Part shown: positions 1 to 58,385 of the stretch, piece after piece
How positions within the stretch are numbered: the first letter of the stretch is position 1
Layout: each line of letters starts with the position of its first letter
Assembly: GCA_022793195.1 (NCBI GenBank)
Contig: JAAWCJ010000015.1
Span: 1 to 58,385 of the forward strand
Direction of reading: 5' to 3'
DNA: 58,385 nucleotides
Source: Lachnospiraceae bacterium
GTDB taxonomy: Bacteria > Bacillota > Clostridia > Lachnospirales > Lachnospiraceae
Notes under the pieces: generated by a model
The model's database searches: none
Told to the model about the DNA's origin: nothing
What the model saw: only the letters and a program-made list of their open reading frames with translations
Translations under genes and position numbers: made by a program

Positions 1-118
1 CTGCCTCGTCGGTAGCTCTCTTCTTTAAGGAATTGTAACCCTTTAACAAAGCGGGAGCCGTAGCCTTTTTCACAGATGTCTGTCTACCCTTTCTCACTAA
101 CTGGTTGAATGTGGGCAT
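1..118 (-). CDS. rpsL: 30S ribosomal protein S12, N-terminal part (cut by window edge)
   Basis: Only the first 39 codons are inside the window. The translation begins [20 protein letters not shown] and continues into the conserved S12 N-terminus, which leaves little doubt about identity. S12 sits at the decoding centre of the 30S subunit and is normally the first gene of the str operon (rpsL-rpsG-fusA-tuf), which would continue to the left. A strong AGGAGG site lies at 126-132 just ahead of the ATG at 118. The gene has its own consensus promoter instead of following rpoC. Confidence 0.97.
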
Positions 119-230
119 GTTTTTCACCTCCTGTAATATTGGTAAATATCAACTTCCGTGCCTAAAACCGTCTCCTGTCCCACAGGATTTTTTATACCAA
201 AAAATAATACGGTTTTACACACGCCATATC

Positions 231-259
231 ATTATATATAGATAATTCAGGAATGTCAA
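231..259 (-). promoter_or_regulatory. Consensus sigma-A promoter of rpsL
   Basis: On the minus strand a perfect TTGACA (254-259) is followed by exactly 17 bp and a perfect TATAAT (231-236). Transcription would start about 105 bp before the rpsL start codon. This shows rpsL opens its own transcript in this genome. Confidence 0.88.
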
Positions 260-278
260 GTAAAATCCGCGGAATTCC

Positions 279-902
279 TCATCGCAACCGGGACGCCTCA
301 TAGCGTCCCATGGTACGGAGGCACCTGGAAAGCTGTTGCCTCCGTTCTTCCAACGGCCCCTCCGGGATTTCCAAGTCCACCGCCAGGGCCATGCTGTCGA
401 TCATTTCGTCATTCAGTTCTTTTCTGAGGGAATCTAAAACCGCTGCCTTTGCCTCATAGCTTCTGGCGTCTAAAAATTCAAGGAACCGCGGGTTGACCCG
501 GCCGCTTTCGTTTTCTCCGTCCGCAAAGTCTCCTTCTGTTTTCCCGGAAGATCCCTCTTGTTCTTTTTTCGCTTCTTCCTGGCTTTCCCTCCATGCAGCC
601 GCCATGGACTGGCGCGTCACTGTCTGGCGCACTGCCTCTCCTGCGGCCCGGTTCTCCGAATTTTCCGACGGATTCATCCGTTCAAACCGGTATTTTTGAA
701 CCGCCTGTGGGTATTTTTCTTTATCCACTTTATCGGTGAACATGGAAAGGGGCCTCACATAAACTTTAAATTCCCCGTAAAGGGCCTGGTATACCACCAT
801 GGCCTCTCCTGTTTCCGAATGTTCTGCAACAGCGATAATCTGGTAAACCCCTTTTTTAAAATGCCGGTAAAACTCTCCCGGCTTTGGCGCCCGTTCTGTC
901 AT
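279..902 (-). CDS. DUF1653 family protein with C-terminal extension
   Basis: This 207-residue protein has an N-terminal DUF1653 domain (roughly residues 5-75). The recognisable landmarks are GEFYRHFKKGVYQI, then AEHSETGEAMVVYQALYG, then a VRPLSMF segment. The family's molecular role is unknown to me. After the domain comes a long charged, glutamate-rich region with no recognised fold, and a C-terminal part that looks helical. The start at 902 is chosen because GGAGAGGAG precedes it at normal spacing and the DUF1653 domain begins immediately; an in-frame start further upstream would add 27 unrelated basic residues. It reads away from rsuA. Confidence 0.75.
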   Translation of the reverse strand: MTERAPKPGEFYRHFKKGVYQIIAVAEHSETGEAMVVYQALYGEFKVYVRPLSMFTDKVDKEKYPQAVQKYRFERMNPSENSENRAAGEAVRQTVTRQSMAAAWRESQEEAKKEQEGSSGKTEGDFADGENESGRVNPRFLEFLDARSYEAKAAVLDSLRKELNDEMIDSMALAVDLEIPEGPLEERRQQLSRCLRTMGRYEASRLR

Positions 903-1048
903 TCTGTCCCGTCTCCTCTCCGGTAAACAGCCGACTGGCTTCCATTTTCTAAAACCAATCGGCCATCTAAATTTTTGACACATATATCATAACCGTCTGT
1001 ATGTTATCATATCACAACTTCTTTTCCTTTTCCAGATTTCTTTCTCGC

Positions 1049-1077
1049 TTGTCTATTTTCATCCACTGTGTTAAAAT
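1049..1077 (+). promoter_or_regulatory. Probable promoter of rsuA
   Basis: TTGTCT (1049-1054), 17 bp, then TAAAAT (1072-1077), 34 bp before the rsuA start codon. Three mismatches in total to the consensus, but spacing is ideal. Confidence 0.55.
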
Positions 1078-1111
1078 CCACTTAATATAGAAGAAAGCAG
1101 GTTCTCCACCT

Positions 1112-1840
1112 ATGAAACCTATAAGATTAGATAAATTTTTAGCCGATTCCGGCGTCGGCAGCCGAAGCCAGGTGAAATCCTTGTTGCGAAAAGGAGCCGT
1201 CTGCGTCAACGGAAAGCCAGCCCAAAAGCCGGAGATGAAAGTAGACCCGGAAACAGATGAGATTACCTGTCGGGAAATTTTACTATCCCACTCCGAATTT
1301 TATTATTATATGCTCAACAAACCCGCAGGATATGTTTCCGCCACCGATGACAACACCGCCCCTACAGTACTTTCCCTTTTAAAAAATGTTCCGGGGCGGG
1401 AGCTTTTTCCTGTGGGACGGTTAGATAAGGATACAGAAGGACTGCTGCTGATCACCAATGACGGTCCTCTGGCCCACCGCCTTTTGTCCCCCAAAAACCA
1501 TGTGGACAAAACTTATCTTGTCCATGCCCTAGGACTCATCACTGCCGATGACCTCATCCGCCTGGAGAGCGGTATCGACATCGGAGAAAAAGCCCCCACC
1601 CTTCCGGCGGGGGCCAAACTTCTATCCGTCAAAACAAACAACGGCCGTGCTGTCAGCCTGGTAGAACTTACGATCCACGAGGGGAAATTCCATCAGGTAA
1701 AGCGGATGTTTCAGGCTATAGGAAAACCCGTTCTCTCCCTGAAACGCCTTTCCATGGGAACGCTTCTGCTGGATGAAACTCTGGCTCCCGGAGAATTCCG
1801 AATGTTGACGGACGAAGAACTTGCTAATCTTCGCGCGTGA
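1112..1840 (+). CDS. rsuA: 16S rRNA pseudouridine synthase, RsuA/RluB family
   Basis: The 242-residue protein has an N-terminal S4 RNA-binding domain (about 1-60, RLDKFLADSGVGSRSQ) and a pseudouridine synthase domain. The catalytic motif is VGRLDKDTEGLLL with the nucleophilic Asp at residue 105, and LNKPAGYVSA precedes it. RsuA converts U516 of 16S rRNA to pseudouridine during 30S assembly. Family members that modify 23S rRNA (RluB/RluE/RluF) share the fold, so the exact target is inferred. The Shine-Dalgarno site is weak. It converges on the TIM-barrel gene ending at 1876. Confidence 0.85.
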   Translation: MKPIRLDKFLADSGVGSRSQVKSLLRKGAVCVNGKPAQKPEMKVDPETDEITCREILLSHSEFYYYMLNKPAGYVSATDDNTAPTVLSLLKNVPGRELFPVGRLDKDTEGLLLITNDGPLAHRLLSPKNHVDKTYLVHALGLITADDLIRLESGIDIGEKAPTLPAGAKLLSVKTNNGRAVSLVELTIHEGKFHQVKRMFQAIGKPVLSLKRLSMGTLLLDETLAPGEFRMLTDEELANLRA

Positions 1841-1875
1841 GCGGTTCCGGAAGCCGTTAAATTGACCCAAAGCCG

Positions 1876-2637
1876 TCAAAGTCCTGTTTTCAGCCAGGCA
1901 AGAGTATCCTTCACCGAAGTTTCATGATGATAGGTCGGCCAATACTCCAGCCCGAAATATCCCTGATACGCCGTCTCCCGTATGGATTCTATAATTTTAG
2001 GATAATAAAGTTCTCCGCTTTGCGGCTCGTTTCTTCCCGGAATCCCCGCACAGTGGAAGTGGCCGATCCATTCCAGGTTCTGCCGGATATTTTCTGTAAT
2101 ATTCCCTTCCATTACCTGCATGTGATAACAGTCATACAGGACTTTTACATAAGGGCTGTTCACACACCGGACGATCTCAAACGCATCGTAGGAAGAGTCC
2201 AGATAATACCCTTTGTGGTCTTTCCTGCTGTTCAGAGCCTCCACCACCAAAAGGCAGCTTCGTTTTTCCATCAGTTCCGCCGCCGCTTTCAGATTTTCAA
2301 TCAGCAGCGCCTTCTGATTGTCCCGATGAGTATTGACATCCCCGGCCAACCCGATAAATGTCCTGCACCCAAGGATTTCCCCCATATCCGCCGTGAAAGA
2401 AAGTTCCCTGAGAACCGCATTTCGATCCGAATTCAACCGGACATCCCAGGAATTCCGTACACTCATGGCCGCCACAGGCATTTGTTCCCTCTCGCATATT
2501 TTCGCTATTTTTTCCAGGTCTTTATCTTCTCCGCTCCAGAATTCAACCGCATCCGCTCCACATTCTTTTGCCTTCGCAATCCGCTCACAGATATCCACCT
2601 GCGCAAAAACCGGCTCAATACATAATGAATACCTCAT
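1876..2637 (-). CDS. TIM-barrel isomerase, hydroxypyruvate-isomerase-like (AP endonuclease 2 superfamily)
   Basis: A 253-residue single-domain TIM barrel (xylose isomerase-like/AP_endonuc_2). The typical metal-ligand positions are visible: a glutamate in LVVEALNSR, Asp/His in VLYDCYHMQ, a histidine in GHFHCAGIPGR, and a glutamate near GYFGLEYWP. VEALN, YDxYHMQ and HxQxAGxPGR-like segments resemble hydroxypyruvate isomerase (Hyi) and related enzymes. The start at 2637 overlaps the stop of the upstream gene as ATGA (2634-2637) and is preceded by AGGAGG, so translation is coupled. It is the last gene of the ABC-transporter operon running left from 8188. The true substrate is unknown. Confidence 0.8.
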   Translation of the reverse strand: MRYSLCIEPVFAQVDICERIAKAKECGADAVEFWSGEDKDLEKIAKICEREQMPVAAMSVRNSWDVRLNSDRNAVLRELSFTADMGEILGCRTFIGLAGDVNTHRDNQKALLIENLKAAAELMEKRSCLLVVEALNSRKDHKGYYLDSSYDAFEIVRCVNSPYVKVLYDCYHMQVMEGNITENIRQNLEWIGHFHCAGIPGRNEPQSGELYYPKIIESIRETAYQGYFGLEYWPTYHHETSVKDTLAWLKTGL

Positions 2638-3497
2638 ACTTTTTCCTCCTTCGGCAAATGTGCGCAGAGCAGCGGAAGTCCCAAAGCTTCCGCTTTTCTC
2701 CTGATATACCCCGTGGCCCGGACGTATTCTTCCTCCGTATCCAGATGCTCGGCCATAACCGGGAGATCCGGATTCAGGCTTTTGCACACGGACAGCAGCG
2801 CTTCATAGTCAAAAACCCCTTCCCCAGGTAAGACTTCCTGCACATGCATTGTCAATTTCTTTCCGACCTGAATATCCTTTGCGTGGACAGAACGGATCTG
2901 CGATCCGAATTCCCGAAAGAACTCTCTAGTGTATGCCCCGTTCCGGAAAATCCTGTCAAAAGAATTCATCAGATTGCACATATCTGCATGTACCGCAAAA
3001 CGGGGATGATCCACCGCGTCCAGAAGCCTCCGCATACTTTCGATGCCGTCCGGATACATCCACGGCATCGGCTCAACCGTATAACAGGTATACTGCGGAT
3101 CCGCCCGGTCTAAAATCCGGCAGATCATATCCGTTATCCGGCGGAAGGTTTTATCTGTCAGATTATCCGGATGCGGCCCGTCCCAGGTATCGGACAGGGA
3201 GCCGGAGATATTGACGCAGCAAACAGCATGTACCCTGTCGGCCAGCTTCAGGGCGCGTACGGTATCTTCCATATTTTTCTTCCGCTCCAGATTATCCGCC
3301 GCCAGCAAATTGTTCCATGCCCCCACTTCCGCAAGCAGCAAATCATGTCTCCTGGCTTCGCAGACATATTCCTCTTCCAGGCGCATATCCGCACCAGGCC
3401 GGAGCGGCCAGTAGGCCGCTCCATATCCGTGGCGGACATGAAGTTCCGCCCATTCTTTTGCATTCGTGTATCCAAAAACCCATGCTCCCAGCCGCAT
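2634..3497 (-). CDS. TIM-barrel sugar isomerase/epimerase-like protein
   Basis: A 287-residue AP endonuclease 2 superfamily protein. Probable metal-binding positions are a glutamate in YTVEPMPW, Asp in VHADMCNLMNS, histidine in VHAKDIQVG and glutamate in VMAEHLDTEEE. VHAKD followed by a PGEGVFDYEALL segment is common among sugar-phosphate isomerase/epimerase-like enzymes that act on uronates, inositols or keto sugars. It overlaps the next gene by 4 bp and lies 11 bp after the VOC gene, so it belongs to the transporter operon. The reaction cannot be assigned from sequence. Confidence 0.75.
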   Translation of the reverse strand: MRLGAWVFGYTNAKEWAELHVRHGYGAAYWPLRPGADMRLEEEYVCEARRHDLLLAEVGAWNNLLAADNLERKKNMEDTVRALKLADRVHAVCCVNISGSLSDTWDGPHPDNLTDKTFRRITDMICRILDRADPQYTCYTVEPMPWMYPDGIESMRRLLDAVDHPRFAVHADMCNLMNSFDRIFRNGAYTREFFREFGSQIRSVHAKDIQVGKKLTMHVQEVLPGEGVFDYEALLSVCKSLNPDLPVMAEHLDTEEEYVRATGYIRRKAEALGLPLLCAHLPKEEKV

Positions 3498-3508
3498 GAC
3501 GTTCCCCC

Positions 3509-3973
3509 TTACTTTTTGAATGTACAGAGCAATTCGATAAAGCAGCCCAGCTGCCCCCTGGCATCCAAATACGCGTACGCGCCGCTGGCATCATTATATT
3601 TTCCGTACTGAGTCAGTTTCATTCCGAATGTTTCGCAGGCTTTTATGCTTTCTTCAATGTCCTCCACCTGGTAAGCGTAATGATGAATCCCTCCGCCCGT
3701 CTCATCCAGGAAATCCTGCCAGGTGGATTTTCCGCCGTAAGGTTCAATGATCTCAAGCTGAATGTTCCCCACCTCAAAGAACGCCATACGGCAGCTGCTG
3801 GTCAATGCAGGCTCCCCCATATATCTGCATCCCGTGATCTCATACGGACCTCCGTCTGAAGTCGGCGGCACTTCCATTCCAAGAAACTGCGCGTACTTTT
3901 TCTTCGTCTCCTCCACATCCTTGCAGATTACAGCAATCTGGCAGGGCGATACCGTCCCAAGAATCCCATTCAT
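3509..3973 (-). CDS. VOC (glyoxalase/bleomycin resistance fold) enzyme
   Basis: A 154-residue protein with the two beta-alpha-beta-beta-beta modules of the VOC superfamily. The four expected metal ligands can be followed: Gln12 (PCQIAV), a glutamate in IQLEIIEP, a histidine in GGGIHHYAY and a glutamate near the C-terminus (CFIELL), the Gln/His-Glu-His-Glu pattern of glyoxalase I and methylmalonyl-CoA epimerase. It is therefore probably catalytically competent. The start at 3973 has GGAG at good spacing. A second VOC gene lies immediately upstream in the operon. Confidence 0.78.
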   Translation of the reverse strand: MNGILGTVSPCQIAVICKDVEETKKKYAQFLGMEVPPTSDGGPYEITGCRYMGEPALTSSCRMAFFEVGNIQLEIIEPYGGKSTWQDFLDETGGGIHHYAYQVEDIEESIKACETFGMKLTQYGKYNDASGAYAYLDARGQLGCFIELLCTFKK

Positions 3974-3993
3974 ATGTAAGTTCTCCTTTCTCG

Positions 3994-4506
3994 TTACCTG
4001 TTTTGATAGGAATCCGGATTTTCCCTGAACGTCCGGATCCGTTCCGTATTGTCTTCCACACACTTAATATTCAGTTCCACGCCGAGTTCTTTTCCTGTGT
4101 CCACAAAAGAATACGTTGTATCCGGATAAAACCCTTCATGGTACGGCATGGCTGTTCCTGAACTTCCGCCGATCTGCTTGTAAGCGTCCGGGCGTTCCCC
4201 GTCCACATAAAATGCCAGATTCATAACTCCTTCACCATGTTTTTCCAGATATCTCCGCCACGGATTCCCTGCGGTTTCCCCCGGCCCGAAAATTTCCAGG
4301 ATCACGTCATTTTCCAGCCGGTATAAAATAAACGGTTCTCTGAAAGAATCTGCCTTTCCGTCCGTATAGGAAGGCACTTCAGACCAGGGCGGCGTCATCA
4401 GGTGTTTGGCAGGCATGTCCAGTATCCTTGACCAGTGCTCCTCCGCTTTTTTCAAATCCCATGTCACGATACAGACCTGCTTCAAACCTGTATTTCCAAT
4501 TTTCAT
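3994..4506 (-). CDS. VOC (glyoxalase fold) family protein, second copy in tandem
   Basis: A 170-residue VOC-superfamily protein beginning MKIGNTGLKQVCIVTWDLKK. Its putative ligand positions differ from its neighbour: Gln in LKQVCIV, Asn rather than His in GVMNLAFYV, and Glu in VELNIKC. It may bind metal differently or play a non-catalytic role. The start at 4506 is set by a GGAGGAG site; longer reading to 4584 would run into the permease gene. The pair may work as a hetero-oligomer, which is an inference from adjacency only. Confidence 0.72.
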   Translation of the reverse strand: MKIGNTGLKQVCIVTWDLKKAEEHWSRILDMPAKHLMTPPWSEVPSYTDGKADSFREPFILYRLENDVILEIFGPGETAGNPWRRYLEKHGEGVMNLAFYVDGERPDAYKQIGGSSGTAMPYHEGFYPDTTYSFVDTGKELGVELNIKCVEDNTERIRTFRENPDSYQNR

Positions 4507-4516
4507 GCTGCTCCTC

Positions 4517-5512
4517 CTAACTGTTCTGCATCTGTGCAATCCTGTTGAGACGTTTTGCCTGCGCGCGGGCGCTGACCACGTCAATAATCACGGCAAACAG
4601 AATCAAAAATCCCTTTGCAATCACCTGCCAGTTGGGATTGATACCCAGAAGGTTCATTCCATTATTTACGATTCCTACCAGCAGGCAGCCAAACAGAGTT
4701 CCCCATACATTTGCCTTTCCTCCGCTCATGGAGGTTCCGCCGATTACAACCGCCGCGATTGCATCCATTTCCATCCCGACGCCCGCGCCTACCTGTGCGC
4801 TCCCCACGCGGCCTGTCATAATAATAGAAGCTACGCCTGCGCACAGGCCGCAGCAGATATAAACGCCGAAATTGATCCGCTTTGTATTGATGCCGGAGGC
4901 TCTGGCCGCCTCCGCGTTCCCCCCGACAGCCAGAATATATCTGCCGAACTTCGTCCGGTTCATCATGACCCAGACGGCTAAAACCACCAGCAGCATAATA
5001 TAGATCGGCATCGGAATTCCGAAAAGATACCCCTGCCCCAAAAACAGAAGCTCCGAAGGAAGTCCCGAAACCGGAACCAGATCCGAAATCAGATAATTGA
5101 CCCCTTTAAAGATCGACTGAGTCGCCAATGTTACGATAAAAGCCGGGACACTGAACAGCGACAGGATCGCCGCATTGAGAAGCCCCCCAAAAACTGCCAC
5201 GCCGAACACGATCAGGATCGCCGCCGGCAGCGGAACACCCGCCTCCTTCACCAGCTTTGCCAGAATCATGCCGCAAAGCCCCATCAGAGTTCCTATGGAC
5301 AAATCCATATTTCCGGAGGACAGCACAATGGTAAAACCGATAGAAAGCAGCGTACTGACACATACCTGACGGACCACATTCAGCAGATTAGAGGATGTAA
5401 GAAACGCCGGAGACGCTATGGACAAGATGACGCCGAGAGCAATCACGATCAAAAGCGCTTTGTTTCCCATCAACAGATTCTGAATGACAGCGCTTTTTTC
5501 TTCTCTTTTCAT
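4517..5512 (-). CDS. Ribose-type ABC transporter permease (RbsC family)
   Basis: The 331-residue protein is strongly hydrophobic with about 8-10 membrane segments. It carries the family signatures SGNMDLSIGTLMGLCGM early and AVGGNAEAARASGINTKRI in the middle, the latter being the cytoplasmic loop that contacts the ATPase. The C-terminal stretch GGTSMSGGKANVWGTLFG is also typical. It pairs with the ATPase at 5541 and the binding protein at 7106. Substrates of this class are usually pentoses, hexoses, cyclitols or autoinducer-like sugars. Confidence 0.92.
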   Translation of the reverse strand: MKREEKSAVIQNLLMGNKALLIVIALGVILSIASPAFLTSSNLLNVVRQVCVSTLLSIGFTIVLSSGNMDLSIGTLMGLCGMILAKLVKEAGVPLPAAILIVFGVAVFGGLLNAAILSLFSVPAFIVTLATQSIFKGVNYLISDLVPVSGLPSELLFLGQGYLFGIPMPIYIMLLVVLAVWVMMNRTKFGRYILAVGGNAEAARASGINTKRINFGVYICCGLCAGVASIIMTGRVGSAQVGAGVGMEMDAIAAVVIGGTSMSGGKANVWGTLFGCLLVGIVNNGMNLLGINPNWQVIAKGFLILFAVIIDVVSARAQAKRLNRIAQMQNS

Positions 5513-5540
5513 ATTCGCATTTTCCTTTCCTGAATTTCAT

Positions 5541-7049
5541 TTACTCTTTCGCCCTGCTGACACCGAATGCATATTCTGCCAGTATTTCCTGTGTCGTATG
5601 CGCACGGTTGGTCTCATGAACCAGTCGCCCTTCCCGAACCACAAACGTCCGGTCACAAAGCGACAGAATTTCCGGCATTTCCGACGAAATAAACAGAATT
5701 GCAACTCCCTGGGCTGCCAGTTGGTTCATCAGCTGATAAATTTCCATCTTTGCTCCGATGTCAATTCCCCGCGTCGGTTCATCCAGTATTAAAAAGGAAG
5801 GTTTCGTCAGCATCCATCTTCCCAGAATGGCTTTTTGCTGGTTCCCTCCGGACAATGATTTGATCAGATCGCTTTCTCTGGCATACTTGATCGAAAGCTT
5901 CTCCGACATCCGGTGAAACTCCGCGTTTTCCTCCCCCCGTTTTACAAATCCGGCCTTTGTCATACGGAACAGATCCGCTATCGTGGTATTGTGTTTGACA
6001 GACATCGTATAGATTGCCCCCATACGAAGCCGGTCTTCCGTCACCATTCCCAGACCGTTCCGAATCGCTTTCCTGGGTTCTGTATTTCGTATTTCTTTTC
6101 CATGCATAAATAACTGGCCGGAATCCGGACGGTCAATCCCAAAAATCGCCCTCGCAATTTCTGAACGTCCGGCTCCCATCAAGCCGGAAAATCCGACAAT
6201 CTCCCCGGCATGTACCTGAAAGCTTACATCCTGGAAGACGCCTTTTCTGGAAAAATTTTTTGCTTCAAATACCACGTCGCCGATTTTGGTCTCCTGTTTC
6301 ACGAAGGAATGGGATACATCCCTTCCAACCAGCATCTGAATCAGTTCCTCCATTTTTATCTGCTCATTCAGCAGGCAGGTTCTGACATGCTGCCCGTCCC
6401 TGAGCACTGTGACACTGTCGCAGATCGTAAAAATTTCTTCTATTTTATGGGAGATAAACACAACGGTAACTCCCTGTTTCGTCAGTTTGCGGACAATGGA
6501 ATACAGTAATTCCACTTCCTCGTTTGTAAGCGCCGATGTGGGTTCATCCATAATAATCAGCCTGGAATTGTAGGATACCGCCCGGGCCAGTTCCACCAGC
6601 TGCATCATAGCAACACTCAATACAGATACCTGTTTTCCCGGATCAACATGGATCCCCAGTTGTTCAAACAAATCCTTCGTTGCCTGATATCTGGCTTTTA
6701 CATTAATAAACGGTCCTTTGGAAAACTTGTTTTCCCTGCCGATCCATACGTTTTCCGCCACATCCATTGTCGGGATCAGGCTGATTTCCTGATGGATCAT
6801 GGAAATCCCGGCATCCAGAGCATCCTTCGGCTCCCTGAAACGGACCTTTTTTCCCATAAACTCGATCTCTCCGGCATCTGCCTGATGAATGCCAAGAAGA
6901 ATTTTCATCAAAGTGGATTTTCCTGCTCCGTTTTCGCCGATCAATGCCCGGACTTCACCCTTTTTTAATTCAAAATCCACGTTATGAAGGGCGTTTATTC
7001 CGGTAAACCATTTATGGATCCCCTGCATTCTCAAGATCGTATCTTCCAT
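5541..7049 (-). CDS. Ribose-type ABC transporter ATP-binding protein (RbsA family)
   Basis: A 502-residue duplicated ATPase. The N-terminal copy has Walker A GENGAGKST and the DEPTSAL Walker B/D-loop; the C-terminal copy has the degenerate first motif (SGLMGAGRSE), the LSGGNQQK signature and DEPTRGID. Both halves are complete, as in RbsA/MglA. I prefer the start at 7049 over the in-frame start at 7109. A GAGGG site precedes 7049, the protein then begins close to the usual family start, and a strong hairpin (7072-7095) occupies the stretch between. Confidence 0.92.
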   Translation of the reverse strand: MEDTILRMQGIHKWFTGINALHNVDFELKKGEVRALIGENGAGKSTLMKILLGIHQADAGEIEFMGKKVRFREPKDALDAGISMIHQEISLIPTMDVAENVWIGRENKFSKGPFINVKARYQATKDLFEQLGIHVDPGKQVSVLSVAMMQLVELARAVSYNSRLIIMDEPTSALTNEEVELLYSIVRKLTKQGVTVVFISHKIEEIFTICDSVTVLRDGQHVRTCLLNEQIKMEELIQMLVGRDVSHSFVKQETKIGDVVFEAKNFSRKGVFQDVSFQVHAGEIVGFSGLMGAGRSEIARAIFGIDRPDSGQLFMHGKEIRNTEPRKAIRNGLGMVTEDRLRMGAIYTMSVKHNTTIADLFRMTKAGFVKRGEENAEFHRMSEKLSIKYARESDLIKSLSGGNQQKAILGRWMLTKPSFLILDEPTRGIDIGAKMEIYQLMNQLAAQGVAILFISSEMPEILSLCDRTFVVREGRLVHETNRAHTTQEILAEYAFGVSRAKE

Positions 7050-7071
7050 ATAAACCCTCGATTCTGCCTTT

Positions 7072-7095
7072 GGGGCAGGCTTTCCGGCCTGCCCC
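7072..7095. promoter_or_regulatory. GC-rich intercistronic hairpin after the binding-protein gene
   Basis: GGGGCAGGC (7072-7080) and GCCTGCCCC (7087-7095) form a perfect 9-bp stem around a 6-nt loop. It sits between the stop of the binding-protein gene (7106) and the ATPase start (7049). No T-run follows on the minus strand, so it is better explained as a 3'-end stabiliser or partial attenuator that keeps binding protein in excess than as a full terminator. Confidence 0.7.
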
Positions 7096-7105
7096 TTATG
7101 GTCTG

Positions 7106-8188
7106 TCATTCTCCGGTATACCAGTCTCCGATATTCCCTGCATCGATGGTACTCAGTACATCTGTCCCGCAGTCAAAATAATCATCCGTAAACTCTCCGA
7201 GAGCCGCCTGCGCCGTAACCTGTGCCATCAGGTATCCGCCCTTGTAGGCATCGATTCCTACCGTCATATCCACGGTTCCTTCATTGATCGCATGCAGTAC
7301 GTCCGCCGTCGCGTCGGTCGCCGTAATAATATATCCGTCCTTCGTACCGTTCGCGCCGATAATTGCATTGGAAGCGCCGCATGCCATCATGGCTCCCGCT
7401 GCGATTACGCAGTTCATCTGTCCGTCTGGATAACTCTGTAACCAGTTTTCCATACACTCCATAGCTTTCTGTGTATCCCAGTCACAATATTGTTTCGCAA
7501 CCACCGTGATCCGTCCCGGATAATTTTCTTCCAAAAGCTCTACCAGATGATCGATACGGACCAGCTGCGCCGTCTGGGAGGCCGTTCCGTAAATCAGGCC
7601 GATTTTAAGTTCCAGTTCGGAATCCGCATCCAACTGTTTTGAATACCAGTCGTACGCCATCTCCGCCATGGTCGCCTCGTCGCAGAGATTAAAGGTAATA
7701 ATGCCGGGCAGCTCCATGCCGCGCATCTCAATCACAGGAATCTTTTGGTCAATCAGGGACTGCGCCGTCGTCTTCAGGCCTTCCGGATCTACTGAGCTGA
7801 GTGCAATTCCAGCAGCGCCCATTTCTACCATACTTTCCACATCGCCCATCTGCTTTTCAACCTGTCCTTCGGCCACTGTCACAACCGCTTCCAGTTCAGG
7901 TGTATTTCCTGCCGCGTTCCATTCATCCACATAATCCCGGAACGCCTGCATTTTACTATTCTCATTCTCATCGGACTGATTGCTGGAATAGCCAATCACC
8001 ACTTTTTCACCCGATGCTACGGCTCCCGTCCCGTCTTCTGCCTGAGGTTTTTCCGTCTCTCCTGCAGGCGCCTGCGTTTCCGCCTTCGTGCCGGCATCTG
8101 TTTCTTTTTTGCCGTTCCCGTCCGATCCGCAGCCAGCCAGGCTGAGTACCAACAGAATCCCTAAAACGACTGCTGTGATTTTTTTCAT
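7106..8188 (-). CDS. Sugar ABC transporter substrate-binding lipoprotein (RbsB-like)
   Basis: 360 residues with a lipoprotein signal peptide (MKKITAVVLGILLVLSLAGC, lipid-bearing Cys20), then a low-complexity acidic, Ala/Glu/Thr-rich linker to about residue 60, then a type I periplasmic-binding fold of the ribose class. VVIGYSSNQSDEN starts the first lobe, and ATDATADVLHAI lies in the hinge/second lobe. It should be tethered outside the membrane and deliver a sugar-like ligand to the permease. It is the first gene of the operon, with AAGGAGG before the ATG and a promoter with a palindromic operator upstream. Confidence 0.92.
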   Translation of the reverse strand: MKKITAVVLGILLVLSLAGCGSDGNGKKETDAGTKAETQAPAGETEKPQAEDGTGAVASGEKVVIGYSSNQSDENENSKMQAFRDYVDEWNAAGNTPELEAVVTVAEGQVEKQMGDVESMVEMGAAGIALSSVDPEGLKTTAQSLIDQKIPVIEMRGMELPGIITFNLCDEATMAEMAYDWYSKQLDADSELELKIGLIYGTASQTAQLVRIDHLVELLEENYPGRITVVAKQYCDWDTQKAMECMENWLQSYPDGQMNCVIAAGAMMACGASNAIIGANGTKDGYIITATDATADVLHAINEGTVDMTVGIDAYKGGYLMAQVTAQAALGEFTDDYFDCGTDVLSTIDAGNIGDWYTGE

Positions 8189-8256
8189 CTTTTTTCCTCC
8201 TTTTATTAAATATAGTTGACATGAACCTGAAGAATTATCCTTCTCCGGTTATCTCA

Positions 8257-8286
8257 AGCATAGCATTTATTGAAAATTTTTTCAAT
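8257..8286 (-). promoter_or_regulatory. Promoter of the first ABC operon with palindromic operator
   Basis: On the minus strand TTGAAA (8280-8285), a 17-bp spacer and TATGCT (8257-8262). The 18-bp palindrome ATTGAAAATTTTTTCAAT (8269-8286) covers the -35 box and half of the spacer, where a bound repressor would block RNA polymerase. Related half-sites recur at 8302-8317 and 8375-8400. The likely ligand is the LacI-family protein encoded divergently at 8472. Confidence 0.65.
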
Positions 8287-8416
8287 ATTTTTTCGCAATT
8301 CAATGAAAATATCGTCATAATACCCAATTTATTTCCTATTTTTCTAGTGAAAACGCCTCTTTTCTTTCATCTTTATTGAAATATTTTCATTTTTTTCAAT
8401 AAAACTCTGGTTTTTC

Positions 8417-8446
8417 TTGACATCCATATAAAACATCTATTATGAT
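8417..8446 (+). promoter_or_regulatory. Promoter of the first LacI regulator
   Basis: TTGACA (8417-8422), 18 bp, TATGAT (8441-8446). The in-frame ATG at 8442 lies inside the -10 box and so cannot be the start codon. Just upstream at 8375-8400 is an ATTGAAA ... TTTCAAT pair resembling the operator of the divergent promoter, consistent with autoregulation. Confidence 0.68.
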
Positions 8447-8471
8447 AAAACAAGACAGGAGGAAAACTATT

Positions 8472-9470
8472 GTGGGAAAAAAGATTACAATCACAGATAT
8501 TGCAAAAGAGACAGGACTCTCTCCTTCCACGATCTCAAGAGCATTGAATCATAAGCATCTGGTCAATCCGGATACCCTCCGGCAAATCACTGCAGCCATG
8601 GAAAAGCTTGGCTATAAGCTTCCCCAGGCCGCCCCTCAGGCAGAAGAAATCCAGAAGCGGATTCTGGTTGTCAATGTATCGGATATCAGTAATTCCTTTT
8701 ATGCAAAAATTTATCAGGGGATTGTTGCGTCCGCAACCAACCATGGCTGGTATGTCATGATCACACAGGAGCATATCAACAGTCTGACCCTCAGCCATTT
8801 TCTGAAATTATTAAAGAACTGCAACGCGATCGGCCTGATCCTGTGCGATCTGCTGGAACGCGAAGTATTAGACGCACTGTCCGAGGTTCTGCCTGTTGTC
8901 CAGTGCTGTGAATTTGACCCGGTTTCCCGGATCCCTTATGTTGGAATTGATAATTATACGGCGACTCTGACCTTAATGGAATACCTGATCTCCCACAACC
9001 ACCAGCGGATCGCCCTGGTAAACGGCCCGCAGCATCTGGTCGGTGAACAGGAGCGCCAGCGGGGATATGAAACGGCGTTGACAAACGCCCGAATCCCGCT
9101 GGAGCCCCAGTTAATGCTGCGTCTTCCTTCTTCCGACTATTTTATGGCCCACACCGGCGTACTGCAGCTTTTAAATTCCGGCAATATACCGGATGCCATT
9201 TTCGCAGTATCCGACCTTCTGGCATTCGCCTCAATCAATGCCATACAGGAATTCGGGCTTTCTGTCCCCGGGGATATCTCGGTCATCGGTTTCGACAATA
9301 TCATCCTTTCCGAAATGTCCACTCCCAAGATTTCCACCGTAAACCATCCCTGCTTCGAGATCGGTTTCCTCTGCGGAGAAATGATTCACCAGCAATGCAG
9401 CAATCACCAGACACGCCCTCAGAGCGCCCTTTTAAACACCGAACTGATTTTAAGGGACTCTACCAGATAG
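8472..9470 (+). CDS. LacI-family transcriptional regulator (first of two paralogues)
   Basis: A 332-residue repressor with an N-terminal helix-turn-helix and hinge (ITITDIAKETGLSPSTISRALN, residues about 4-60) and a periplasmic-binding-like effector domain. The start is a GTG at 8472 with AGGAGG 9 nt upstream; the earlier ATG at 8442 falls inside the promoter. It is divergent from the ABC/VOC/isomerase operon, which it presumably represses. Its effector domain shares VQCCE followed by PYVxID with the LacI protein at 12614, so the two are paralogues that may sense related ligands. Confidence 0.9.
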   Translation: MGKKITITDIAKETGLSPSTISRALNHKHLVNPDTLRQITAAMEKLGYKLPQAAPQAEEIQKRILVVNVSDISNSFYAKIYQGIVASATNHGWYVMITQEHINSLTLSHFLKLLKNCNAIGLILCDLLEREVLDALSEVLPVVQCCEFDPVSRIPYVGIDNYTATLTLMEYLISHNHQRIALVNGPQHLVGEQERQRGYETALTNARIPLEPQLMLRLPSSDYFMAHTGVLQLLNSGNIPDAIFAVSDLLAFASINAIQEFGLSVPGDISVIGFDNIILSEMSTPKISTVNHPCFEIGFLCGEMIHQQCSNHQTRPQSALLNTELILRDSTR

Positions 9471-9471
9471 T

Positions 9472-10245
9472 TTATAAATTCCGGTAGTCTTTCAGCGCTT
9501 TCAGGCTGAGTTTCGCGTCTTCAAGTATATCGGCCCGGCTGTTGTCCTGTTCCACAATCACCCAGGGAAGGCTGTTTTTTTCCACCCACTCGAGAATCGG
9601 CTTATTCTTCATTTTTCCCGTGCCGACAGCGGAAAAAAACGGCATCTCCTGCCCTCCGGCCATACCGCCGCCGGTAAGGGACAGGTAATCTTTTACATGG
9701 ATCATCCGAAGTCTGTCTTTTTTTTCCTCCATGTAAGAAACCGGATCAACTCCCGCGTAATAAGTCCAGAAGGTGTCAAGCTCCAGCCCTGTTTCTCCAT
9801 CGGAATCCAGAATCGTATCCAGCACGTACCTGTCCGCCTCTTTCGCAAACTCAAAATCATGATTATGGTAAGCAATTTTTATGCCATATGCTTTTGCCAG
9901 ACTGCAGATCTTGGAAAGCAACGTTCTTACCATGGAAAACCCTTCCGGGTTTCGGATTTTTGGAGCCATCCAGGGAACCGTGACGCAAGGGATGCCTGCT
10001 TCCTTTGCATAAGCAAGCTCTCCTTTTGCATCCGCTTCCCACCGTTCCAGCTGAACATGGGAATTCATGGCTTCCACGTTACATTCTTTGAGAAACTCTT
10101 TTAATTCTCCGGCAGGTATCCCTTCATAGCTGTAGAACTCCACGCCGTCATAGCCCATAGCCGCAATTACCTGAATCGTACGCTTCAGGGCTTCGCCTCC
10201 CCCGCAAAGCTCCCGCGCCGAATAAAGCTGGTATCCGATTTTCAT
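9472..10245 (-). CDS. TIM-barrel sugar isomerase/epimerase-like protein
   Basis: A 257-residue AP_endonuc_2/xylose-isomerase-like TIM barrel. Probable metal ligands are Glu in GVEFYSYEG, His/Asp/Glu around YHNHDFEF, Glu/Asp in GLELDTFWTYYAG, His in MIHVKDYLS and Glu in VIVEQDNS. LDTFWTYYAGVDP and IHVKD are typical of family members near IolE/IolI and of sugar epimerases in Gfo/Idh/MocA operons. It ends one base from the stop of the convergent LacI gene and is 30 bp downstream of the next TIM-barrel gene, so it is probably the last gene of the oxidoreductase operon. Substrate unknown. Confidence 0.8.
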   Translation of the reverse strand: MKIGYQLYSARELCGGGEALKRTIQVIAAMGYDGVEFYSYEGIPAGELKEFLKECNVEAMNSHVQLERWEADAKGELAYAKEAGIPCVTVPWMAPKIRNPEGFSMVRTLLSKICSLAKAYGIKIAYHNHDFEFAKEADRYVLDTILDSDGETGLELDTFWTYYAGVDPVSYMEEKKDRLRMIHVKDYLSLTGGGMAGGQEMPFFSAVGTGKMKNKPILEWVEKNSLPWVIVEQDNSRADILEDAKLSLKALKDYRNL

Positions 10246-10275
10246 ATGTCCGCTCCTTTTATCCGGTTTTATTTC

Positions 10276-11238
10276 CTAAGCCCACCACATCTCGGCAGGT
10301 TTTTCCTCAATCAGGACCTCCTTCAGAAAAGAAACCGCTTTTTCCAGTCCCTCCTTCACAGACATCAGGCTGTCTTCATGCTCAATGGAAACGGCTCCGT
10401 CATAACCGGCCATCCTGAGGGCGGAGATAATATCTTTCCACGTCTCAAGGTCATGTCCATATCCCACTGTCCGGAAAATCCAGCTTCTGTGCAGTTCGTC
10501 GCCGTAAGGTTTTGTATCCAAAACTCCTGTTCTGGCCGTATTCATGGCATCAATCTTACAATCCTTCGCATGGACATGATAAATGATTCCGGCCAATTCC
10601 CGGATAGAAGAAATTCCGTCCATCCCCTGCCAGAACAGATGGCTGGGATCATAATTTGCCCCCAGCGCCGGCCCGATCTCCCTGTGGATCCGAAGCATGG
10701 TTTCCGTATTATAGACGCAAAAGCCCGGATGCATCTCAAAAGCCACCTTAACTCCATGGGATCCGGCAAATTCCGCCGCCTTTCTCCAGTAAGGAAGGAG
10801 CTTGTCATTCCACTGATAATCCAGTATCTTTGTAAAATCATCCGGCCACGGGCAGGTAACCCAGTTGGGATATCTGGATCCCTCACTGTCTCCGGGGCAC
10901 CCGGAAAAGGTATTGACTACACCCACCTCCATTTCCTCCGCCATATAAACCGCATTCTCAAAATCTCGAACCGCCTTCTTTGCCGTCTCCTCATCCGGAT
11001 GAACCGCATTCCCGTGTGCGGAAAATGCACTGATTTCCAATCCTGAAGCTTTTATGGTTTCCTTAAATTCCTTCAGTTTCGCCCTGTCCTTTAGTAAAAC
11101 CTCCGGGTCGCAATGGGCGTTGCCCGGAAAACCGCCGCATCCAATCTCCACTGCCTGTGCTCCCAGCCCTTTTAAATAAGAAAGAGCCTGTCCCACCGGC
11201 ATTTCCGACAGAGGAACTGTCAATACACCTAATTTCAT
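10276..11238 (-). CDS. TIM-barrel isomerase-like enzyme of the keto-sugar/C-glycoside class
   Basis: A 320-residue TIM barrel with highly conserved family segments: VEIGCGGFPGNAHCDP, NTFSGCPGDSEGSRYPNW, FEMHPGFCVYNTET, GANYDPSHLFWQG, HVHAKD and SIEHEDSLMS. The Glu, Asp, His and Glu in the last four groups are the expected metal ligands. Proteins of this class are regularly encoded beside Gfo/Idh/MocA oxidoreductases in loci acting on 3-keto sugars and on C-glycosides. The start at 11238 overlaps the oxidoreductase stop as ATGA, so the two are translationally coupled. That coupling supports the oxidoreductase and this barrel acting in consecutive steps; the exact reaction is inference. Confidence 0.82.
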   Translation of the reverse strand: MKLGVLTVPLSEMPVGQALSYLKGLGAQAVEIGCGGFPGNAHCDPEVLLKDRAKLKEFKETIKASGLEISAFSAHGNAVHPDEETAKKAVRDFENAVYMAEEMEVGVVNTFSGCPGDSEGSRYPNWVTCPWPDDFTKILDYQWNDKLLPYWRKAAEFAGSHGVKVAFEMHPGFCVYNTETMLRIHREIGPALGANYDPSHLFWQGMDGISSIRELAGIIYHVHAKDCKIDAMNTARTGVLDTKPYGDELHRSWIFRTVGYGHDLETWKDIISALRMAGYDGAVSIEHEDSLMSVKEGLEKAVSFLKEVLIEEKPAEMWWA

Positions 11239-12380
11239 ACATTCACCCACTTTCCAATTTTTGCGCTTTCCATACACGCCTCCACCAGCTTCATAATCTG
11301 TACGCCGTCCGCAAAAGTTGCGTAAGCCTGACCAGTCTGGCTGTAAGTCCCCGCTTCAATAGACGCATAATATTCCCTGATCCCGTTTCGGAGGGCGTCG
11401 CTCCAGCCTACCGGATGGCCTCCCGGAAGTGTTGCGTAACGTACCGCGCTACCGCTCAGCGTTCCCGGCGCCGCCCGAAGGATCTGAAGGCCGTTTTCCC
11501 TCGTTCCCACAACCAGCGTGTCCGGATTCTGCTGCTGCCATTCCAGCGAACACTTTTCTCCGGAAACCTCCAGCCTCAGATCATTCAGATGGCCTCCGCT
11601 GACCTGGGAAAGATTCACTGTACCGATTGTTTCATCTTCAAACCGCACCATAATAAAAGCTGCGTCTTCCGAATCCACAGGAACCAGCTCATAGCTGCCG
11701 CTTTCCGTCTGTTCAAATGTCTTCACTTCTTTCTTCGGCTTTTTCCGAAACGGATGGACAGTCAGCATCTCGGCGCGCACCGCCGTGATTTTCTTTCCCA
11801 GTACACACTGGACAGTATCAAACCAGTGGCTTCCAATGTCCGCAATGGTCCTGGAAGCCCCGCCCATATCGGCGGTCAGCCGCCAGTTGTAATCCGAATC
11901 AAACATCATCCAGTCCTGAATATACTGGCCCGTCACGTGAAAAATCCGCCCCACCGAACCGTTTTTCACCCGTTCCTTCATTTCCTGGACAATCGCATTA
12001 TTCCGGTAATTAAAGTTCACTCCTGCCGCCACATGTTTTTCCTCTGCAATCCTCAGAAGCTCTTCCCCCTGCTTCACCATAACCGCCAGAGGTTTTTCAC
12101 TGTAAATGTGAATCCCCTGCTCCATCACATATTTATTGATCTCGTAATGAAGGCCGTTTGGGGTACAGTTGTGCACCACATCCGGACGAATTTCCTCAAT
12201 CATCTTTTTATAGTCCGTATAGACGTGCTCCACGCCGAGAACCTTTGCCTTTGCCGTAAGGGTCTTCAAATCAGTACCCACCAGAGCCGCCACTTCATTG
12301 CCCGGAATCCTCCTGACCGCTTCCGTATGCTGTTCACCGGTAAAACCGGCTGCAATTACTGCTATTTTTCGTTTTCTCAT
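11235..12380 (-). CDS. Gfo/Idh/MocA family NAD(P)-dependent oxidoreductase
   Basis: A 381-residue two-domain dehydrogenase. The N-terminal Rossmann fold opens KRKIAVIAAGFTGEQH, a variant of the usual GxGxxG dinucleotide loop with alanine at the first glycine. EKPLAVMVKQGEE carries the catalytic-region EKP motif, and ADIGSHWFDTVQ contains the conserved histidine of the substrate site. Members oxidise sugars or inositols at a ring hydroxyl using tightly held NAD(P). The ATG at 12380 has GGAG 5 nt upstream; a GTG six bases earlier overlaps that site and was rejected. It is the first gene of an operon with two TIM-barrel enzymes, under a promoter carrying a TTTCATGAAA operator. Confidence 0.88.
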   Translation of the reverse strand: MRKRKIAVIAAGFTGEQHTEAVRRIPGNEVAALVGTDLKTLTAKAKVLGVEHVYTDYKKMIEEIRPDVVHNCTPNGLHYEINKYVMEQGIHIYSEKPLAVMVKQGEELLRIAEEKHVAAGVNFNYRNNAIVQEMKERVKNGSVGRIFHVTGQYIQDWMMFDSDYNWRLTADMGGASRTIADIGSHWFDTVQCVLGKKITAVRAEMLTVHPFRKKPKKEVKTFEQTESGSYELVPVDSEDAAFIMVRFEDETIGTVNLSQVSGGHLNDLRLEVSGEKCSLEWQQQNPDTLVVGTRENGLQILRAAPGTLSGSAVRYATLPGGHPVGWSDALRNGIREYYASIEAGTYSQTGQAYATFADGVQIMKLVEACMESAKIGKWVNV

Positions 12381-12421
12381 GATCACTCCTTTTTACTTTC
12401 GGTTGACTTGTTCCTGAAATA

Positions 12422-12450
12422 ATAATATTCATTTCATGAAATTTTGTCAA
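12422..12450 (-). promoter_or_regulatory. Promoter of the oxidoreductase operon with operator in the spacer
   Basis: TTGACA (12445-12450), 17 bp, TATTAT (12422-12427) on the minus strand. The perfect 12-bp palindrome ATTTCATGAAAT (12431-12442) lies in the spacer. The same TTTCATGAAA core is in the spacer of the divergent regulator promoter, which argues for one repressor controlling both. Confidence 0.8.
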
Positions 12451-12549
12451 TTATTTTTTATATTATTTATATTTTACACAATTTTTCTCTTTCATATTTA
12501 TGCATAATGCATATTTTTTTGTTTCTTCTGTTCTTTTTTATGAAATAGA

Positions 12550-12578
12550 TTGATTTTTTTCATGAAATATCTTATAGT
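12550..12578 (+). promoter_or_regulatory. Promoter of the second LacI regulator with operator in the spacer
   Basis: TTGATT (12550-12555), 17 bp, TATAGT (12573-12578). The palindrome TTTCATGAAA (12558-12567) is inside the spacer, mirroring the divergent promoter at 12422-12450. A further ATGAAAT half-site lies at 12540-12546. Confidence 0.78.
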
Positions 12579-12613
12579 GAAGACAGAAAAAGGAAACAGG
12601 AGAAAAAAGCAAT

Positions 12614-13636
12614 ATGAATACAGACGTGGAAAAAAATAAAAAGATAACTGTTTCGGACATTGCCGCCGCCGCCGGAGTGTCTCCTGCAACCGTATCCCGC
12701 GTCCTCAACCGCCAGGGAATCGTAAAAGACGAAACCAGCCGCCGGGTAATGGAAGCAGTAAAGCGTCTCGGTTATCCGTTCAAAGAGCCGCCCTTGCCTC
12801 CATCCGTTTCCCCACCCGGTGAACTGATTGTAATGACGCTCCCCTCCCTCTCCAATCCTTTTTACGATGCCATCATCAAGGGAGCCAGAACTTCTATCAT
12901 GAGGCACGGACATTCCCTCCTTGTTCATGAGGGGCATATCAACCAGGGAACCATTGAGCCATTTTTAAAGATGATCCGGCAAAATAAAATTGCCGGCCTG
13001 ATCACCTTAAACCATATTGACACGCTGTTCTTAAAAAAACTGGCAAATGCCATCCTCCTTGTCCAATGCTGCGAATACAACGAAGGAATGGAACTTCCCT
13101 ATGTAAGCATTGACGATGTCTCCGCCGCCCGGTATGCCGTGGAGCATCTAATTGCCCAAAAATGCCGCCGGATTGCATTTATCAATGCGCCGCTTCGGTA
13201 TAAGTATGCCAGGCATCGTCTGGAAGGTTACCTACAGGCTCTAAAAGAAGCAGGACTTCCCATTGTCAACGATTATATCGTCCAGCTTCCCGAAATTGAT
13301 TCGGATCTGGCCACTTCGGCCGCACTGCAGCTTCTGAGCCTTCCCTCTCCTCCAGACGGAATCTTTGTAATTTCCGACGTATACGGAGCCGCCGTCTTAA
13401 GAGCCTGTCACCTGTCGGGCTGTAAAGTTCCCGACCAGGTAGCCGTAGTGGGTTTTGACAATCTGGAAATGGCCAAGATTCTGATCCCTTCCCTTACATC
13501 TGTCAACCAGCCCAAAACCCAGTTGGGTTTTATGGCCGCAGAAGCGCTGATAGAAAAGCTCGCTGACAAACACGGCCCCAATAAAAAAATCCTTCTTGAA
13601 ACAGAATTAATTGTAAGAGAATCTTCTTCTCTTTGA
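12614..13636 (+). CDS. LacI-family transcriptional regulator (second paralogue)
   Basis: 340 residues: N-terminal helix-turn-helix/hinge (ITVSDIAAAAGVSPATVSRVLN, about residues 10-65) and a type I binding-protein-like effector domain. It is divergent from the oxidoreductase operon and lies 34 bp upstream of the FMN-dependent enzyme gene, with which it may be co-transcribed. The identical palindromes in its own promoter and in the divergent promoter are its probable operators, implying autorepression. The VQCCEY ... PYVSIDD segment closely matches the LacI protein at 8472. Confidence 0.9.
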   Translation: MNTDVEKNKKITVSDIAAAAGVSPATVSRVLNRQGIVKDETSRRVMEAVKRLGYPFKEPPLPPSVSPPGELIVMTLPSLSNPFYDAIIKGARTSIMRHGHSLLVHEGHINQGTIEPFLKMIRQNKIAGLITLNHIDTLFLKKLANAILLVQCCEYNEGMELPYVSIDDVSAARYAVEHLIAQKCRRIAFINAPLRYKYARHRLEGYLQALKEAGLPIVNDYIVQLPEIDSDLATSAALQLLSLPSPPDGIFVISDVYGAAVLRACHLSGCKVPDQVAVVGFDNLEMAKILIPSLTSVNQPKTQLGFMAAEALIEKLADKHGPNKKILLETELIVRESSSL

Positions 13637-13670
13637 TCTGTCCAAAAAGAACCTGAAAGGAAATTAGATT

Positions 13671-14594
13671 ATGAAAAAAAACGTACGTGAAAAACCGATG
13701 GATTCCAATGTTGCCACCAGAGAATATTTTGACGAGATTTTAGTAGAAATGCGTCACATGGACGCCGTCCTTCCCGATACCACCCTTTCTCTTTACGGAA
13801 AAACCTTCCGCACCCCCATCATGATGGCGGCGCTTTCCCACCTGAAAGGAAAAAACAACGACGGCGACGGAATGGTTCAGATGGCCAGGGGCGCCGGACT
13901 TGCCGGCTGCGTCAACTGGGCGGGAATGGGGACAACTAAGCAGCTCGCAGACATCCTCTCCGTGGGAACCCCCACGATCCGCATCATCAAGCCTTATGCG
14001 GAAGACTCTCTTGTTCTGGAAAGAATAGAGTTGGCAGAAGAACTTGGCGCATTGGCTGTCGGCATGGATTTGGATCACGGATTTGAGGGGAGCGGAAATT
14101 ATGACAATATCCTCGGTTTTCCCATGCGCCCCAGAAGCCTCACGGATATCAAAAACTATTGCAGACGGACAAAGCTTCCCTTTATCGTAAAAGGAGTATT
14201 AAGTCCCGCGGAAGCGGAAAAATGTCTGGACGCCGGTGTTGGCGGCATCGTCGTCTCTCATCACCATAGTATTATGCCCTCTGCCGTTCCGCCCCTTATG
14301 GTCCTGCCTGAAATCGCCAGAGTCATAAACGAACAGATCCCTATTTTCGTGGACTGCGGCGTCTCCAACGGCGCCGACGCCTTCAAAGCCCTCGCTCTCG
14401 GTGCGACAGCAGTCAGTGTCGGGCGTCCTGTCATGGCTGCCATTCTCGAAGACGGTTCCGAAGGCGCCGCCCAAGTGATTCATGACATCACCAGCGAGTT
14501 AAAAGGAATGATGGCCAGAACCTGTTCCCCGGATATTTCTTCCATTGATCCGTCCCTTCTGTGGCACAGAAGCGGCCGCAGGCTAATCGAGTAG
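13671..14594 (+). CDS. FMN-dependent alpha-hydroxyacid oxidase/dehydrogenase-like protein
   Basis: A 307-residue TIM barrel of the FMN_dh family (lactate oxidase, glycolate oxidase). The FMN-binding scaffold is visible in KTFRTPIMMAAL, the flavin lysine in LPFIVKGVLSP, and the phosphate-binding region IFVDCGVSNGADAFKALALGA with SVGRPVM. The active-site signature is unusual. Where the family normally reads SNHGGRQ, carrying the proton-abstracting His and the carboxylate-binding Arg, this protein has SHHHSIM: a His is kept but the Gly-Gly-Arg is gone. It is also shorter than typical members (about 350-380). The reaction may therefore differ from hydroxyacid oxidation. Confidence 0.75.
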   Translation: MKKNVREKPMDSNVATREYFDEILVEMRHMDAVLPDTTLSLYGKTFRTPIMMAALSHLKGKNNDGDGMVQMARGAGLAGCVNWAGMGTTKQLADILSVGTPTIRIIKPYAEDSLVLERIELAEELGALAVGMDLDHGFEGSGNYDNILGFPMRPRSLTDIKNYCRRTKLPFIVKGVLSPAEAEKCLDAGVGGIVVSHHHSIMPSAVPPLMVLPEIARVINEQIPIFVDCGVSNGADAFKALALGATAVSVGRPVMAAILEDGSEGAAQVIHDITSELKGMMARTCSPDISSIDPSLLWHRSGRRLIE

Positions 14595-14617
14595 GGAAGG
14601 TTTTATCTTCCCCTACT
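14590..14617 (+). terminator. Possible terminator hairpin after the FMN enzyme gene
   Basis: AGTAGGGAAG (14590-14599) pairs with CTTCCCCTACT (14607-14617) with one bulged base, overlapping the stop codon region. No T-run follows, so termination strength is uncertain. The methyltransferase gene converges from the right. Confidence 0.45.
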
Positions 14618-14647
14618 TGATCAGCGGCCTGCGCGCCGTTGCAGCGG

Positions 14648-15874
14648 TCAGCCGGCATCTTCCATATGCTTGACAAACACTTCCATAGAGCCTATGTATC
14701 GACTGCTAATATCATAGCGGATAATTTGCATATCCAGGTTGTCCAGTATATTTTTCAATGACTCGTAAGAAACATAAGTATAATGGGTTAATATGTGCCA
14801 CATGCAATGCGAAAACTTCTGCATTCTGGCATATGCACTATTGTAATTCGGAGTGGAAATCCAAAGGATTCCGTCCTTTTTCAACATTCTCTTCACCTTT
14901 TTTAATACATGGAGCGGCTCTGTTACGTGCTCAAGTACATCCCCCATAACTATCACATCATACTGTTTGTCCGTTTCATAATCCATGATATTACACCAGC
15001 TAATATTAACGTCAAGCACGGAAGAGATACGTTCACAGTCCTCCTTACAAATCTCAACGGCCTCAACCTGATAACCAAATTCCTGGGCGACAGCCAGCAT
15101 TTCACCAGTTCCAACCCCGATTTCCAGATAATCCGTCCCTTTTGTCAGCATTTTGAACTGATTAAAAATCGAGCTATAAAAACTCAACAAAAACTGGGTT
15201 CCCAGTACCTCTTTTTCCTTTTTTGCATAACTTCCATTAATAAGAACCGCATCAGATACGGGAAAGTTATAAGTAAAAAGATTTTCACACTTATCGCATT
15301 TCATCCAAAGTTTTGCAGGCGGAAGCAGCTCATTCTTTTTTAAGTAAGTTATCTGAGGAGAACAGTAGTGAGGGATATGGTGGTTTTTCCCACTGCCGCA
15401 AAAAGGGCATATTTCCGTCAGATTTTCTTCCGTTGCCCTGCCCTCATAACGATATTCAATTCCCAAATTCTTTGCCAGGTCACGATCAACTGTAAACGCC
15501 ATTTTTGTCAACTCATAACATCGCATCGGATCCTCGATCTCCAGCTGCCGGGCGCATGCATAAATCCCCATAGATTTGATATTAGGAATGTCAATATGTT
15601 CTGAATAAAAGTTTAACACTTGATCCACTTCTTCCCGCGAAAAATCAAGTGTCTCATCCATGGTTTCTTTATAAATTTTCACTGCGGCATACGCCGCATA
15701 GATATGAGCGGCATAACCCAGCCATTGTTTTTCTTCAAAATCCGACAATCCATTGTTTTCTAAAGCTTTAAGCATAGCCAAAGAATTCTGCTGAAAACTA
15801 TCTTTATCATTTATGACCTGCAGAATATCTTCATAATAATTCAATAATTTCTTTTTGATCCCGATCATAGTCAT
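14648..15874 (-). CDS. SAM-dependent methyltransferase with zinc-ribbon insert; N-terminus probably frameshifted
   Basis: 408 residues as read from 15874. After an alpha-helical N-terminal half there is a zinc-ribbon-like Cys set (CPFCGS ... CDKC), then a class I methyltransferase domain. Its motif I is DYLEIGVGTGEMLAVA, the acidic end of strand 2 is VEAVEI, and VIVMGDVLEH and LWISTPNYNS follow. The start at 15874 has no ribosome site. A strong AAGGAG with ATG at 15920 opens a 29-codon frame that overlaps and is one base out of phase. Removing one A from the five-A run at 15852-15856 would join the two into one protein of about 424 residues. The target is unknown; related two-part proteins often sit near glycan or small-molecule loci. 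Confidence 0.7.
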   Translation of the reverse strand: MTMIGIKKKLLNYYEDILQVINDKDSFQQNSLAMLKALENNGLSDFEEKQWLGYAAHIYAAYAAVKIYKETMDETLDFSREEVDQVLNFYSEHIDIPNIKSMGIYACARQLEIEDPMRCYELTKMAFTVDRDLAKNLGIEYRYEGRATEENLTEICPFCGSGKNHHIPHYCSPQITYLKKNELLPPAKLWMKCDKCENLFTYNFPVSDAVLINGSYAKKEKEVLGTQFLLSFYSSIFNQFKMLTKGTDYLEIGVGTGEMLAVAQEFGYQVEAVEICKEDCERISSVLDVNISWCNIMDYETDKQYDVIVMGDVLEHVTEPLHVLKKVKRMLKKDGILWISTPNYNSAYARMQKFSHCMWHILTHYTYVSYESLKNILDNLDMQIIRYDISSRYIGSMEVFVKHMEDAG

Positions 15875-15970
15875 ATGCTGACCACTGCAACATCTGTAAC
15901 TTTTTTATAACTTCTAACATAATTTTCTCCTTTATATCTCTTATGTTTTTAAAGGCGGCAGCCCAGGCTG

Positions 15971-16417
15971 TCACCCCAGTTTTATATTGCAGGTATCTTT
16001 TGATTCAACACGGATTTCCACCTGGCAGTTGGCCATATGCTGATATTCCACCTCCAGCCGGTAATTTAACCGAAGGAGGATCATATCTTCCTCTTCAGTC
16101 AGGTCAATTCCATCTGTCTCCAGTCCCACCATCAGCTTTCCATAGGGCATATCATAATAAGAAAACGTTTTTTTATGCAGTCCAAATACCATATGAATAC
16201 TGGACTCCCCACTTTTTAAAATCTCCGCTCCGCCTTCATACATTTTGATGGTATTTCTGGCCTTCTTCTTTCCATCTTCAGAAATTTCCTCATAAACCAC
16301 ATAGTGCTTACCATTTTTCCAATAATACTCCCCCGCGGTGATCAGCTGCATCCTGTCCTCTTCCACGGCCCCACCGGTCTGATGATTCCCCATAAATATA
16401 ATTACATCCTTCTGCAT
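15971..16417 (-). CDS. DUF1934 family beta-barrel protein (YwiB-like)
   Basis: 148 residues matching the calycin-like DUF1934 pattern: a central YYWKNGKHYVVYEE and TIKMYEGGAEILKSG, then MVFGLHKKTFSYYDMPYG, then LRLNYRLEV near the end. Function in this family is not established. The ATG has AAGGAG at good spacing and begins one base after the murI stop, so it is in the ddl-murI operon. Confidence 0.8.
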   Translation of the reverse strand: MQKDVIIFMGNHQTGGAVEEDRMQLITAGEYYWKNGKHYVVYEEISEDGKKKARNTIKMYEGGAEILKSGESSIHMVFGLHKKTFSYYDMPYGKLMVGLETDGIDLTEEEDMILLRLNYRLEVEYQHMANCQVEIRVESKDTCNIKLG

Positions 16418-16418
16418 A

Positions 16419-17306
16419 TCATCTCCTTTTGGAAACAGCCTGCCCTGCCATCCCCGCAGTCACAAACAAGCTTTCCGTCTCCTCAGCCTCAAAGGCTTCT
16501 ATATTTATCTGCTTTACCCTCTCAATGTCATAGGGCAAAATGGAATTGGCAAAATTGCAGAACTTCTCCGCCGCATCACTCACAAAAAATTCGTACTTTT
16601 TCTTCTCTTTCGCTACACCCTTCCCGCAGGAAAGCCCCTTTTTGTCCAAAAGCTCTCCCAGTTCCATCGCCACCTCATAGGCCGGATTCACAAGGGTTAC
16701 ATCCTCGCCGGCCACTTTACTGAAAGTAGAACGCAAAAGCGGATAATGGGTACAGCCCAAAATCAGAGTATCAATGGATTTATATTCCAGGTCTTTCAAA
16801 TAACGGCTGACCACTTCTTCTGTAATCATATCATGGAGCCATCCCTCTTCCACCAAAGACACCAGCAAAGGACATGCTTTCCCATAAACTTGCGCTTCCT
16901 TATTATATTTCTTCAGGGCCTTTTCATACATCCCGCTCTCAATGGTCCCGGTGGTTCCCACCACGCCGACTCTCCCGTTTCTGGTGACAGCCCCTGCCAC
17001 CCTGGCGGCGGCATCAATGACACCAATGACAGGAATCTCAAGCTCCCTTTTTATTTCCTCCAGCCCATAAGCAGTCGCCGTATTGCAGGCAATCACAATC
17101 GCCTTCACATCTTTTGTCTTCAGGAAGCGGACAATCTGCCTGGAAAAACGAACCACTGTATCTTTTGATTTGGTTCCATAAGGCAGCCTGGCCGTATCCC
17201 CAAAATACACCATCCGCTCTTCAGGAAGCTGGCGCATGATTTCCCGCGCCACAGTAAGCCCTCCCACACCGGAATCAAAAACCCCGATGGGTGCATCAAT
17301 TCCCAT
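16419..17306 (-). CDS. murI: Glutamate racemase
   Basis: 295 residues with both catalytic cysteines in place: Cys74 in VIACNTATA and Cys185 in LGCTHYPLL. IGVFDSGVGGLTV at the N-terminus and YFGDTARLPYG are also diagnostic. MurI converts L-glutamate to the D-glutamate used in peptidoglycan stems. Its ATG directly abuts the ddl stop codon (TAAATG), so the D-Ala-D-Ala ligase and the racemase are co-translated parts of a cell-wall operon. The length is slightly above the usual 265-285 residues owing to a C-terminal extension. Confidence 0.95.
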   Translation of the reverse strand: MGIDAPIGVFDSGVGGLTVAREIMRQLPEERMVYFGDTARLPYGTKSKDTVVRFSRQIVRFLKTKDVKAIVIACNTATAYGLEEIKRELEIPVIGVIDAAARVAGAVTRNGRVGVVGTTGTIESGMYEKALKKYNKEAQVYGKACPLLVSLVEEGWLHDMITEEVVSRYLKDLEYKSIDTLILGCTHYPLLRSTFSKVAGEDVTLVNPAYEVAMELGELLDKKGLSCGKGVAKEKKKYEFFVSDAAEKFCNFANSILPYDIERVKQINIEAFEAEETESLFVTAGMAGQAVSKRR

Positions 17307-18368
17307 TTATTTCTCCTTTCTGGTAAAAGCCATCTGAATCAGCTCCTCTACCAGCTGAGGCTTTGCAATGCCCTTGTTTTCCCAGAGCATAGGATACATG
17401 CTGATGGCTGTAAAACCAGGAAGCGTATTGATCTCATTGAATACCACCTGATTTTTGTCCCTGGTCACAAAAAAATCCACTCTGGAGAGGCCAAAGCCAT
17501 CCACTGCTTTAAATATCCTGACAGCATCCTCTCTGATCTCCTCCGTAATTCCATTCGGAAGAGCAGGGTCAACAACTGTTTTTGATTCTGCATTATGATA
17601 TTTAGCTTCATAATCATAGAAGTCTGCTGCTGCCAGAATTTCTCCCACTCCGGCAGCCTTCACCTCACTGCCGCCCAAAACCGCACATTCGATTTCCCGG
17701 CCCACAATGGTTTCCTCCACCAGAATTTTCCTGTCATGGTCAGCTGCCTCCAATAAACCGCTCTCCAGCATTTGCCTGTTCTCTGCTTTTGAGACGCCTT
17801 TGGAAGAACCTGCATTGCAAGGCTTAATAAAGACGGGATAAGAAAATTCCTCCTCCACTCTGGCCGTAACTTTAGCCAAATCCGACAACTCTTCCCTCCG
17901 CACTGCCACATACCGTGCCTGCCGGATCCCCAATGTGTCTACAATGATTTTTGTATACAGCTTATCCATAGAAACAGCCGAAGCCAGCACACCACAGCCC
18001 ACATAGGGAATCCCGGCCAGCTCAAAAATCCCCTGTACTGTTCCGTCTTCCCCATACAGTCCGTGAAGTACGGGGAAAACCACATCCACCCGTCTGCAAT
18101 TCACCTGATTTCCATCTATAAGCAGTAAGCCGTGGTGCCCCTCGTCCGGGGACACTATGGCCCTGGTACTTCCGTCCCTCCACGCGCCGGAACGAATATC
18201 TTCCACCGAATTCGTAAGAAGCCATTTTCCCTCTTTTGTAATGCCAATCATAATCACATCATATTTGTCATGGTTAATGTTCGTAATCACAGTCTCTGCC
18301 GAAATGCAGGAAACCTCATGTTCCGATGACTGTCCTCCAAAAAGTACTGCAACTGTCTGTCTCTCCAT
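17307..18368 (-). CDS. ddl: D-alanine--D-alanine ligase
   Basis: 353-residue ATP-grasp ligase. The N-terminal VAVLFGGQSSEHEVSCISA, the central FPVLHGLYGEDGTVQG, the FIKPCNAGSSKGV ATP-lid region and the C-terminal metal-binding NEINTLPGFT are all present. The omega-loop YDYEAKYHNAE is of the D-Ala-D-Ala type, not the D-Ala-D-Lac resistance type. It joins two D-alanines for peptidoglycan and heads the ddl-murI-DUF1934 operon. The Shine-Dalgarno (GAGGG) is moderate. Confidence 0.94.
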   Translation of the reverse strand: MERQTVAVLFGGQSSEHEVSCISAETVITNINHDKYDVIMIGITKEGKWLLTNSVEDIRSGAWRDGSTRAIVSPDEGHHGLLLIDGNQVNCRRVDVVFPVLHGLYGEDGTVQGIFELAGIPYVGCGVLASAVSMDKLYTKIIVDTLGIRQARYVAVRREELSDLAKVTARVEEEFSYPVFIKPCNAGSSKGVSKAENRQMLESGLLEAADHDRKILVEETIVGREIECAVLGGSEVKAAGVGEILAAADFYDYEAKYHNAESKTVVDPALPNGITEEIREDAVRIFKAVDGFGLSRVDFFVTRDKNQVVFNEINTLPGFTAISMYPMLWENKGIAKPQLVEELIQMAFTRKEK

Positions 18369-18432
18369 GAAAATACCCTCTTTCTATCATCCCATCCTCT
18401 TACAGAGAATAATCCTTTTTAAGTTCTTTCTC

Positions 18433-18461
18433 ATTGTACCCTTCTTTTCTCATTTCTTCAA
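18433..18461 (-). promoter_or_regulatory. Promoter of the ddl-murI operon
   Basis: TTGAAG (18456-18461), 17 bp, TACAAT (18433-18438) on the minus strand, about 65 bp ahead of the ddl start codon. Confidence 0.6.
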
Positions 18462-18470
18462 TGTTAAATT

Positions 18471-18500
18471 GTAATAAATTCCAAAAAAAGGGGAACACTC
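18471..18500 (+). promoter_or_regulatory. Candidate sigma-F promoter of spoIIR
   Basis: GTAAT (18471-18475), 15 bp, GGGAACACTC (18491-18500). The -10 element matches nine of ten positions of the forespore sigma-F pattern GGNNANAHTR. spoIIR is a known sigma-F target in Bacillus and Clostridium, which makes this match meaningful despite its short length. Confidence 0.45.
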
Positions 18501-18535
18501 CTGATATACCAGTTTACATAAAGGAGTATCAAAAT

Positions 18536-19195
18536 ATGAAAAAAGAACGAATTATCTTAAGTTTTCTTCTGGCCCTGCTATGCATGGGAACTATTTTCCT
18601 CTGGAAAACTTCTGCCCGGACAGTACAGGCTGTCCATGAAGATTTGGCTGACCACATTCTCCGGTTCCATGTCCTTGCAAACAGCGATTCCGACGAGGAC
18701 CAGGCTCTCAAACTGTCTGTCAAAACTGCTGTCCTCAACTACCTGGAAAGCTCCCTTCCTGATGATGCAGATCTGGAATCTACAAAAACTTTTTTAGCAA
18801 ATCATGAAACGGATATTAAAAAAATCGCCGAAGATACCATCTCTTCGGCTGGCTATGACTACTCCGTTTCTATTTTTCTGGAACCGTGGTATTTCCCCAC
18901 AAAATCTTACGGAGACCTCACCTTCCCCTGCGGCACTTACGACGCTCTGCGCATTGTCATCGGAGACGGCGGCGGCAAAAACTGGTGGTGCGTCCTTTAT
19001 CCGTCCCTCTGTTTTGTGGATGCCACCTACGGTGTCGTACCGGAAGATTCCAAAGAAGAACTTCAAACAATCCTTGACGAAGACACTTATGAAGCCCTCC
19101 TTCCCTCCGAAACTGCTTCAGAAAACGCTACCCCAAAAACAGAAGCGCCCCGAATCCGTTTCCGCCTGGTGGAATGGCTGGCAGAACTGTTTTAG
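18536..19195 (+). CDS. spoIIR: Stage II sporulation protein R
   Basis: 219 residues with an N-terminal membrane/signal segment (ILSFLLALLCMGTIFLW) and the hallmark LRFHVLANSDSDEDQALKLS. Further conserved parts are LEPWYFPTKSYGDLTFPCGTYDALRIVIGDG and NWWCVLYPSLCF. SpoIIR is made in the forespore, is secreted into the intermembrane space, and triggers SpoIIGA processing of pro-sigma-E in the mother cell. Its presence shows the organism belongs to an endospore-forming lineage. The ATG at 18536 follows AAGGAG by 8 nt; earlier in-frame codons lack a ribosome site. The C-terminus carries a Glu/Thr-rich tail. Confidence 0.94.
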   Translation: MKKERIILSFLLALLCMGTIFLWKTSARTVQAVHEDLADHILRFHVLANSDSDEDQALKLSVKTAVLNYLESSLPDDADLESTKTFLANHETDIKKIAEDTISSAGYDYSVSIFLEPWYFPTKSYGDLTFPCGTYDALRIVIGDGGGKNWWCVLYPSLCFVDATYGVVPEDSKEELQTILDEDTYEALLPSETASENATPKTEAPRIRFRLVEWLAELF

Positions 19196-19208
19196 AAACA
19201 GTTATTTT
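19185..19208 (+). terminator. Terminator overlapping the spoIIR stop codon
   Basis: AACTGTTT (19185-19192) and AAACAGTT (19196-19203) flank a 3-nt loop that is the spoIIR TAG itself, followed by ATTTTT. The same hairpin overlaps the stop codon of the convergent GntR gene (19202-19204). Confidence 0.75.
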
Positions 19209-19876
19209 TCCTGCTGCCTGATATGCTTTGCCACCGTTTTTTCCTGCTTATCAATATGATTCCGAATGGCCCTTCTGGTGGCTTCCACATCGTGGAGGGC
19301 CAAAGCCCTCATGATTTCCTGGTGTTCCTGCACCAAAATCTTTCTTTGAGGCCTGTCCTTAATATGTTCAATCCGGTAACGGTACATCTGTTCCCTTAAG
19401 TGGTTCACCATTTGTATCAGGCGTTCATTATCCGTTGCCTGATAAATGAGTCCGTGAAACGTTTCATCTGCCTGCGCAATAACAGTGATGTCATCACTTC
19501 CAATCACAGAAGCAAATTTGTGGTTTGCCTGTTCCAACTGATGAAATGCTTCTTCCGCCATCCTCTCACAAGCCAGCTCACCGGCCAGTTCCTCAAGGGC
19601 CCTGCGGACCTCAAGTACATCCCTGAGATTCTTTCCCGAAATATGGGCCACCTCCGCCCCCTTTCTGGGAATCATAACTACCAGCCCTTCCAACTCCAGC
19701 TTTCGGATGGCCTCACGCACAGGTGTGCGGCTAACCCCCATTTTTTCCGCCAGTTGAATTTCCATCAACCTCTGGCCGGGAACCAGCTCCCCCCGCAAAA
19801 TTGCCCGCCGCAGTGTATTAAAAACCACATCCCGCAGGGGAAGATATTCATTTTCATTCATTTTCAGCCCATCCAT
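19202..19876 (-). CDS. GntR-family regulator, FadR/FCD subgroup
   Basis: 224 residues: an N-terminal winged helix (LRRAILRGELVPGQRLMEIQLAEKMGVSRTPVREAIRKLE, shown by its RTPVREA core) and a C-terminal all-helical FCD domain. The likely metal-binding set is Asp in VLEVRRALE/ADETFHGLIY and His near NHIDKQ. It starts 3 bp after the ispE stop and has GGGAGG before its ATG, so it is expressed with ispE. Its ligand and targets cannot be read from the sequence. Confidence 0.88.
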   Translation of the reverse strand: MDGLKMNENEYLPLRDVVFNTLRRAILRGELVPGQRLMEIQLAEKMGVSRTPVREAIRKLELEGLVVMIPRKGAEVAHISGKNLRDVLEVRRALEELAGELACERMAEEAFHQLEQANHKFASVIGSDDITVIAQADETFHGLIYQATDNERLIQMVNHLREQMYRYRIEHIKDRPQRKILVQEHQEIMRALALHDVEATRRAIRNHIDKQEKTVAKHIRQQEK

Positions 19877-19879
19877 TTA

Positions 19880-20767
19880 CTACCTCCCAATACGTTCAAC
19901 CACATTTAACGGTTTCACCGTATATACCTGCTTTGCCAAACCGCCGGCCCGAATATCCCGGCCGACCTCATCTGCGATTTCCTCCTTCTCAAAGATCCCG
20001 AAAACCGTAGGGCCGCTTCCACTCATGAGGGCTGCCTGCGCACCTCCTGCCACCATACAGTCCTTCAGTTTCCGTATCTGAGGATAAACAGGAACCGTCA
20101 CCGTTTCCAGAACATTTCCCAGACGGGTAGAAATTCCAGCCAAATCTCCTGCTCCCAGCCTGTCCACAATCCCGTCAATATCAGGATGGGAAGAAAGGCT
20201 TTCCACTTTTAAATTTTTATATACAAATTTTGTGGACACGCTGACCGGCGGCTTTGCCAGAAGAATAAAACAATCCGGCATAGGCGGAAGTGGTGTCAGA
20301 CGTTCTCCAATTCCCTCAGCCAGGGCTGTTCCCCGCAAAATACAATAGGGAATATCTGCTCCCAACTTTACCCCCCGTTCCATCAGCGCTTTTTTAGAAA
20401 GCCCCAGCCGGAATAGCCGGTTTACCCCAACGAAAACCGCGGCGGCATCACTGCTGCCACCGGCCATCCCGGCTGATACCGGTATCTTCTTATACAAATT
20501 AATAAAAAGCCCGCCTTCTATACGAAACTCCTCCATGAGAAGTTTTGCCGCCTGAAAAATCAAGTTGTCCGGCCCGGTAGGCAAAAAAGGAAGATTTGTC
20601 CTGATCTCAATGCCGGATTCCCGCCGCCTTTCCAGCCTGATGCTGTCATAAAGGCCTACGGTCTGCATGACCATCCTCACCTCATGGTATCCATCTGGCC
20701 TCTTTCCGGTCACATCCAATCCTAAATTAATCTTCCCATAGGCCCGCAGGGTTATTTCCTCTTTCAT
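19880..20767 (-). CDS. ispE: 4-diphosphocytidyl-2-C-methyl-D-erythritol kinase
   Basis: 295-residue GHMP kinase. RAYGKINLGLDVTGKRPDGYHEV at the start and the ATP-binding KIPVSAGMAGGSSDAAAVF are diagnostic, and the third motif is MSGSGPTVFGIF. IspE phosphorylates CDP-methylerythritol in the MEP isoprenoid pathway. The start at 20767 follows GGAG and gives the canonical N-terminus; reading on to 20917 would add 50 residues of non-homologous sequence. It is co-transcribed with the GntR gene just downstream. Confidence 0.93.
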   Translation of the reverse strand: MKEEITLRAYGKINLGLDVTGKRPDGYHEVRMVMQTVGLYDSIRLERRRESGIEIRTNLPFLPTGPDNLIFQAAKLLMEEFRIEGGLFINLYKKIPVSAGMAGGSSDAAAVFVGVNRLFRLGLSKKALMERGVKLGADIPYCILRGTALAEGIGERLTPLPPMPDCFILLAKPPVSVSTKFVYKNLKVESLSSHPDIDGIVDRLGAGDLAGISTRLGNVLETVTVPVYPQIRKLKDCMVAGGAQAALMSGSGPTVFGIFEKEEIADEVGRDIRAGGLAKQVYTVKPLNVVERIGR

Positions 20768-20949
20768 ATTGTACTCCAAAGTATTTTGTATCCATAGTAT
20801 ACACAATTTCCCTGCAAAATACAATTCCTTCTTGAGTTTCCATATGTTTGTTTTTAGAAAAAACAACCGGAAGAAGGTGGACTTTTTCCTGTCCAAATAC
20901 AAAATAGGGAAATTCAAGAATTCCTCATCTCCCAGGATTACTCCGCCGC

Positions 20950-22230
20950 CTATCCGCGCTTTGCCGCTTCCCGTTCTTTCCGAAGCTTCTGGAAACGCCC
21001 GAACAAGCCGCCGTCCTGAGACGAATTCTTCTTTACAGCCCCCTGCCCTTTCGCCTCCTGCTCTTTGCGGTTGACATACTCCTGTACATAAGAAAGATAC
21101 ATCATAACAGAATTGGTCACTGCATTTTCGTCTATATTAAATTTCTCGTGGTGGTTGGGATATGCCCGCCCCATCTCTTCATTTCCTGCCCCGATAAAAG
21201 CAAAGGCTCCTGGAATCCGCTGCTGGTACACAGAAAAGTCTTCCCCCAGCATCATCTTAGGCACCTCGATAAACGCCTTTTCATCGAACACTTTCGTTGC
21301 TCCGGAAAAAGCAATCTCCGCCACATCGGGGTCATTGTCCACTGCCGGATGGGCAGAAAGATTATACTCCACATTGGCCGTCGCATGGTAAGCGGCCGCA
21401 GTTCCCATGGCCACCCGCTTCACAGCATTCTTAATCCGGCGTCCTTCTTCCCTGGAAAAGGTGCGGACCGTACCTTCCATAAAGGCAGAGCCGGCAATAA
21501 CATTACGTACGCTGCCGCACTGTACATATCCGATGCTTACCACTGCCGAATCAATGGGGTTCGTCTCCCTGCTGACAATCTGCTGAAGGTTGATAATCAT
21601 AGACGCCGCCGCCACCGTTGCATCCACACACTGCTGCGGTTTCCCTGCATGGCCCTGGCGTCCCTTGATACTGATCTTAAAGTAATCTGATTCTGCCATC
21701 CTGGGGCCTGGCTCAATATTCACATACCCCACCGGAATGTCCGCAAACACATGCAGGCCAAAAATCTGCTCTACATGATCCAGGTGCCCCGCCTCCAAAA
21801 TCATTTTGGCCCCTCTGGAAATCTCTTCTCCCGGCTGGAATATCAGCTTCACCGTGCAGCCCAGTTCCGCCTCATGGGCTTTCAAAATCTTTGCAGCTCC
21901 CAAAAGCGCCGCCGTATGGGCATCATGGCCACAGGCATGCATAACCCCAGGTACACAGGATTTATATACAATATCATTCTGTTCTTCCACTTTCAGGGCA
22001 TCTATATCTGCCCGCAGTGCAATCACCGGCCCCTGTTTTCCGATAATGCCTATCACTCCCGTTTCTGCCGCCCTTGTAAACGGGATCTCCATCTGCATAA
22101 GTTCCTCTTCAATCCGCTTCGTTGTCTCCCATTCTTCCAAAGACAGCTCCGGATGCTGATGAAAATGTTTTCTCAAATTTACTACATAACTGTGGAGCGC
22201 TTCCGCTTCTTTTCTGATCTCTATATTCAT
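20950..22230 (-). CDS. M20 family metal-dependent amidohydrolase (AbgB/HipO type)
   Basis: 426 residues. The zinc/metal residues sit in LRADIDALKV, GVMHACGHDAHTA, FQPGEEISRGA, and near the end in MLGEDFSVYQQ, with the dimerisation domain in between (IKGRQGHAGKP). Such enzymes hydrolyse N-acyl amino acids, hippurate or aminobenzoyl-glutamate. After the catalytic domain (about residue 390) there is a tail of some 35 residues rich in Lys, Glu, Gln and Arg with no counterpart in short family members. The start has GGAGG at good spacing. Confidence 0.88.
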   Translation of the reverse strand: MNIEIRKEAEALHSYVVNLRKHFHQHPELSLEEWETTKRIEEELMQMEIPFTRAAETGVIGIIGKQGPVIALRADIDALKVEEQNDIVYKSCVPGVMHACGHDAHTAALLGAAKILKAHEAELGCTVKLIFQPGEEISRGAKMILEAGHLDHVEQIFGLHVFADIPVGYVNIEPGPRMAESDYFKISIKGRQGHAGKPQQCVDATVAAASMIINLQQIVSRETNPIDSAVVSIGYVQCGSVRNVIAGSAFMEGTVRTFSREEGRRIKNAVKRVAMGTAAAYHATANVEYNLSAHPAVDNDPDVAEIAFSGATKVFDEKAFIEVPKMMLGEDFSVYQQRIPGAFAFIGAGNEEMGRAYPNHHEKFNIDENAVTNSVMMYLSYVQEYVNRKEQEAKGQGAVKKNSSQDGGLFGRFQKLRKEREAAKRG

Positions 22231-22298
22231 CTGATGCCTCCTCCCGTTTTTAACATTAGTATAAAATCCTATTGCCGAAAAAACAATCCCTTTTCTTC

Positions 22299-23012
22299 TC
22301 AGCTTTCTGTATGCTGTTTTATGGCTTCCTCAATTCTCCCTTTTACCACAGCTGCGATTTCCGTAGTACGCATCCTGCTATACTCCTCATAAAAAAGCGG
22401 CTTCAAATAATGGAGCTGCACTGTCACGCGTTTAATAGAATTCGTATCAAACGCCTGATAACTGTCAATAACCGCCACCGGGACAATCGGACATTTGGCA
22501 TTGACAGCACTTTTAAAGCTGCCCCCCTTAAAATCCAGTAAATGATTTCCCTGCCGGCTTCTGGTCCCTTCGGGAAAAATCAGATAATTCCTCCCCTCTT
22601 TTACCTCCCGCGTCATTTGGTTAATCACACGAAGGGAATCTCTGATATCTCCCCTGTCCATACACTGACCCTTCAAAAGCACACGCACCTGTTTCAGCAA
22701 AATTGTATTTTCCACTTCTTTTTTCATGACAACAGTAAAAGGCTGAGGGGACGTTTCCAAAAATCCCAGTACGTCAAACAGACCCTGGTGGTTGGGAAAC
22801 ATAATATATCCTGACTTTTTCGGAAGATTTTCCAGGCCGTGAGGCTCAATTTTTACACGCCCGGCCCGGTTGGCATGAATGGTGACATGCCGAAGAAGTT
22901 CAAATTTCTCCTTCTCCGTATGTTTGTCATTTCTTCCCCAACTCCATATCTTGACAAACCAGACCGGCGCCATAATAAATAATCGAAATACCATCAGCAG
23001 AATTCTTTTCAT
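22299..23012 (-). CDS. 1-acyl-sn-glycerol-3-phosphate acyltransferase (PlsC family)
   Basis: 237 residues with an N-terminal hydrophobic segment (ILLMVFRLFIMAPVWFVKIW) and the acyltransferase blocks NHQGLFD (the catalytic HX4D), GQCMDRGD and FPEGTRSRQG, followed by PIVPVAVI. It transfers an acyl group to lysophosphatidic acid at the membrane in phospholipid synthesis. It lies 68 bp upstream of the M20 gene on the same strand. AAGGAG precedes the ATG. Confidence 0.9.
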   Translation of the reverse strand: MKRILLMVFRLFIMAPVWFVKIWSWGRNDKHTEKEKFELLRHVTIHANRAGRVKIEPHGLENLPKKSGYIMFPNHQGLFDVLGFLETSPQPFTVVMKKEVENTILLKQVRVLLKGQCMDRGDIRDSLRVINQMTREVKEGRNYLIFPEGTRSRQGNHLLDFKGGSFKSAVNAKCPIVPVAVIDSYQAFDTNSIKRVTVQLHYLKPLFYEEYSRMRTTEIAAVVKGRIEEAIKQHTES

Positions 23013-23039
23013 GTCAGCTCCTTCATCTCAACAACAGTC

Positions 23040-23075
23040 ATACCCCCGGTCTGCTCTGCCTGCATCCGGGGGTAT
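23040..23075. terminator. Hairpin between the isomerase and acyltransferase genes
   Basis: ATACCCCCGG (23040-23049) pairs perfectly with CCGGGGGTAT (23066-23075) across a 16-nt loop. A T-rich stretch follows only on the plus-strand side. It separates the isomerase/kinase operon from plsC. Confidence 0.5.
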
Positions 23076-23127
23076 TTATATAAACTTTTACATACTGACG
23101 GCAAAATATCAGATACAAAAGCTCAAA

Positions 23128-24597
23128 TCATGCAAATGGATTTTCGCTGGGATACAACATCCCTTTCGGCTGGTTAAATCCAATATCCCCCACACCCAGA
23201 TAACGGAATACATTAAAAATAGCTTTTCCATAATGTCCAAATGCCACTGCTCCATGATGAGGGAAATTCTTTTCCACCAGCACATGACGATAAAAGCGTC
23301 CCATCTCAGGAATCGCAAATACCCCAATACCGCCAAAAGACCTGGTCGCCACAGGAAGTACCTCTCCTTCCGCCACATATGCCCGCAGCTTACTGTCAGC
23401 CGTGCTTTGCAGGCGGAAGAATGTAATCTTTCCGGGAATAATATCACCCTCCAAGGTTCCCTGGGTAGACTCCTCCGGAAGTGTCCTTGTCATAATCAAC
23501 TGATATTTCATCTCGCAGGATACCAGCTTCCCGGAAGCCGTATTTCCGCAGTGGAATCCCATAAAAGTATCTTTGTGGGTATATTCCCATTTATCCTTGA
23601 TACTTGCCTCATACATATCTGCCGGCACCGTATTGTTGATATCCAGGAGCGTCACCGTATCCTGGCTGATCACCGTCCCGATATATTCACTTAAAGCTCC
23701 ATAAATATCCACTTCACAGGACACCGGAATCCCCTTCGCAGTCAATCTTCCGTTTACATAACAGGGTACAAATCCAAACTGGGTCTGGAAAGCCGGCCAG
23801 CACTTTCCGGCGATGGCCACGTAAGCTCTGGAACCTCTGTGGGCTTCCACCCAATCAAGCAGAGTCAACTCATATTGGGCAAGGCGTGTAAGCACCTCCG
23901 GTTTTTTATTCCCCTCTCCCAAGTCTGCTTCCATATCTTTTACCACATCCGGAATTCTCTCGTCATTTTCATGCTTTTTAAAAGACTCAAACAAATCCAG
24001 CTCCGAATTCTCTTCAATTTCCACGCCCAGATCATAAAGGCGCTTAATCGGCGCATTGCATGCCAGGAAATCCTGGGGACGGGGGCCGAAAGAAATAATC
24101 TTTAAATTTTTGAGGGCAACTGCCACCCGCGCCACCGGAAGGAATTCATGAATCATATCTGCACATTCTTCCGCTGTCCCCACCGGATATTCAGGAATAT
24201 ATACACGAATATCACGGAGCTTCAGATTGTAACTGGCATTCAACATACCACAGTAGGCATCGCCACGCCCGTGGATCAAATCTTCCTGTGTTTCCTCTGC
24301 CGCTGCCACAAACATCACCGGGCCGCCAAACTCTTTTGCCAAAAGTGTTTCTGAAGTTTCCGGACCGAAATTCCCAAGATAAACCACCAGCGCATCACAC
24401 CCCGCCGCCCGTACTTCAGAAAGGGCCTTCCTCATATGCAACTCATTTTCCACGCAGGTAGGGCACTCATAAATATCACCGTACTTTTTTTCATAAGCCG
24501 CCACAAGCGCTTTTCTTCTGTTTTCAGACAGTGTCATCGGAAAACAGTCACGGCTCACTGCCACCACACCAATTTTGATTTCAGGAATATTATTCAT
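23128..24597 (-). CDS. L-fucose/L-arabinose isomerase family protein
   Basis: 489 residues with the fold of the FucI/AraA family. VEIEENSELDLFESFKK, GFVPCYVNGRLTAKGIPVSCEVD and MGFHCGNTASGKL are recognisable, with Glu/Asp/His metal ligands expected among CEVDIYG and GFHCGN. It is shorter than true FucI (about 590 residues) and its sequence is divergent, so I would not name the sugar. Family enzymes interconvert aldoses and ketoses with Mn. The start at 24597 has GGGAGGAG. It follows the dihydroxyacetone-kinase-like gene by 13 bp, suggesting the ketose formed is phosphorylated by that kinase. Confidence 0.8.
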   Translation of the reverse strand: MNNIPEIKIGVVAVSRDCFPMTLSENRRKALVAAYEKKYGDIYECPTCVENELHMRKALSEVRAAGCDALVVYLGNFGPETSETLLAKEFGGPVMFVAAAEETQEDLIHGRGDAYCGMLNASYNLKLRDIRVYIPEYPVGTAEECADMIHEFLPVARVAVALKNLKIISFGPRPQDFLACNAPIKRLYDLGVEIEENSELDLFESFKKHENDERIPDVVKDMEADLGEGNKKPEVLTRLAQYELTLLDWVEAHRGSRAYVAIAGKCWPAFQTQFGFVPCYVNGRLTAKGIPVSCEVDIYGALSEYIGTVISQDTVTLLDINNTVPADMYEASIKDKWEYTHKDTFMGFHCGNTASGKLVSCEMKYQLIMTRTLPEESTQGTLEGDIIPGKITFFRLQSTADSKLRAYVAEGEVLPVATRSFGGIGVFAIPEMGRFYRHVLVEKNFPHHGAVAFGHYGKAIFNVFRYLGVGDIGFNQPKGMLYPSENPFA

Positions 24598-24610
24598 TTC
24601 CGCTCCTCCC

Positions 24611-26323
24611 TTATACAGTTTGTTCAAATGCATCCATAATCAATACTGCCACTGCCGCTCCAGGATCTTTCAGGCTCCTGGAAGCTTCACCGCGGGTCGC
24701 CGCCCTGCCATGAACGGCAACCATCGTCGTTGTATTCTCAAATCCTTTCGCCGCTGCCGCTTTCGCATCCGCTGCCGCTGCTTTCAGGTCTTTCCCCGCC
24801 TCTTTTGCTGCCTTCAGCGCCTCCACTGCCGGCGCCATGCCATCCAGGAAGGTTTTCTCGCCCACTTTCGCCTTGCCCAGGGCGGCAACCCCTTCGGCGT
24901 ATCCTTCAAACAAATCCACGCTCTCCAAAATACCTGTCTTTGTTTTTCCACGCAGCCTTTTTCCGGCCTGCATAAGGCCGGAAGCCATCAATGTCCCCAT
25001 GGTGGACGGCACGGCAATGGACATGGCTTTCCCCGCCGTATAAAGAAGTTTCCCCGAATCTGCTTCACCGGTACCGGAAACAGCCTCATAGGCCGCGGCA
25101 AAGCCATCGGACATCGTAAGTCCCAGATCTCCGTCACCAACCACACTGTCCAGGTCAATCAAATAGTCCCTGTTTTCAGCCATGATTTCACTGACCTTTT
25201 TTAAGAATCCCACCAGGCTGTTGACATCCTCCCCCCTTTTTTCTTTTTCCGGCTTCAGGGAGGCTTTTCCTGATTTTTTCACATCCATCCTAACCGTACC
25301 GGCTTCCGATACGCTTCCCTGTTGAAAAAAAGGTGTCTGGGCCGGCTCACCAAGGAGCCGCTCCAATTCCTCATCCAGCTTCAGAACGGAAATAGATACA
25401 CCTGCCATTTCCAGGGCAGTGGCATATTCTCCCACATAGTATTTTTTCACGGCAATATTTCTGCTTTTTAAAATCTTATCGATTTTTCTGGTAACGATAT
25501 ACTGTTCATCAAGAGTTGTGGCGCCAAGGCCGTTTACCAGAACAGCCACCCGGCTCCCGTCTATCTCATCAAAATCCCCTAAAATCTTTTCCATCATTTC
25601 TTCTACAATCTGGTCCGCCGGTTCCAGCTTGCCTCGGCGAATACCGGTTTCACCATGGATTCCCATACCGATTTCCATTTCATCCTCACCAATGGCAAAT
25701 CCGGCATGGCCAACCCGGGGAACAATGCAGGGAGTCAGAGCTACACCCATGGTACGGACATTTAACGCCGCCTTTTCTGCAATCCGTTTTACCTCGTCCA
25801 GATCCATCATCGCATCCGCAGCTGCCCCTGCACATTTATATACGAAGAAAATACCGGCCACTCCACGGCGGATACTTTTCTCGCCTTCTGCCGGGCAGGG
25901 GCCTGAGGCCACGTCATCTGCACCCAGAACTGTCTCCACACGGATCCCGTCTTCATATTCGGCCATTTCTGCCGCCATATCAAAATTAAAAATATCTCCA
26001 TTATAATTTCCATAAATGTACAGGACTCCGGCGCCCGAATCAATGGCTTTCGTCACCGCCAGCATCTGCTCCGAACTTGGAGACTGGAACACATCTCCCA
26101 CACAGCAACCGTCCAGCATCCCTCTCCCCACATATCCCAAAAATAAAGGAAGGTGCCCGGAACCGCCTCCTGTGGCAATCCCTACCTTACCCTCTTTTTT
26201 ATTTGCCGTAACCAGGCAGCGCAGATCGTCCGCCACGTAAGTCACCAAATCAGGATGGGCCGCATAAATCCCCTCCAGCATCTCATCCACATAACGCTCC
26301 GGTGCATTGATAATTTTCTTCAT
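24611..26323 (-). CDS. Dihydroxyacetone-kinase family sugar kinase (fused DhaK-DhaL)
   Basis: 570 residues with an N-terminal DhaK domain (about 1-330) and a C-terminal DhaL domain (about 365-570) joined by a charged linker, as in ATP-dependent DAKs. GIATGGGSGHLPL includes His57, GNYNGD includes Asp110, and GMGIHGETG holds His223, the residue that binds the ketone substrate covalently. DhaL has VVGDGDLGLTM (Mg-ADP binding) and STMGTLMASGL. Family members phosphorylate dihydroxyacetone, or D- or L-erythrulose. Pairing with a sugar isomerase and a LacI regulator argues for a dedicated ketose, not general glycerol use. Confidence 0.88.
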   Translation of the reverse strand: MKKIINAPERYVDEMLEGIYAAHPDLVTYVADDLRCLVTANKKEGKVGIATGGGSGHLPLFLGYVGRGMLDGCCVGDVFQSPSSEQMLAVTKAIDSGAGVLYIYGNYNGDIFNFDMAAEMAEYEDGIRVETVLGADDVASGPCPAEGEKSIRRGVAGIFFVYKCAGAAADAMMDLDEVKRIAEKAALNVRTMGVALTPCIVPRVGHAGFAIGEDEMEIGMGIHGETGIRRGKLEPADQIVEEMMEKILGDFDEIDGSRVAVLVNGLGATTLDEQYIVTRKIDKILKSRNIAVKKYYVGEYATALEMAGVSISVLKLDEELERLLGEPAQTPFFQQGSVSEAGTVRMDVKKSGKASLKPEKEKRGEDVNSLVGFLKKVSEIMAENRDYLIDLDSVVGDGDLGLTMSDGFAAAYEAVSGTGEADSGKLLYTAGKAMSIAVPSTMGTLMASGLMQAGKRLRGKTKTGILESVDLFEGYAEGVAALGKAKVGEKTFLDGMAPAVEALKAAKEAGKDLKAAAADAKAAAAKGFENTTTMVAVHGRAATRGEASRSLKDPGAAVAVLIMDAFEQTV

Positions 26324-26385
26324 TCTTAACCTCCGATTAATTTGACTCTCTAAAATTTTAGTCTTCTCCCGTGTAATTTGTTTTT

Positions 26386-26414
26386 ATAATAACAATTCTC
26401 TTCAGAATTGTCAA
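26386..26414 (-). promoter_or_regulatory. Promoter of the kinase-isomerase operon with 18-bp operator in its spacer
   Basis: TTGACA (26409-26414), 17 bp, TATTAT (26386-26391) on the minus strand. The inverted repeat CAATTCT-CTTC-AGAATTG (26393-26410) fills the spacer exactly. A second palindrome, CTAAAATTTTAG, lies downstream at 26350-26361. The divergent LacI protein is the likely ligand. Confidence 0.8.
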
Positions 26415-26503
26415 GTTTCCCTTGTCATATTTTTGATTTATTTTCTATTATCCACACTTTTTTTATACATTTTTTCCAATTACATTTTTCCCTTTGGAAA
26501 TTA

Positions 26504-26556
26504 TTTTAGTTTTCACTAAAAAGCCAGTTGCCTTTAAGCTAATTGCATGTTATAAT
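26504..26556 (+). promoter_or_regulatory. Promoter and upstream inverted repeat of the third LacI regulator
   Basis: TTGCCT (26528-26533), 17 bp, TATAAT (26551-26556). Six bp upstream of the -35 box is TTTTAGT-TTTC-ACTAAAA (26504-26521), which has the same 7-4-7 layout and TTC centre as the site in the divergent promoter although the arms differ. Confidence 0.68.
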
Positions 26557-26623
26557 TTTTTTGAAATTCATTACCGTCACCTTATCAATCAGTGATAATT
26601 TTCCAAAAACGCGAGGAGAAATT

Positions 26624-27673
26624 ATGAAAGGGAAAAAACCATTACAAGATATTGCCGCAGAGCTGGGCGTCTCACCGGCTGCCGTTTCTTTTGTTCTGAA
26701 CAGCAAAAAAGGTGTCAGCGATGTCACCCGCGCTTCTATCACTGCCGTCCTGGAACAATACGGATATGAAATCAAAAAGCCCCCTGTCAGTGCTAAAGAA
26801 AGCCTCTCCGAAGAACACCCTCCCCGGAGCATCCGTTTTTTAAAATATAAAAATTCTGCTATTCTGGTGGAGGAAAACGGAAATTTTGTTTCTTCTATCA
26901 TTGATTCCCTGGAGGAGGAGTGCCGCAAGCTGGGATTTGATTTGATTATTACCGGTTTCGGACCGGAAAACAGGGAAGAAATTTATTCCAGGGTATCTGC
27001 AGATCCCATGGACGGGATTATCGTCCTGGGAACAGAATTGGATGCCACAGATCTTCCTTTTTTTGAAAATCTTCCTGTTCCGGTCATCCTGGTGGATACT
27101 CCGGCTCCTGGCCATTCTTTAAACTGTGTCACAATGAACAATGAAGAAATCGTAGAAAAAGCCATTGATTACTTCTATCAGCTGGGCCACAGGGAAATCG
27201 GCTACCTCCACAGCTCTATGAATACCGGAAACTTCCGCGCCCGTATGTCTGGTTATAAAAATGCCCTGAACCGTCTTGGGCTTGAACTGAAAGAAGAACA
27301 AATCTACTCTCTCACCCCCTCCATGACAGGGGCTTACCAGGAGATCAGTGACTTTTTTGATAACGGCATCCAGTTCCCACCTGCCCTTCTGGCTGACAAT
27401 GATATGATTGCCCTTGGCTGCAGCCGCGCCCTCAAAGACAAAGGCTGCCGTCTGCCGGAAGATTACTCTATCATTGGTATTGATGATATTTCCTTCAGTT
27501 CCATCTGTGCCCCTCCCCTGACTTCCGTACGGATTCCCTGCAAAGAGCTGGGTGCCCAGGTGATACAGCTCCTTCACTACAAGCTGAATCATCCAAACTC
27601 AGCTCCCGCCAAAATCTTCCTGGACGGAGAACTCATTGTACGCGGAAGCGCCACTGCTGTCGAACAGCCTTAA
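26624..27673 (+). CDS. LacI-family transcriptional regulator of the kinase-isomerase operon
   Basis: 349 residues: helix-turn-helix and hinge at the N-terminus (LQDIAAELGVSPAAVSFVLN) and an effector domain with a recognisable ILVDTPAPGHSLNCVTMNN first-lobe end and IIGIDDISFSSICAPPLTSV. The ATG at 26624 follows GAGGAG; an in-frame codon at 26543 lies within the promoter and is rejected. It is divergent from the DAK/isomerase operon. Its effector domain is not closely like the two paralogous LacI proteins at 8472 and 12614. Confidence 0.9.
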   Translation: MKGKKPLQDIAAELGVSPAAVSFVLNSKKGVSDVTRASITAVLEQYGYEIKKPPVSAKESLSEEHPPRSIRFLKYKNSAILVEENGNFVSSIIDSLEEECRKLGFDLIITGFGPENREEIYSRVSADPMDGIIVLGTELDATDLPFFENLPVPVILVDTPAPGHSLNCVTMNNEEIVEKAIDYFYQLGHREIGYLHSSMNTGNFRARMSGYKNALNRLGLELKEEQIYSLTPSMTGAYQEISDFFDNGIQFPPALLADNDMIALGCSRALKDKGCRLPEDYSIIGIDDISFSSICAPPLTSVRIPCKELGAQVIQLLHYKLNHPNSAPAKIFLDGELIVRGSATAVEQP

Positions 27674-27736
27674 GCTGCGCTTCCTCCCGAAGGGGGTGTG
27701 TCCTTGTCAATCGGCGGTGCCCTGATCCTATACAAC

Positions 27737-27767
27737 AAAAATGCGGCATATCCTGAGATATGCCGCA
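27737..27767 (-). terminator. Intrinsic terminator after rplL
   Basis: TGCGGCATAT (27742-27751) and ATATGCCGCA (27758-27767) form a perfect 10-bp stem with a 6-nt loop, followed on the minus strand by TTTTTGTTG. It ends the rpmG-to-rplL transcript. Confidence 0.88.
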
Positions 27768-27792
27768 CCATTGACCCGAAATAGATCCTGTC

Positions 27793-28167
27793 TTATTTAA
27801 GAGTAACCTTAGCGCCTTCGCCTTCCAGTTTCGCTTTCAGCTCCTCAGCCTCTTCCTTGCTGGCCTGAGCCTTAACTACCTTGGGCGCTCCGTCTACTAC
27901 TTCTTTTGCTTCCTTCAGTCCAAGGCCGGTAGCTTCACGCACTACTTTGATGACCTTAACTTTGTTGGGGCCAACTTCTGTCAGCTCAACATCAAATTCT
28001 GTCTTCTCTTCCTCAGCGGCTGCGCCTGCGCCTGCTGCTGCCACAACAACACCTGCTGCTGCGGATACACCGAACTCTTCTTCACAAGCCTTTACCAGTT
28101 CATTTAACTCTAATACGCTTAACTCTTTGATCGCATCAATAAATTCTGCAGTCGTCAACTTTGCCAT
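27793..28167 (-). CDS. rplL: 50S ribosomal protein L7/L12
   Basis: 124 residues with the standard layout: N-terminal dimerisation helices ([22 protein letters not shown]), an Ala/Gly-rich hinge ([11 protein letters not shown]) and the C-terminal factor-binding domain ([25 protein letters not shown], shown by its GLGLKEAKE core). It forms the ribosomal stalk with L10 and recruits elongation factors. GGAGG precedes the ATG. It is the last gene of the block, ended by a terminator, with rpoB not adjacent. Confidence 0.97.
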
Positions 28168-28210
28168 TTGAATTTACCTCCATAAATTTTTTGTATTGTT
28201 CGTAAATATA

Positions 28211-28699
28211 TTATTCTGCTTTCGCTTCTGCAATCTGGTTGAGGACACGAGCCAGATTTGCAATGGGAGACTGGATACTGCCAAGCAGTTTGCCAAGCAG
28301 CTCTTCTCTTCCGGGAATGGTGGCAATCACCTTGATACCTGCGGCATCATAGTAAGCGCCCTCGACAACACCGGATTTAAGCTCCAGCTTATCAGCTTTT
28401 TTGCTGAACTCATTTAAAATACGGGCAGGGGCGGTCTCATCCGTAGCAGATGTAGCCAGTGCGGTAGGCCCTTCCAAGTCTGCCTTCAGCGGCTCAAAAT
28501 CTGTGCCCTGGATTGCAAAATTAATCATGGTATTTTTATATACCTTATAATTAACTCCGGCCGCTCTCAGCTGTCTGCGCAGTTCAGTATCCTGCTCAAC
28601 AGTCAGTCCACGGTAATCCACCAGCACTGCGGATTTTGCATCTTTGAGCAAACTGGAAATCTCTTCCACAACAGGCTGCTTTAATTCTACCTTTGCCAT
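28211..28699 (-). CDS. rplJ: 50S ribosomal protein L10
   Basis: 162 residues with KQPVVEEISSLLKDAKSAVL, VDYRGLTVEQDTELRRQLR and the LGSIQSPIANLARVL helix that carries L12 dimers. L10 is the base of the stalk and the autoregulator that binds its own leader RNA. The leader lies directly upstream (28720-28950). AAGGAGG precedes the ATG. Confidence 0.97.
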   Translation of the reverse strand: MAKVELKQPVVEEISSLLKDAKSAVLVDYRGLTVEQDTELRRQLRAAGVNYKVYKNTMINFAIQGTDFEPLKADLEGPTALATSATDETAPARILNEFSKKADKLELKSGVVEGAYYDAAGIKVIATIPGREELLGKLLGSIQSPIANLARVLNQIAEAKAE

Positions 28700-28719
28700 T
28701 CTTTTTTCCTCCTTATCTT

Positions 28720-28950
28720 ATTTTTTGCCATGAACTTTTGCATGGCGTTTTCCGCCGATAAAACCCCCGCATGCAAAGACATACGGGGGCATAAGGATTC
28801 ACATATTGTCAATCTTATCTTCCTCGGCAGGCGCTTTTGCTTACACCCTTCCAGTATCTCTGTATACATCCCCCCTCAGGGCGCTGTATATGGCAAGTAT
28901 ACGGAATGGTACCTGCTGTCTTCGGCGATGGTACGGTCTGACCGTACCCA
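28720..28950 (-). ncRNA. L10 leader (autoregulatory ribosomal protein leader)
   Basis: The roughly 335-bp gap between rplA and rplJ holds this element. On the minus strand it carries the CAGCAGGTACC and GCCTGCCGAGGAAGA segments typical of L10 leaders. It ends in an intrinsic terminator: CCCCCGCATG (28764-28773) pairs with CATACGGGGG (28780-28789), with one G-T pair, followed by TTTT. L10-L12 bound to the leader is expected to favour termination. A TTGACA-17-TAATTT promoter candidate (28954-28982) lies at its 5' end, and a GGTACGGTC/GACCGTACC pair is at 28930-28948. Confidence 0.8.
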
Positions 28951-29034
28951 TATAAATTAACACAGATTGTTTCCTGTGTCAATCTCAGATTCATAAAGCC
29001 TCTGAAATTCCGTCAAACCACAGAACTCCGGGAA

Positions 29035-29730
29035 TTAGCCCATAAGCTTCATGGGATTTACTTTCACACCAGGGCCCATGGTAGATGTCAGGGTGACACT
29101 TCTCAGATACTGGCCCTTCAGTGCACTGGGTTTTGCCTTTATAATTGCATTCATTAACGTCTGGAAGTTTTCGGACAACTGCTCCTCCGTAAAGGATGCC
29201 TTGCCCAGCGGTACGTGTACAATATTGGTCTTATCCAGTCTGTATTCGATCTTACCGGCTTTGATATCGGCAATGGCCTTTGCCACGTCCATGGTTACAG
29301 TACCGGCCTTGGGGTTGGGCATCAGGCCCTTCGGTCCCAACACACGGCCCAAACGGCCAACCACACCCATCATATCAGGAGTGGCCACAACCACGTCAAA
29401 GTCCAACCAACCTTCATTCTGAATCTTCGGGATCAGTTCCTCAGCCCCTACGAAATCAGCTCCGGCGGCCTGGGCCTCGTCTGCCTTTGCATTCTTTGCA
29501 AATACCAGGACGCGGACGGTTTTTCCTGTTCCATGGGGCAGTACAACCGCGCCACGGATCTGCTGATCGGCATGGCGTCCATCGCAGCCTGTTCTGATAT
29601 GGGCCTCGATGGTCTCGTCAAACTTTGCAACCGCGGTCTTTTTTACCAAAGCAACTGCATCTGCCGGATCATACTGGATTGTACGGTCAACTAATTTAGC
29701 AGCTTCTGCGTATTTCTTTCCTCTTTTCAT
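29035..29730 (-). CDS. rplA: 50S ribosomal protein L1
   Basis: 231 residues; [14 protein letters not shown] at the N-terminus and the family signature [30 protein letters not shown] (core [14 protein letters not shown]) are clear. L1 forms the mobile E-site stalk of the 50S subunit and in many bacteria represses its own rplK-rplA mRNA. It follows rplK with a gap of about 106 bp. Confidence 0.97.
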
Positions 29731-29836
29731 GAAATAAACCTCCTAGTGGTAATTGCGGGAATATCCCTCCCACATCTCAACGACATTGTCCAGTCCGGCA
29801 AACACGCCGCAGCACATTTCCCCGGACACTTCATAA

Positions 29837-30262
29837 TCAATCCTCAACTGTGATTCCCATACTGCGGGCCGTACCTGCAACCATGCTCATGGCGGCCTCA
29901 AGAGAAGCAGCGTTCAGGTCAGGCATCTTCATCTCGGCAATTTCCTGAAGTTTTGCCTTGGAAATGCTGGCAACTTTATTCTTGTTGGGAACGCCGGAAC
30001 CGGATTTAATATTGCATGCTTTTTTCAAAAGAACTGCCGCAGGCGGAGTTTTTGTGATAAAGCTGAAGCTTCTGTCTGCATATACGGTAATGACAACAGG
30101 AATAATCAAATCTCCTTTGTCAGCCGTCCTTGCATTAAATTCCTTCGTAAACTGAACAATGTTTACTCCATGCTGTCCCAGGGCAGGACCAACCGGCGGA
30201 GCGGGTGTTGCCTTGCCAGCAGGAATCTGTAATTTAATATAACCTGTTACTTTCTTTGCCAT
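29837..30262 (-). CDS. rplK: 50S ribosomal protein L11
   Basis: 141 residues when started at the ATG at 30262, which has AGGAGG 8 nt upstream; a GTG three codons earlier overlaps that site. [32 protein letters not shown] (core [16 protein letters not shown]) binds rRNA and faces thiostrepton-type antibiotics and RelA signalling. The C-terminal domain ends with [13 protein letters not shown]. Confidence 0.97.
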
Positions 30263-30377
30263 TTTAGGCACCTCCTACATACTTGTGGTAATGGATGGAA
30301 CTCCATCCTGACTAACGGCTTAACGCCTCCCACGCGCTGCCCTGAAAATCTGTTTCGCTTTCGGGCAGACGTTTCAG

Positions 30378-30893
30378 TTACATCTTTTTCACTTCTGTAA
30401 AGCTTAGTTCCACCGGTGTCTCCCGGCCGAACATGTCCACATTGATAGTGACGCTCTGTTTTCCCTGATTGATTCCCTTAATATTTCCCACAGTGCCTTC
30501 CCATGCTCCGGAAATGACAATCACTGCATCTCCCAATTCAAAGTCAAGGGCAACTTCACCGTTCCGAATACCAAGGGGACGCATCTCCTCTTCGGAAAGA
30601 GGCACCGGTTTGGAGCCCGGCCCCACAAAGCCTGTCACACCTCTGGTGTTTCTCACGACATACCATGTTTCGTCATTCATAACCATATTGATCAGGACAT
30701 AACCGGGAAACATTTTTTTCTGAACCTGTTTCCTCATGCCGTTTTTAACCTCTACAACATCCTGCATCGGCACGGTTACTTCCAGGATCTGGTCATGAAG
30801 GTTTCGGTTTTCGATTGTCTTTTCAATGTCAACTTTTACCTTGTTTTCGTAACCTGAATAAGTATGGACCACATACCAATTCGCTTCTGACAT
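30378..30893 (-). CDS. nusG: Transcription termination/antitermination factor NusG
   Basis: 171 residues: the N-terminal NGN domain (WYVVHTYSGYENKVK and FPGYVLINMVM) and a C-terminal KOW domain (FELGDAVIVISGAWEGTVGNI). NusG travels with RNA polymerase and couples it to Rho or the ribosome. It lies between secE and rplK in the usual order. Confidence 0.96.
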   Translation of the reverse strand: MSEANWYVVHTYSGYENKVKVDIEKTIENRNLHDQILEVTVPMQDVVEVKNGMRKQVQKKMFPGYVLINMVMNDETWYVVRNTRGVTGFVGPGSKPVPLSEEEMRPLGIRNGEVALDFELGDAVIVISGAWEGTVGNIKGINQGKQSVTINVDMFGRETPVELSFTEVKKM

Positions 30894-30908
30894 ATCATCA
30901 CCCTATCC

Positions 30909-31100
30909 TTATATCACGAAATTTATGCCGAACTTAACCACCAAATCCAACAATCCAATCAACGCACCCAGGAACACAGATGTGAGCACCACTGCAATAG
31001 TCTGTCTTGTGAAAGACTTCTTGTCGGGCCAGATTATCTTTTTAAACTCTGCCTTCAAGCTCTTGAATAAGCTTTTTTTCTTCTTTGCACTTTCTTCCAT
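30909..31100 (-). CDS. secE: Preprotein translocase subunit SecE
   Basis: 63 residues, the short Gram-positive form. A lysine-rich amphipathic start (KKKSLFKSLKAEFKKIIWPDKKSF) contains the conserved FKKIIWP segment, followed by one membrane helix (IAVVLTSVFLGALIGLLDLVV). It stabilises SecY in the translocon. It lies between rpmG and nusG. Confidence 0.95.
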   Translation of the reverse strand: MEESAKKKKSLFKSLKAEFKKIIWPDKKSFTRQTIAVVLTSVFLGALIGLLDLVVKFGINFVI

Positions 31101-31131
31101 GTCCTTCTCACTTTCCTTACGCAGCTGCCAG

Positions 31132-31281
31132 TTACTTCGTCTCCTTATGCAGCGTGTGTGCTTTACAGAATCTGCAATACTTCTTTGTTTCCATTCTTTC
31201 AGGATGCGCCTTCTTATCCTTTGTCATGTTGTAATTCCGCTGCTTGCATTCCGTACACGCCAATGTAATCCTTACACGCAC
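31132..31281 (-). CDS. rpmG: 50S ribosomal protein L33
   Basis: A 49-residue protein starting [20 protein letters not shown] and ending [10 protein letters not shown]. Four cysteines (9, 12, 36, 39) form an intact zinc ribbon, so this is the zinc-binding C+ form. The start codon is GTG at 31281, with GGAGGTGG ahead of it. It is the first gene of the secE-nusG-rplKAJL transcript. Confidence 0.95.
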
Positions 31282-31356
31282 AACTTCCACCTCCGTTATT
31301 ATTTTTTTGTAATTCGGGCCAAAAAAAAAGAGCCCTTCGCTTCCATACGCTCATCT

Positions 31357-31385
31357 ACTATACCATAAAAGCCGCAAAACGTCAA
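31357..31385 (-). promoter_or_regulatory. Promoter of the rpmG-secE-nusG-rplKA block
   Basis: TTGACG (31380-31385), 17 bp, TATAGT (31357-31362) on the minus strand, about 75 bp before the rpmG start. Confidence 0.8.
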
Positions 31386-31478
31386 GGGTCCGCGGCTCAG
31401 GATTAACATATACTTACAAGATCACCGTCGATTAACAGACACATGCATGTTCTTATCGACCGACAGTACAATATTTTT

Positions 31479-32840
31479 TCATTTTTTCTTCTTCCCGGAA
31501 AACTTTTTACAAATTCCCACAACCACACCACTCAGTGCAAGAAGCGCCAGGGCGTTGGGCAGTACCATCAGGCCATTAAAGAAATCCGCCAGGGCCCACA
31601 CCAAATCCACTTTCATGGCAGAGCCTGTAATGATGAATCCCAGCACCAGGAGGGAATAAATCTTTGTGGCCCGTTTCCCAAAAAGGTACTTCACATTGAT
31701 TTCCCCGAAGAAATGCCAGCCAATGATGGTGGAAAAAGCAAAAAACAACAGACATACCGCCACAAAAATGTCTCCAAAGCTTCCGAATCTGGTGATAAAC
31801 GCCGCCTGGGTAAGGGCAACGCCCGACTGGCCGCTTGCCAAAACGCCGGAAGTCAAAATGGAAAACACTGTCAGGTTTAAAATCACAAAGGTATCAATAA
31901 ATACGCTGATCATAGCCGTCAGCCCCTGCTGGTGAGGGTTTTCTGCTGTGGCCCTGGCATGGGCATGAGGAGTGGAACCCATTCCGGCTTCATTGGAAAA
32001 CAATCCTCTGGCCACACCGAACCGGATAGCTTCCCGGACGGCAATCCCCGCTCCGGCCCCTAAAACTGCTTTCGGGTTAAAAGCCCCCACAAAAATCATT
32101 TTAAAGGCAGCGGGAATTTGTGCCGCATTGAGAAGAATCAGCGCCAGGCTTCCCACAATATAGACCCCGGCCATAAACGGTACGATCTTTTCCACCACCG
32201 AAGCCAGCCTGGAAGTACCGCCGATAAAAATAAATCCGGCAAAAACGGCCAATACAATCCCAATGGCAACCGGCGGAATATCAATGTTCCTGGCCTCAAA
32301 CACTTTGGAGAAAGCATCTCCGATGGAATTGGACTGAACCATATTTCCCATAAAACCCAGGGCTAAAATAATCAGCACCGCAAAAATCCCTGCCAGGATT
32401 TTCCCAAATTTCCCCTTAAAAACCGCTTTGATATAATAAATCGGACCTCCTGTCACCTCTCCGTCCACAACTGTTTTATACTGTTGGGCCAAAGAAGCTT
32501 CCGCGTAAATAGTGGCCATTCCAAAAAAGGCAGACATCCACATCCAGAAAATAGCTCCTGGCCCGCCGCCAAGGAGAGCCGTCGCCGCCCCTGCCAGGTT
32601 TCCCGTTCCCACCTGGGCTGCAATGGCTGTTGCCAGAGACTGAAAGGGCGTCATCTCTCCCTTTCCGCCCTTTTTCCCCTTCAGGCTCATATGTCCAAAC
32701 ACGAGCCTGCAGCCTTCGCCAAATTTCCGCACCTGGATAAACTTCAACCGGATGGTAAAGAAAATCCCCGTGCCGCATAAAACCAAAATCAATAATACGT
32801 CCCACAAAAAACTGTTTGCCTTGGTCACAATAGATAACAT
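31479..32840 (-). CDS. Alanine/glycine:cation symporter (AGCS family)
   Basis: 453 residues with about 10-11 membrane helices. The AGCS signatures are GEMTPFQSLATAIAAQVGTGNLAGAATA (core AAQVGTGNLAGAA), GPGAIFWMWMSAFFGMAT, and GLFSNEAGMGSTPHAHATA-like (FSNEAGMGSTPHAHARA) near the middle. These proteins import alanine or glycine with Na+ or H+. The start at 32840 follows GAGGAG. The leader carries a glycine riboswitch and terminator, so glycine is the most likely transported ligand. The C-terminus ends in a lysine cluster. Confidence 0.92.
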   Translation of the reverse strand: MLSIVTKANSFLWDVLLILVLCGTGIFFTIRLKFIQVRKFGEGCRLVFGHMSLKGKKGGKGEMTPFQSLATAIAAQVGTGNLAGAATALLGGGPGAIFWMWMSAFFGMATIYAEASLAQQYKTVVDGEVTGGPIYYIKAVFKGKFGKILAGIFAVLIILALGFMGNMVQSNSIGDAFSKVFEARNIDIPPVAIGIVLAVFAGFIFIGGTSRLASVVEKIVPFMAGVYIVGSLALILLNAAQIPAAFKMIFVGAFNPKAVLGAGAGIAVREAIRFGVARGLFSNEAGMGSTPHAHARATAENPHQQGLTAMISVFIDTFVILNLTVFSILTSGVLASGQSGVALTQAAFITRFGSFGDIFVAVCLLFFAFSTIIGWHFFGEINVKYLFGKRATKIYSLLVLGFIITGSAMKVDLVWALADFFNGLMVLPNALALLALSGVVVGICKKFSGKKKK

Positions 32841-32899
32841 ACTTTTTCTCCTCTTTTCCCCGTTTTCATTTAGACTTTTAGGAAATTTCCCCATACGCT

Positions 32900-32923
32900 A
32901 AAAAAGAGCTGATTTCCATCAGC
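32900..32923 (-). terminator. Expression-platform terminator of the glycine riboswitch
   Basis: GCTGAT (32908-32913) and ATCAGC (32918-32923) pair around GGAA (minus strand), extended by G-U pairs, and are followed by TCTTTTTT. It lies between the aptamer and the symporter start. Confidence 0.75.
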
Positions 32924-32944
32924 CCTCCAAAGAGTCGAACATCT

Positions 32945-33082
32945 GCCCTGTCCTTTTGCCTGAGAGATATACAGGAACCGCTTCCTTTTTAAACCGTTCC
33001 CGTTTTACACCTTCGGCGCTTTCCCGGCAGACACCCCTGTCTGCGGAAAGACTCTCCAGAGTGTCGGCTACGCCGACTTCCT
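32945..33082 (-). ncRNA. Glycine riboswitch, single aptamer
   Basis: On the minus strand the aptamer reads ACTCTGGAGAGTC (near 33051-33064), then GCGCCGAAGGTGTAAA (near 33004-33019), then CTCTCAGGCAAAAGGACAGG (32947-32966), the conserved glycine riboswitch blocks in order. Only one copy of the aptamer core is present, not the common tandem. It leads directly into a terminator and then the AGCS symporter. Confidence 0.92.
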
Positions 33083-33130
33083 TACATTATCATATCTGCC
33101 ACCAAAATGCAAGAATTAATTTCGAGATCC

Positions 33131-33315
33131 GCATCTCAAAACACACACCTCCTGTTTGACAGACGATAGGAAGGTTTTGCAGATTTTGCTGTGTCTAGCG
33201 ACGCCGGAACTGTCTCGCTGCTTCTATGGAGGCAGTGGACGGCGTCTATAAGCGGCGCAGCAAAATCAAAAAAACCGACGTGTCTGTCAAACAGGAGGCG
33301 CGTGTTTTGAGATAC
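33131..33315. repeat. Hairpin element, copy A (shared core inside unique arms)
   Basis: A 34-bp arm at 33131-33164 pairs with 33282-33315 with three mismatches, all of which become G-U pairs in minus-strand RNA. The 117-bp core between (33165-33281) is shared with copies B (40241-40341) and C (54034-54383). In minus-strand sense it opens ACGTCGGTTTTTTTGATTTT and ends AGCAAAATCTGCAAAACCTT plus CCTATC. Inside the core GATTTTGCTG and CAGCAAAATC pair, extending the structure. It lies between the lyxose isomerase stop (33333) and the glycine riboswitch, where it can act as a terminator. Confidence 0.82.
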
Positions 33316-33332
33316 GACTTCCAAATTAAAGT

Positions 33333-34016
33333 TTACTTCACCAATTTTCCATACTCGTTACACAGCGGATGAAGAATCGGCTCATCCTCCTCGATATCCG
33401 CATACTGCTGAGGCTGAAGTTCAATATGGTAATTGTCAATATTATCATCGTTGATCTTGGATACTTCTCCGCAGATCAGATCGCCGCTTCCCGGCTTAGG
33501 TCCAAAGGTATGGGCAATTCCCGGGGTAATGCTGATGCTGTTTCCGGGATAAATCAACACTTCTTCTCCCGGCTGGTAAACATGTTTGATTCCATCCTGA
33601 TAAATCTCTACCGGCGTATCCACGGCCTTTCCATCCACCGTATTATAGAGCTTGATAAACATCACGCCGCCGCCCCGGTTAATGATATCTTCTGTCTTAA
33701 ACCCATGATAATGAATCGGAAGACGCTGTCCATCCTTAAAAATCAGGAGCTTCTCTGCATAAGGGACGCCCACTTCCGGGTTGTCCAAAAGGCCATTCCT
33801 GATGGTGAACAGCACACAGCCAATTTCATCAAACCGGCCCAGTCCATGATCTGTCATGTCCCATCCCAGCATCAACTGTTCAATGACATCAATTTCATCC
33901 TTATGTTTCTTCCACTCTTCCAGGCTCCAGTATCCAAATTCAGGAAGCTTAAAATTATTCTTTTCCAAAAGCTCCTTAGCGTAGCGGATTGATTCATTTA
34001 CCAATGAACGTTTCAT
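33333..34016 (-). CDS. D-lyxose ketol-isomerase family protein
   Basis: 227 residues of the cupin-fold D-lyxose isomerase family (former DUF1498). The metal site is in RLPIHYHGFKTEDIINRGGG (His, His, Glu) and SITPGIAHTFGP (His). The family interconverts D-lyxose and D-xylulose and often D-mannose and D-fructose. The start at 34016 has GGAAGG upstream. It is the last gene of the second ABC-transporter operon. No ketose kinase is in the operon, so the product presumably joins a pathway encoded elsewhere. Confidence 0.88.
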   Translation of the reverse strand: MKRSLVNESIRYAKELLEKNNFKLPEFGYWSLEEWKKHKDEIDVIEQLMLGWDMTDHGLGRFDEIGCVLFTIRNGLLDNPEVGVPYAEKLLIFKDGQRLPIHYHGFKTEDIINRGGGVMFIKLYNTVDGKAVDTPVEIYQDGIKHVYQPGEEVLIYPGNSISITPGIAHTFGPKPGSGDLICGEVSKINDDNIDNYHIELQPQQYADIEEDEPILHPLCNEYGKLVK

Positions 34017-34059
34017 GTTTTCCTTCCTCCGTTTTCTTTTCTGTTTTTCCAATCAAAAA

Positions 34060-34686
34060 TTACTTTTCAAATTCATAAACCAGCTTCATTTCTTTCCAGA
34101 AACTTTCTCCCGGCAGCGGTGTCTGACATTCACCAGTCACCCTCAGCCATTCCTGGTAAGTTTCATTTTCATAGAGAGCCGGATTTTCTTCCCCTTTACA
34201 TTCCACGAACTGCAAAAGGTATAAATCTCCTCCCGAAAGCTCTGTCACGTAAATAGATGACCTGCGGAACCCATTTGCATAGCAAAGGTCATGAATGATC
34301 TGAGGCTGCTCATCGTGAAGGCGAACATACTCATCTAAAAGTTCCCTTTTTACGCCAATGATGATTCCCCTGGCAGAAAGCCCGCTCAAGTCGTCCCCTT
34401 CATGTACCTTAAATTCATATACATGGCGCCCCTCTTTCCAGGACAGTTCTTCCCTCCCCGGAATCATTAAAGAATCTCCGTCGCTTCCTTCTCCCTCTTC
34501 CTCTGTATAACAGAAAAGATATTTTTCTCCCTTAAGCTCCTGTATATAAATCCTGCATTTGCGGATACCAGCCCCTTCAAGTTCTTTATCCAGCCGTCCC
34601 TTTTCTTTTTGGAACCATTCCGGATACTGTTTTTCTTCTGCGCCAAGTTCCGCCGTATATGCGTGTTTCCATTTCGTCCGTTCCAT
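34060..34686 (-). CDS. Tandem L-rhamnose mutarotase (RhaM)-like protein
   Basis: 208 residues formed of two RhaM-type ferredoxin-like domains. The second (about 105-208) keeps the family pattern: LLDEYVRLHDEQPQIIHDLC with the conserved His, then YANGFRRSSIYVTELSGGDLYLLQFVE. The first (about 1-100) repeats the layout (EWFQKEKGRLDKELEGAGIRKCRIYIQELKGEKYLFCY in outline) but lacks the YxxxH catalytic region, so it is probably degenerate. RhaM enzymes interconvert sugar anomers. Next to a D-lyxose isomerase and sugar transporter, a mutarotase for the imported aldose is a sensible role. Confidence 0.75.
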   Translation of the reverse strand: MERTKWKHAYTAELGAEEKQYPEWFQKEKGRLDKELEGAGIRKCRIYIQELKGEKYLFCYTEEEGEGSDGDSLMIPGREELSWKEGRHVYEFKVHEGDDLSGLSARGIIIGVKRELLDEYVRLHDEQPQIIHDLCYANGFRRSSIYVTELSGGDLYLLQFVECKGEENPALYENETYQEWLRVTGECQTPLPGESFWKEMKLVYEFEK

Positions 34687-34699
34687 CTTTTATTCTCCT

Positions 34700-36211
34700 T
34701 TATACAAACGATTTTCCGATTTCCGCACTGATCTCTTCACCCGGTTTTGCAAAGAATTCTTCTCCGGTAAGTTCTCCGGTGATCTGCTTATCTTTGAAAA
34801 TCAAAATCCTTCTGGCAAGAGAAATCATTTCATTCATATCAGAAGAAATCAGAATCACGGTTTTTCCTTCTTTCGCCGCCAGATTCCAGATCAATTCATG
34901 AATATACTCTTTTGCCCCGATATCTACACCTACCGTCGGCTCATCAATAATTAAAATATCACAGTCTGCGGCCAGCCATTTGGCAATACTGATTTTCTGC
35001 TGGTTTCCACCGGAAAGTTTTCCCGCCAACGTACTTAAAGACGGCGTCTTAATTTCCAGCCGGTCCGCAAAAAATCCGGCGTTTTCCCGTTCCTTTTTCA
35101 GATTAATAAAAGGAAATCCTCCATAATAACTCTTATTCAGAGAATTGACACAGATATTTGTGCCCACCGTATGCTCCAGAAACAGCCCTTCTTCCTTTCT
35201 GTTTTCTGTCACATAACCGATTTTATACTTGTGGAGGGCCGTCTTGAAAGAATCAATCTTCACCGGTTTTCCCTCAAGGAACACTTCTCCTCCGTCACAT
35301 TTATCAATATTTAACATGGTCCGTACAAGTTCCGTCCTCCCGGAACCCACCAGGCCGTAGAACCCCAAAATTTCACCTCGGTGAACCTGAAAACTTAAAT
35401 TTTTGAAACCATGAATCCTGGACGTAATATTCTTTGCTTCTAAGACAATATCCTTATCGGCTGCATCCAGCCTGCCCCGGTAACTATATACAAAGTCCCG
35501 TCCAATCATCATTTTAATGATTCTGGAATTTTCCATATTTTTAATATGGTCGCTTCCCACCAGCTGCCCGTCTCTGAATACTGTTACCCGGTCGGCAATA
35601 ACCTGTACCTCCTCCAGCTTATGAGAAACGAAAATGATGATCATTCCCTTCTCCTTCAGCTTCCTTACCAGTTCAAAAAGGACATCTGCTTCGTGAAGGG
35701 TCAGGGACGAAGTCGGCTCATCCAAAAGCAGCACCCTGGCATCCGCACTCAGGGCTTTCGCAATCTGTATCAGCTGCTTATGGGCCGCGCTTAAGAAACG
35801 CACCTTTTTCTCCGGCGGAAGATCAAGTCCCACTTCCTTCATATATTTTAGTGCAAATTCATTGATAGCTTTCCAGTTTACAAAACCGAATTTGGTAAAC
35901 TGGGCAATCTTATCATTAATGATATTTTCCGCAATACTAGCTTCCGGAATCATCTGGATTTCCTGATGCACCATACTGATATGATGCCTCACTGCATCGC
36001 CATAGCCGTGCAGTTTAAGCTCTTTCCCATCCAGAGAAACAGTGCCCTTATCCGCTTTATAGATTCCGCAGATAATCTTCATCAAGGTACTCTTTCCGGC
36101 GCCGTTCTCCCCCAACAGGGCATGGATCTCTCCGTCATGAAACTGCACCGAGATATCCTGAAGGGCTTTCACACCCGGAAACGATTTTGAAACTCCGCTA
36201 ACCTCCAGCAT
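34700..36211 (-). CDS. Ribose-type ABC transporter ATP-binding protein (RbsA family)
   Basis: 503 residues, two fused ABC domains. First: Walker A GENGAGKSTLMK and DEPTSSLTL. Second: GLVGSGRTELVR (degenerate Walker A), the KLSGGNQQKISIAKWL signature and DEPTVGVDIGAK. The protein is complete and of normal length. It sits between the binding protein/permease genes and the RhaM gene, all on one strand. Confidence 0.92.
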   Translation of the reverse strand: MLEVSGVSKSFPGVKALQDISVQFHDGEIHALLGENGAGKSTLMKIICGIYKADKGTVSLDGKELKLHGYGDAVRHHISMVHQEIQMIPEASIAENIINDKIAQFTKFGFVNWKAINEFALKYMKEVGLDLPPEKKVRFLSAAHKQLIQIAKALSADARVLLLDEPTSSLTLHEADVLFELVRKLKEKGMIIIFVSHKLEEVQVIADRVTVFRDGQLVGSDHIKNMENSRIIKMMIGRDFVYSYRGRLDAADKDIVLEAKNITSRIHGFKNLSFQVHRGEILGFYGLVGSGRTELVRTMLNIDKCDGGEVFLEGKPVKIDSFKTALHKYKIGYVTENRKEEGLFLEHTVGTNICVNSLNKSYYGGFPFINLKKERENAGFFADRLEIKTPSLSTLAGKLSGGNQQKISIAKWLAADCDILIIDEPTVGVDIGAKEYIHELIWNLAAKEGKTVILISSDMNEMISLARRILIFKDKQITGELTGEEFFAKPGEEISAEIGKSFV

Positions 36212-36256
36212 ATACCTTCCTCCGGTTCCTGAAATAGAATCAAAAAAGACTATATC

Positions 36257-36288
36257 CTCCCCACCCCTCCGAAAGAAGGGACGGGGAG
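36257..36288. promoter_or_regulatory. GC-rich intercistronic hairpin after the second binding-protein gene
   Basis: CTCCCC (36257-36262) with CCC (36265-36267) pairs with GGG (36278-36280) and GGGGAG (36283-36288). In minus-strand RNA the two intervening positions form G-U pairs, giving an 11-bp stem. No T-run follows. Position and type match the hairpin at 7072-7095. Confidence 0.65.
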
Positions 36289-36313
36289 GGAGTAATTTCT
36301 ACTTTGCCGCAAC

Positions 36314-37489
36314 TTACGGCGCGTTCAAATACTTGGTTTCCAGTTCAGCAGCAATATCTTTACTAAGCGTTTCAATATCTGCTGTAAAGGTGTCAATATT
36401 GTCGGTAGTGATGAATACATAACCGGTTACAATATGGACGCCGGGATCTTTCATGGTCCAGCCTTCAGACAGGTAAAGGAGAAGCAGTGTTCCGATGTAG
36501 CCCTGTCCATAACCATTCTGAGCCACACCGATGTCCAGTGTGCCGTCTTTCAGGCCGTTCATAACTTCCTGGGAAGGGTCTGTCGCCACTGCGAATAAAT
36601 GTTTCGCATCGCCGTTGGACGCATAATAATCCTTCAGGGCGTTTGTCATTCCTCTGGAAGCAGTACCGCCGGTAGCGATAATTCCAGTTGCATTGGGGTT
36701 TGCAGCCAATGCATCAGAAACCTTCTCATATCCTTCTTCTTCTGTATTGATATCACCGATGGTCTGGCAGATGGTAACGCCGTCTGCTTCTGCCACTGCG
36801 GCCTCAACACCCTTCTGCCTCTCCAGAGTATTGACATCGCCCAGGTTCTCAAGGACGTTGATGATTTCTCCTTTTCCACCCATGGCTTCGATCATCTGCT
36901 TTGTTGCTGCATAAGAATAATCATAAACATCACCGCAGACAGTAGCGGCAGCCTGCTGAGGATCGTCTACCTTGCCGCCATAGTTGACAACCTGGCAACC
37001 TGCATCGATCAGCTCTTTGTAAAGGGCGTTTGCGCCTGATGTATCTGCGCCGTAAATCATGAATAAATCATAACCTTCCGCCGCCTTTGCCTCTACAACC
37101 TGGTTTTCCACATCCTGTGTCCACTCAGTTCCAATGGCATAATCCACTGAAAGGCCATACTCTTTTGCCAGCTGCTCATATCCAGGCTGGATATTGTCTT
37201 CAAAATATGTATCCGGTGCAGGCCAGTATACATGGATCTTATATTCACCAGGATCCTTGGAAAGCTGCAGCGCTCTCTCTACGCCGCTGGTATCAATTTC
37301 TTTGTTCTTCGTCGCCCTTGTCTCCTCCGGCGCTTCTGTTGCTGCCTTTGTGTCGTCTTTCTTTGCAGCCTCTGTTTCAGTCTTCTTTTCCGGCGCTTTT
37401 GTCTCTTCTTTTTTTCCAGAGTCTCCGCAGCCGATCAAGCTGACCGCCATCGCTGCCACACACAGCAAACTGATGAGTCTTTTCTTCAT
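36314..37489 (-). CDS. Sugar ABC transporter substrate-binding lipoprotein
   Basis: 391 residues: lipoprotein signal MKKRLISLLCVAAMAVSLIGC, a long Lys/Glu/Thr/Ala linker (about 25-70), and a type I sugar-binding fold with IHVYWPAPDTYFEDNIQPG at the start and GIIATGGTASRGMTNAL in the second lobe. The start at 37489 has GGAGGTAAG upstream and yields a proper signal peptide. It is unusual in being encoded second, after the permease (37553), not first. Its co-encoded enzymes suggest D-lyxose, D-mannose or a similar aldose as ligand. Confidence 0.9.
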   Translation of the reverse strand: MKKRLISLLCVAAMAVSLIGCGDSGKKEETKAPEKKTETEAAKKDDTKAATEAPEETRATKNKEIDTSGVERALQLSKDPGEYKIHVYWPAPDTYFEDNIQPGYEQLAKEYGLSVDYAIGTEWTQDVENQVVEAKAAEGYDLFMIYGADTSGANALYKELIDAGCQVVNYGGKVDDPQQAAATVCGDVYDYSYAATKQMIEAMGGKGEIINVLENLGDVNTLERQKGVEAAVAEADGVTICQTIGDINTEEEGYEKVSDALAANPNATGIIATGGTASRGMTNALKDYYASNGDAKHLFAVATDPSQEVMNGLKDGTLDIGVAQNGYGQGYIGTLLLLYLSEGWTMKDPGVHIVTGYVFITTDNIDTFTADIETLSKDIAAELETKYLNAP

Positions 37490-37552
37490 TCTTCTTACCT
37501 CCACTTTATTATTTTTTATAAAAGTCCCGCCTATCCGGGACACTTTATCCCG

Positions 37553-38551
37553 CTACATCATCTTTTCTGCCATTCTGGCCCGTACAGACTCTACAGACAC
37601 CGCCAGCAGAATAATAAGTCCCAAAAATACCTGCTCATAATATACGTCCACGTTTAACATCGTAAGGCCGTTTCGTACCATGGTCAAAATCCAGGCGCCG
37701 CAGAAAAATCCGAGAGCTGTAAAGCTGCCGCCAAGGAGCGGAATTCCTCCGATGGCACAGACTGCGATGGAATACATCATCCAGTCAGAACCGGTATTGG
37801 GAGATGCGGTCCCTGTCCTGGATGCCCACAAAATCGCAGCGATACAAGCAAACATACAGGAAAGGATATTACAGGAAATTACAATCCAGTTTACATTGAT
37901 TCCGGACAACCTGGCTGCTGTCCTATTTCCACCTACCGCCAGCACGTCCCGTCCGTATTTTGTATGCCGGAATACAACATAGAGAATCACCACCAGAACC
38001 ACCATCAGGACAAAAAGGAAGGAGAACATTCCCACCCGCTTCCTGCCGGCCCATGTGAGAGCTTCAGTCATCTCATAGGAATATCCATGAGAACTTCCGA
38101 TTGCCAGACCATTAAAGATGAAAGACATGGCCAGGGTAATAATCCAGGGATTCAAACTCAGCTTCACTACTAAAAGCCCGATCACCAGGCCGCAGAGAGC
38201 CGACACTGCCAAAGCCGCAAGCACGGAAGGGAAAGTCCCCACCCCATGATTGGCCATCAAGGTTCCCATCACTACCGTACAAAGCGCCCCGCAACCGCCA
38301 ATACCCAGGTTCATATCCCCAATCACCATCAGGATAAGCTGCGCTGCTCCGATAAAAGAGTACACTGCAGCAGTTCTTGACAGATTGAAAATATTAAAAG
38401 GCGTCAAAAACGCATCGGTAAATATAGTAAATACCGCTACTAAAATAATGACGGCAACAATGGCGCTGGAATACGACTGCAGAAAAAACCGTTTGGGCAG
38501 CGATGTTTTCGATCCGTTTCCAGAGCTGGACAGCTTTTCTTTTTTACTCAT
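37553..38551 (-). CDS. Ribose-type ABC transporter permease (RbsC family)
   Basis: 332 residues with a polar N-terminal stretch (about 25 residues) and some 9-10 membrane segments. MVIGDMNLGIGGCGALCTVV corresponds to the family DLSVG region, and GRDVLAVGGNRTAARLSGINV is the ATPase-contacting loop. It is the first gene of the operon that continues with the binding protein, ATPase, RhaM-like protein and D-lyxose isomerase. Confidence 0.92.
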   Translation of the reverse strand: MSKKEKLSSSGNGSKTSLPKRFFLQSYSSAIVAVIILVAVFTIFTDAFLTPFNIFNLSRTAAVYSFIGAAQLILMVIGDMNLGIGGCGALCTVVMGTLMANHGVGTFPSVLAALAVSALCGLVIGLLVVKLSLNPWIITLAMSFIFNGLAIGSSHGYSYEMTEALTWAGRKRVGMFSFLFVLMVVLVVILYVVFRHTKYGRDVLAVGGNRTAARLSGINVNWIVISCNILSCMFACIAAILWASRTGTASPNTGSDWMMYSIAVCAIGGIPLLGGSFTALGFFCGAWILTMVRNGLTMLNVDVYYEQVFLGLIILLAVSVESVRARMAEKMM

Positions 38552-38731
38552 ATCCTCTTCTCCTTTTCCCTTTTTGCATGCCTGTTTTATATAACACTTG
38601 ATAAAGCGTTCAGGAATATTTTTATTGACCGATATGTATTTTATTTGTATTTATTTTTCTTTATACCTGTATTTATTTTTTAAATTTTTCATAAAATATC
38701 TTTATTTCTTATCTTTGTTTTTGTATTTGTT

Positions 38732-38760
38732 ATAGTAGCACGTTTCCAAAGCTTTGTAAA
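38732..38760 (-). promoter_or_regulatory. Promoter of the second ABC operon
   Basis: TTTACA (38755-38760), 17 bp, TACTAT (38732-38737) on the minus strand. Transcripts would have an AT-rich leader of about 175 nt. The whole 38552-39153 gap is very AT-rich, with repeated TTTGTAT/ATACAAA words but no clean palindrome; TTTGTA resembles an AraR half-site. Confidence 0.55.
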
Positions 38761-39027
38761 GACTTTTTTGTAATATTTATCTTTTTTGTCTCTACTTTTT
38801 TATTCTATTTCGTGCTATTTTTATAAGAATATCTTTCCATTTCTTTGCTTATTATTATAATGAAGGCAAATTTTTTAAAATTTCGCCCTGCGTTTTTCAG
38901 CATTTTTCTGTATTATTTCTGTTCTGATTTTTTAATAAATAAAATATAATTCTTTATATTTTTTATTATGACCTTGTACTTTTCAAATACATGTTTGTCC
39001 ATAATAAAAATATATCTTTGTATCATC

Positions 39028-39056
39028 TTGCATTTTCTACGGTTTTCCTGTATGCT
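39028..39056 (+). promoter_or_regulatory. Promoter of the AraR-type regulator
   Basis: TTGCAT (39028-39033), 17 bp, TATGCT (39051-39056), about 98 bp before the start codon at 39154. Confidence 0.55.
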
Positions 39057-39153
39057 AAATAGGTATATGCCATGCAAAGGGTATCGCCGGTCGACAGAGA
39101 CAGACGCTACCATTTCTGAATCTCGATACGGTAAAAAAGACACGGAGAATATT

Positions 39154-40227
39154 ATGACAAACATTTTACCTCAGACCAGCAGTATCAAATACAAGGCTCT
39201 CTATTCATGGATTATCGGAAAAATCAATGATGGATCCTTCAGTTATAAAGAAAAACTGCCTTCGGAATCTTCTCTCTGCGAATTATTTCAAGTCAGCCGC
39301 CAGACTGTCCGAAACGCCATGGATCGGCTTTACCAGGAAGGCTATATTGAACGAGTAAAGGGAAGTGGAAGTTTTGTAAAAAAGCCTGTACGGATACGGG
39401 AAAAAACCATCGGAATCCTGTTTCTCACCCTTGCCGGTTATATCAATACCAATATTCTCAATGGAATTGAAGAAGTCCTTACAGGACAAGGCTACAGTAT
39501 TCTTTTGGAACTGAGCCACAACCGCGTGGCCCATGAGGCGCGTTTCCTGCAGAAAATGCTGGCCAGTAATGTATCCGGCCTGATCATTGAAGCCACAAAA
39601 AGCAGCTTCCCCACTCCAAATGAGCATTTATACCGCAGACTGGCCCAGCTTAAAGTACCTTACGTCTTTGTCCATGGAGGGTACGCCAATGTGGACGCTC
39701 CGGCCATTGTATGGGATGACAAAAGGGTTTCATATGAACTGACCGAACGCCTGATTAACGCAGGCCATAAAAAAATCGCCGGACTTTTTAAGTTCGACGA
39801 AACCCAGGGGGTCAACCGTTATCTTGGATATATCAATGCCCTGGTGGACAATCATCTGGAAATACAGGAAGATTACATCGGATGGTACAGCGATTCCAAC
39901 CAGCCGGAGGAAATCCGGCGGAAAAATAATTACGCCGATGCATTCGCCATGGATATTTTGGGACACTGCACCGCCCTTGTCTGTTACAACGACCTGATCG
40001 CCTGCCATGTTATCCGCCACTACATCTCAAACGGCGTTTCCATCCCGGAGCAGCTCTCCGTAGCCAGTTTCGACAACTCCGACGTCACAAAACTCTACAA
40101 CTTGCAGCGGATTCCCAGTGTCACTCACCCGAAGGAAGAGATGGGCCGGCAGGCTGCCTCTCTTTTGATGGAATATATCGAAAACCCTTCTCTGGATGCT
40201 GCGACGAAAAAAATTATCACTTTATAA
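39154..40227 (+). CDS. AraR-type regulator (GntR DNA-binding domain with LacI-like sensor)
   Basis: 357 residues. The first 70 are a GntR winged helix (KLPSESSLCELFQVSRQTVRNAMDRL), and the rest is a LacI-type sugar-binding sensor (KTIGILFLTLAGYINTNILNGIEEVL and LSVASFDNSDVTKLYNLQRIPSVTHP in outline). This hybrid layout and length are those of AraR. It is divergent from the lyxose isomerase/ABC operon, which it probably represses until the sugar is present. The ATG at 39154 follows GGAG by 7 nt. Confidence 0.9.
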   Translation: MTNILPQTSSIKYKALYSWIIGKINDGSFSYKEKLPSESSLCELFQVSRQTVRNAMDRLYQEGYIERVKGSGSFVKKPVRIREKTIGILFLTLAGYINTNILNGIEEVLTGQGYSILLELSHNRVAHEARFLQKMLASNVSGLIIEATKSSFPTPNEHLYRRLAQLKVPYVFVHGGYANVDAPAIVWDDKRVSYELTERLINAGHKKIAGLFKFDETQGVNRYLGYINALVDNHLEIQEDYIGWYSDSNQPEEIRRKNNYADAFAMDILGHCTALVCYNDLIACHVIRHYISNGVSIPEQLSVASFDNSDVTKLYNLQRIPSVTHPKEEMGRQAASLLMEYIENPSLDAATKKIITL

Positions 40228-40240
40228 TCCAAAAGCGAAG

Positions 40241-40341
40241 AAGGCTCCCTGTACAGACAGACACGTTGATTTTTTGATTCCGGCGCTAGACGCGGCAAAA
40301 TCTTCAAAATCTGCCTGCCGTCTGTCTGTACAGGGAGCCTT
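40241..40341. repeat. Hairpin element, copy B (short core) acting as terminator of the AraR-type gene
   Basis: The arms AAGGCTCCCTGTACAGACAG plus AC (40241-40262) and their exact complement (40320-40341) form a perfect 22-bp stem, followed on the plus strand by TTTTT. The 57-bp core (40263-40319) begins ACGTTGATTTTTTGATT and ends GCAAAATCTTCAAAATCTG plus CCTGCC, matching both ends of copies A and C but lacking about 60 bp of their middle. The arms share no sequence with those of A or C beyond CAGAC/GTCTG at the core junctions. Confidence 0.85.
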
Positions 40342-40366
40342 TTTCACTTTTAAGATTATCAAGTGC

Positions 40367-41177
40367 CTATATCATCCATATAGGCACAATCAGATTATTT
40401 CTGTCAAATGCACTGAACTGCTCCGCCATGCACAGGACTGCTCCCACGCCAAGTTTTAAAGGGGATTTATCGAGAACCCCGAAGACTCGTGTAAGGCGCT
40501 TATCCGGTGTAGCTGTCTTTTTGATCTCCAACGGGCAGATGGCGCCTCTCTCTGCAACCTCCGGCGATGACCATTTAGTGAGATAACAGACCAAGCCGGT
40601 ATCATAAAAATACACCTTCGGCGTTTTAATGGTACGTTTCAGCACATTGTTGGAGTAGGGGTGCAACAAAAAAATAATCCCTGTCGTCTCGAGAATATTC
40701 ACCCATGCTTTTGCCGTCGCCACATCAATATCCGCATCGTCGGCGAGCGCTTTGTAATTGAGCAACTGCGATGTCCGCGCGGCGGCGGCAGTCACAAAGC
40801 GGTTAAATTTCAATACGTCAATATCGCCGGAAAGTTCCCGGATATCCCGTTCCACATAGGTGGAAAGATAAGAAGAATAATAAATATTCCGGTCCGTATA
40901 CTGTCCGCCGACAAGCCCCGGCATACAGCCCTGCCATATCCGTTCAAACATCTCCGGGGTTATGATGTTCGTCAATATAGATTTTTATATAAGTGAACAA
41001 TTCCGGTGCATATTGCACCTCATCTATCAGCACCGGGGGCTTATACATCTGCAAAAATAAGACCGGGTCGTTTTTTGCCATGTCCCGCGCCGTAAAATCG
41101 TCCAGTGTCACGTATCTGCGCCCGAATCCTATACGACAAAAACGGGAGGCCGCCTTTCGGCGGTCTCCCATAAACAT
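40367..41177 (-). pseudogene. Decayed AAA ATPase gene (DUF4143 type)
   Basis: Two overlapping fragments in different frames. The upstream piece (40944-41177) keeps a Walker-B-like VLIDEVQYAPELFTYIKIYID, but the Walker A region is missing. The downstream piece (40367-40975) has YLSTYVERDIRELSGDIDVLKFNRFV, TAKAWVNILETTGIIFLLHPY and KVYFYDTGLVCYLTKWSSPEVAERGA of DUF4143 proteins, then jumps to CPLEIKKTATP, losing about 45 residues of the nuclease-like domain. An N-terminal truncation, a frameshift and an internal deletion together mark it as dead. Its 5' end is overrun by the terminator at 41144. Confidence 0.85.
41144..41169 (-). terminator. Intrinsic terminator of the DapA-family gene
   Basis: GGGAGGCCGCC (41144-41154) and GGCGGTCTCCC (41159-41169) pair around a 4-nt loop with one G-T pair. 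On the minus strand GTTTTTG follows. It lies 42 bp after the DapA-like stop codon. Confidence 0.85.
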
Positions 41178-41210
41178 ATATTATGTAACAGCATTACTTG
41201 TAAGCAAGGA

Positions 41211-42116
41211 TTAATCCATATCTGCCAACAGCTTCTCAATCTTCTTCTTATTGGCTTCATCAAGGTCTCCCGCAGGTCTTCTGGGAAGTCCCACATTCAA
41301 GCCCTGGGCAGTCAAGGTGTAGTTGCAGATCTCAAGCCAATGAGGAACACCATTTTCTTTATCATACAGGAAGTAGTTCAGGAAAGGAACCACCTTATTC
41401 TGTGCTTTTCTTGCGGCATCCAGATCACCGGCCAATACGGCATCCTGGATAGCGCGGCACTGTTTCGGCAGGATTGCAGGAAGTCCGGAAAGCCATCCGT
41501 CTGCTCCGCCACAGTATGCTTCCATACCACAGTAGTCATGTCCGTAGAATACGGTAATCTTGTCGCCCATGTAGTATTTCAGGTCATGGACACGGTTGGG
41601 ATCGCCATGAGCAGCCTTGATACCGGAAATAGTTCCGTCATCAATCAGTTCTTTTACTTCCACAGTATTTAACTCATAGCCGGCAAACCAGGGATTGTTG
41701 TAGATGAACATAGGAACATCCAGCTCTTTTCTCAGGTTGCGGTAATGCTGAAGCACACTCTTCTTGTGGGGGGTGTAGTAGAAGGGAAGCAACACAAGCA
41801 GTGCGTCATATCCAGCCTCTTCCGCAAACTTGCTCAGCTGAAGTGTTGTATGAGTATCGTATTTGCCAGTACCGCCTACCAACGGAACCTGTCCGTCGAT
41901 GAAGCTTGCCACATGGCCAAGAACTTCCATCTGCTCCTGCTCATTCATAGCCATGTTCTCACCTGTGGAACCTACGATTGAAAGTGCCTGTGCGCCATTA
42001 TCCAGCAGCCAGGTAAGGTATTTTTCCATACCTTTCTTGTTGTAGCTCTCATCTGCGTTCCAGATGGTACGTGCGGCAGGGGTGATACCATAAACTTTTT
42101 TGAACTCTTTAGCCAT
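41211..42116 (-). CDS. DapA/NanA-family lyase or aldolase
   Basis: 301-residue TIM barrel of the dihydrodipicolinate synthase/N-acetylneuraminate lyase family. The Schiff-base lysine is Lys167 (GTISGIKAAHG), the catalytic tyrosine Tyr139 (PMFIYNNPW), and the pyruvate-carboxylate loop is GSTGENMAM. The mechanism covers aldol cleavage or dehydration of 2-keto acids. It lies downstream of the long liv operon but has its own promoter with the shared AT-rich site, so it is probably co-regulated. Its substrate is likely a 2-keto acid formed by the dehydrogenases encoded upstream. Confidence 0.85.
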   Translation of the reverse strand: MAKEFKKVYGITPAARTIWNADESYNKKGMEKYLTWLLDNGAQALSIVGSTGENMAMNEQEQMEVLGHVASFIDGQVPLVGGTGKYDTHTTLQLSKFAEEAGYDALLVLLPFYYTPHKKSVLQHYRNLRKELDVPMFIYNNPWFAGYELNTVEVKELIDDGTISGIKAAHGDPNRVHDLKYYMGDKITVFYGHDYCGMEAYCGGADGWLSGLPAILPKQCRAIQDAVLAGDLDAARKAQNKVVPFLNYFLYDKENGVPHWLEICNYTLTAQGLNVGLPRRPAGDLDEANKKKIEKLLADMD

Positions 42117-42171
42117 TTTATTTCTCCTTTCATAAATGAACGCATTTTGCGTTTATGCTCTTGGAAATATT

Positions 42172-42230
42172 AAATAAAAAATTTTTTATTTCTTATTTAA
42201 GACTTTACCAAATAATATGGAATTTGTCAA
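42172..42230 (-). promoter_or_regulatory. Promoter of the DapA-family gene with AT-rich operator candidate
   Basis: TTGACA (42225-42230), 17 bp, TAAAGT (42202-42207) on the minus strand. Immediately downstream is the perfect 20-bp palindrome AAATAAAAAATTTTTTATTT (42172-42191), which continues into TCTTATTTAAG. Closely similar AT-rich blocks flank the livK, malic enzyme and gntR promoters. Confidence 0.7.
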
Positions 42231-42270
42231 GATAAATCTGTCCTTTTTTGTGGTTCTTTGTAACAATTCT

Positions 42271-43065
42271 TTACGGAACCTCTTTCCGCTGCTTCCAGGG
42301 CCAGTCTGTGTTCTGGGACGCGTATTTCCCCCCTGCCACCTCCAGCTCCACACCGGAAATATACTGTGCCGCATCAGAGGCCAAAAACACTGCCGGCTTT
42401 GCCAGATCCTCCGGCACACCCAGGCGTTTCATGGCAATATTGCGGACATACTCATCGTGGTTTTCCCGGATATTTTCTGTGGAAATATTGGTCTTAATCA
42501 TGCCGGGAATGATTCCCACCACGCGGATGTTATAAGGGGCCAATTCTGCTGCCAGCGTCTTTGTCATACTGCTGACAGCCGCCTTTGTGGCCGCATAGAT
42601 GGCTCCCCCTGCGTGGGGGATTTTTGAAGTGTAACTGGATATATTAATAAATACTCCTTCCCCCTGTTTCATCATATAAGGAGCCGCTATCCTGGTACAG
42701 TTCCATACACCGTCCAGGTTTGTTCCCACAATCCTGTCCCAGTCCTCCTGGCTGTAATCCAGGAACATCTTTTTGATGTCAACCCCCGCATTGTTCACCC
42801 ACACGTCAATCCGCCCAAAAGTCCTGAATACTTCTTCTGCAAGGGCGCTTATCTGCTCCTTCTTCGTCACGTCCGCCTGCAGCGCCAGGGCTTTACAAAA
42901 GCCCTGGCCTTTCATGTCTGCGAGAAAGCTTTCCAGCTTTTCCTTTCCGCGGCCAAATACAACGACCTGCGCCCCTTCCCGCAGAAATTCTTCCGCAATG
43001 GCGCGTCCGATTCCGGCGGCGCCCCCGGTCACTACCACCACTTTATCTTTTAAATGAAGATCCAC
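42271..43065 (-). CDS. Short-chain dehydrogenase/reductase (SDR)
   Basis: 264 residues, classical SDR: cofactor motif VVVTGGAAGIGRAIAEEF, NNAGVD, the catalytic Ser in INISSYTSK and Tyr/Lys in AIYAATKAAVSS, then GIIPGMIKTNIS. FGRGKEKLES after strand 2 suggests NADP preference. The start is GTG at 43065 with AAGGAG five bases upstream, ahead of DLHLKDKVVVVTGG; longer reading would enter the hairpin at 43111. It is the last gene of the liv operon. It probably oxidises or reduces a hydroxyl of the imported acid. Confidence 0.87.
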   Translation of the reverse strand: MDLHLKDKVVVVTGGAAGIGRAIAEEFLREGAQVVVFGRGKEKLESFLADMKGQGFCKALALQADVTKKEQISALAEEVFRTFGRIDVWVNNAGVDIKKMFLDYSQEDWDRIVGTNLDGVWNCTRIAAPYMMKQGEGVFINISSYTSKIPHAGGAIYAATKAAVSSMTKTLAAELAPYNIRVVGIIPGMIKTNISTENIRENHDEYVRNIAMKRLGVPEDLAKPAVFLASDAAQYISGVELEVAGGKYASQNTDWPWKQRKEVP

Positions 43066-43110
43066 AAATGCTCCTTTCCGGCCCGGAATTAAAATCATTA
43101 CTGATATGGA

Positions 43111-43160
43111 GCAACTGTCAAATTTACAAAAGGTTCGCCTTCTGTAAATTTGACAGTTGC
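43111..43160. repeat. Long hairpin with UUCG-capped inner stem between larA-like and SDR genes
   Basis: GCAACTGTCAAATTTACA (43111-43128) pairs perfectly over 18 bp with 43143-43160. Inside, AAGG-TTCG-CCTT (43130-43141) forms a tetraloop-capped stem. There is no T-run. It sits 17 bp after the larA-like stop codon. Confidence 0.7.
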
Positions 43161-43177
43161 TTCCAATCTCAGTGCTT

Positions 43178-44464
43178 TTACCGAGCCTCCGAAAACCCGG
43201 TGAAGTTCCCCTCCTCATCAAACTGTGGTTCCAACAGCCCGGAGGACACCGTCATGCCAGGAATTTTTCCGGCATCCTGCACCATTGCCTCCGAAATATA
43301 AAATTCCGAGAGGGACAGGGTATTCTTAATCCATACAATCCGGCACCCCTTCTCCCAGTCTGTGTCCACTGCCGTCCGCATGGCAAATTTAATTGCCGTC
43401 CGCTCTGCAGGCATGACCACGGGGATTTTCACGGATTCCGGGACAGCCGAGGTGATGCCATTGGCGTATGTCTGTTCCAGATCTATCTTGTTATATAGCC
43501 TCATGGTGGTCACATCCGCGTTTCCCACCCCGCCAATATTTCCGTGGGAGCAGTCGGTCAGGTCAAACACCGCAATCCTCTGGAAAAAGGGAGGCTCCGT
43601 GGGAAGCAGGGGCGACCTGCCGGTGACATTGGGATCCATCCCGGCCCCGCTGATATTTTTTCCGGCCTCATCCACCAACAGGATATCCGCCTGACCGAAG
43701 GGGATTTTCCCCATTCTTTTTTTTGAATAGGCAAGGATCTCCGGCTCCTCCTCCAGAATCTTCCCCGCCGGGACAGCCTCTATCCTGCAGGTCTGGTGGT
43801 AAGCGTTTTCCACCAGTCCAATGGCAAACATATTCGGCTTCTTCTCAATGACCACCTTCGCAAAAGCCATGACGTTTTTGGACATATTGGGAAAACCCAT
43901 TTTATGGCACTGATAGGCGCCGTGCTGCTTGCCCATGCCGATCACAATCATTTTACAGATTCCGCTCTCCACCGGCCCGCGAAAATCCGTGTGGGCTTTC
44001 ACCCGTCCGATTGGTATGATAAAATCCGCCGCATTGGCGTATTTGTCGATATGCACCTCCTGGCCGTCCTCCGCATACCCGATCACTTCCGTCTCCATGG
44101 AAGAACGGATTGGAACCCCCATGGCTTCCTCCGTCACGCCGTAACCAGCCAGAATCCCCTTCTGCCCTTCTGCGTCGGCACCGGCATGGCTGCCCATCGC
44201 CGGGATAATAAAAGGTTTTCCGCCCACCTCTTTGACAAGGTCGCATACGGCGCGGGTAATCCTGGCCACATTGACCACTTCACGGCTTCCCGAAGTGATG
44301 CAGACCGTATCGCCCTTTTTAATCCGGTCCAGGGTGCCTTCTCTCTTCAGCGCCTCCCTGACCGCCCCCTCCACATCATCAATGTGGGAATGGTCCATCT
44401 CATACCGGACTTTTACAAATTTGGGAATGGAAATGTCCGCCAGTAACTGATCCATCAAGTTCAT
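43178..44464 (-). CDS. LarA-like nickel-pincer-dependent isomerase (DUF2088 group)
   Basis: 428 residues. The four residues that hold the nickel-pincer cofactor in lactate racemase can be matched here as His93 (AMGSHAGAD), His158 (VKAHTDF), Lys171 (SGICKM) and His181 (GKQHGA). The N-terminal HSHIDDVEGAVREAL and the late DLTDCSHGNIGGVGNADVTT are typical of the DUF2088 branch. LarA homologues racemise or epimerise 2-hydroxyacids. The ATG at 44464 has GGAGG 7 nt upstream, whereas the GTG two codons earlier is too close. No larBCE cofactor genes are in the window. Confidence 0.82.
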   Translation of the reverse strand: MNLMDQLLADISIPKFVKVRYEMDHSHIDDVEGAVREALKREGTLDRIKKGDTVCITSGSREVVNVARITRAVCDLVKEVGGKPFIIPAMGSHAGADAEGQKGILAGYGVTEEAMGVPIRSSMETEVIGYAEDGQEVHIDKYANAADFIIPIGRVKAHTDFRGPVESGICKMIVIGMGKQHGAYQCHKMGFPNMSKNVMAFAKVVIEKKPNMFAIGLVENAYHQTCRIEAVPAGKILEEEPEILAYSKKRMGKIPFGQADILLVDEAGKNISGAGMDPNVTGRSPLLPTEPPFFQRIAVFDLTDCSHGNIGGVGNADVTTMRLYNKIDLEQTYANGITSAVPESVKIPVVMPAERTAIKFAMRTAVDTDWEKGCRIVWIKNTLSLSEFYISEAMVQDAGKIPGMTVSSGLLEPQFDEEGNFTGFSEAR

Positions 44465-44479
44465 TGCCACGCCTCCATA

Positions 44480-45610
44480 TCACTCTGCGGGAACCAGGTA
44501 TTCATCCGCGTTGATTCCCAGTTTTTCGCAATATTTGCGGATATCTTCCTCCGTCGCCTTATTGATTCCAACACCGTGGGCCATGACCTCTTTCGCGTTA
44601 TCCGCTTCCTTGTCACCGTGCACATAAATGCGATCCTGCCCCTGTGCCTTCTCCGCGTCACGCATACTCTGCATGTATCCAGACAACAGACGGAGGGTTT
44701 CTTCTTTGTCCCCGAACCGTCCAAAATCAATGGCGGCAAAAAAGTGGCAGCATTTCTCATCCTTCTTTGTCACGCGGATTCCTTTAGAAACAGCTCCGTG
44801 GGACATGATACCGCACAGAATGTCCACCAGCATGGCAAATCCGAATCCTTTGTGGCCGCCGAAGTCCATCCCCTCTCCGCCCATGGGCATAATACCGCCG
44901 CGGGTCTTTTCTTTATAATCCGGGTTCGTCTTGTTGGCGCGGATTTCAATAAATTTATGAGGGTCTGTGGAGGTTACGCCCTGCTCATCCACCAGCATAC
45001 CTGGTTTCAGCTCATGGTCGATCTTCGCATAAACTTCCATCTTTCCACATGTCATAATCGAAGTTGCAAAATCCATATGGAAATTGTGGGGATTGGCCGG
45101 AATGGTAATGGCAATGGGGTTTGTGCCAAGCATGGGTTCTTTACCGTAAGTGGGCACCACCAGCGCCTCTGCATTTGTCATGGAGACCCCCATCATACCT
45201 GCGTCCGCCGCCAGCTTGGAATAATACCCTGCGATTCCATAATGGTTGGAGTTTCTTACGCTGACCATACCCACGCCGTATTTCTTTGCCTTTTCAATGG
45301 CCAAATTCATGCCCATGACGCCTGCGAGCTGCCCCATACCGTCTTTTGCATCGATAACGGCGCAGCACATATCATCCTCCACCACCTCCATAGTGACATC
45401 TTTCTTGATTCTTCCGATGTCCAGCCCGAAGGGATACAAAGTCATCCTGTTGCAGCCGTGGGATTCCACACCAAACAAGTCTGAGGTCAACAGGACATCT
45501 GCAATGATTTTTGCCTCCTCGTCGCTGTAGCCGTAACGGCGCATCATTTCTGCATCCAGATCAAACAATTTCTGATACTGATATTTTGTGTACTGATTTC
45601 CTTCTGACAT
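44480..45610 (-). CDS. Ldh2/malate-L-lactate dehydrogenase family oxidoreductase (copy 1)
   Basis: 376 residues of the NAD(P)-dependent Ldh2 family, which includes sulfolactate dehydrogenase, ureidoglycolate dehydrogenase and diketogulonate reductase and is unrelated to ordinary LDH. Conserved are GVESHGCNRM (His), VRNSNHYGIAGYYSK (catalytic His region), TNAEALVVPTYG, LGTNPIAI and GGHKGFGFAMLVDILCG. It oxidises a 2-hydroxyacid or reduces the keto acid. It is followed closely by the larA-like gene and preceded by its paralogue. Confidence 0.88.
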   Translation of the reverse strand: MSEGNQYTKYQYQKLFDLDAEMMRRYGYSDEEAKIIADVLLTSDLFGVESHGCNRMTLYPFGLDIGRIKKDVTMEVVEDDMCCAVIDAKDGMGQLAGVMGMNLAIEKAKKYGVGMVSVRNSNHYGIAGYYSKLAADAGMMGVSMTNAEALVVPTYGKEPMLGTNPIAITIPANPHNFHMDFATSIMTCGKMEVYAKIDHELKPGMLVDEQGVTSTDPHKFIEIRANKTNPDYKEKTRGGIMPMGGEGMDFGGHKGFGFAMLVDILCGIMSHGAVSKGIRVTKKDEKCCHFFAAIDFGRFGDKEETLRLLSGYMQSMRDAEKAQGQDRIYVHGDKEADNAKEVMAHGVGINKATEEDIRKYCEKLGINADEYLVPAE

Positions 45611-45642
45611 GTTTTCTCCTCTCTGTCTTAAATATTCTGTGA

Positions 45643-46734
45643 TTATTTTTCTATGAGATAATCTTCATAAGGAATTCCAAGTTCTTTTGCAATCCCTGTC
45701 ATTTCTTCGTATGTCTTGTCATTTACTTTGATTCCCTTCTGCGAAACAGCGGCCATATTTTCATAAGCCTTATCCCCATGGGTATAAATCCTGGGGCTGC
45801 CTTCTGCCTTTCGGGAATCTCTCAGTTCATTGAGGTATTTTGTCAAATTGGCCTCAATCTCCGCCTTGTCCCCAAACATTCCATAATCCACTGCCATAAA
45901 GAAATGGCATACGCGATCCACCGCCGGGTCCACCCGCACATAGTTGGCTGTCAGCCCGCCTGACAGGACCGCGCACATAATCTCAACCAGGAGGGATAGC
46001 CCATAACCTTTATGCCCGCTGTGGGTTTCTCCAAAACCACCCAGGGGATTAATGCCTCCGTCACTCTTGGCTGCGCGGATCTTTAAAAACTCATTGGGAT
46101 CATTGTTTGTCTGTCCTTTGGAATCCACCAGCCATCCGTCAGGCAGCGTCTTTCCAGCTTTCGCATATACTTCCATTTTCCCGGCAGGCACCACACTGGT
46201 GGCCATATCCAGGTGGAAAGGGTGAGGAGCCGCAGGCATGGATACGGCAATGGGGTTCGTCCCCATCATAGGCTGTTTCCCAAAAGTCGGAACCACCAGG
46301 GCTTCCGCATTTGTCATGGAAATCCCCATCATTCCCTGGTCAGCCGCCATCTTTGCGTAGTAACCTGCGATCCCGTAATGGTTGGAATTTCGTACTGTCA
46401 CCATGGCAATCCCGGATTTTTTTGCTTTGTCGATTGCCAGCTGCATGGCTTTCACTGCACAAGGCTGCCCAAAGGCTTCATGGGCGTCGATCACTGCGGA
46501 AAGCGGCGTTTCCTTTACGATTTCTGGAACCGCCCCCTTATGGATCCTTCCTAATTTAATACTATTGACATACATGATCAGCCTCTGTACGCCGTGGGAC
46601 TCTATCCCCATGCGGTCAGAAGTCAGGAGCACGTCTGCAATCTGTGCACAGTCTTCCTCTGAATACCCATAGCGTTTAAAAACTTCCTTTGAAAACTCCT
46701 CTATTTTTTTATCATCTAAATACCGATAGCCCAT
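45643..46734 (-). CDS. Ldh2/malate-L-lactate dehydrogenase family oxidoreductase (copy 2)
   Basis: 363 residues, a clear paralogue of the next gene: VRNSNHYGIAGYYAKMAAD, MTNAEALVVPTFGKQPM, MGTNPIAVSMPA and GHKGYGLSLLVEIM match it block for block. MGIESHGVQRL supplies the N-terminal His. The start at 46734 has GGAGG about 12 nt away, somewhat long. It lies 22 bp after livF. Two dehydrogenases of one family plus an epimerase-type LarA homologue could handle both stereoisomers or two successive hydroxyls of one substrate. Confidence 0.87.
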   Translation of the reverse strand: MGYRYLDDKKIEEFSKEVFKRYGYSEEDCAQIADVLLTSDRMGIESHGVQRLIMYVNSIKLGRIHKGAVPEIVKETPLSAVIDAHEAFGQPCAVKAMQLAIDKAKKSGIAMVTVRNSNHYGIAGYYAKMAADQGMMGISMTNAEALVVPTFGKQPMMGTNPIAVSMPAAPHPFHLDMATSVVPAGKMEVYAKAGKTLPDGWLVDSKGQTNNDPNEFLKIRAAKSDGGINPLGGFGETHSGHKGYGLSLLVEIMCAVLSGGLTANYVRVDPAVDRVCHFFMAVDYGMFGDKAEIEANLTKYLNELRDSRKAEGSPRIYTHGDKAYENMAAVSQKGIKVNDKTYEEMTGIAKELGIPYEDYLIEK

Positions 46735-46756
46735 AATATATTCACGCCTCCATCCA

Positions 46757-47470
46757 TCAGCCGCCCAGATAGGCTTTAATAATGGTATCATCTTTGGACA
46801 GCTTCTCACTGTCGCCGGAAGCAGTCACATAACCATTCTCCAATACGTAGCAGCGTTTTGAAATCTGCAGGGCCATGTATGCATTCTGCTCCACAATAAT
46901 AATCGGGATTCCCAGCTCTTTATTGACACGGATAAAAATATCAAACATATCGTCCACGATGACCGGCGCCAGTCCAAGAGAAGGCTCATCACACATTAAA
47001 AGCTTGGGATCCGACATCAGCCCCCTGGCCACCGCCAGCATCTGCTGTTCCCCTCCTGAAAGAGAACCAGCCCGCTGCTTCGCCCGTTCCCTAAGCCTTG
47101 GAAACAGGTCATACATTTCCTCAATCTTATTTTTCAGCTCTGTACGGGAACGTTTGATGGAATAGCTCCCCATTTCCAGGTTTTCAAGTACGGTCATTCC
47201 CGGGAATACTTCACGGCCTTCGGGAATCTCAATGATTCCCAGTCTGCTGATCTCATGGGTCTTCATTTTTGTGATATCTTTCCCCATGAATTCAATGGTC
47301 CCGCCCTTCACCGGCACGGCGCCCATAATGGAATTCATGGTAGTGCTTTTTCCTGCGCCGTTGGAACCGATGACTGCCACGATTTCTTTTTCATTTACTT
47401 CCAGGGACACGCCGTGAAGCGCCTGTACATTCCCATAATAAGAATCAATTCCACTCACTTTTAAAATCAT
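46757..47470 (-). CDS. livF: Branched-chain-type ABC transporter ATPase LivF
   Basis: 237 residues: Walker A GSNGAGKST, Q-loop region, the SLSGGEQQMLAVARGLM signature and CDEPSLGLAP. EIPEGREVFPGMTVLENL is characteristic of LivF. The ATG overlaps the livG stop (ATGA). In this operon context the ligand is probably an organic acid, not leucine. Confidence 0.93.
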   Translation of the reverse strand: MILKVSGIDSYYGNVQALHGVSLEVNEKEIVAVIGSNGAGKSTTMNSIMGAVPVKGGTIEFMGKDITKMKTHEISRLGIIEIPEGREVFPGMTVLENLEMGSYSIKRSRTELKNKIEEMYDLFPRLRERAKQRAGSLSGGEQQMLAVARGLMSDPKLLMCDEPSLGLAPVIVDDMFDIFIRVNKELGIPIIIVEQNAYMALQISKRCYVLENGYVTASGDSEKLSKDDTIIKAYLGG

Positions 47471-48267
47471 TCTGCGCCCTCCTGTTCTTTATTCTTAACG
47501 AAAGCGCTTCCCAGATATGCGGTAATGACTTCGTCGTTATCTCTGATTTCGGCGGGAGTCCCGGCAGCGATCTTCTTTCCAAAGGAAAGGACAGTGATGT
47601 CATCGCTCAAATTCATGACAACGTCCATGTTGTGTTCGATCAGGAAAAAGGTAAAGCCTTCCTCAAAGGACTGCTGAATCACTTTCACCAACTCCGCCCG
47701 TTCCGAAGGGTTTAATCCTGCCGCAGGCTCATCCAGCAAAATCAGTTTCGGATCTGTCATCATGGCCCTGGCGATTTCGGAAATTTTCTGACGCCCATAA
47801 GGCAGATTCTTCATATATTCGTTCCGCAGATGGTACATCCCCAGCTTATCCAAAAGGCTTTCCGCCTTTTCACGAAGCATTTTTTCTTCCCCTGCGGCGC
47901 CTTTAAAATCCAGGATTGTACGGACCAACCCCATTTTTGTCAGCTGGTTTCCGCCCACCATAATATTCTCCAGCAAGGTCATTGTCTGAAACACCTTGAT
48001 ATTCTGGAAAGTCCTCCCAATACCAAGACGCGCAATTTCATAAGTTTTCTTTCCTGTCACATTTTGCCCCATAAATTCCACTGTCCCAGATGTGACAGGC
48101 AGTACGCCGGTGATCAGATTGACCGTCGTAGTCTTCCCTGCGCCGTTTGGTCCAATGAGGGAATGGATGGAATGTTCTTTTACATCAATATTTAATGCAT
48201 CAACCGCCAGAAGCCCGCCGAAGCGCTTCGTGACATCCGTAAGCTTTAATATGCTATTTTTCTCCAC
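47467..48267 (-). CDS. livG: Branched-chain-type ABC transporter ATPase LivG
   Basis: 266 residues: Walker A GPNGAGKTT, GIGRTFQNIKVFQTMTLLENIMVG (LivG hallmark), LPYGRQKISEIARAMM signature and LLDEPAAGLNP, with a C-terminal extension usual for LivG. It overlaps livM by 14 bp and livF by 4 bp. Confidence 0.93.
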   Translation of the reverse strand: MEKNSILKLTDVTKRFGGLLAVDALNIDVKEHSIHSLIGPNGAGKTTTVNLITGVLPVTSGTVEFMGQNVTGKKTYEIARLGIGRTFQNIKVFQTMTLLENIMVGGNQLTKMGLVRTILDFKGAAGEEKMLREKAESLLDKLGMYHLRNEYMKNLPYGRQKISEIARAMMTDPKLILLDEPAAGLNPSERAELVKVIQQSFEEGFTFFLIEHNMDVVMNLSDDITVLSFGKKIAAGTPAEIRDNDEVITAYLGSAFVKNKEQEGAE

Positions 48268-49249
48268 TTGCGCCCTCCTCCTTTTTCCTCTTGGCGATAA
48301 TTTTCTTTATGGGCCTGGAAGCCGCTTCCACCCAGCCGTTGGGGAAGAACAGGATTCCCAGGAAAATAATAATATAGAAGGTAATCAGGTAATAATTTCC
48401 AAGCCCGCGAAGAAGTTCCGGAAGGATTGTCACAATGACCGCACCGAACATGGCTCCGGACACGGATCCAAGCCCGCCCACTAAAAGCATCAGGACAAAG
48501 TTCATGGAAATATCAACGGTATAGGTGGACGGGCTGATATATCCATAAAAATGCGCATACATGGCCCCTGCCACCGTACCAAAAATCGCTGCCGCAATAA
48601 ATGCTTTCACTTTCACATCGGCAATATTGATTCCGCTCATCTCAACTGCATCGGAATTATCCCTGAGGGATCTATACAGCCTCCCCCACTTGGAATTCAC
48701 GATCCGAACCGCACAGAAAATTGCAATCAGCACAAATGCCACATACAAGTAATAAGATTTGATATAGCTGTCAAATTGGAAACCAAAAATAGAAAAAGGC
48801 GCAATACTCTTTAATCCCTGGGAGCCTCCAGTCACCTTTGTCATATTATTCAGGAAAATCTGGACAACCTGTGTAAATCCAATGGTGGTCAAAGAGAAAT
48901 ATACGCCTTTCAGACGAAGGCTGGGATAACCCAGTACCAGGCCGATAACAATACCTGTCACGACAGCCACCAAAAGGCCAAGCCAGGGGGAAAGTCCCGT
49001 ATTCTTTACAAACAGCGCGGAGGAATATGCGCCGAGAGCGTAAATACCAGCGGAGCCCAGATTCATCTGTCCAATCAGTCCGGTGATCAGGTTCAGCCCC
49101 AGAACCAGGACAATATTAATCAACACCCGGACAAAAACCACCATCCAGTAATCATTCCTGATAATGTTAGGCAGGCATAAAACTACAGCCAGTACCACTG
49201 CCCATTTCAAAGCATTTTTCATATTTTTATTGTTTTTCATATTATTCAT
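48254..49249 (-). CDS. livM: Branched-chain-type ABC transporter permease LivM
   Basis: 331 residues with about 9 membrane segments; LGLNLITGLIGQMNLGSAGIYALGAYSSAL is the family signature (core GQMNLGSAGIYALGAY), and LYRSLRDNSDAVEMSGINI is the ATPase-contacting loop. The C-terminal tail is lysine-rich. It lies 3 bp after livH. Confidence 0.92.
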   Translation of the reverse strand: MNNMKNNKNMKNALKWAVVLAVVLCLPNIIRNDYWMVVFVRVLINIVLVLGLNLITGLIGQMNLGSAGIYALGAYSSALFVKNTGLSPWLGLLVAVVTGIVIGLVLGYPSLRLKGVYFSLTTIGFTQVVQIFLNNMTKVTGGSQGLKSIAPFSIFGFQFDSYIKSYYLYVAFVLIAIFCAVRIVNSKWGRLYRSLRDNSDAVEMSGINIADVKVKAFIAAAIFGTVAGAMYAHFYGYISPSTYTVDISMNFVLMLLVGGLGSVSGAMFGAVIVTILPELLRGLGNYYLITFYIIIFLGILFFPNGWVEAASRPIKKIIAKRKKEEGASGEK

Positions 49250-49252
49250 TCC

Positions 49253-50131
49253 TTACCTCCCCTGTGCGCGTTTACCAAGGAAGCCGGTGGGCTTAATGAG
49301 CAGGAACACGATCAGCAGCAGGAAGGAAACGGCATCCTTATATACTGCCGGAATAAAAATAGTGGCCAGATTTTCCACCACACCAATAAAAATACCGCCG
49401 GCAATGGCCCCCGGGATGTATCCAAACCCTCCAATGACCCCGGAGCAAAATCCTTTCAGGCCAATGGTAGTCGCCATGGTGGCGCTGATATTCACCAGCG
49501 GAATCACCAGGAAACCAATAACTGCACAGATCATGGCGCTGAGAGCCGTGGTAATACAGATACTTCTGTTGATATTAATTCCCATAAGGGCGGCAGCTTT
49601 TTTATTCTGCTCTACACATCTCATGGCCTTTCCTGTTTTCGTAAACTTAAAAAACACCTCAAGTACGGCAACCAGCAGGATTGCCACAATAATAATGACG
49701 ATATTGGCAGAAGTAATGGCGAATCCCCCGATAAAATACGTCTTATCCAGCCATCCGGAAACTCTCATATTGCCGGATCCCCAGAACAGACGAATGAATT
49801 CGGAAATAATCTTTGCTAAAACTACAGTGCCGATAATCGCAAAAATATTAGAACGCATACTGTAAAGGCGGTTGAAAATGCCGGCCGCCAGCAATGCTCC
49901 CACCACTCCCATAATTGCCAGGGTCAGGACGATTGCAATGGGATTATCCAGATTCATTTTAATGATCATACTGCCGCCGAAAATATAGGCGCCCAGGGTG
50001 ATCAGTTTATCATGGCTGAAGTTCAACAGACCTGAAGAATTCCAGATCAGAGTATACTCAATGCCAACCAAGGAATAAATCATACCATATGCAATGCCTG
50101 TAATGAGGAGCTGAAATACCATTGTTGACAT
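49253..50131 (-). CDS. livH: Branched-chain-type ABC transporter permease LivH
   Basis: 292 residues with about 8 membrane segments; GIAYGMIYSLVGIEYTLIWNSSGLLNFSHDKL matches the LivH start, and GKAMRCVEQNKKAAALMGININ is the cytoplasmic coupling loop. It follows livK after a hairpin-containing gap. Confidence 0.92.
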   Translation of the reverse strand: MSTMVFQLLITGIAYGMIYSLVGIEYTLIWNSSGLLNFSHDKLITLGAYIFGGSMIIKMNLDNPIAIVLTLAIMGVVGALLAAGIFNRLYSMRSNIFAIIGTVVLAKIISEFIRLFWGSGNMRVSGWLDKTYFIGGFAITSANIVIIIVAILLVAVLEVFFKFTKTGKAMRCVEQNKKAAALMGININRSICITTALSAMICAVIGFLVIPLVNISATMATTIGLKGFCSGVIGGFGYIPGAIAGGIFIGVVENLATIFIPAVYKDAVSFLLLIVFLLIKPTGFLGKRAQGR

Positions 50132-50151
50132 AAATTCTTCTCCTTATAGAC

Positions 50152-50189
50152 TGCGGGCACCCCAGGATGCTTTCATTGGAATGCCCGCA
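50152..50189. promoter_or_regulatory. Intercistronic hairpin between livK and livH
   Basis: TGCGGGCA (50152-50159) pairs with TGCCCGCA (50182-50189), 22-nt loop. As with the two sugar ABC operons, it directly follows the binding-protein gene and lacks a T-run. Confidence 0.55.
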
Positions 50190-50236
50190 TAATATTACAT
50201 GGTTGATAAGTTTTCAGAAAATCCGGTCTTACATTT

Positions 50237-51481
50237 TTATTCGTTTACACTCTGAACAAACTCAGGGGCTTTGCCGTTTAACTTGGCAATCACACAGCTA
50301 TGTACCAGATTGTTTGCATCATCATTATAGAAATCACCGGTAGGCAGAGTCTTCGTTTCTCCTGCAGCAATGGCATCTCTCACAGCCTGAGGAGTCACTT
50401 CTCCTGCTTCTTCGCAGGCAAGGATCGCCTCACAGATGGTAACTGCCGCTCCATAGTATGCTGCCGCGTAAAGGTCAGGCGTCTCACCGTAGAGATCCTG
50501 ATATGCCTTTACAAAATCAACGGCAACTGCATCGGTGGATGTGGAGATAAAGTCAGTCACAGAATATGCGCCGTCTACCCAGCTATCCTCACAGAGATTC
50601 AAAACATTGTCGAGAGTCAGACCGGGAGAAGCAATTTTGTTGACATCGGGCATATAAGTGGCCAACTGCTGGTAAATGATAGCAGTCTCAGCATCATGGG
50701 TCCAGGTAAAGACTGTATCACATCCGGCGCTCTGACATTCCAGGATTGCGGAGGTGAAGTCCACGTCATTTACATTGTGAGGGCAGTCCACATACTCAAT
50801 TCCCTGTGCATCAAAGAATGCCATAGCAGCATCTGCGCCGCCCTGTCCGTATTCATCAGATGCATGGAGGATACCCACCTTCTTTGCTTCCAAAGTGTCT
50901 TTACAGAAAGTTGCGGCTACAGTAGCCATAATCGCATCAGAGGCACGGGTACGGAACATATAATTATTGCTTCCGTCGATTGCCACAGAAGTACCGCCCA
51001 CCAGGACGCATACCTGCTGTTCTGCTACAGTATCGGATACCGCCAGGGCTGCAGAGCTTCTGTGGGGTCCGATGATTGCCAGGCAGCCGTCAGAAATCAG
51101 CTTCTGAACTGCTGTCAGGGCGCCTTCATTTGTGGTCAGGTCATCTTCTGTATTCAGAACAAACTTTTCATATCCGGCCGCCTCATTGTACTGGGCAATA
51201 ACCATCTCAGAGGCTTTCTGCATACGTTCCCCGTTAAGTGCATTGTCGCCGGTCAACATCGCTGCCAATCCTATTTTGTAAGTCTCACCGTTTCCTGCAG
51301 GTTTCTCCTCGCCTGCTCCTTTTGTTTCCGCTGCCTTCGTATCGGCTGCTTTCGTTTCCGCCGCTTTGGTGTCTGCCGCCGTAGCTTTCGCAGGTTCCGT
51401 TTCCTTCGTATCGTCGCCTCCGCATGCCGCCAGGCTGAACATCATGGCTCCAGCCAAAAACAGTGCCAACAGTTTCTTCAT
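50237..51481 (-). CDS. livK: Branched-chain-type ABC transporter binding lipoprotein LivK
   Basis: 414 residues: lipoprotein signal MKKLLALFLAGAMMFSLAAC, a strongly repetitive Ala/Thr/Lys/Glu linker (KATAADTKAAETKAADTKA), then a type I leucine/amide-type binding fold (YKIGLAAMLTGDNALNGERM and AIIGPHRSSAALAVSD). The start at 51481 is the one that gives a normal signal peptide. It is the first gene of the liv-ldh-lar-SDR operon. The repeat-like linker probably spans the cell wall. Confidence 0.92.
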   Translation of the reverse strand: MKKLLALFLAGAMMFSLAACGGDDTKETEPAKATAADTKAAETKAADTKAAETKGAGEEKPAGNGETYKIGLAAMLTGDNALNGERMQKASEMVIAQYNEAAGYEKFVLNTEDDLTTNEGALTAVQKLISDGCLAIIGPHRSSAALAVSDTVAEQQVCVLVGGTSVAIDGSNNYMFRTRASDAIMATVAATFCKDTLEAKKVGILHASDEYGQGGADAAMAFFDAQGIEYVDCPHNVNDVDFTSAILECQSAGCDTVFTWTHDAETAIIYQQLATYMPDVNKIASPGLTLDNVLNLCEDSWVDGAYSVTDFISTSTDAVAVDFVKAYQDLYGETPDLYAAAYYGAAVTICEAILACEEAGEVTPQAVRDAIAAGETKTLPTGDFYNDDANNLVHSCVIAKLNGKAPEFVQSVNE

Positions 51482-51632
51482 GATTCTTCCTCCTTTTTGG
51501 TTTCTGTTGTTTATATAAGAAGCGTTATCGATCATCCGATTCCGCTGCTTTTCTTTTTTTTATTAAAAACATTGCCTTGGTTTTCATTATTTTCTAAAAT
51601 ACACGTTCTATCTACTTGGAATATAAATTTAA

Positions 51633-51685
51633 AATTTTTTATTTTTTATTATCCTTACTATAATTTATTTTGACCAGTTTGTCAA
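51633..51685 (-). promoter_or_regulatory. livK promoter with AT-rich operator candidate
   Basis: TTGACA (51680-51685), 17 bp, TATAGT (51657-51662) on the minus strand. TTGACCAGTTTGTCAA (51670-51685) is an inverted repeat over the -35 box. Just past the -10 lies AAATTTTTTATTTTTTATT (51634-51651 region), shared almost exactly with the malic enzyme leader. Confidence 0.72.
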
Positions 51686-51765
51686 TTATTTTTTGTGTTT
51701 TTTTGTTGATTTTATATGACTCATTACTTTTCAAATGGAAAAATCATAAATTAATACAGTAATAC

Positions 51766-51829
51766 TTTACAAATTGATAAAAGGGTGCTATGATTCAGTT
51801 ATTGAAAATAAATTTTTTATTTTTTATTT
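51766..51829 (+). promoter_or_regulatory. Malic enzyme promoter with AT-rich operator candidate
   Basis: TTTACA (51766-51771), 17 bp, TATGAT (51789-51794). AAATTTTTTATTTTTTATT follows from about 51810, just downstream of the expected start site, matching the block beside livK. Confidence 0.7.
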
Positions 51830-51865
51830 TCCTTTTATAAAAACAATCACAAAGGAGGTCCCCCA

Positions 51866-53041
51866 ATGGATTACGCAAAAGAATCTTTGCGGCTGCATGG
51901 TGAATGGAAAGGAAAAATTGAAGTGATTTCCCGTGTACCCGTCGCCACAAAAGACGATTTATCCCTGGCTTACACTCCCGGTGTAGCCCAGCCCTGCCTG
52001 GAAATCCAGAAAGATATTGACAAAAGCTATGAGCTAACCCGCCGTCATAATATGTGTGCCGTTATCACAGACGGAAGCGCCGTTCTGGGTCTCGGCGATA
52101 TCGGCCCTGAAGCCGGTATGCCTGTTATGGAGGGGAAATGTGTGCTGTTTAAAGCCTTTGGCGATGTAGACGCTTTCCCTCTCTGTATTAAGACAAAAGA
52201 TGTGGATGAATTTGTAAATACGGTGTATCTGCTTTCCGGCTCTTTTGGCGGAGTCAACCTGGAAGATATTTCTGCTCCGAGATGTTTTGAGATTGAAAAG
52301 AAATTAAAAGAAAAATGCGATATCCCCATTTTCCATGACGACCAGCACGGTACGGCCATCATCACCCTCGCAGGTATGACAAATGCTTTGAAGGTGGTGG
52401 GAAAGAAAAAGGAAGACATCAAACTGGTCATGAGCGGCGCCGGCGCCGCTGCCATCTCCATTTGCCGCCTGCTTTTAAAAGCCGGTTTCAGGGACATTGT
52501 CCTCTGCGACAGACATGGAGCGATCTATGAAGGAAGAAAAGAAGGCATGAATCCGGTCAAAGAGGAAATCTCCCTCATCACCAACCGGGAAAAGAAAGCC
52601 GGGAAACTGGCCGATATGCTTGTAGGCGCGGACGCGTTTATCGGTGTGAGCGCCCCTGGAATGGTCACAAAGGAAATGGTTCAGACCATGAATAAAGATG
52701 CCATTATCTTTGCCTGCGCAAACCCGACTCCTGAAATTTTTCCTGATGAAGCAAAAGCGGGGGGTGCCAAAGTCTGTTCCACAGGGAGAAGCGACTACCC
52801 CAACCAGATCAACAATGTGCTGGCTTTCCCCGGAGTTTTCCGCGGCGCCTTCGATGTGAGGGCAAAAGACATCAATGACCAGATGAAGATTGCTGCCGCC
52901 GAAGCTCTGGCGGGATTAATCTCCGATGAAGAATTGAATGAAGACTATATCATCCCCAAAGCTTTCGACCCCCGCGTTGGCAAGACAGTTGCCGCCGCCG
53001 TAGCCCAGGCTGCCAGGGATACAGGTGTGGCAAGGCTGTAA
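51866..53041 (+). CDS. NAD(P)-dependent malic enzyme
   Basis: 391 residues, the short bacterial type. SLAYTPGVAQPC near the start, VITDGSAVLGLGDIGPEAGMPVMEGK, the metal-site FHDDQHGTAIITLAG, the cofactor loop MSGAGAAAISI and FACANPTPEI are all present. It oxidatively decarboxylates malate to pyruvate. A very strong AAAGGAGG precedes the ATG. It is divergent from livK and shares the AT-rich sequence with its promoter, so malate or a compound that becomes malate/pyruvate may be part of the pathway. Confidence 0.93.
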   Translation: MDYAKESLRLHGEWKGKIEVISRVPVATKDDLSLAYTPGVAQPCLEIQKDIDKSYELTRRHNMCAVITDGSAVLGLGDIGPEAGMPVMEGKCVLFKAFGDVDAFPLCIKTKDVDEFVNTVYLLSGSFGGVNLEDISAPRCFEIEKKLKEKCDIPIFHDDQHGTAIITLAGMTNALKVVGKKKEDIKLVMSGAGAAAISICRLLLKAGFRDIVLCDRHGAIYEGRKEGMNPVKEEISLITNREKKAGKLADMLVGADAFIGVSAPGMVTKEMVQTMNKDAIIFACANPTPEIFPDEAKAGGAKVCSTGRSDYPNQINNVLAFPGVFRGAFDVRAKDINDQMKIAAAEALAGLISDEELNEDYIIPKAFDPRVGKTVAAAVAQAARDTGVARL

Positions 53042-53091
53042 TATTTTTGTTTTCAACAAAACAATATACCAACATTTTGTAGAACTCCATA

Positions 53092-53128
53092 GGAAAGAGC
53101 TGCCACAGTTACGGTGGCAGCCCTTTCC
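53092..53128. terminator. Hairpin after the malic enzyme gene
   Basis: GGAAAG-A-GCTGCCAC (53092-53106) pairs with GTGGCAGC-C-CTTTCC (53114-53128) with a single mismatch. No clear T-run. Probable 3' end of the malic enzyme transcript. Confidence 0.5.
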
Positions 53129-53206
53129 ATATATCTAAACCCTTCTGTCAAATCATAACAAAGAACTTTTCGACATAATAAATCAAAAATTTTTAATTTC
53201 AAAAAA

Positions 53207-53235
53207 TTGACTATTTTTAATTTCTTCATTATAAT
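53207..53235 (+). promoter_or_regulatory. Promoter of the second FCD-type GntR gene
   Basis: TTGACT (53207-53212), 17 bp, perfect TATAAT (53230-53235). The spacer ATTTTTAATTTCTTCAT and the AAAATTTTTAATTTC just upstream resemble the AT-rich blocks at the livK, malic enzyme and DapA-like promoters. The rest of the 53042-53373 gap holds only the malic enzyme hairpin and AT-rich sequence. Confidence 0.68.
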
Positions 53236-53373
53236 AATAAACAAAAACTGTGTTTTTCATCTGTTTTCTTACCATCCACTGGCAAGGATGTATACACCCT
53301 GAACTACATAATTTTTCGTTTTTTCGGCGGTGGATATTCCCTGACACTACCTTTATATACTGCGGAGACAATT

Positions 53374-54024
53374 ATGGGCCTCAAACAAAACCTTGATATT
53401 TTAGTTTATAACAATATTGTTGATTCCTTAATCGTAGGAGAATATCAAATGGGCCAGCAAATTTTGCTGGATACCTTTGCAGAAAAATATGGAGTCAGCA
53501 GAACCCCCATCATACAAGCTGTAAAACTGCTTGCCAATGACGGAATTTTGGATGTCCTGCCCAACGGCAGGGTCTGTGTACCCACTTACAGCGAAGAACA
53601 AATTAAAAAAATCCGGAATGTCCGTATTATTTTGGAACACTACGCGCTGGAAGAATTATTCAAAGAACAAAATGCCGATAGTTTTAACGGAACCATTGAA
53701 GAGCTTGACAAAATCGCCCTTCAGGCATTGGAAGCCATTGAAAATGGCAACAAGCTTTTATTCAATCAAAAAGACCTTGAGTTTCACCGCTGTCTGGTAA
53801 ACGGCGCAAAAAACGAATTCCTGTCTGATATTTATAAGCGCATCCAGGGACGTTTTGTTGTGGCCAATTATCTTTTCATTCCCTGGGAAAACCGGGATTT
53901 TATGTATGCGGCAAAAGACCACCTGGCTATTATGAAGGCATTAAAAGCCAAAGATTTGGAAAACTGCAAAAAATACGTGCAGCAGCACATTCGCAATGTC
54001 GTAAAAGGATCCAATCCCGCATGA
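53374..54024 (+). CDS. GntR-family regulator, FadR/FCD subgroup (candidate controller of the acid-utilisation genes)
   Basis: 216 residues: N-terminal winged helix (GQQILLDTFAEKYGVSRTPIIQAVKLL, core VSRTPIIQA) and a C-terminal FCD ligand domain with Asp/His positions in NQKDLEFHRCLVNGA and AAKDHLAIMKAL. FCD regulators typically bind organic acids such as lactate, gluconate or fatty acyl esters. It is the only regulator gene near the liv operon, DapA-like and malic enzyme genes, whose promoters share its own promoter's AT-rich motif. Confidence 0.88.
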   Translation: MGLKQNLDILVYNNIVDSLIVGEYQMGQQILLDTFAEKYGVSRTPIIQAVKLLANDGILDVLPNGRVCVPTYSEEQIKKIRNVRIILEHYALEELFKEQNADSFNGTIEELDKIALQALEAIENGNKLLFNQKDLEFHRCLVNGAKNEFLSDIYKRIQGRFVVANYLFIPWENRDFMYAAKDHLAIMKALKAKDLENCKKYVQQHIRNVVKGSNPA

Positions 54025-54033
54025 ATTTAAAAT

Positions 54034-54383
54034 GGCCTAACCTGGTTTCCGCCTCTGCTTCCGGCAGACACGTTGATTTTTTTGATTTTGCCGCGCCGCT
54101 TATGGCCGCCGTCCACTGCTTGCATAGAAACGGCCAGCAGTTCCGGCGACGCTAGTGTTCTGTCTGGATTGTATCTGACGAAACTCCGCAGAATATTCGC
54201 TCATCGGCAAGGCGGATTTTCGACGGCGTAGCGGTGGCTACGGATAGAAAATTCAACGCAGCAGATGAGCGAAAAGACAAGGAGGTTTGGCTGAATATAA
54301 TCCAGACAGAACACTAGACACAGCAAAATCTTCAAAATCTGCCTACCGTCTTCCGGAAGCAGAGGCGGAAACCAGGTCAGACC
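54034..54383. repeat. Hairpin element, copy C (interrupted by a second element)
   Basis: A 36-bp arm at 54034-54069 pairs with 54348-54383 with three mismatches. The core is ACGTTGATTTTTTTGATTTT... (54070-54155) and ACACAGCAAAATCTTCAAAA... (54318-54347), about 116 bp once the insertion at 54156-54313 and one CTAG are removed, and it aligns along its length with copy A. The arms (CCTGGTTTCCGCCTCTGCTT core) differ completely from those of A and B. It fills the convergent gap between the gntR and AAA ATPase genes. Confidence 0.85.
54156..54313. mobile_element. Nested 158-bp inverted-repeat element (MITE) with CTAG duplication
   Basis: The ends TGTTCTGTCTGGATT (54156-54170) and its complement (54299-54313) are perfect 15-bp inverted repeats; the similarity continues imperfectly inward (both arms carry TTCGCTCAT). 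CTAG flanks it on both sides (54152-54155 and 54314-54317), while copy A has a single CTAG at the same point, giving a clear empty site. It has no coding capacity. Four-base YTAR duplications are typical of IS5-family transposition, so an IS5-type transposase elsewhere may move it. Confidence 0.85.
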
Positions 54384-54404
54384 TATATAAATTGATGCGG
54401 GAAT

Positions 54405-55805
54405 TCACCCCATGATCTTCTCTGTAATCTTTTTGTACGATACCAATTCTACATTTCCCATCTTTTTAGCGGTTTCCACACAACCTTTTGTAAATCCGTT
54501 TTTCGCGAACAAATATAACTGTGTTTTGCTATAGTGGAATATCCTGCTTCGCCCTGCCAGTGTCTCTAAAACATCCGCACCAACTTTTTCATTGGTCCAT
54601 TTGCACTCGCCAAGCAACGCGATGTCTTTATCCTGTTCCCCCATGATGTCAATCTCTGTCTGGCTGCGGGTAGAGGGATTCGTCCCCCACCAGCGGCCCA
54701 GATCTTTAAATTCCACAAAAGATTCGCCATCAAGTAAAAGCTTCCAAAGATATTGCTTACATATCTCCTCAAATACTTTCCCCATATATCCTGGCAAATA
54801 TGGTTCGATTCGCTTATAGGCCAAATCGGCAGCTCCTCGGGCAATGGTAGAATTATTTTCAGGCACAAACCGATACCAAAACCGGAACATATTGTCCTCA
54901 ATGGCGTAGACCGACTTTCGGGAAACCTTTTCGCCATAAGGGGTTTCTCTTTGAATCAATCCCAGCGCCATTAAGTTTTTCAAATAAGCGGCACAAACAC
55001 TGGTAGTCTCCCCCACTTTTGTGGAGATTTCCGCCATGCGAGAAGCTCCGGTTGCAATCGCCGTGATGACGGCGTTGTAAAGCGCCGGCTCCCTTACTTC
55101 CTGTTTCAACAAATTTTCCGGTTCTTCAAAAAGGGAAGATATGGGATTCAGAAACGTATTCTTAATATTGTCTTCAACGCTTAATCTGTCGTCCATCTGC
55201 AGCAAATATTGGGGAGTCCCGCCCGTAATGCCATAAATCAACGCTTTCTCCTCCGGAGAAAAGTTTTTGAAATACCGGCAGGTATCAGCAAAGTCAAAAG
55301 GCAGTATCTTCATCTGCGCCGTCCTCCTGCCATAAAGCGGCGCTTTATAGGCCAATACATGATCTTCCATATAAGACATGGAAGAACCACAGAGAATCAG
55401 CATCAGCCTGGAATGATCTTTATATTTATCAATCAGAAGCTGAAGCGTGGAAGCAAGGCTTTTGGAAGACCTCGCCACATAGGGATATTCATCGATTGCC
55501 AGAATCAGGCGCTCTTTTTCCGCCATCTGAAACACGTACTCCAGTGCTGCCTGAAAGGATAGAAAAGCCGTATCCGCCTGAAAACCTGTTTCGGATTCCA
55601 AAATATTTGTGCTGAAGTTTTCCAGATTCTGTCTGGCATTGCTCTCCACACCCATAAAGTAGATTGCCCTTTTATCCTTCACAAATTGGCTGATAAGCGC
55701 AGTCTTCCCTACGCGGCGGCGGCCATAAATCACTACAAACTCAAACTTGTCAGACATATATAATCTATTCAGGGAAACTAACTCACGTTCTCTGCCAATA
55801 AACAT
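54405..55805 (-). CDS. AAA ATPase with C-terminal nuclease-like domain (DUF234 type)
   Basis: 466 residues. The N-terminal STAND-like/archaeal-type ATPase has Walker A VIYGRRRVGKTALI, Walker B RLILAIDEYPYVA and the sensor region LMLILCGSSMSYME. A winged-helix section follows (about 230-310), then a C-terminal domain with SQTEIDIMG ... ALLGECKW, the D-(E)xK pattern of PD-(D/E)XK nucleases as in DUF234 proteins. Function is not established for this widespread family. It is a single-gene unit with its own promoter, between repeat copy C and the rplQ terminator. The dead gene at 40367 belongs to a broadly similar ATPase group. Confidence 0.85.
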   Translation of the reverse strand: MFIGRERELVSLNRLYMSDKFEFVVIYGRRRVGKTALISQFVKDKRAIYFMGVESNARQNLENFSTNILESETGFQADTAFLSFQAALEYVFQMAEKERLILAIDEYPYVARSSKSLASTLQLLIDKYKDHSRLMLILCGSSMSYMEDHVLAYKAPLYGRRTAQMKILPFDFADTCRYFKNFSPEEKALIYGITGGTPQYLLQMDDRLSVEDNIKNTFLNPISSLFEEPENLLKQEVREPALYNAVITAIATGASRMAEISTKVGETTSVCAAYLKNLMALGLIQRETPYGEKVSRKSVYAIEDNMFRFWYRFVPENNSTIARGAADLAYKRIEPYLPGYMGKVFEEICKQYLWKLLLDGESFVEFKDLGRWWGTNPSTRSQTEIDIMGEQDKDIALLGECKWTNEKVGADVLETLAGRSRIFHYSKTQLYLFAKNGFTKGCVETAKKMGNVELVSYKKITEKIMG

Positions 55806-55854
55806 ACTGTCACCTCCATATTGCTATATCGCCGTCACAAAAAAGTATACCCAT

Positions 55855-55883
55855 ATAATATCATAATTTTATAGTTTAGTCAA
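55855..55883 (-). promoter_or_regulatory. Promoter of the AAA ATPase gene
   Basis: TTGACT (55878-55883), 17 bp, TATTAT (55855-55860) on the minus strand, about 50 bp before the start codon. Confidence 0.7.
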
Positions 55884-55923
55884 TTATATCTAACTAATTT
55901 ATAAATGACTAAATTTGCCGAAC

Positions 55924-55975
55924 AAAAAAGGAACTGCCGTAAAACAGATGATCTATCTGTTTTGTGGCAGCTCCT
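55924..55975 (-). terminator. Intrinsic terminator after rplQ
   Basis: A 21-bp stem (55929-55949 with 55955-55975) pairs fully in minus-strand RNA when G-U pairs are allowed at two sites, with one mismatched position, a 5-nt loop and a following TTTTTT. It ends the alpha ribosomal operon. Confidence 0.85.
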
Positions 55976-55998
55976 GGATAACTCTCACAAATTTTTTC

Positions 55999-56535
55999 TT
56001 ATACAAGCTCGATGAGGACTTCCATCGCAGCATCGCCTTTTCTCTGTCCAATCTTGACGATTCTGGTGTAGCCGCCCTTGCGGTCCACATACTTGGGGGC
56101 GATCTCCTCAAAAAGCTTCTTGGGCATATCGACTACCTTGGTGTTTCTCTTGCGTCCAGCAACTTCCTTCGGAACTTCCGTCACAGGATAAAGCACTTTC
56201 AGCATCTGGCGACGGACATGAAGCCTACTGGGCATATCTTTTTTGATGGTTTTCTGAATCTCATCGTAAACGGTCACTTTCTTGCCGTCTACAACCTCTT
56301 TCACCCTCTTGCCATCTTTATCTTTTCTTGCCACCTTTGCGGTAACGGTAACTTCTTCAAAGTTATCCTTTTCCTTCACTGCCATGGCGATCAGGCCTTC
56401 GGCGATCTTGCGGATTTCCTTTGCCTTTGCCTCAGTGGTGACAATTCTTCCATGATACAGAAGGTTGGTCACCTGATTGCGCAGCAATGCCTTTCTCTGG
56501 CTTGAAGTTCTTCCAAGTTTTCTATAACCTGCCAT
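55999..56535 (-). CDS. rplQ: 50S ribosomal protein L17 with internal insertion
   Basis: 178 residues, compared with about 115-130 in most bacteria. The canonical start AGYRKLGRTSSQRKALLRNQ and the C-terminal GGYTRIVKIGQRKGDAAMEV are intact. The extra length is a charged internal segment (about residues 62-125: KVARKDKDGKRVKEVVDGKK onward). Long L17 proteins of this kind are a feature of Lachnospiraceae as far as I recall. The start at 56535 has a GGAGG-like site. It is the last gene of the rpsK-rpsD-rpoA-rplQ block. Confidence 0.95.
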   Translation of the reverse strand: MAGYRKLGRTSSQRKALLRNQVTNLLYHGRIVTTEAKAKEIRKIAEGLIAMAVKEKDNFEEVTVTAKVARKDKDGKRVKEVVDGKKVTVYDEIQKTIKKDMPSRLHVRRQMLKVLYPVTEVPKEVAGRKRNTKVVDMPKKLFEEIAPKYVDRKGGYTRIVKIGQRKGDAAMEVLIELV

Positions 56536-56690
56536 GATATTCTTTCCTCCATTTGTGGAACAGGCAGCCATGCATCTTCGGGCTTACTGACTGTCTGCTT
56601 TTTCTCTACAAATTTTCATATGCCGCCCACGCGGCCTTTTGTCACTGAAGAAAACCGGAATTTTTACACACCGGAGCCCCCAGTGAGACT

Positions 56691-57650
56691 TCATTCGTCG
56701 CTGGGATTTAGCTCCAGGCCAAGCTCTTTTAACTTGCCTAAAACCTCTTCCAGGGACTTCCGGCCCAGGTTTCTCACCTTCATCATATCTTCAGAAGTGC
56801 GGTTGGTCAGCTCTTCCACTGTATTGATGCCTGCACGCTTCAGGCAGTTGTAGGAACGAACCGACAGCTCCAACTCGTCGATGTTCATCTCCAGAACTTT
56901 TTCCTTTTCATTGTCTTCCTTTTCCACCATGACTTCTGCAGTCTTGGCATTTTCAGAAAGATCAATAAACAGGTTCAGATGCTCGCTCAAAACCTTTGCC
57001 GCAAGGCTTACCGCCTCGTCGGGAGCCAGGGTCCCATTGGTATATACGTCCAGTGTCAGCTTGTCAAAATCAGTGATTTGGCCCACACGGGTGTTTTCAA
57101 CCGACAGATTCACACGCTCGATGGGTGTGTAAATAGAGTCGATTGCGATGACGCCAATGGGTAAATCCTCACTCTTATTCTTGTCTGCGCTCACATAGCC
57201 CCGGCCTTTTGTAATGGTCAGTTCCATGTAAAGCTTGCAGTCATTACCGCCGCTTAAAGTGGCAATGACCTGCTCAGGATTGATAATTTCTATGTCCTGA
57301 TCAACCTGGATATCTGCTCCGGTCACCACGCCTTCGCCCTCAAACTCAATATAAGCAGTTTTCGGCTCATTTGTCTCGCTGGTGTTCCTGATGGCAAGAT
57401 TCTTCAGATTCATAACAATTTCCGTCACATCCTCTTTCACACCGGGGATGGAACTGAACTCGTGAAGCACACCATCAATCTTTACCTGGCTGATAGCGGC
57501 TCCGGGCAGCGAGGAGAGCATAATCCTCCTCAGGGAGTTGCCCAGGGTGGTACCATAACCACGCTCCAGAGGCTCAACAACGAATCTTCCATATTTTTTA
57601 TCTTCTGAAATCTCAGCTATTTCGATATTGGGTTTTTCAAAATCGAACAC
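56691..57650 (-). CDS. rpoA: DNA-directed RNA polymerase alpha subunit
   Basis: 319 residues: the N-terminal assembly domain ([20 protein letters not shown]) to about 230, an acidic linker, and the C-terminal DNA-binding domain ([33 protein letters not shown]). The start codon is GTG at 57650 with AAGGAGG upstream. It nucleates RNA polymerase assembly and contacts activators and UP elements. Confidence 0.97.
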
Positions 57651-57722
57651 GATTAAGCCCTCCTTGTTGGGTAATTAATCTGAGGGCCGAAAAAGATTCG
57701 GACACTCCTAATGCCTTATGGT

Positions 57723-58316
57723 TTATTTGGAGTACAACTCGACGATCAGCATTTCATTTACCGGCACGTCGATCATTTCTCTTGTGGGAAGCTGTTTCAC
57801 GGTAACGGTCAGGTTTTCAGCATCTGCCTCCAGCCATTCCGGTACAAGCCTTCCGCCGGTCACTTCCAGGATATCCTTATATCTCTGGGAATCCTTCACT
57901 TTTTCTTTGATGGTGACAACATCCCCTGCTTTTACCAGGTAAGAAGGGATGTTTACACATCTGCCGTTTACAAGAACATGCTTGTGGTCCACAATCTGTC
58001 TCGTTTCTCTTCTTGTTCTGCCAAATCCGGCCCTGAACATCACATTATCCAGTCTGGATTCCAGCATAATCATCAGATTTTCACCGACCATACCTCTCAT
58101 CTTGGAGGCTTTTGCATAATAATTTCTAAAGGGTTTTTCCAATACACCGTAAATGAATTTTGCTTTCTGCTTCTCGCGGAGCTGAAGGCCGTATTCACTC
58201 ATCTTTCTGTTGGCTCTTTTTAATTCTCTCGTTGATTTCTTATCTATTCCTAAATAAATCGGGTCAAGTCCGAGGGACCTGCATCTTTTAAGAACAGGAA
58301 CTCTATCTACTGCCAC
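57723..58316 (-). CDS. rpsD: 30S ribosomal protein S4
   Basis: 197 residues: VPVLKRCRSLGLDPIYLG near the start, then the S4 domain (ESRLDNVMFRAGFGRTRRETRQIV in outline, with VDHKHVLVNGRCVNIPS). The N-terminal four-Cys zinc knuckle is absent, so this is the zinc-free form. The start codon is GTG at 58316, with AGGAGG 9 nt upstream. It is a primary 16S rRNA binder and directly follows rpsK. Confidence 0.96.
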   Translation of the reverse strand: MAVDRVPVLKRCRSLGLDPIYLGIDKKSTRELKRANRKMSEYGLQLREKQKAKFIYGVLEKPFRNYYAKASKMRGMVGENLMIMLESRLDNVMFRAGFGRTRRETRQIVDHKHVLVNGRCVNIPSYLVKAGDVVTIKEKVKDSQRYKDILEVTGGRLVPEWLEADAENLTVTVKQLPTREMIDVPVNEMLIVELYSK

Positions 58317-58333
58317 TTTTCTGCACCTCCTAA

Positions 58334-58385
58334 TTAAACTCTTCTACGCTTGGGCGGACGACATCCATTATGGGGAACCGGGGTA
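58334..58385 (-). CDS. rpsK: 30S ribosomal protein S11, C-terminal end (cut by window edge)
   Basis: The last 17 residues read TPVPHNGCRPPKRRRV before TAA at 58334, the universal S11 C-terminus. The gene continues beyond the right edge, presumably preceded by rpsM. Confidence 0.95.
   Translation of the reverse strand, partial: TPVPHNGCRPPKRRRV

Follow-up and report, generated by a model that had tools for sequence, protein, structure and literature searches.

The window, the 58,385-nucleotide stretch of Lachnospiraceae DNA analysed here, holds three hairpins, copies A (33131-33315), B (40241-40341) and C (54034-54383), each an inverted repeat around a common core. Copy A has its core on the minus strand: the full 118-nt core (CACGTCGG...CCTATC) spans 33165-33282, the arm on its 3' side lies at 33131-33164 as an inverted repeat of 33283-33315, and the arm on its 5' side, at 33283-33315, pairs with it. 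A glycine riboswitch (47 bits) is found at 32938-33069 on the minus strand, in the gap that separates copy A from the start of the minus-strand ORF 31479-32894. Copy B, on the plus strand, consists of a left arm at 40241-40261, from which weaker pairing extends outward to the stop codon at 40225-40227, a 58-nt core without the inner hairpin at 40262-40319, and a right arm at 40320-40341 that is followed by a T-tract. Copy C, also on the plus strand, has a left arm at 54034-54068, a core at 54069-54347 that is broken by a nested 166-bp repeat at 54152-54317, and a right arm at 54348-54383. Its outermost left arm, at 54016-54029, reaches over the final codons and stop (54022-54024) of the ORF 53374-54024 and pairs, with one mismatch, with an outermost right arm at 54388-54401, an inverted copy of the gene end. 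Because B lacks the inner hairpin and C contains the nested repeat, A is the only full plain copy among the three. The cores of all three are matched by a covariance model, with 134 bits for A (33146-33300, minus strand, by model R1, of which A is itself a row), 67 for B and 46 for C. The joint between arm and core, described as CAGAC/GTCTG for all three copies in an earlier sequence-only reading, has that form in A and B, but the right side of C reads GTCTTCC; in the wider family this joint marks one subfamily, and most printed copies carry GTCC/GGAC or similar.

The nested repeat of copy C has ends with TGTTCTGTCTGGATT and CTAG at both ends. It occupies the same core CTAG in copy C and in L056, occurs alone at L081 (C55:71279), and resembles stretches seen in G005 and G009. 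Another nested repeat, seen as GCAAAGCACTAAAGCGCG... or as its opposite end, breaks the core at the same CTAT/CTAG region in L073, L078, L083, L089, L258 and L274. The similarity between C and L056 was considered as proof that the core moves alone, and was rejected, since their 91% match comes mainly from the nested repeat and the cores proper look, by eye, much less alike.

The sequence-only reading spoke of a three-copy family and suggested searching the genome and its relatives for the core. The family proved far larger: the core is matched at at least 57 places of the source draft genome (G000; merged searches, some places partial), with at least 41, 7 and 47 own-genome matches when A, B and C, respectively, are the queries. 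We fetched 51 places outside the window that match the core or the nested repeat, of which L081 and L082 hold the nested repeat or part of it only; five core-matching places of G000 were left out of this set. Within the genus, 7 of 11 genomes have core matches; with the covariance model at E up to 1e-5, so do at least 20 of the 299 searched genomes of the family Lachnospiraceae, the source genome being counted in both. Under strict filters, the maximum in one genome of another genus is at least nine covariance-model matches, and the distant copies follow the same plan and carry their own arms. In named records, the exact core pattern is present in 12 stretches from three genomes, all of them Lachnospiraceae MAGs, two of which are called uncultured Lachnotalea sp. 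A viral origin was discarded, as the core pattern had no match in viral contigs and a protein from the neighbourhood gave no viral relative.

The covariance model was built from an alignment of 59 cores with their arm ends (A1), comprising 58 of 77 core candidates plus copy A; near-duplicates, cores with nested inserts and broken cores were left out. The consensus structure from this alignment has 40 pairs, 32 of which show double changes, and the structured core is about 116 nt long, set in a long hairpin. No submitted copy reached threshold in Rfam (13 and 15 sources scanned), and a known RNA family was rejected as the identity of the element. The only Rfam families above threshold were a glycine riboswitch and a T-box, both adjoining copies; below threshold, mir-3160 scored 39.7 bits (gathering 80) on the L047 arms, and BSnc120 matched at a distance of about 800 bp from copy B. 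Searches of open-licence papers turned up no description of this element family. Two copies, L142 3498-3605 and L100 (one from G008 and one from G010), have an outer core helix with an extra small insert after GATTCGCCATAGCGTG. At L296 (G291) and L308 (G114), paired cores in opposite orientation lie 2.2-2.5 kb apart with genes between them, by eye chloride-channel-like and regulator-like ORFs in the former and an integrase-like ORF with small ORFs in the latter.

The core is under sequence constraint and the long inverted repeat around it is not. Among the seven type 2 copies of G000 (the three of the window plus four more), cores are 0.75 identical; the two arms of one copy are 0.92 identical, and the arms of different copies 0.53, against 0.50 for shuffled arms. 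With inner 30-nt arms that are 0.90, 0.90 and 0.93 identical within A, B and C, this upholds the original observation that the three copies share a core and have arms that differ between copies yet are partners within each. Across five copy groups, core identity is 0.75-0.89 and mean within-copy arm identity 0.80-0.94, compared with 0.53-0.79 between copies and 0.50-0.56 after shuffling. The between-copy value is 0.57 in G004 (0.56 shuffled), 0.57 in G291 (0.51 shuffled), 0.67 in type 1 (0.56 shuffled) and 0.79 in G006/G008/G010 (0.52 shuffled); in the last group it is close to the within-copy value of 0.80, so this group says nothing for concerted arm change. Copies that all carry the same arms, which the sequence-only reading had said would count against it, thus exist in some sets (G006/G008/G010, G251) and not in others.

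Pairing is found in nearly every copy. When small shifts are allowed, at least 20 of 28 inner-arm positions form Watson-Crick pairs in 101 of 102 distinct copies, and at least 24 of 28 do so in 73 of the 102; with shifts disallowed, the lowest arm identity is 0.30, in one of 80 copies. The cells of the arm helix, counted on the same alignment from which the structure was derived, comprise 331 that changed on both sides, 16 one-sided standard pairs and 151 that are unpaired. In young copies, pairing extends by eye for about 75 nt per arm.

Arm identity in G000 falls from 0.84 at core identities of at least 95% (20 pairs) to 0.54 below 78% (125 pairs). Because arm identity tracks core identity in this way, the arms must be inherited together with the core, and they drift faster than it. 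In G251, three copies whose cores are identical also agree fully in the left arm and differ at no more than two of 30 positions in the right arm. Two G291 copies with 95% identical cores have arms that are only 0.66 alike, and by this comparison arm turnover in G291 is apparently faster than elsewhere. These observations bear on a different account, in which only the core inserts, into a host terminator loop whose stem then provides the arms. Type 2 arms, barely above shuffled, are what such insertion would give, but arm similarity that follows core similarity, and arms that are common to young copies, are not.

Orthologous sites allow gain and loss to be told apart at several loci. We looked up 18 G000 sites, fifteen plus A, B and C, in G009 and assigned their states by eye. 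A full core is present at two (L052, L067), inverted in both cases; a coreless hairpin or remnant is present at eight (A, B, L044, L049, L050, L054, L063 and a fragment at L077); and there is no element at the other eight (C, L051, L053, L056, L057, L059, L085, L093), with a downstream flank that is not alignable at L053, L051, L056 and L093. L059 is flanked by a 9-bp direct repeat and its site is empty in six of six other genomes examined, which indicates the gain of a whole hairpin, here at a site without a visible hairpin. At L049, the coreless hairpin of G009 retains CACAGACACGTC, with which the core begins; it is therefore a deletion product and represents a loss. L054 likewise points to a loss, since G009 keeps the element-specific outer arms, and in other genomes the site has another terminator-like hairpin or no hairpin. 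Site C in G009 has neither hairpin nor element. The outer-arm 15-mer GGCTGTTGCAAAATA occurs 62+65 times with at most two mismatches, against 1+1 for the control, and hairpins that have these outer arms but lack a core are abundant; in 11 of 30 loci inspected by eye, nine distinct short hairpins without a core were seen. At the G009 site of copy A (L175 1033-2995), two ORFs of 322 and 349 aa are inserted beside the collapsed hairpin, both with DPPY motifs, which we take to be typical of DNA adenine methyltransferases, and they are possibly a defence or modification insertion.

Several sites could be read as terminators awaiting a core. Coreless terminator-like hairpins with long, unrelated stems stand at orthologous gene ends (for the gene of copy C in G010, G005 and G002; for that of copy B in G010), L085 sits within a host terminator-like stem that is still present without the element in G009, and G009 has a coreless hairpin at site A and at L044, two sites that are ambiguous. 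Against insertion of the core alone stand the entry of L059 as a whole hairpin, the G009 site of C that is free of both hairpin and element, the deletion at L049, and arms that changed in place between species at L061; L059 and G251 moreover point to young insertions with donor-like arms, unlike the empty site. We consider this account distinctly unlikely. The change of arms at orthologous sites, the gain at L059 and the losses together argue that the core does not as a rule enter terminator loops that already exist, and that arms are rebuilt. Both possibilities had been offered from the sequence alone, together with a search for empty sites. Precise insertion into terminator loops finds no general support (L059, C, L049, and young copies sharing arms) and keeps one fitting case, L085, where the stem exists without the element; no such hairpin is seen at site C in G009 or in the six genomes where the L059 site is empty. 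Rebuilding of arms after insertion has fared better, as orthologs change both arms together and the core can flip in place. The earlier interpretation as a whole is partly supported.

The core is present in at least two genomes at six clearer ortholog sites (L052, L060, L061, L062, L067 and B). At three of them (L052/L125, L060/L096 and L067/L134) it is inverted relative to its flanks, the spacer inversion that marks a template-switch locus, and the count is four of nine if weak ortholog pairs are included, which adds L092/L137. The weak pairs that were kept are L055/L103 (70.8% identity, with little sequence beyond the element), L044/L123 (unlike in arms and in core type) and L092/L137 (one flank); L111/L094, L117/L072 and L126/L069 were dropped because the core position differs or the match is weak. 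The cores of L060 and L096 are 97% identical and the innermost arm bases move together with the core, as judged from one flank only, the G009 contig ending at the element. Another mark of template switching, arms that stay alike within a copy while diverging from their orthologs, is seen when L061 is compared with L139/L119 (G006, G008): paired arms are kept within each (0.97; 0.90), and arms are only 0.62-0.65 alike between the species. Exceptions with weaker within-copy pairing are L062/L132 (0.68, where the boundary used was offset) and L060 (0.71). The outermost right arm of copy C, which has no counterpart seen at the G009 site, suggests a switch that copied the gene end outward, in a single case. 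Homologous recombination between the arms could also cause the inversion of the core. As the genomes compared are one per species, homogenisation, recombination between arms and selection are not fully separable here.

How the element moves is less clear from its ends. Convincing direct repeats of 9-11 bp adjoin the ends of three copies, L059, L303 and L306. Those of L059 (9 bp) are accompanied by empty sites, and in G251 two of four copies are flanked by such repeats, of 10-11 bp; most copies have no target site duplication. A systematic scan found direct repeats of at least 8 in 16 of 108 rows, against a control mean of 8.55 (maximum 16), and of at least 9 in 12 rows, against a mean of 3.56 (maximum 7). 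Among these 12 rows are six whose repeat is internal to the arms, one whose repeat lies far out and three that stand for a single G251 site, and the scan is thus weak evidence, close to control and affected by repeats inside shared arms. End sequences are common within young sets only (GGGGCTGTTGCAAAATA in G000, CCACCTGTGCGG in G006/G008, CANGACAAACGCATGAAT in G251).

An ordinary MITE, a non-autonomous element that an insertion sequence mobilises by recognising its arm ends as terminal inverted repeats, with arm differences due only to age and subfamily, would account for the direct repeats flanking three copies and for ends held in common within the young sets of a genome. The hairpins are also short and dispersed without a transposase gene, the window copies (101-350 bp) being too short for one. 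However, we found no end sequence common to the whole family, and the most conserved part is the internal core. The terminal inverted repeats that a MITE family would share are missing: arms and shuffled arms are 0.53 and 0.50 alike in type 2, and 0.57 and 0.56 in G004. Nor does the only pair of facing ends about 1-2 kb apart that was noticed by eye among the listed matches in draft genomes (G251:C2:8675-10279, 1.6 kb) enclose a transposase-like ORF; by eye, regulator-like and hydrolase-like ORFs lie there between two coreless hairpins. An ordinary MITE is therefore possible but rather doubtful. Since only the core is common to the family, the mobilising enzyme would either vary with lineage or read the core. 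A transposon with a recombinase that recognises the fold of the core and the arm symmetry, and not a terminal sequence, is a speculative and unlikely candidate; if it were true, arm sequence would be free, template switching would keep the symmetry, and the element could have private terminal repeats yet still be mobile.

The hairpins lie mostly at gene 3' ends. Of 50 clear contexts, 20 are convergent, 27 tandem and three divergent, with a further 52 copies having no clear class. By eye, A- and T-tracts adjoin many stems, and a G+C-rich stem followed by a T-run is seen in copy B and many other copies. From this placement and these tracts, the hairpins are probably also transcription terminators, a role we predict as likely. 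Selection on RNA, with a terminator or 3'-UTR fold keeping the arms paired through ordinary compensatory mutation, would then be one explanation of the strong covariation, and the 3'-end placement and adjoining A/T-tracts agree with it. Acting alone, such selection would predict that G-U mismatches outnumber A-C ones on the sense strand and that one orientation is preferred. In the 27 clear tandem contexts, the 44 sense-strand mismatches comprise 25 GU and 19 AC (p=0.45); G-U is not significantly in excess on the strand with the sense of the mRNA, which speaks against selection on RNA as the only cause. The orientation of the core with respect to the genes shows no bias, at 9 versus 9 in clear tandem contexts and 15 versus 12 with distant copies, and the core flips between orthologs. 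A first ORF scan had suggested that nearly all copies are aligned with the upstream gene; this was an artefact of convergent contexts, and choosing the strand by the longest ORF gave 9 forward and 9 reverse. The pairing of about 75 nt per arm in young copies, as seen by eye, exceeds the length a terminator needs. On balance, we find it unlikely that RNA selection is what keeps the arms paired.

We think it fairly probable that these hairpins, which some gut bacteria carry, are a non-coding, hairpin-shaped mobile element family of Lachnospiraceae with a constrained core and arms that are rebuilt by template switching. Comparison of copies and orthologs supports that the whole hairpin, including its arms, is copied to new places, that the arms afterwards diverge quickly between copies and in concert within each copy, that the core flips in place between them, and that hairpins collapse by deletion to coreless hairpins. 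During replication, the nascent strand may switch from one arm to the other and back; this would copy one arm onto the other and so homogenise them, might sometimes extend the palindrome outward into host DNA, and might sometimes invert the spacer. If template switching rebuilds the arms in this manner, they need no sequence conservation to stay partners.

Integron attC sites are read by their fold and vary in stem sequence, with conserved ends and a middle that varies. The Lachnospiraceae hairpin has a similarly variable stem, but its layout of conserved and variable parts is the reverse. Among other dispersed repeats, pneumococcal BOX, RUP and SPRITE are likewise short and folded, SPRITE being terminator-like; as described in the available part of that account, BOX and RUP ends pair mutually and resemble insertion-sequence ends, and so are family-wide (PMC3049150). 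By these descriptions the Lachnospiraceae hairpins are set apart, since their arms are private to most old copies and their conserved part is internal. The stem-loop repeat families of 40 bacterial genomes (PMC2267715), compared here by description, are also defined by a common fold; the available part of their species table contains no recognised Lachnospiraceae, and the available text lacks the words 'compensatory' and 'arms'. The closest parallels are template-switch loci. As far as the accessible portions of these papers go, template switching between short inverted repeats homogenises arms and inverts spacers (PMC8604942), and leaves footprints of multiple compensatory changes, stem extension and loop inversion (PMC8794818). 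Counterparts of all these footprints are seen in the hairpin family, arm homogenisation and spacer inversion being alike and stem extension being suggested once, by copy C only. In the same portions of these sources, the published inverted spacers and loops are a few bases long, the yeast spacers (PMC8604942) among them, whereas the spacer of the Lachnospiraceae hairpin is about 116 nt, and the published cases are scattered loci, whereas these hairpins are a dispersed element family.

The length of the spacer makes inversion unmistakable in this family. Compensatory evolution of long stems is usually attributed to RNA selection, and with so many copies evolving side by side, each joining a constrained core to arms that are free to change, the hairpins are a natural replicate experiment for template switching as the mutational alternative. 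For the bacteria that carry it, the family is a structured repeat that spans Lachnospiraceae genera and places long palindromes at the ends of genes.
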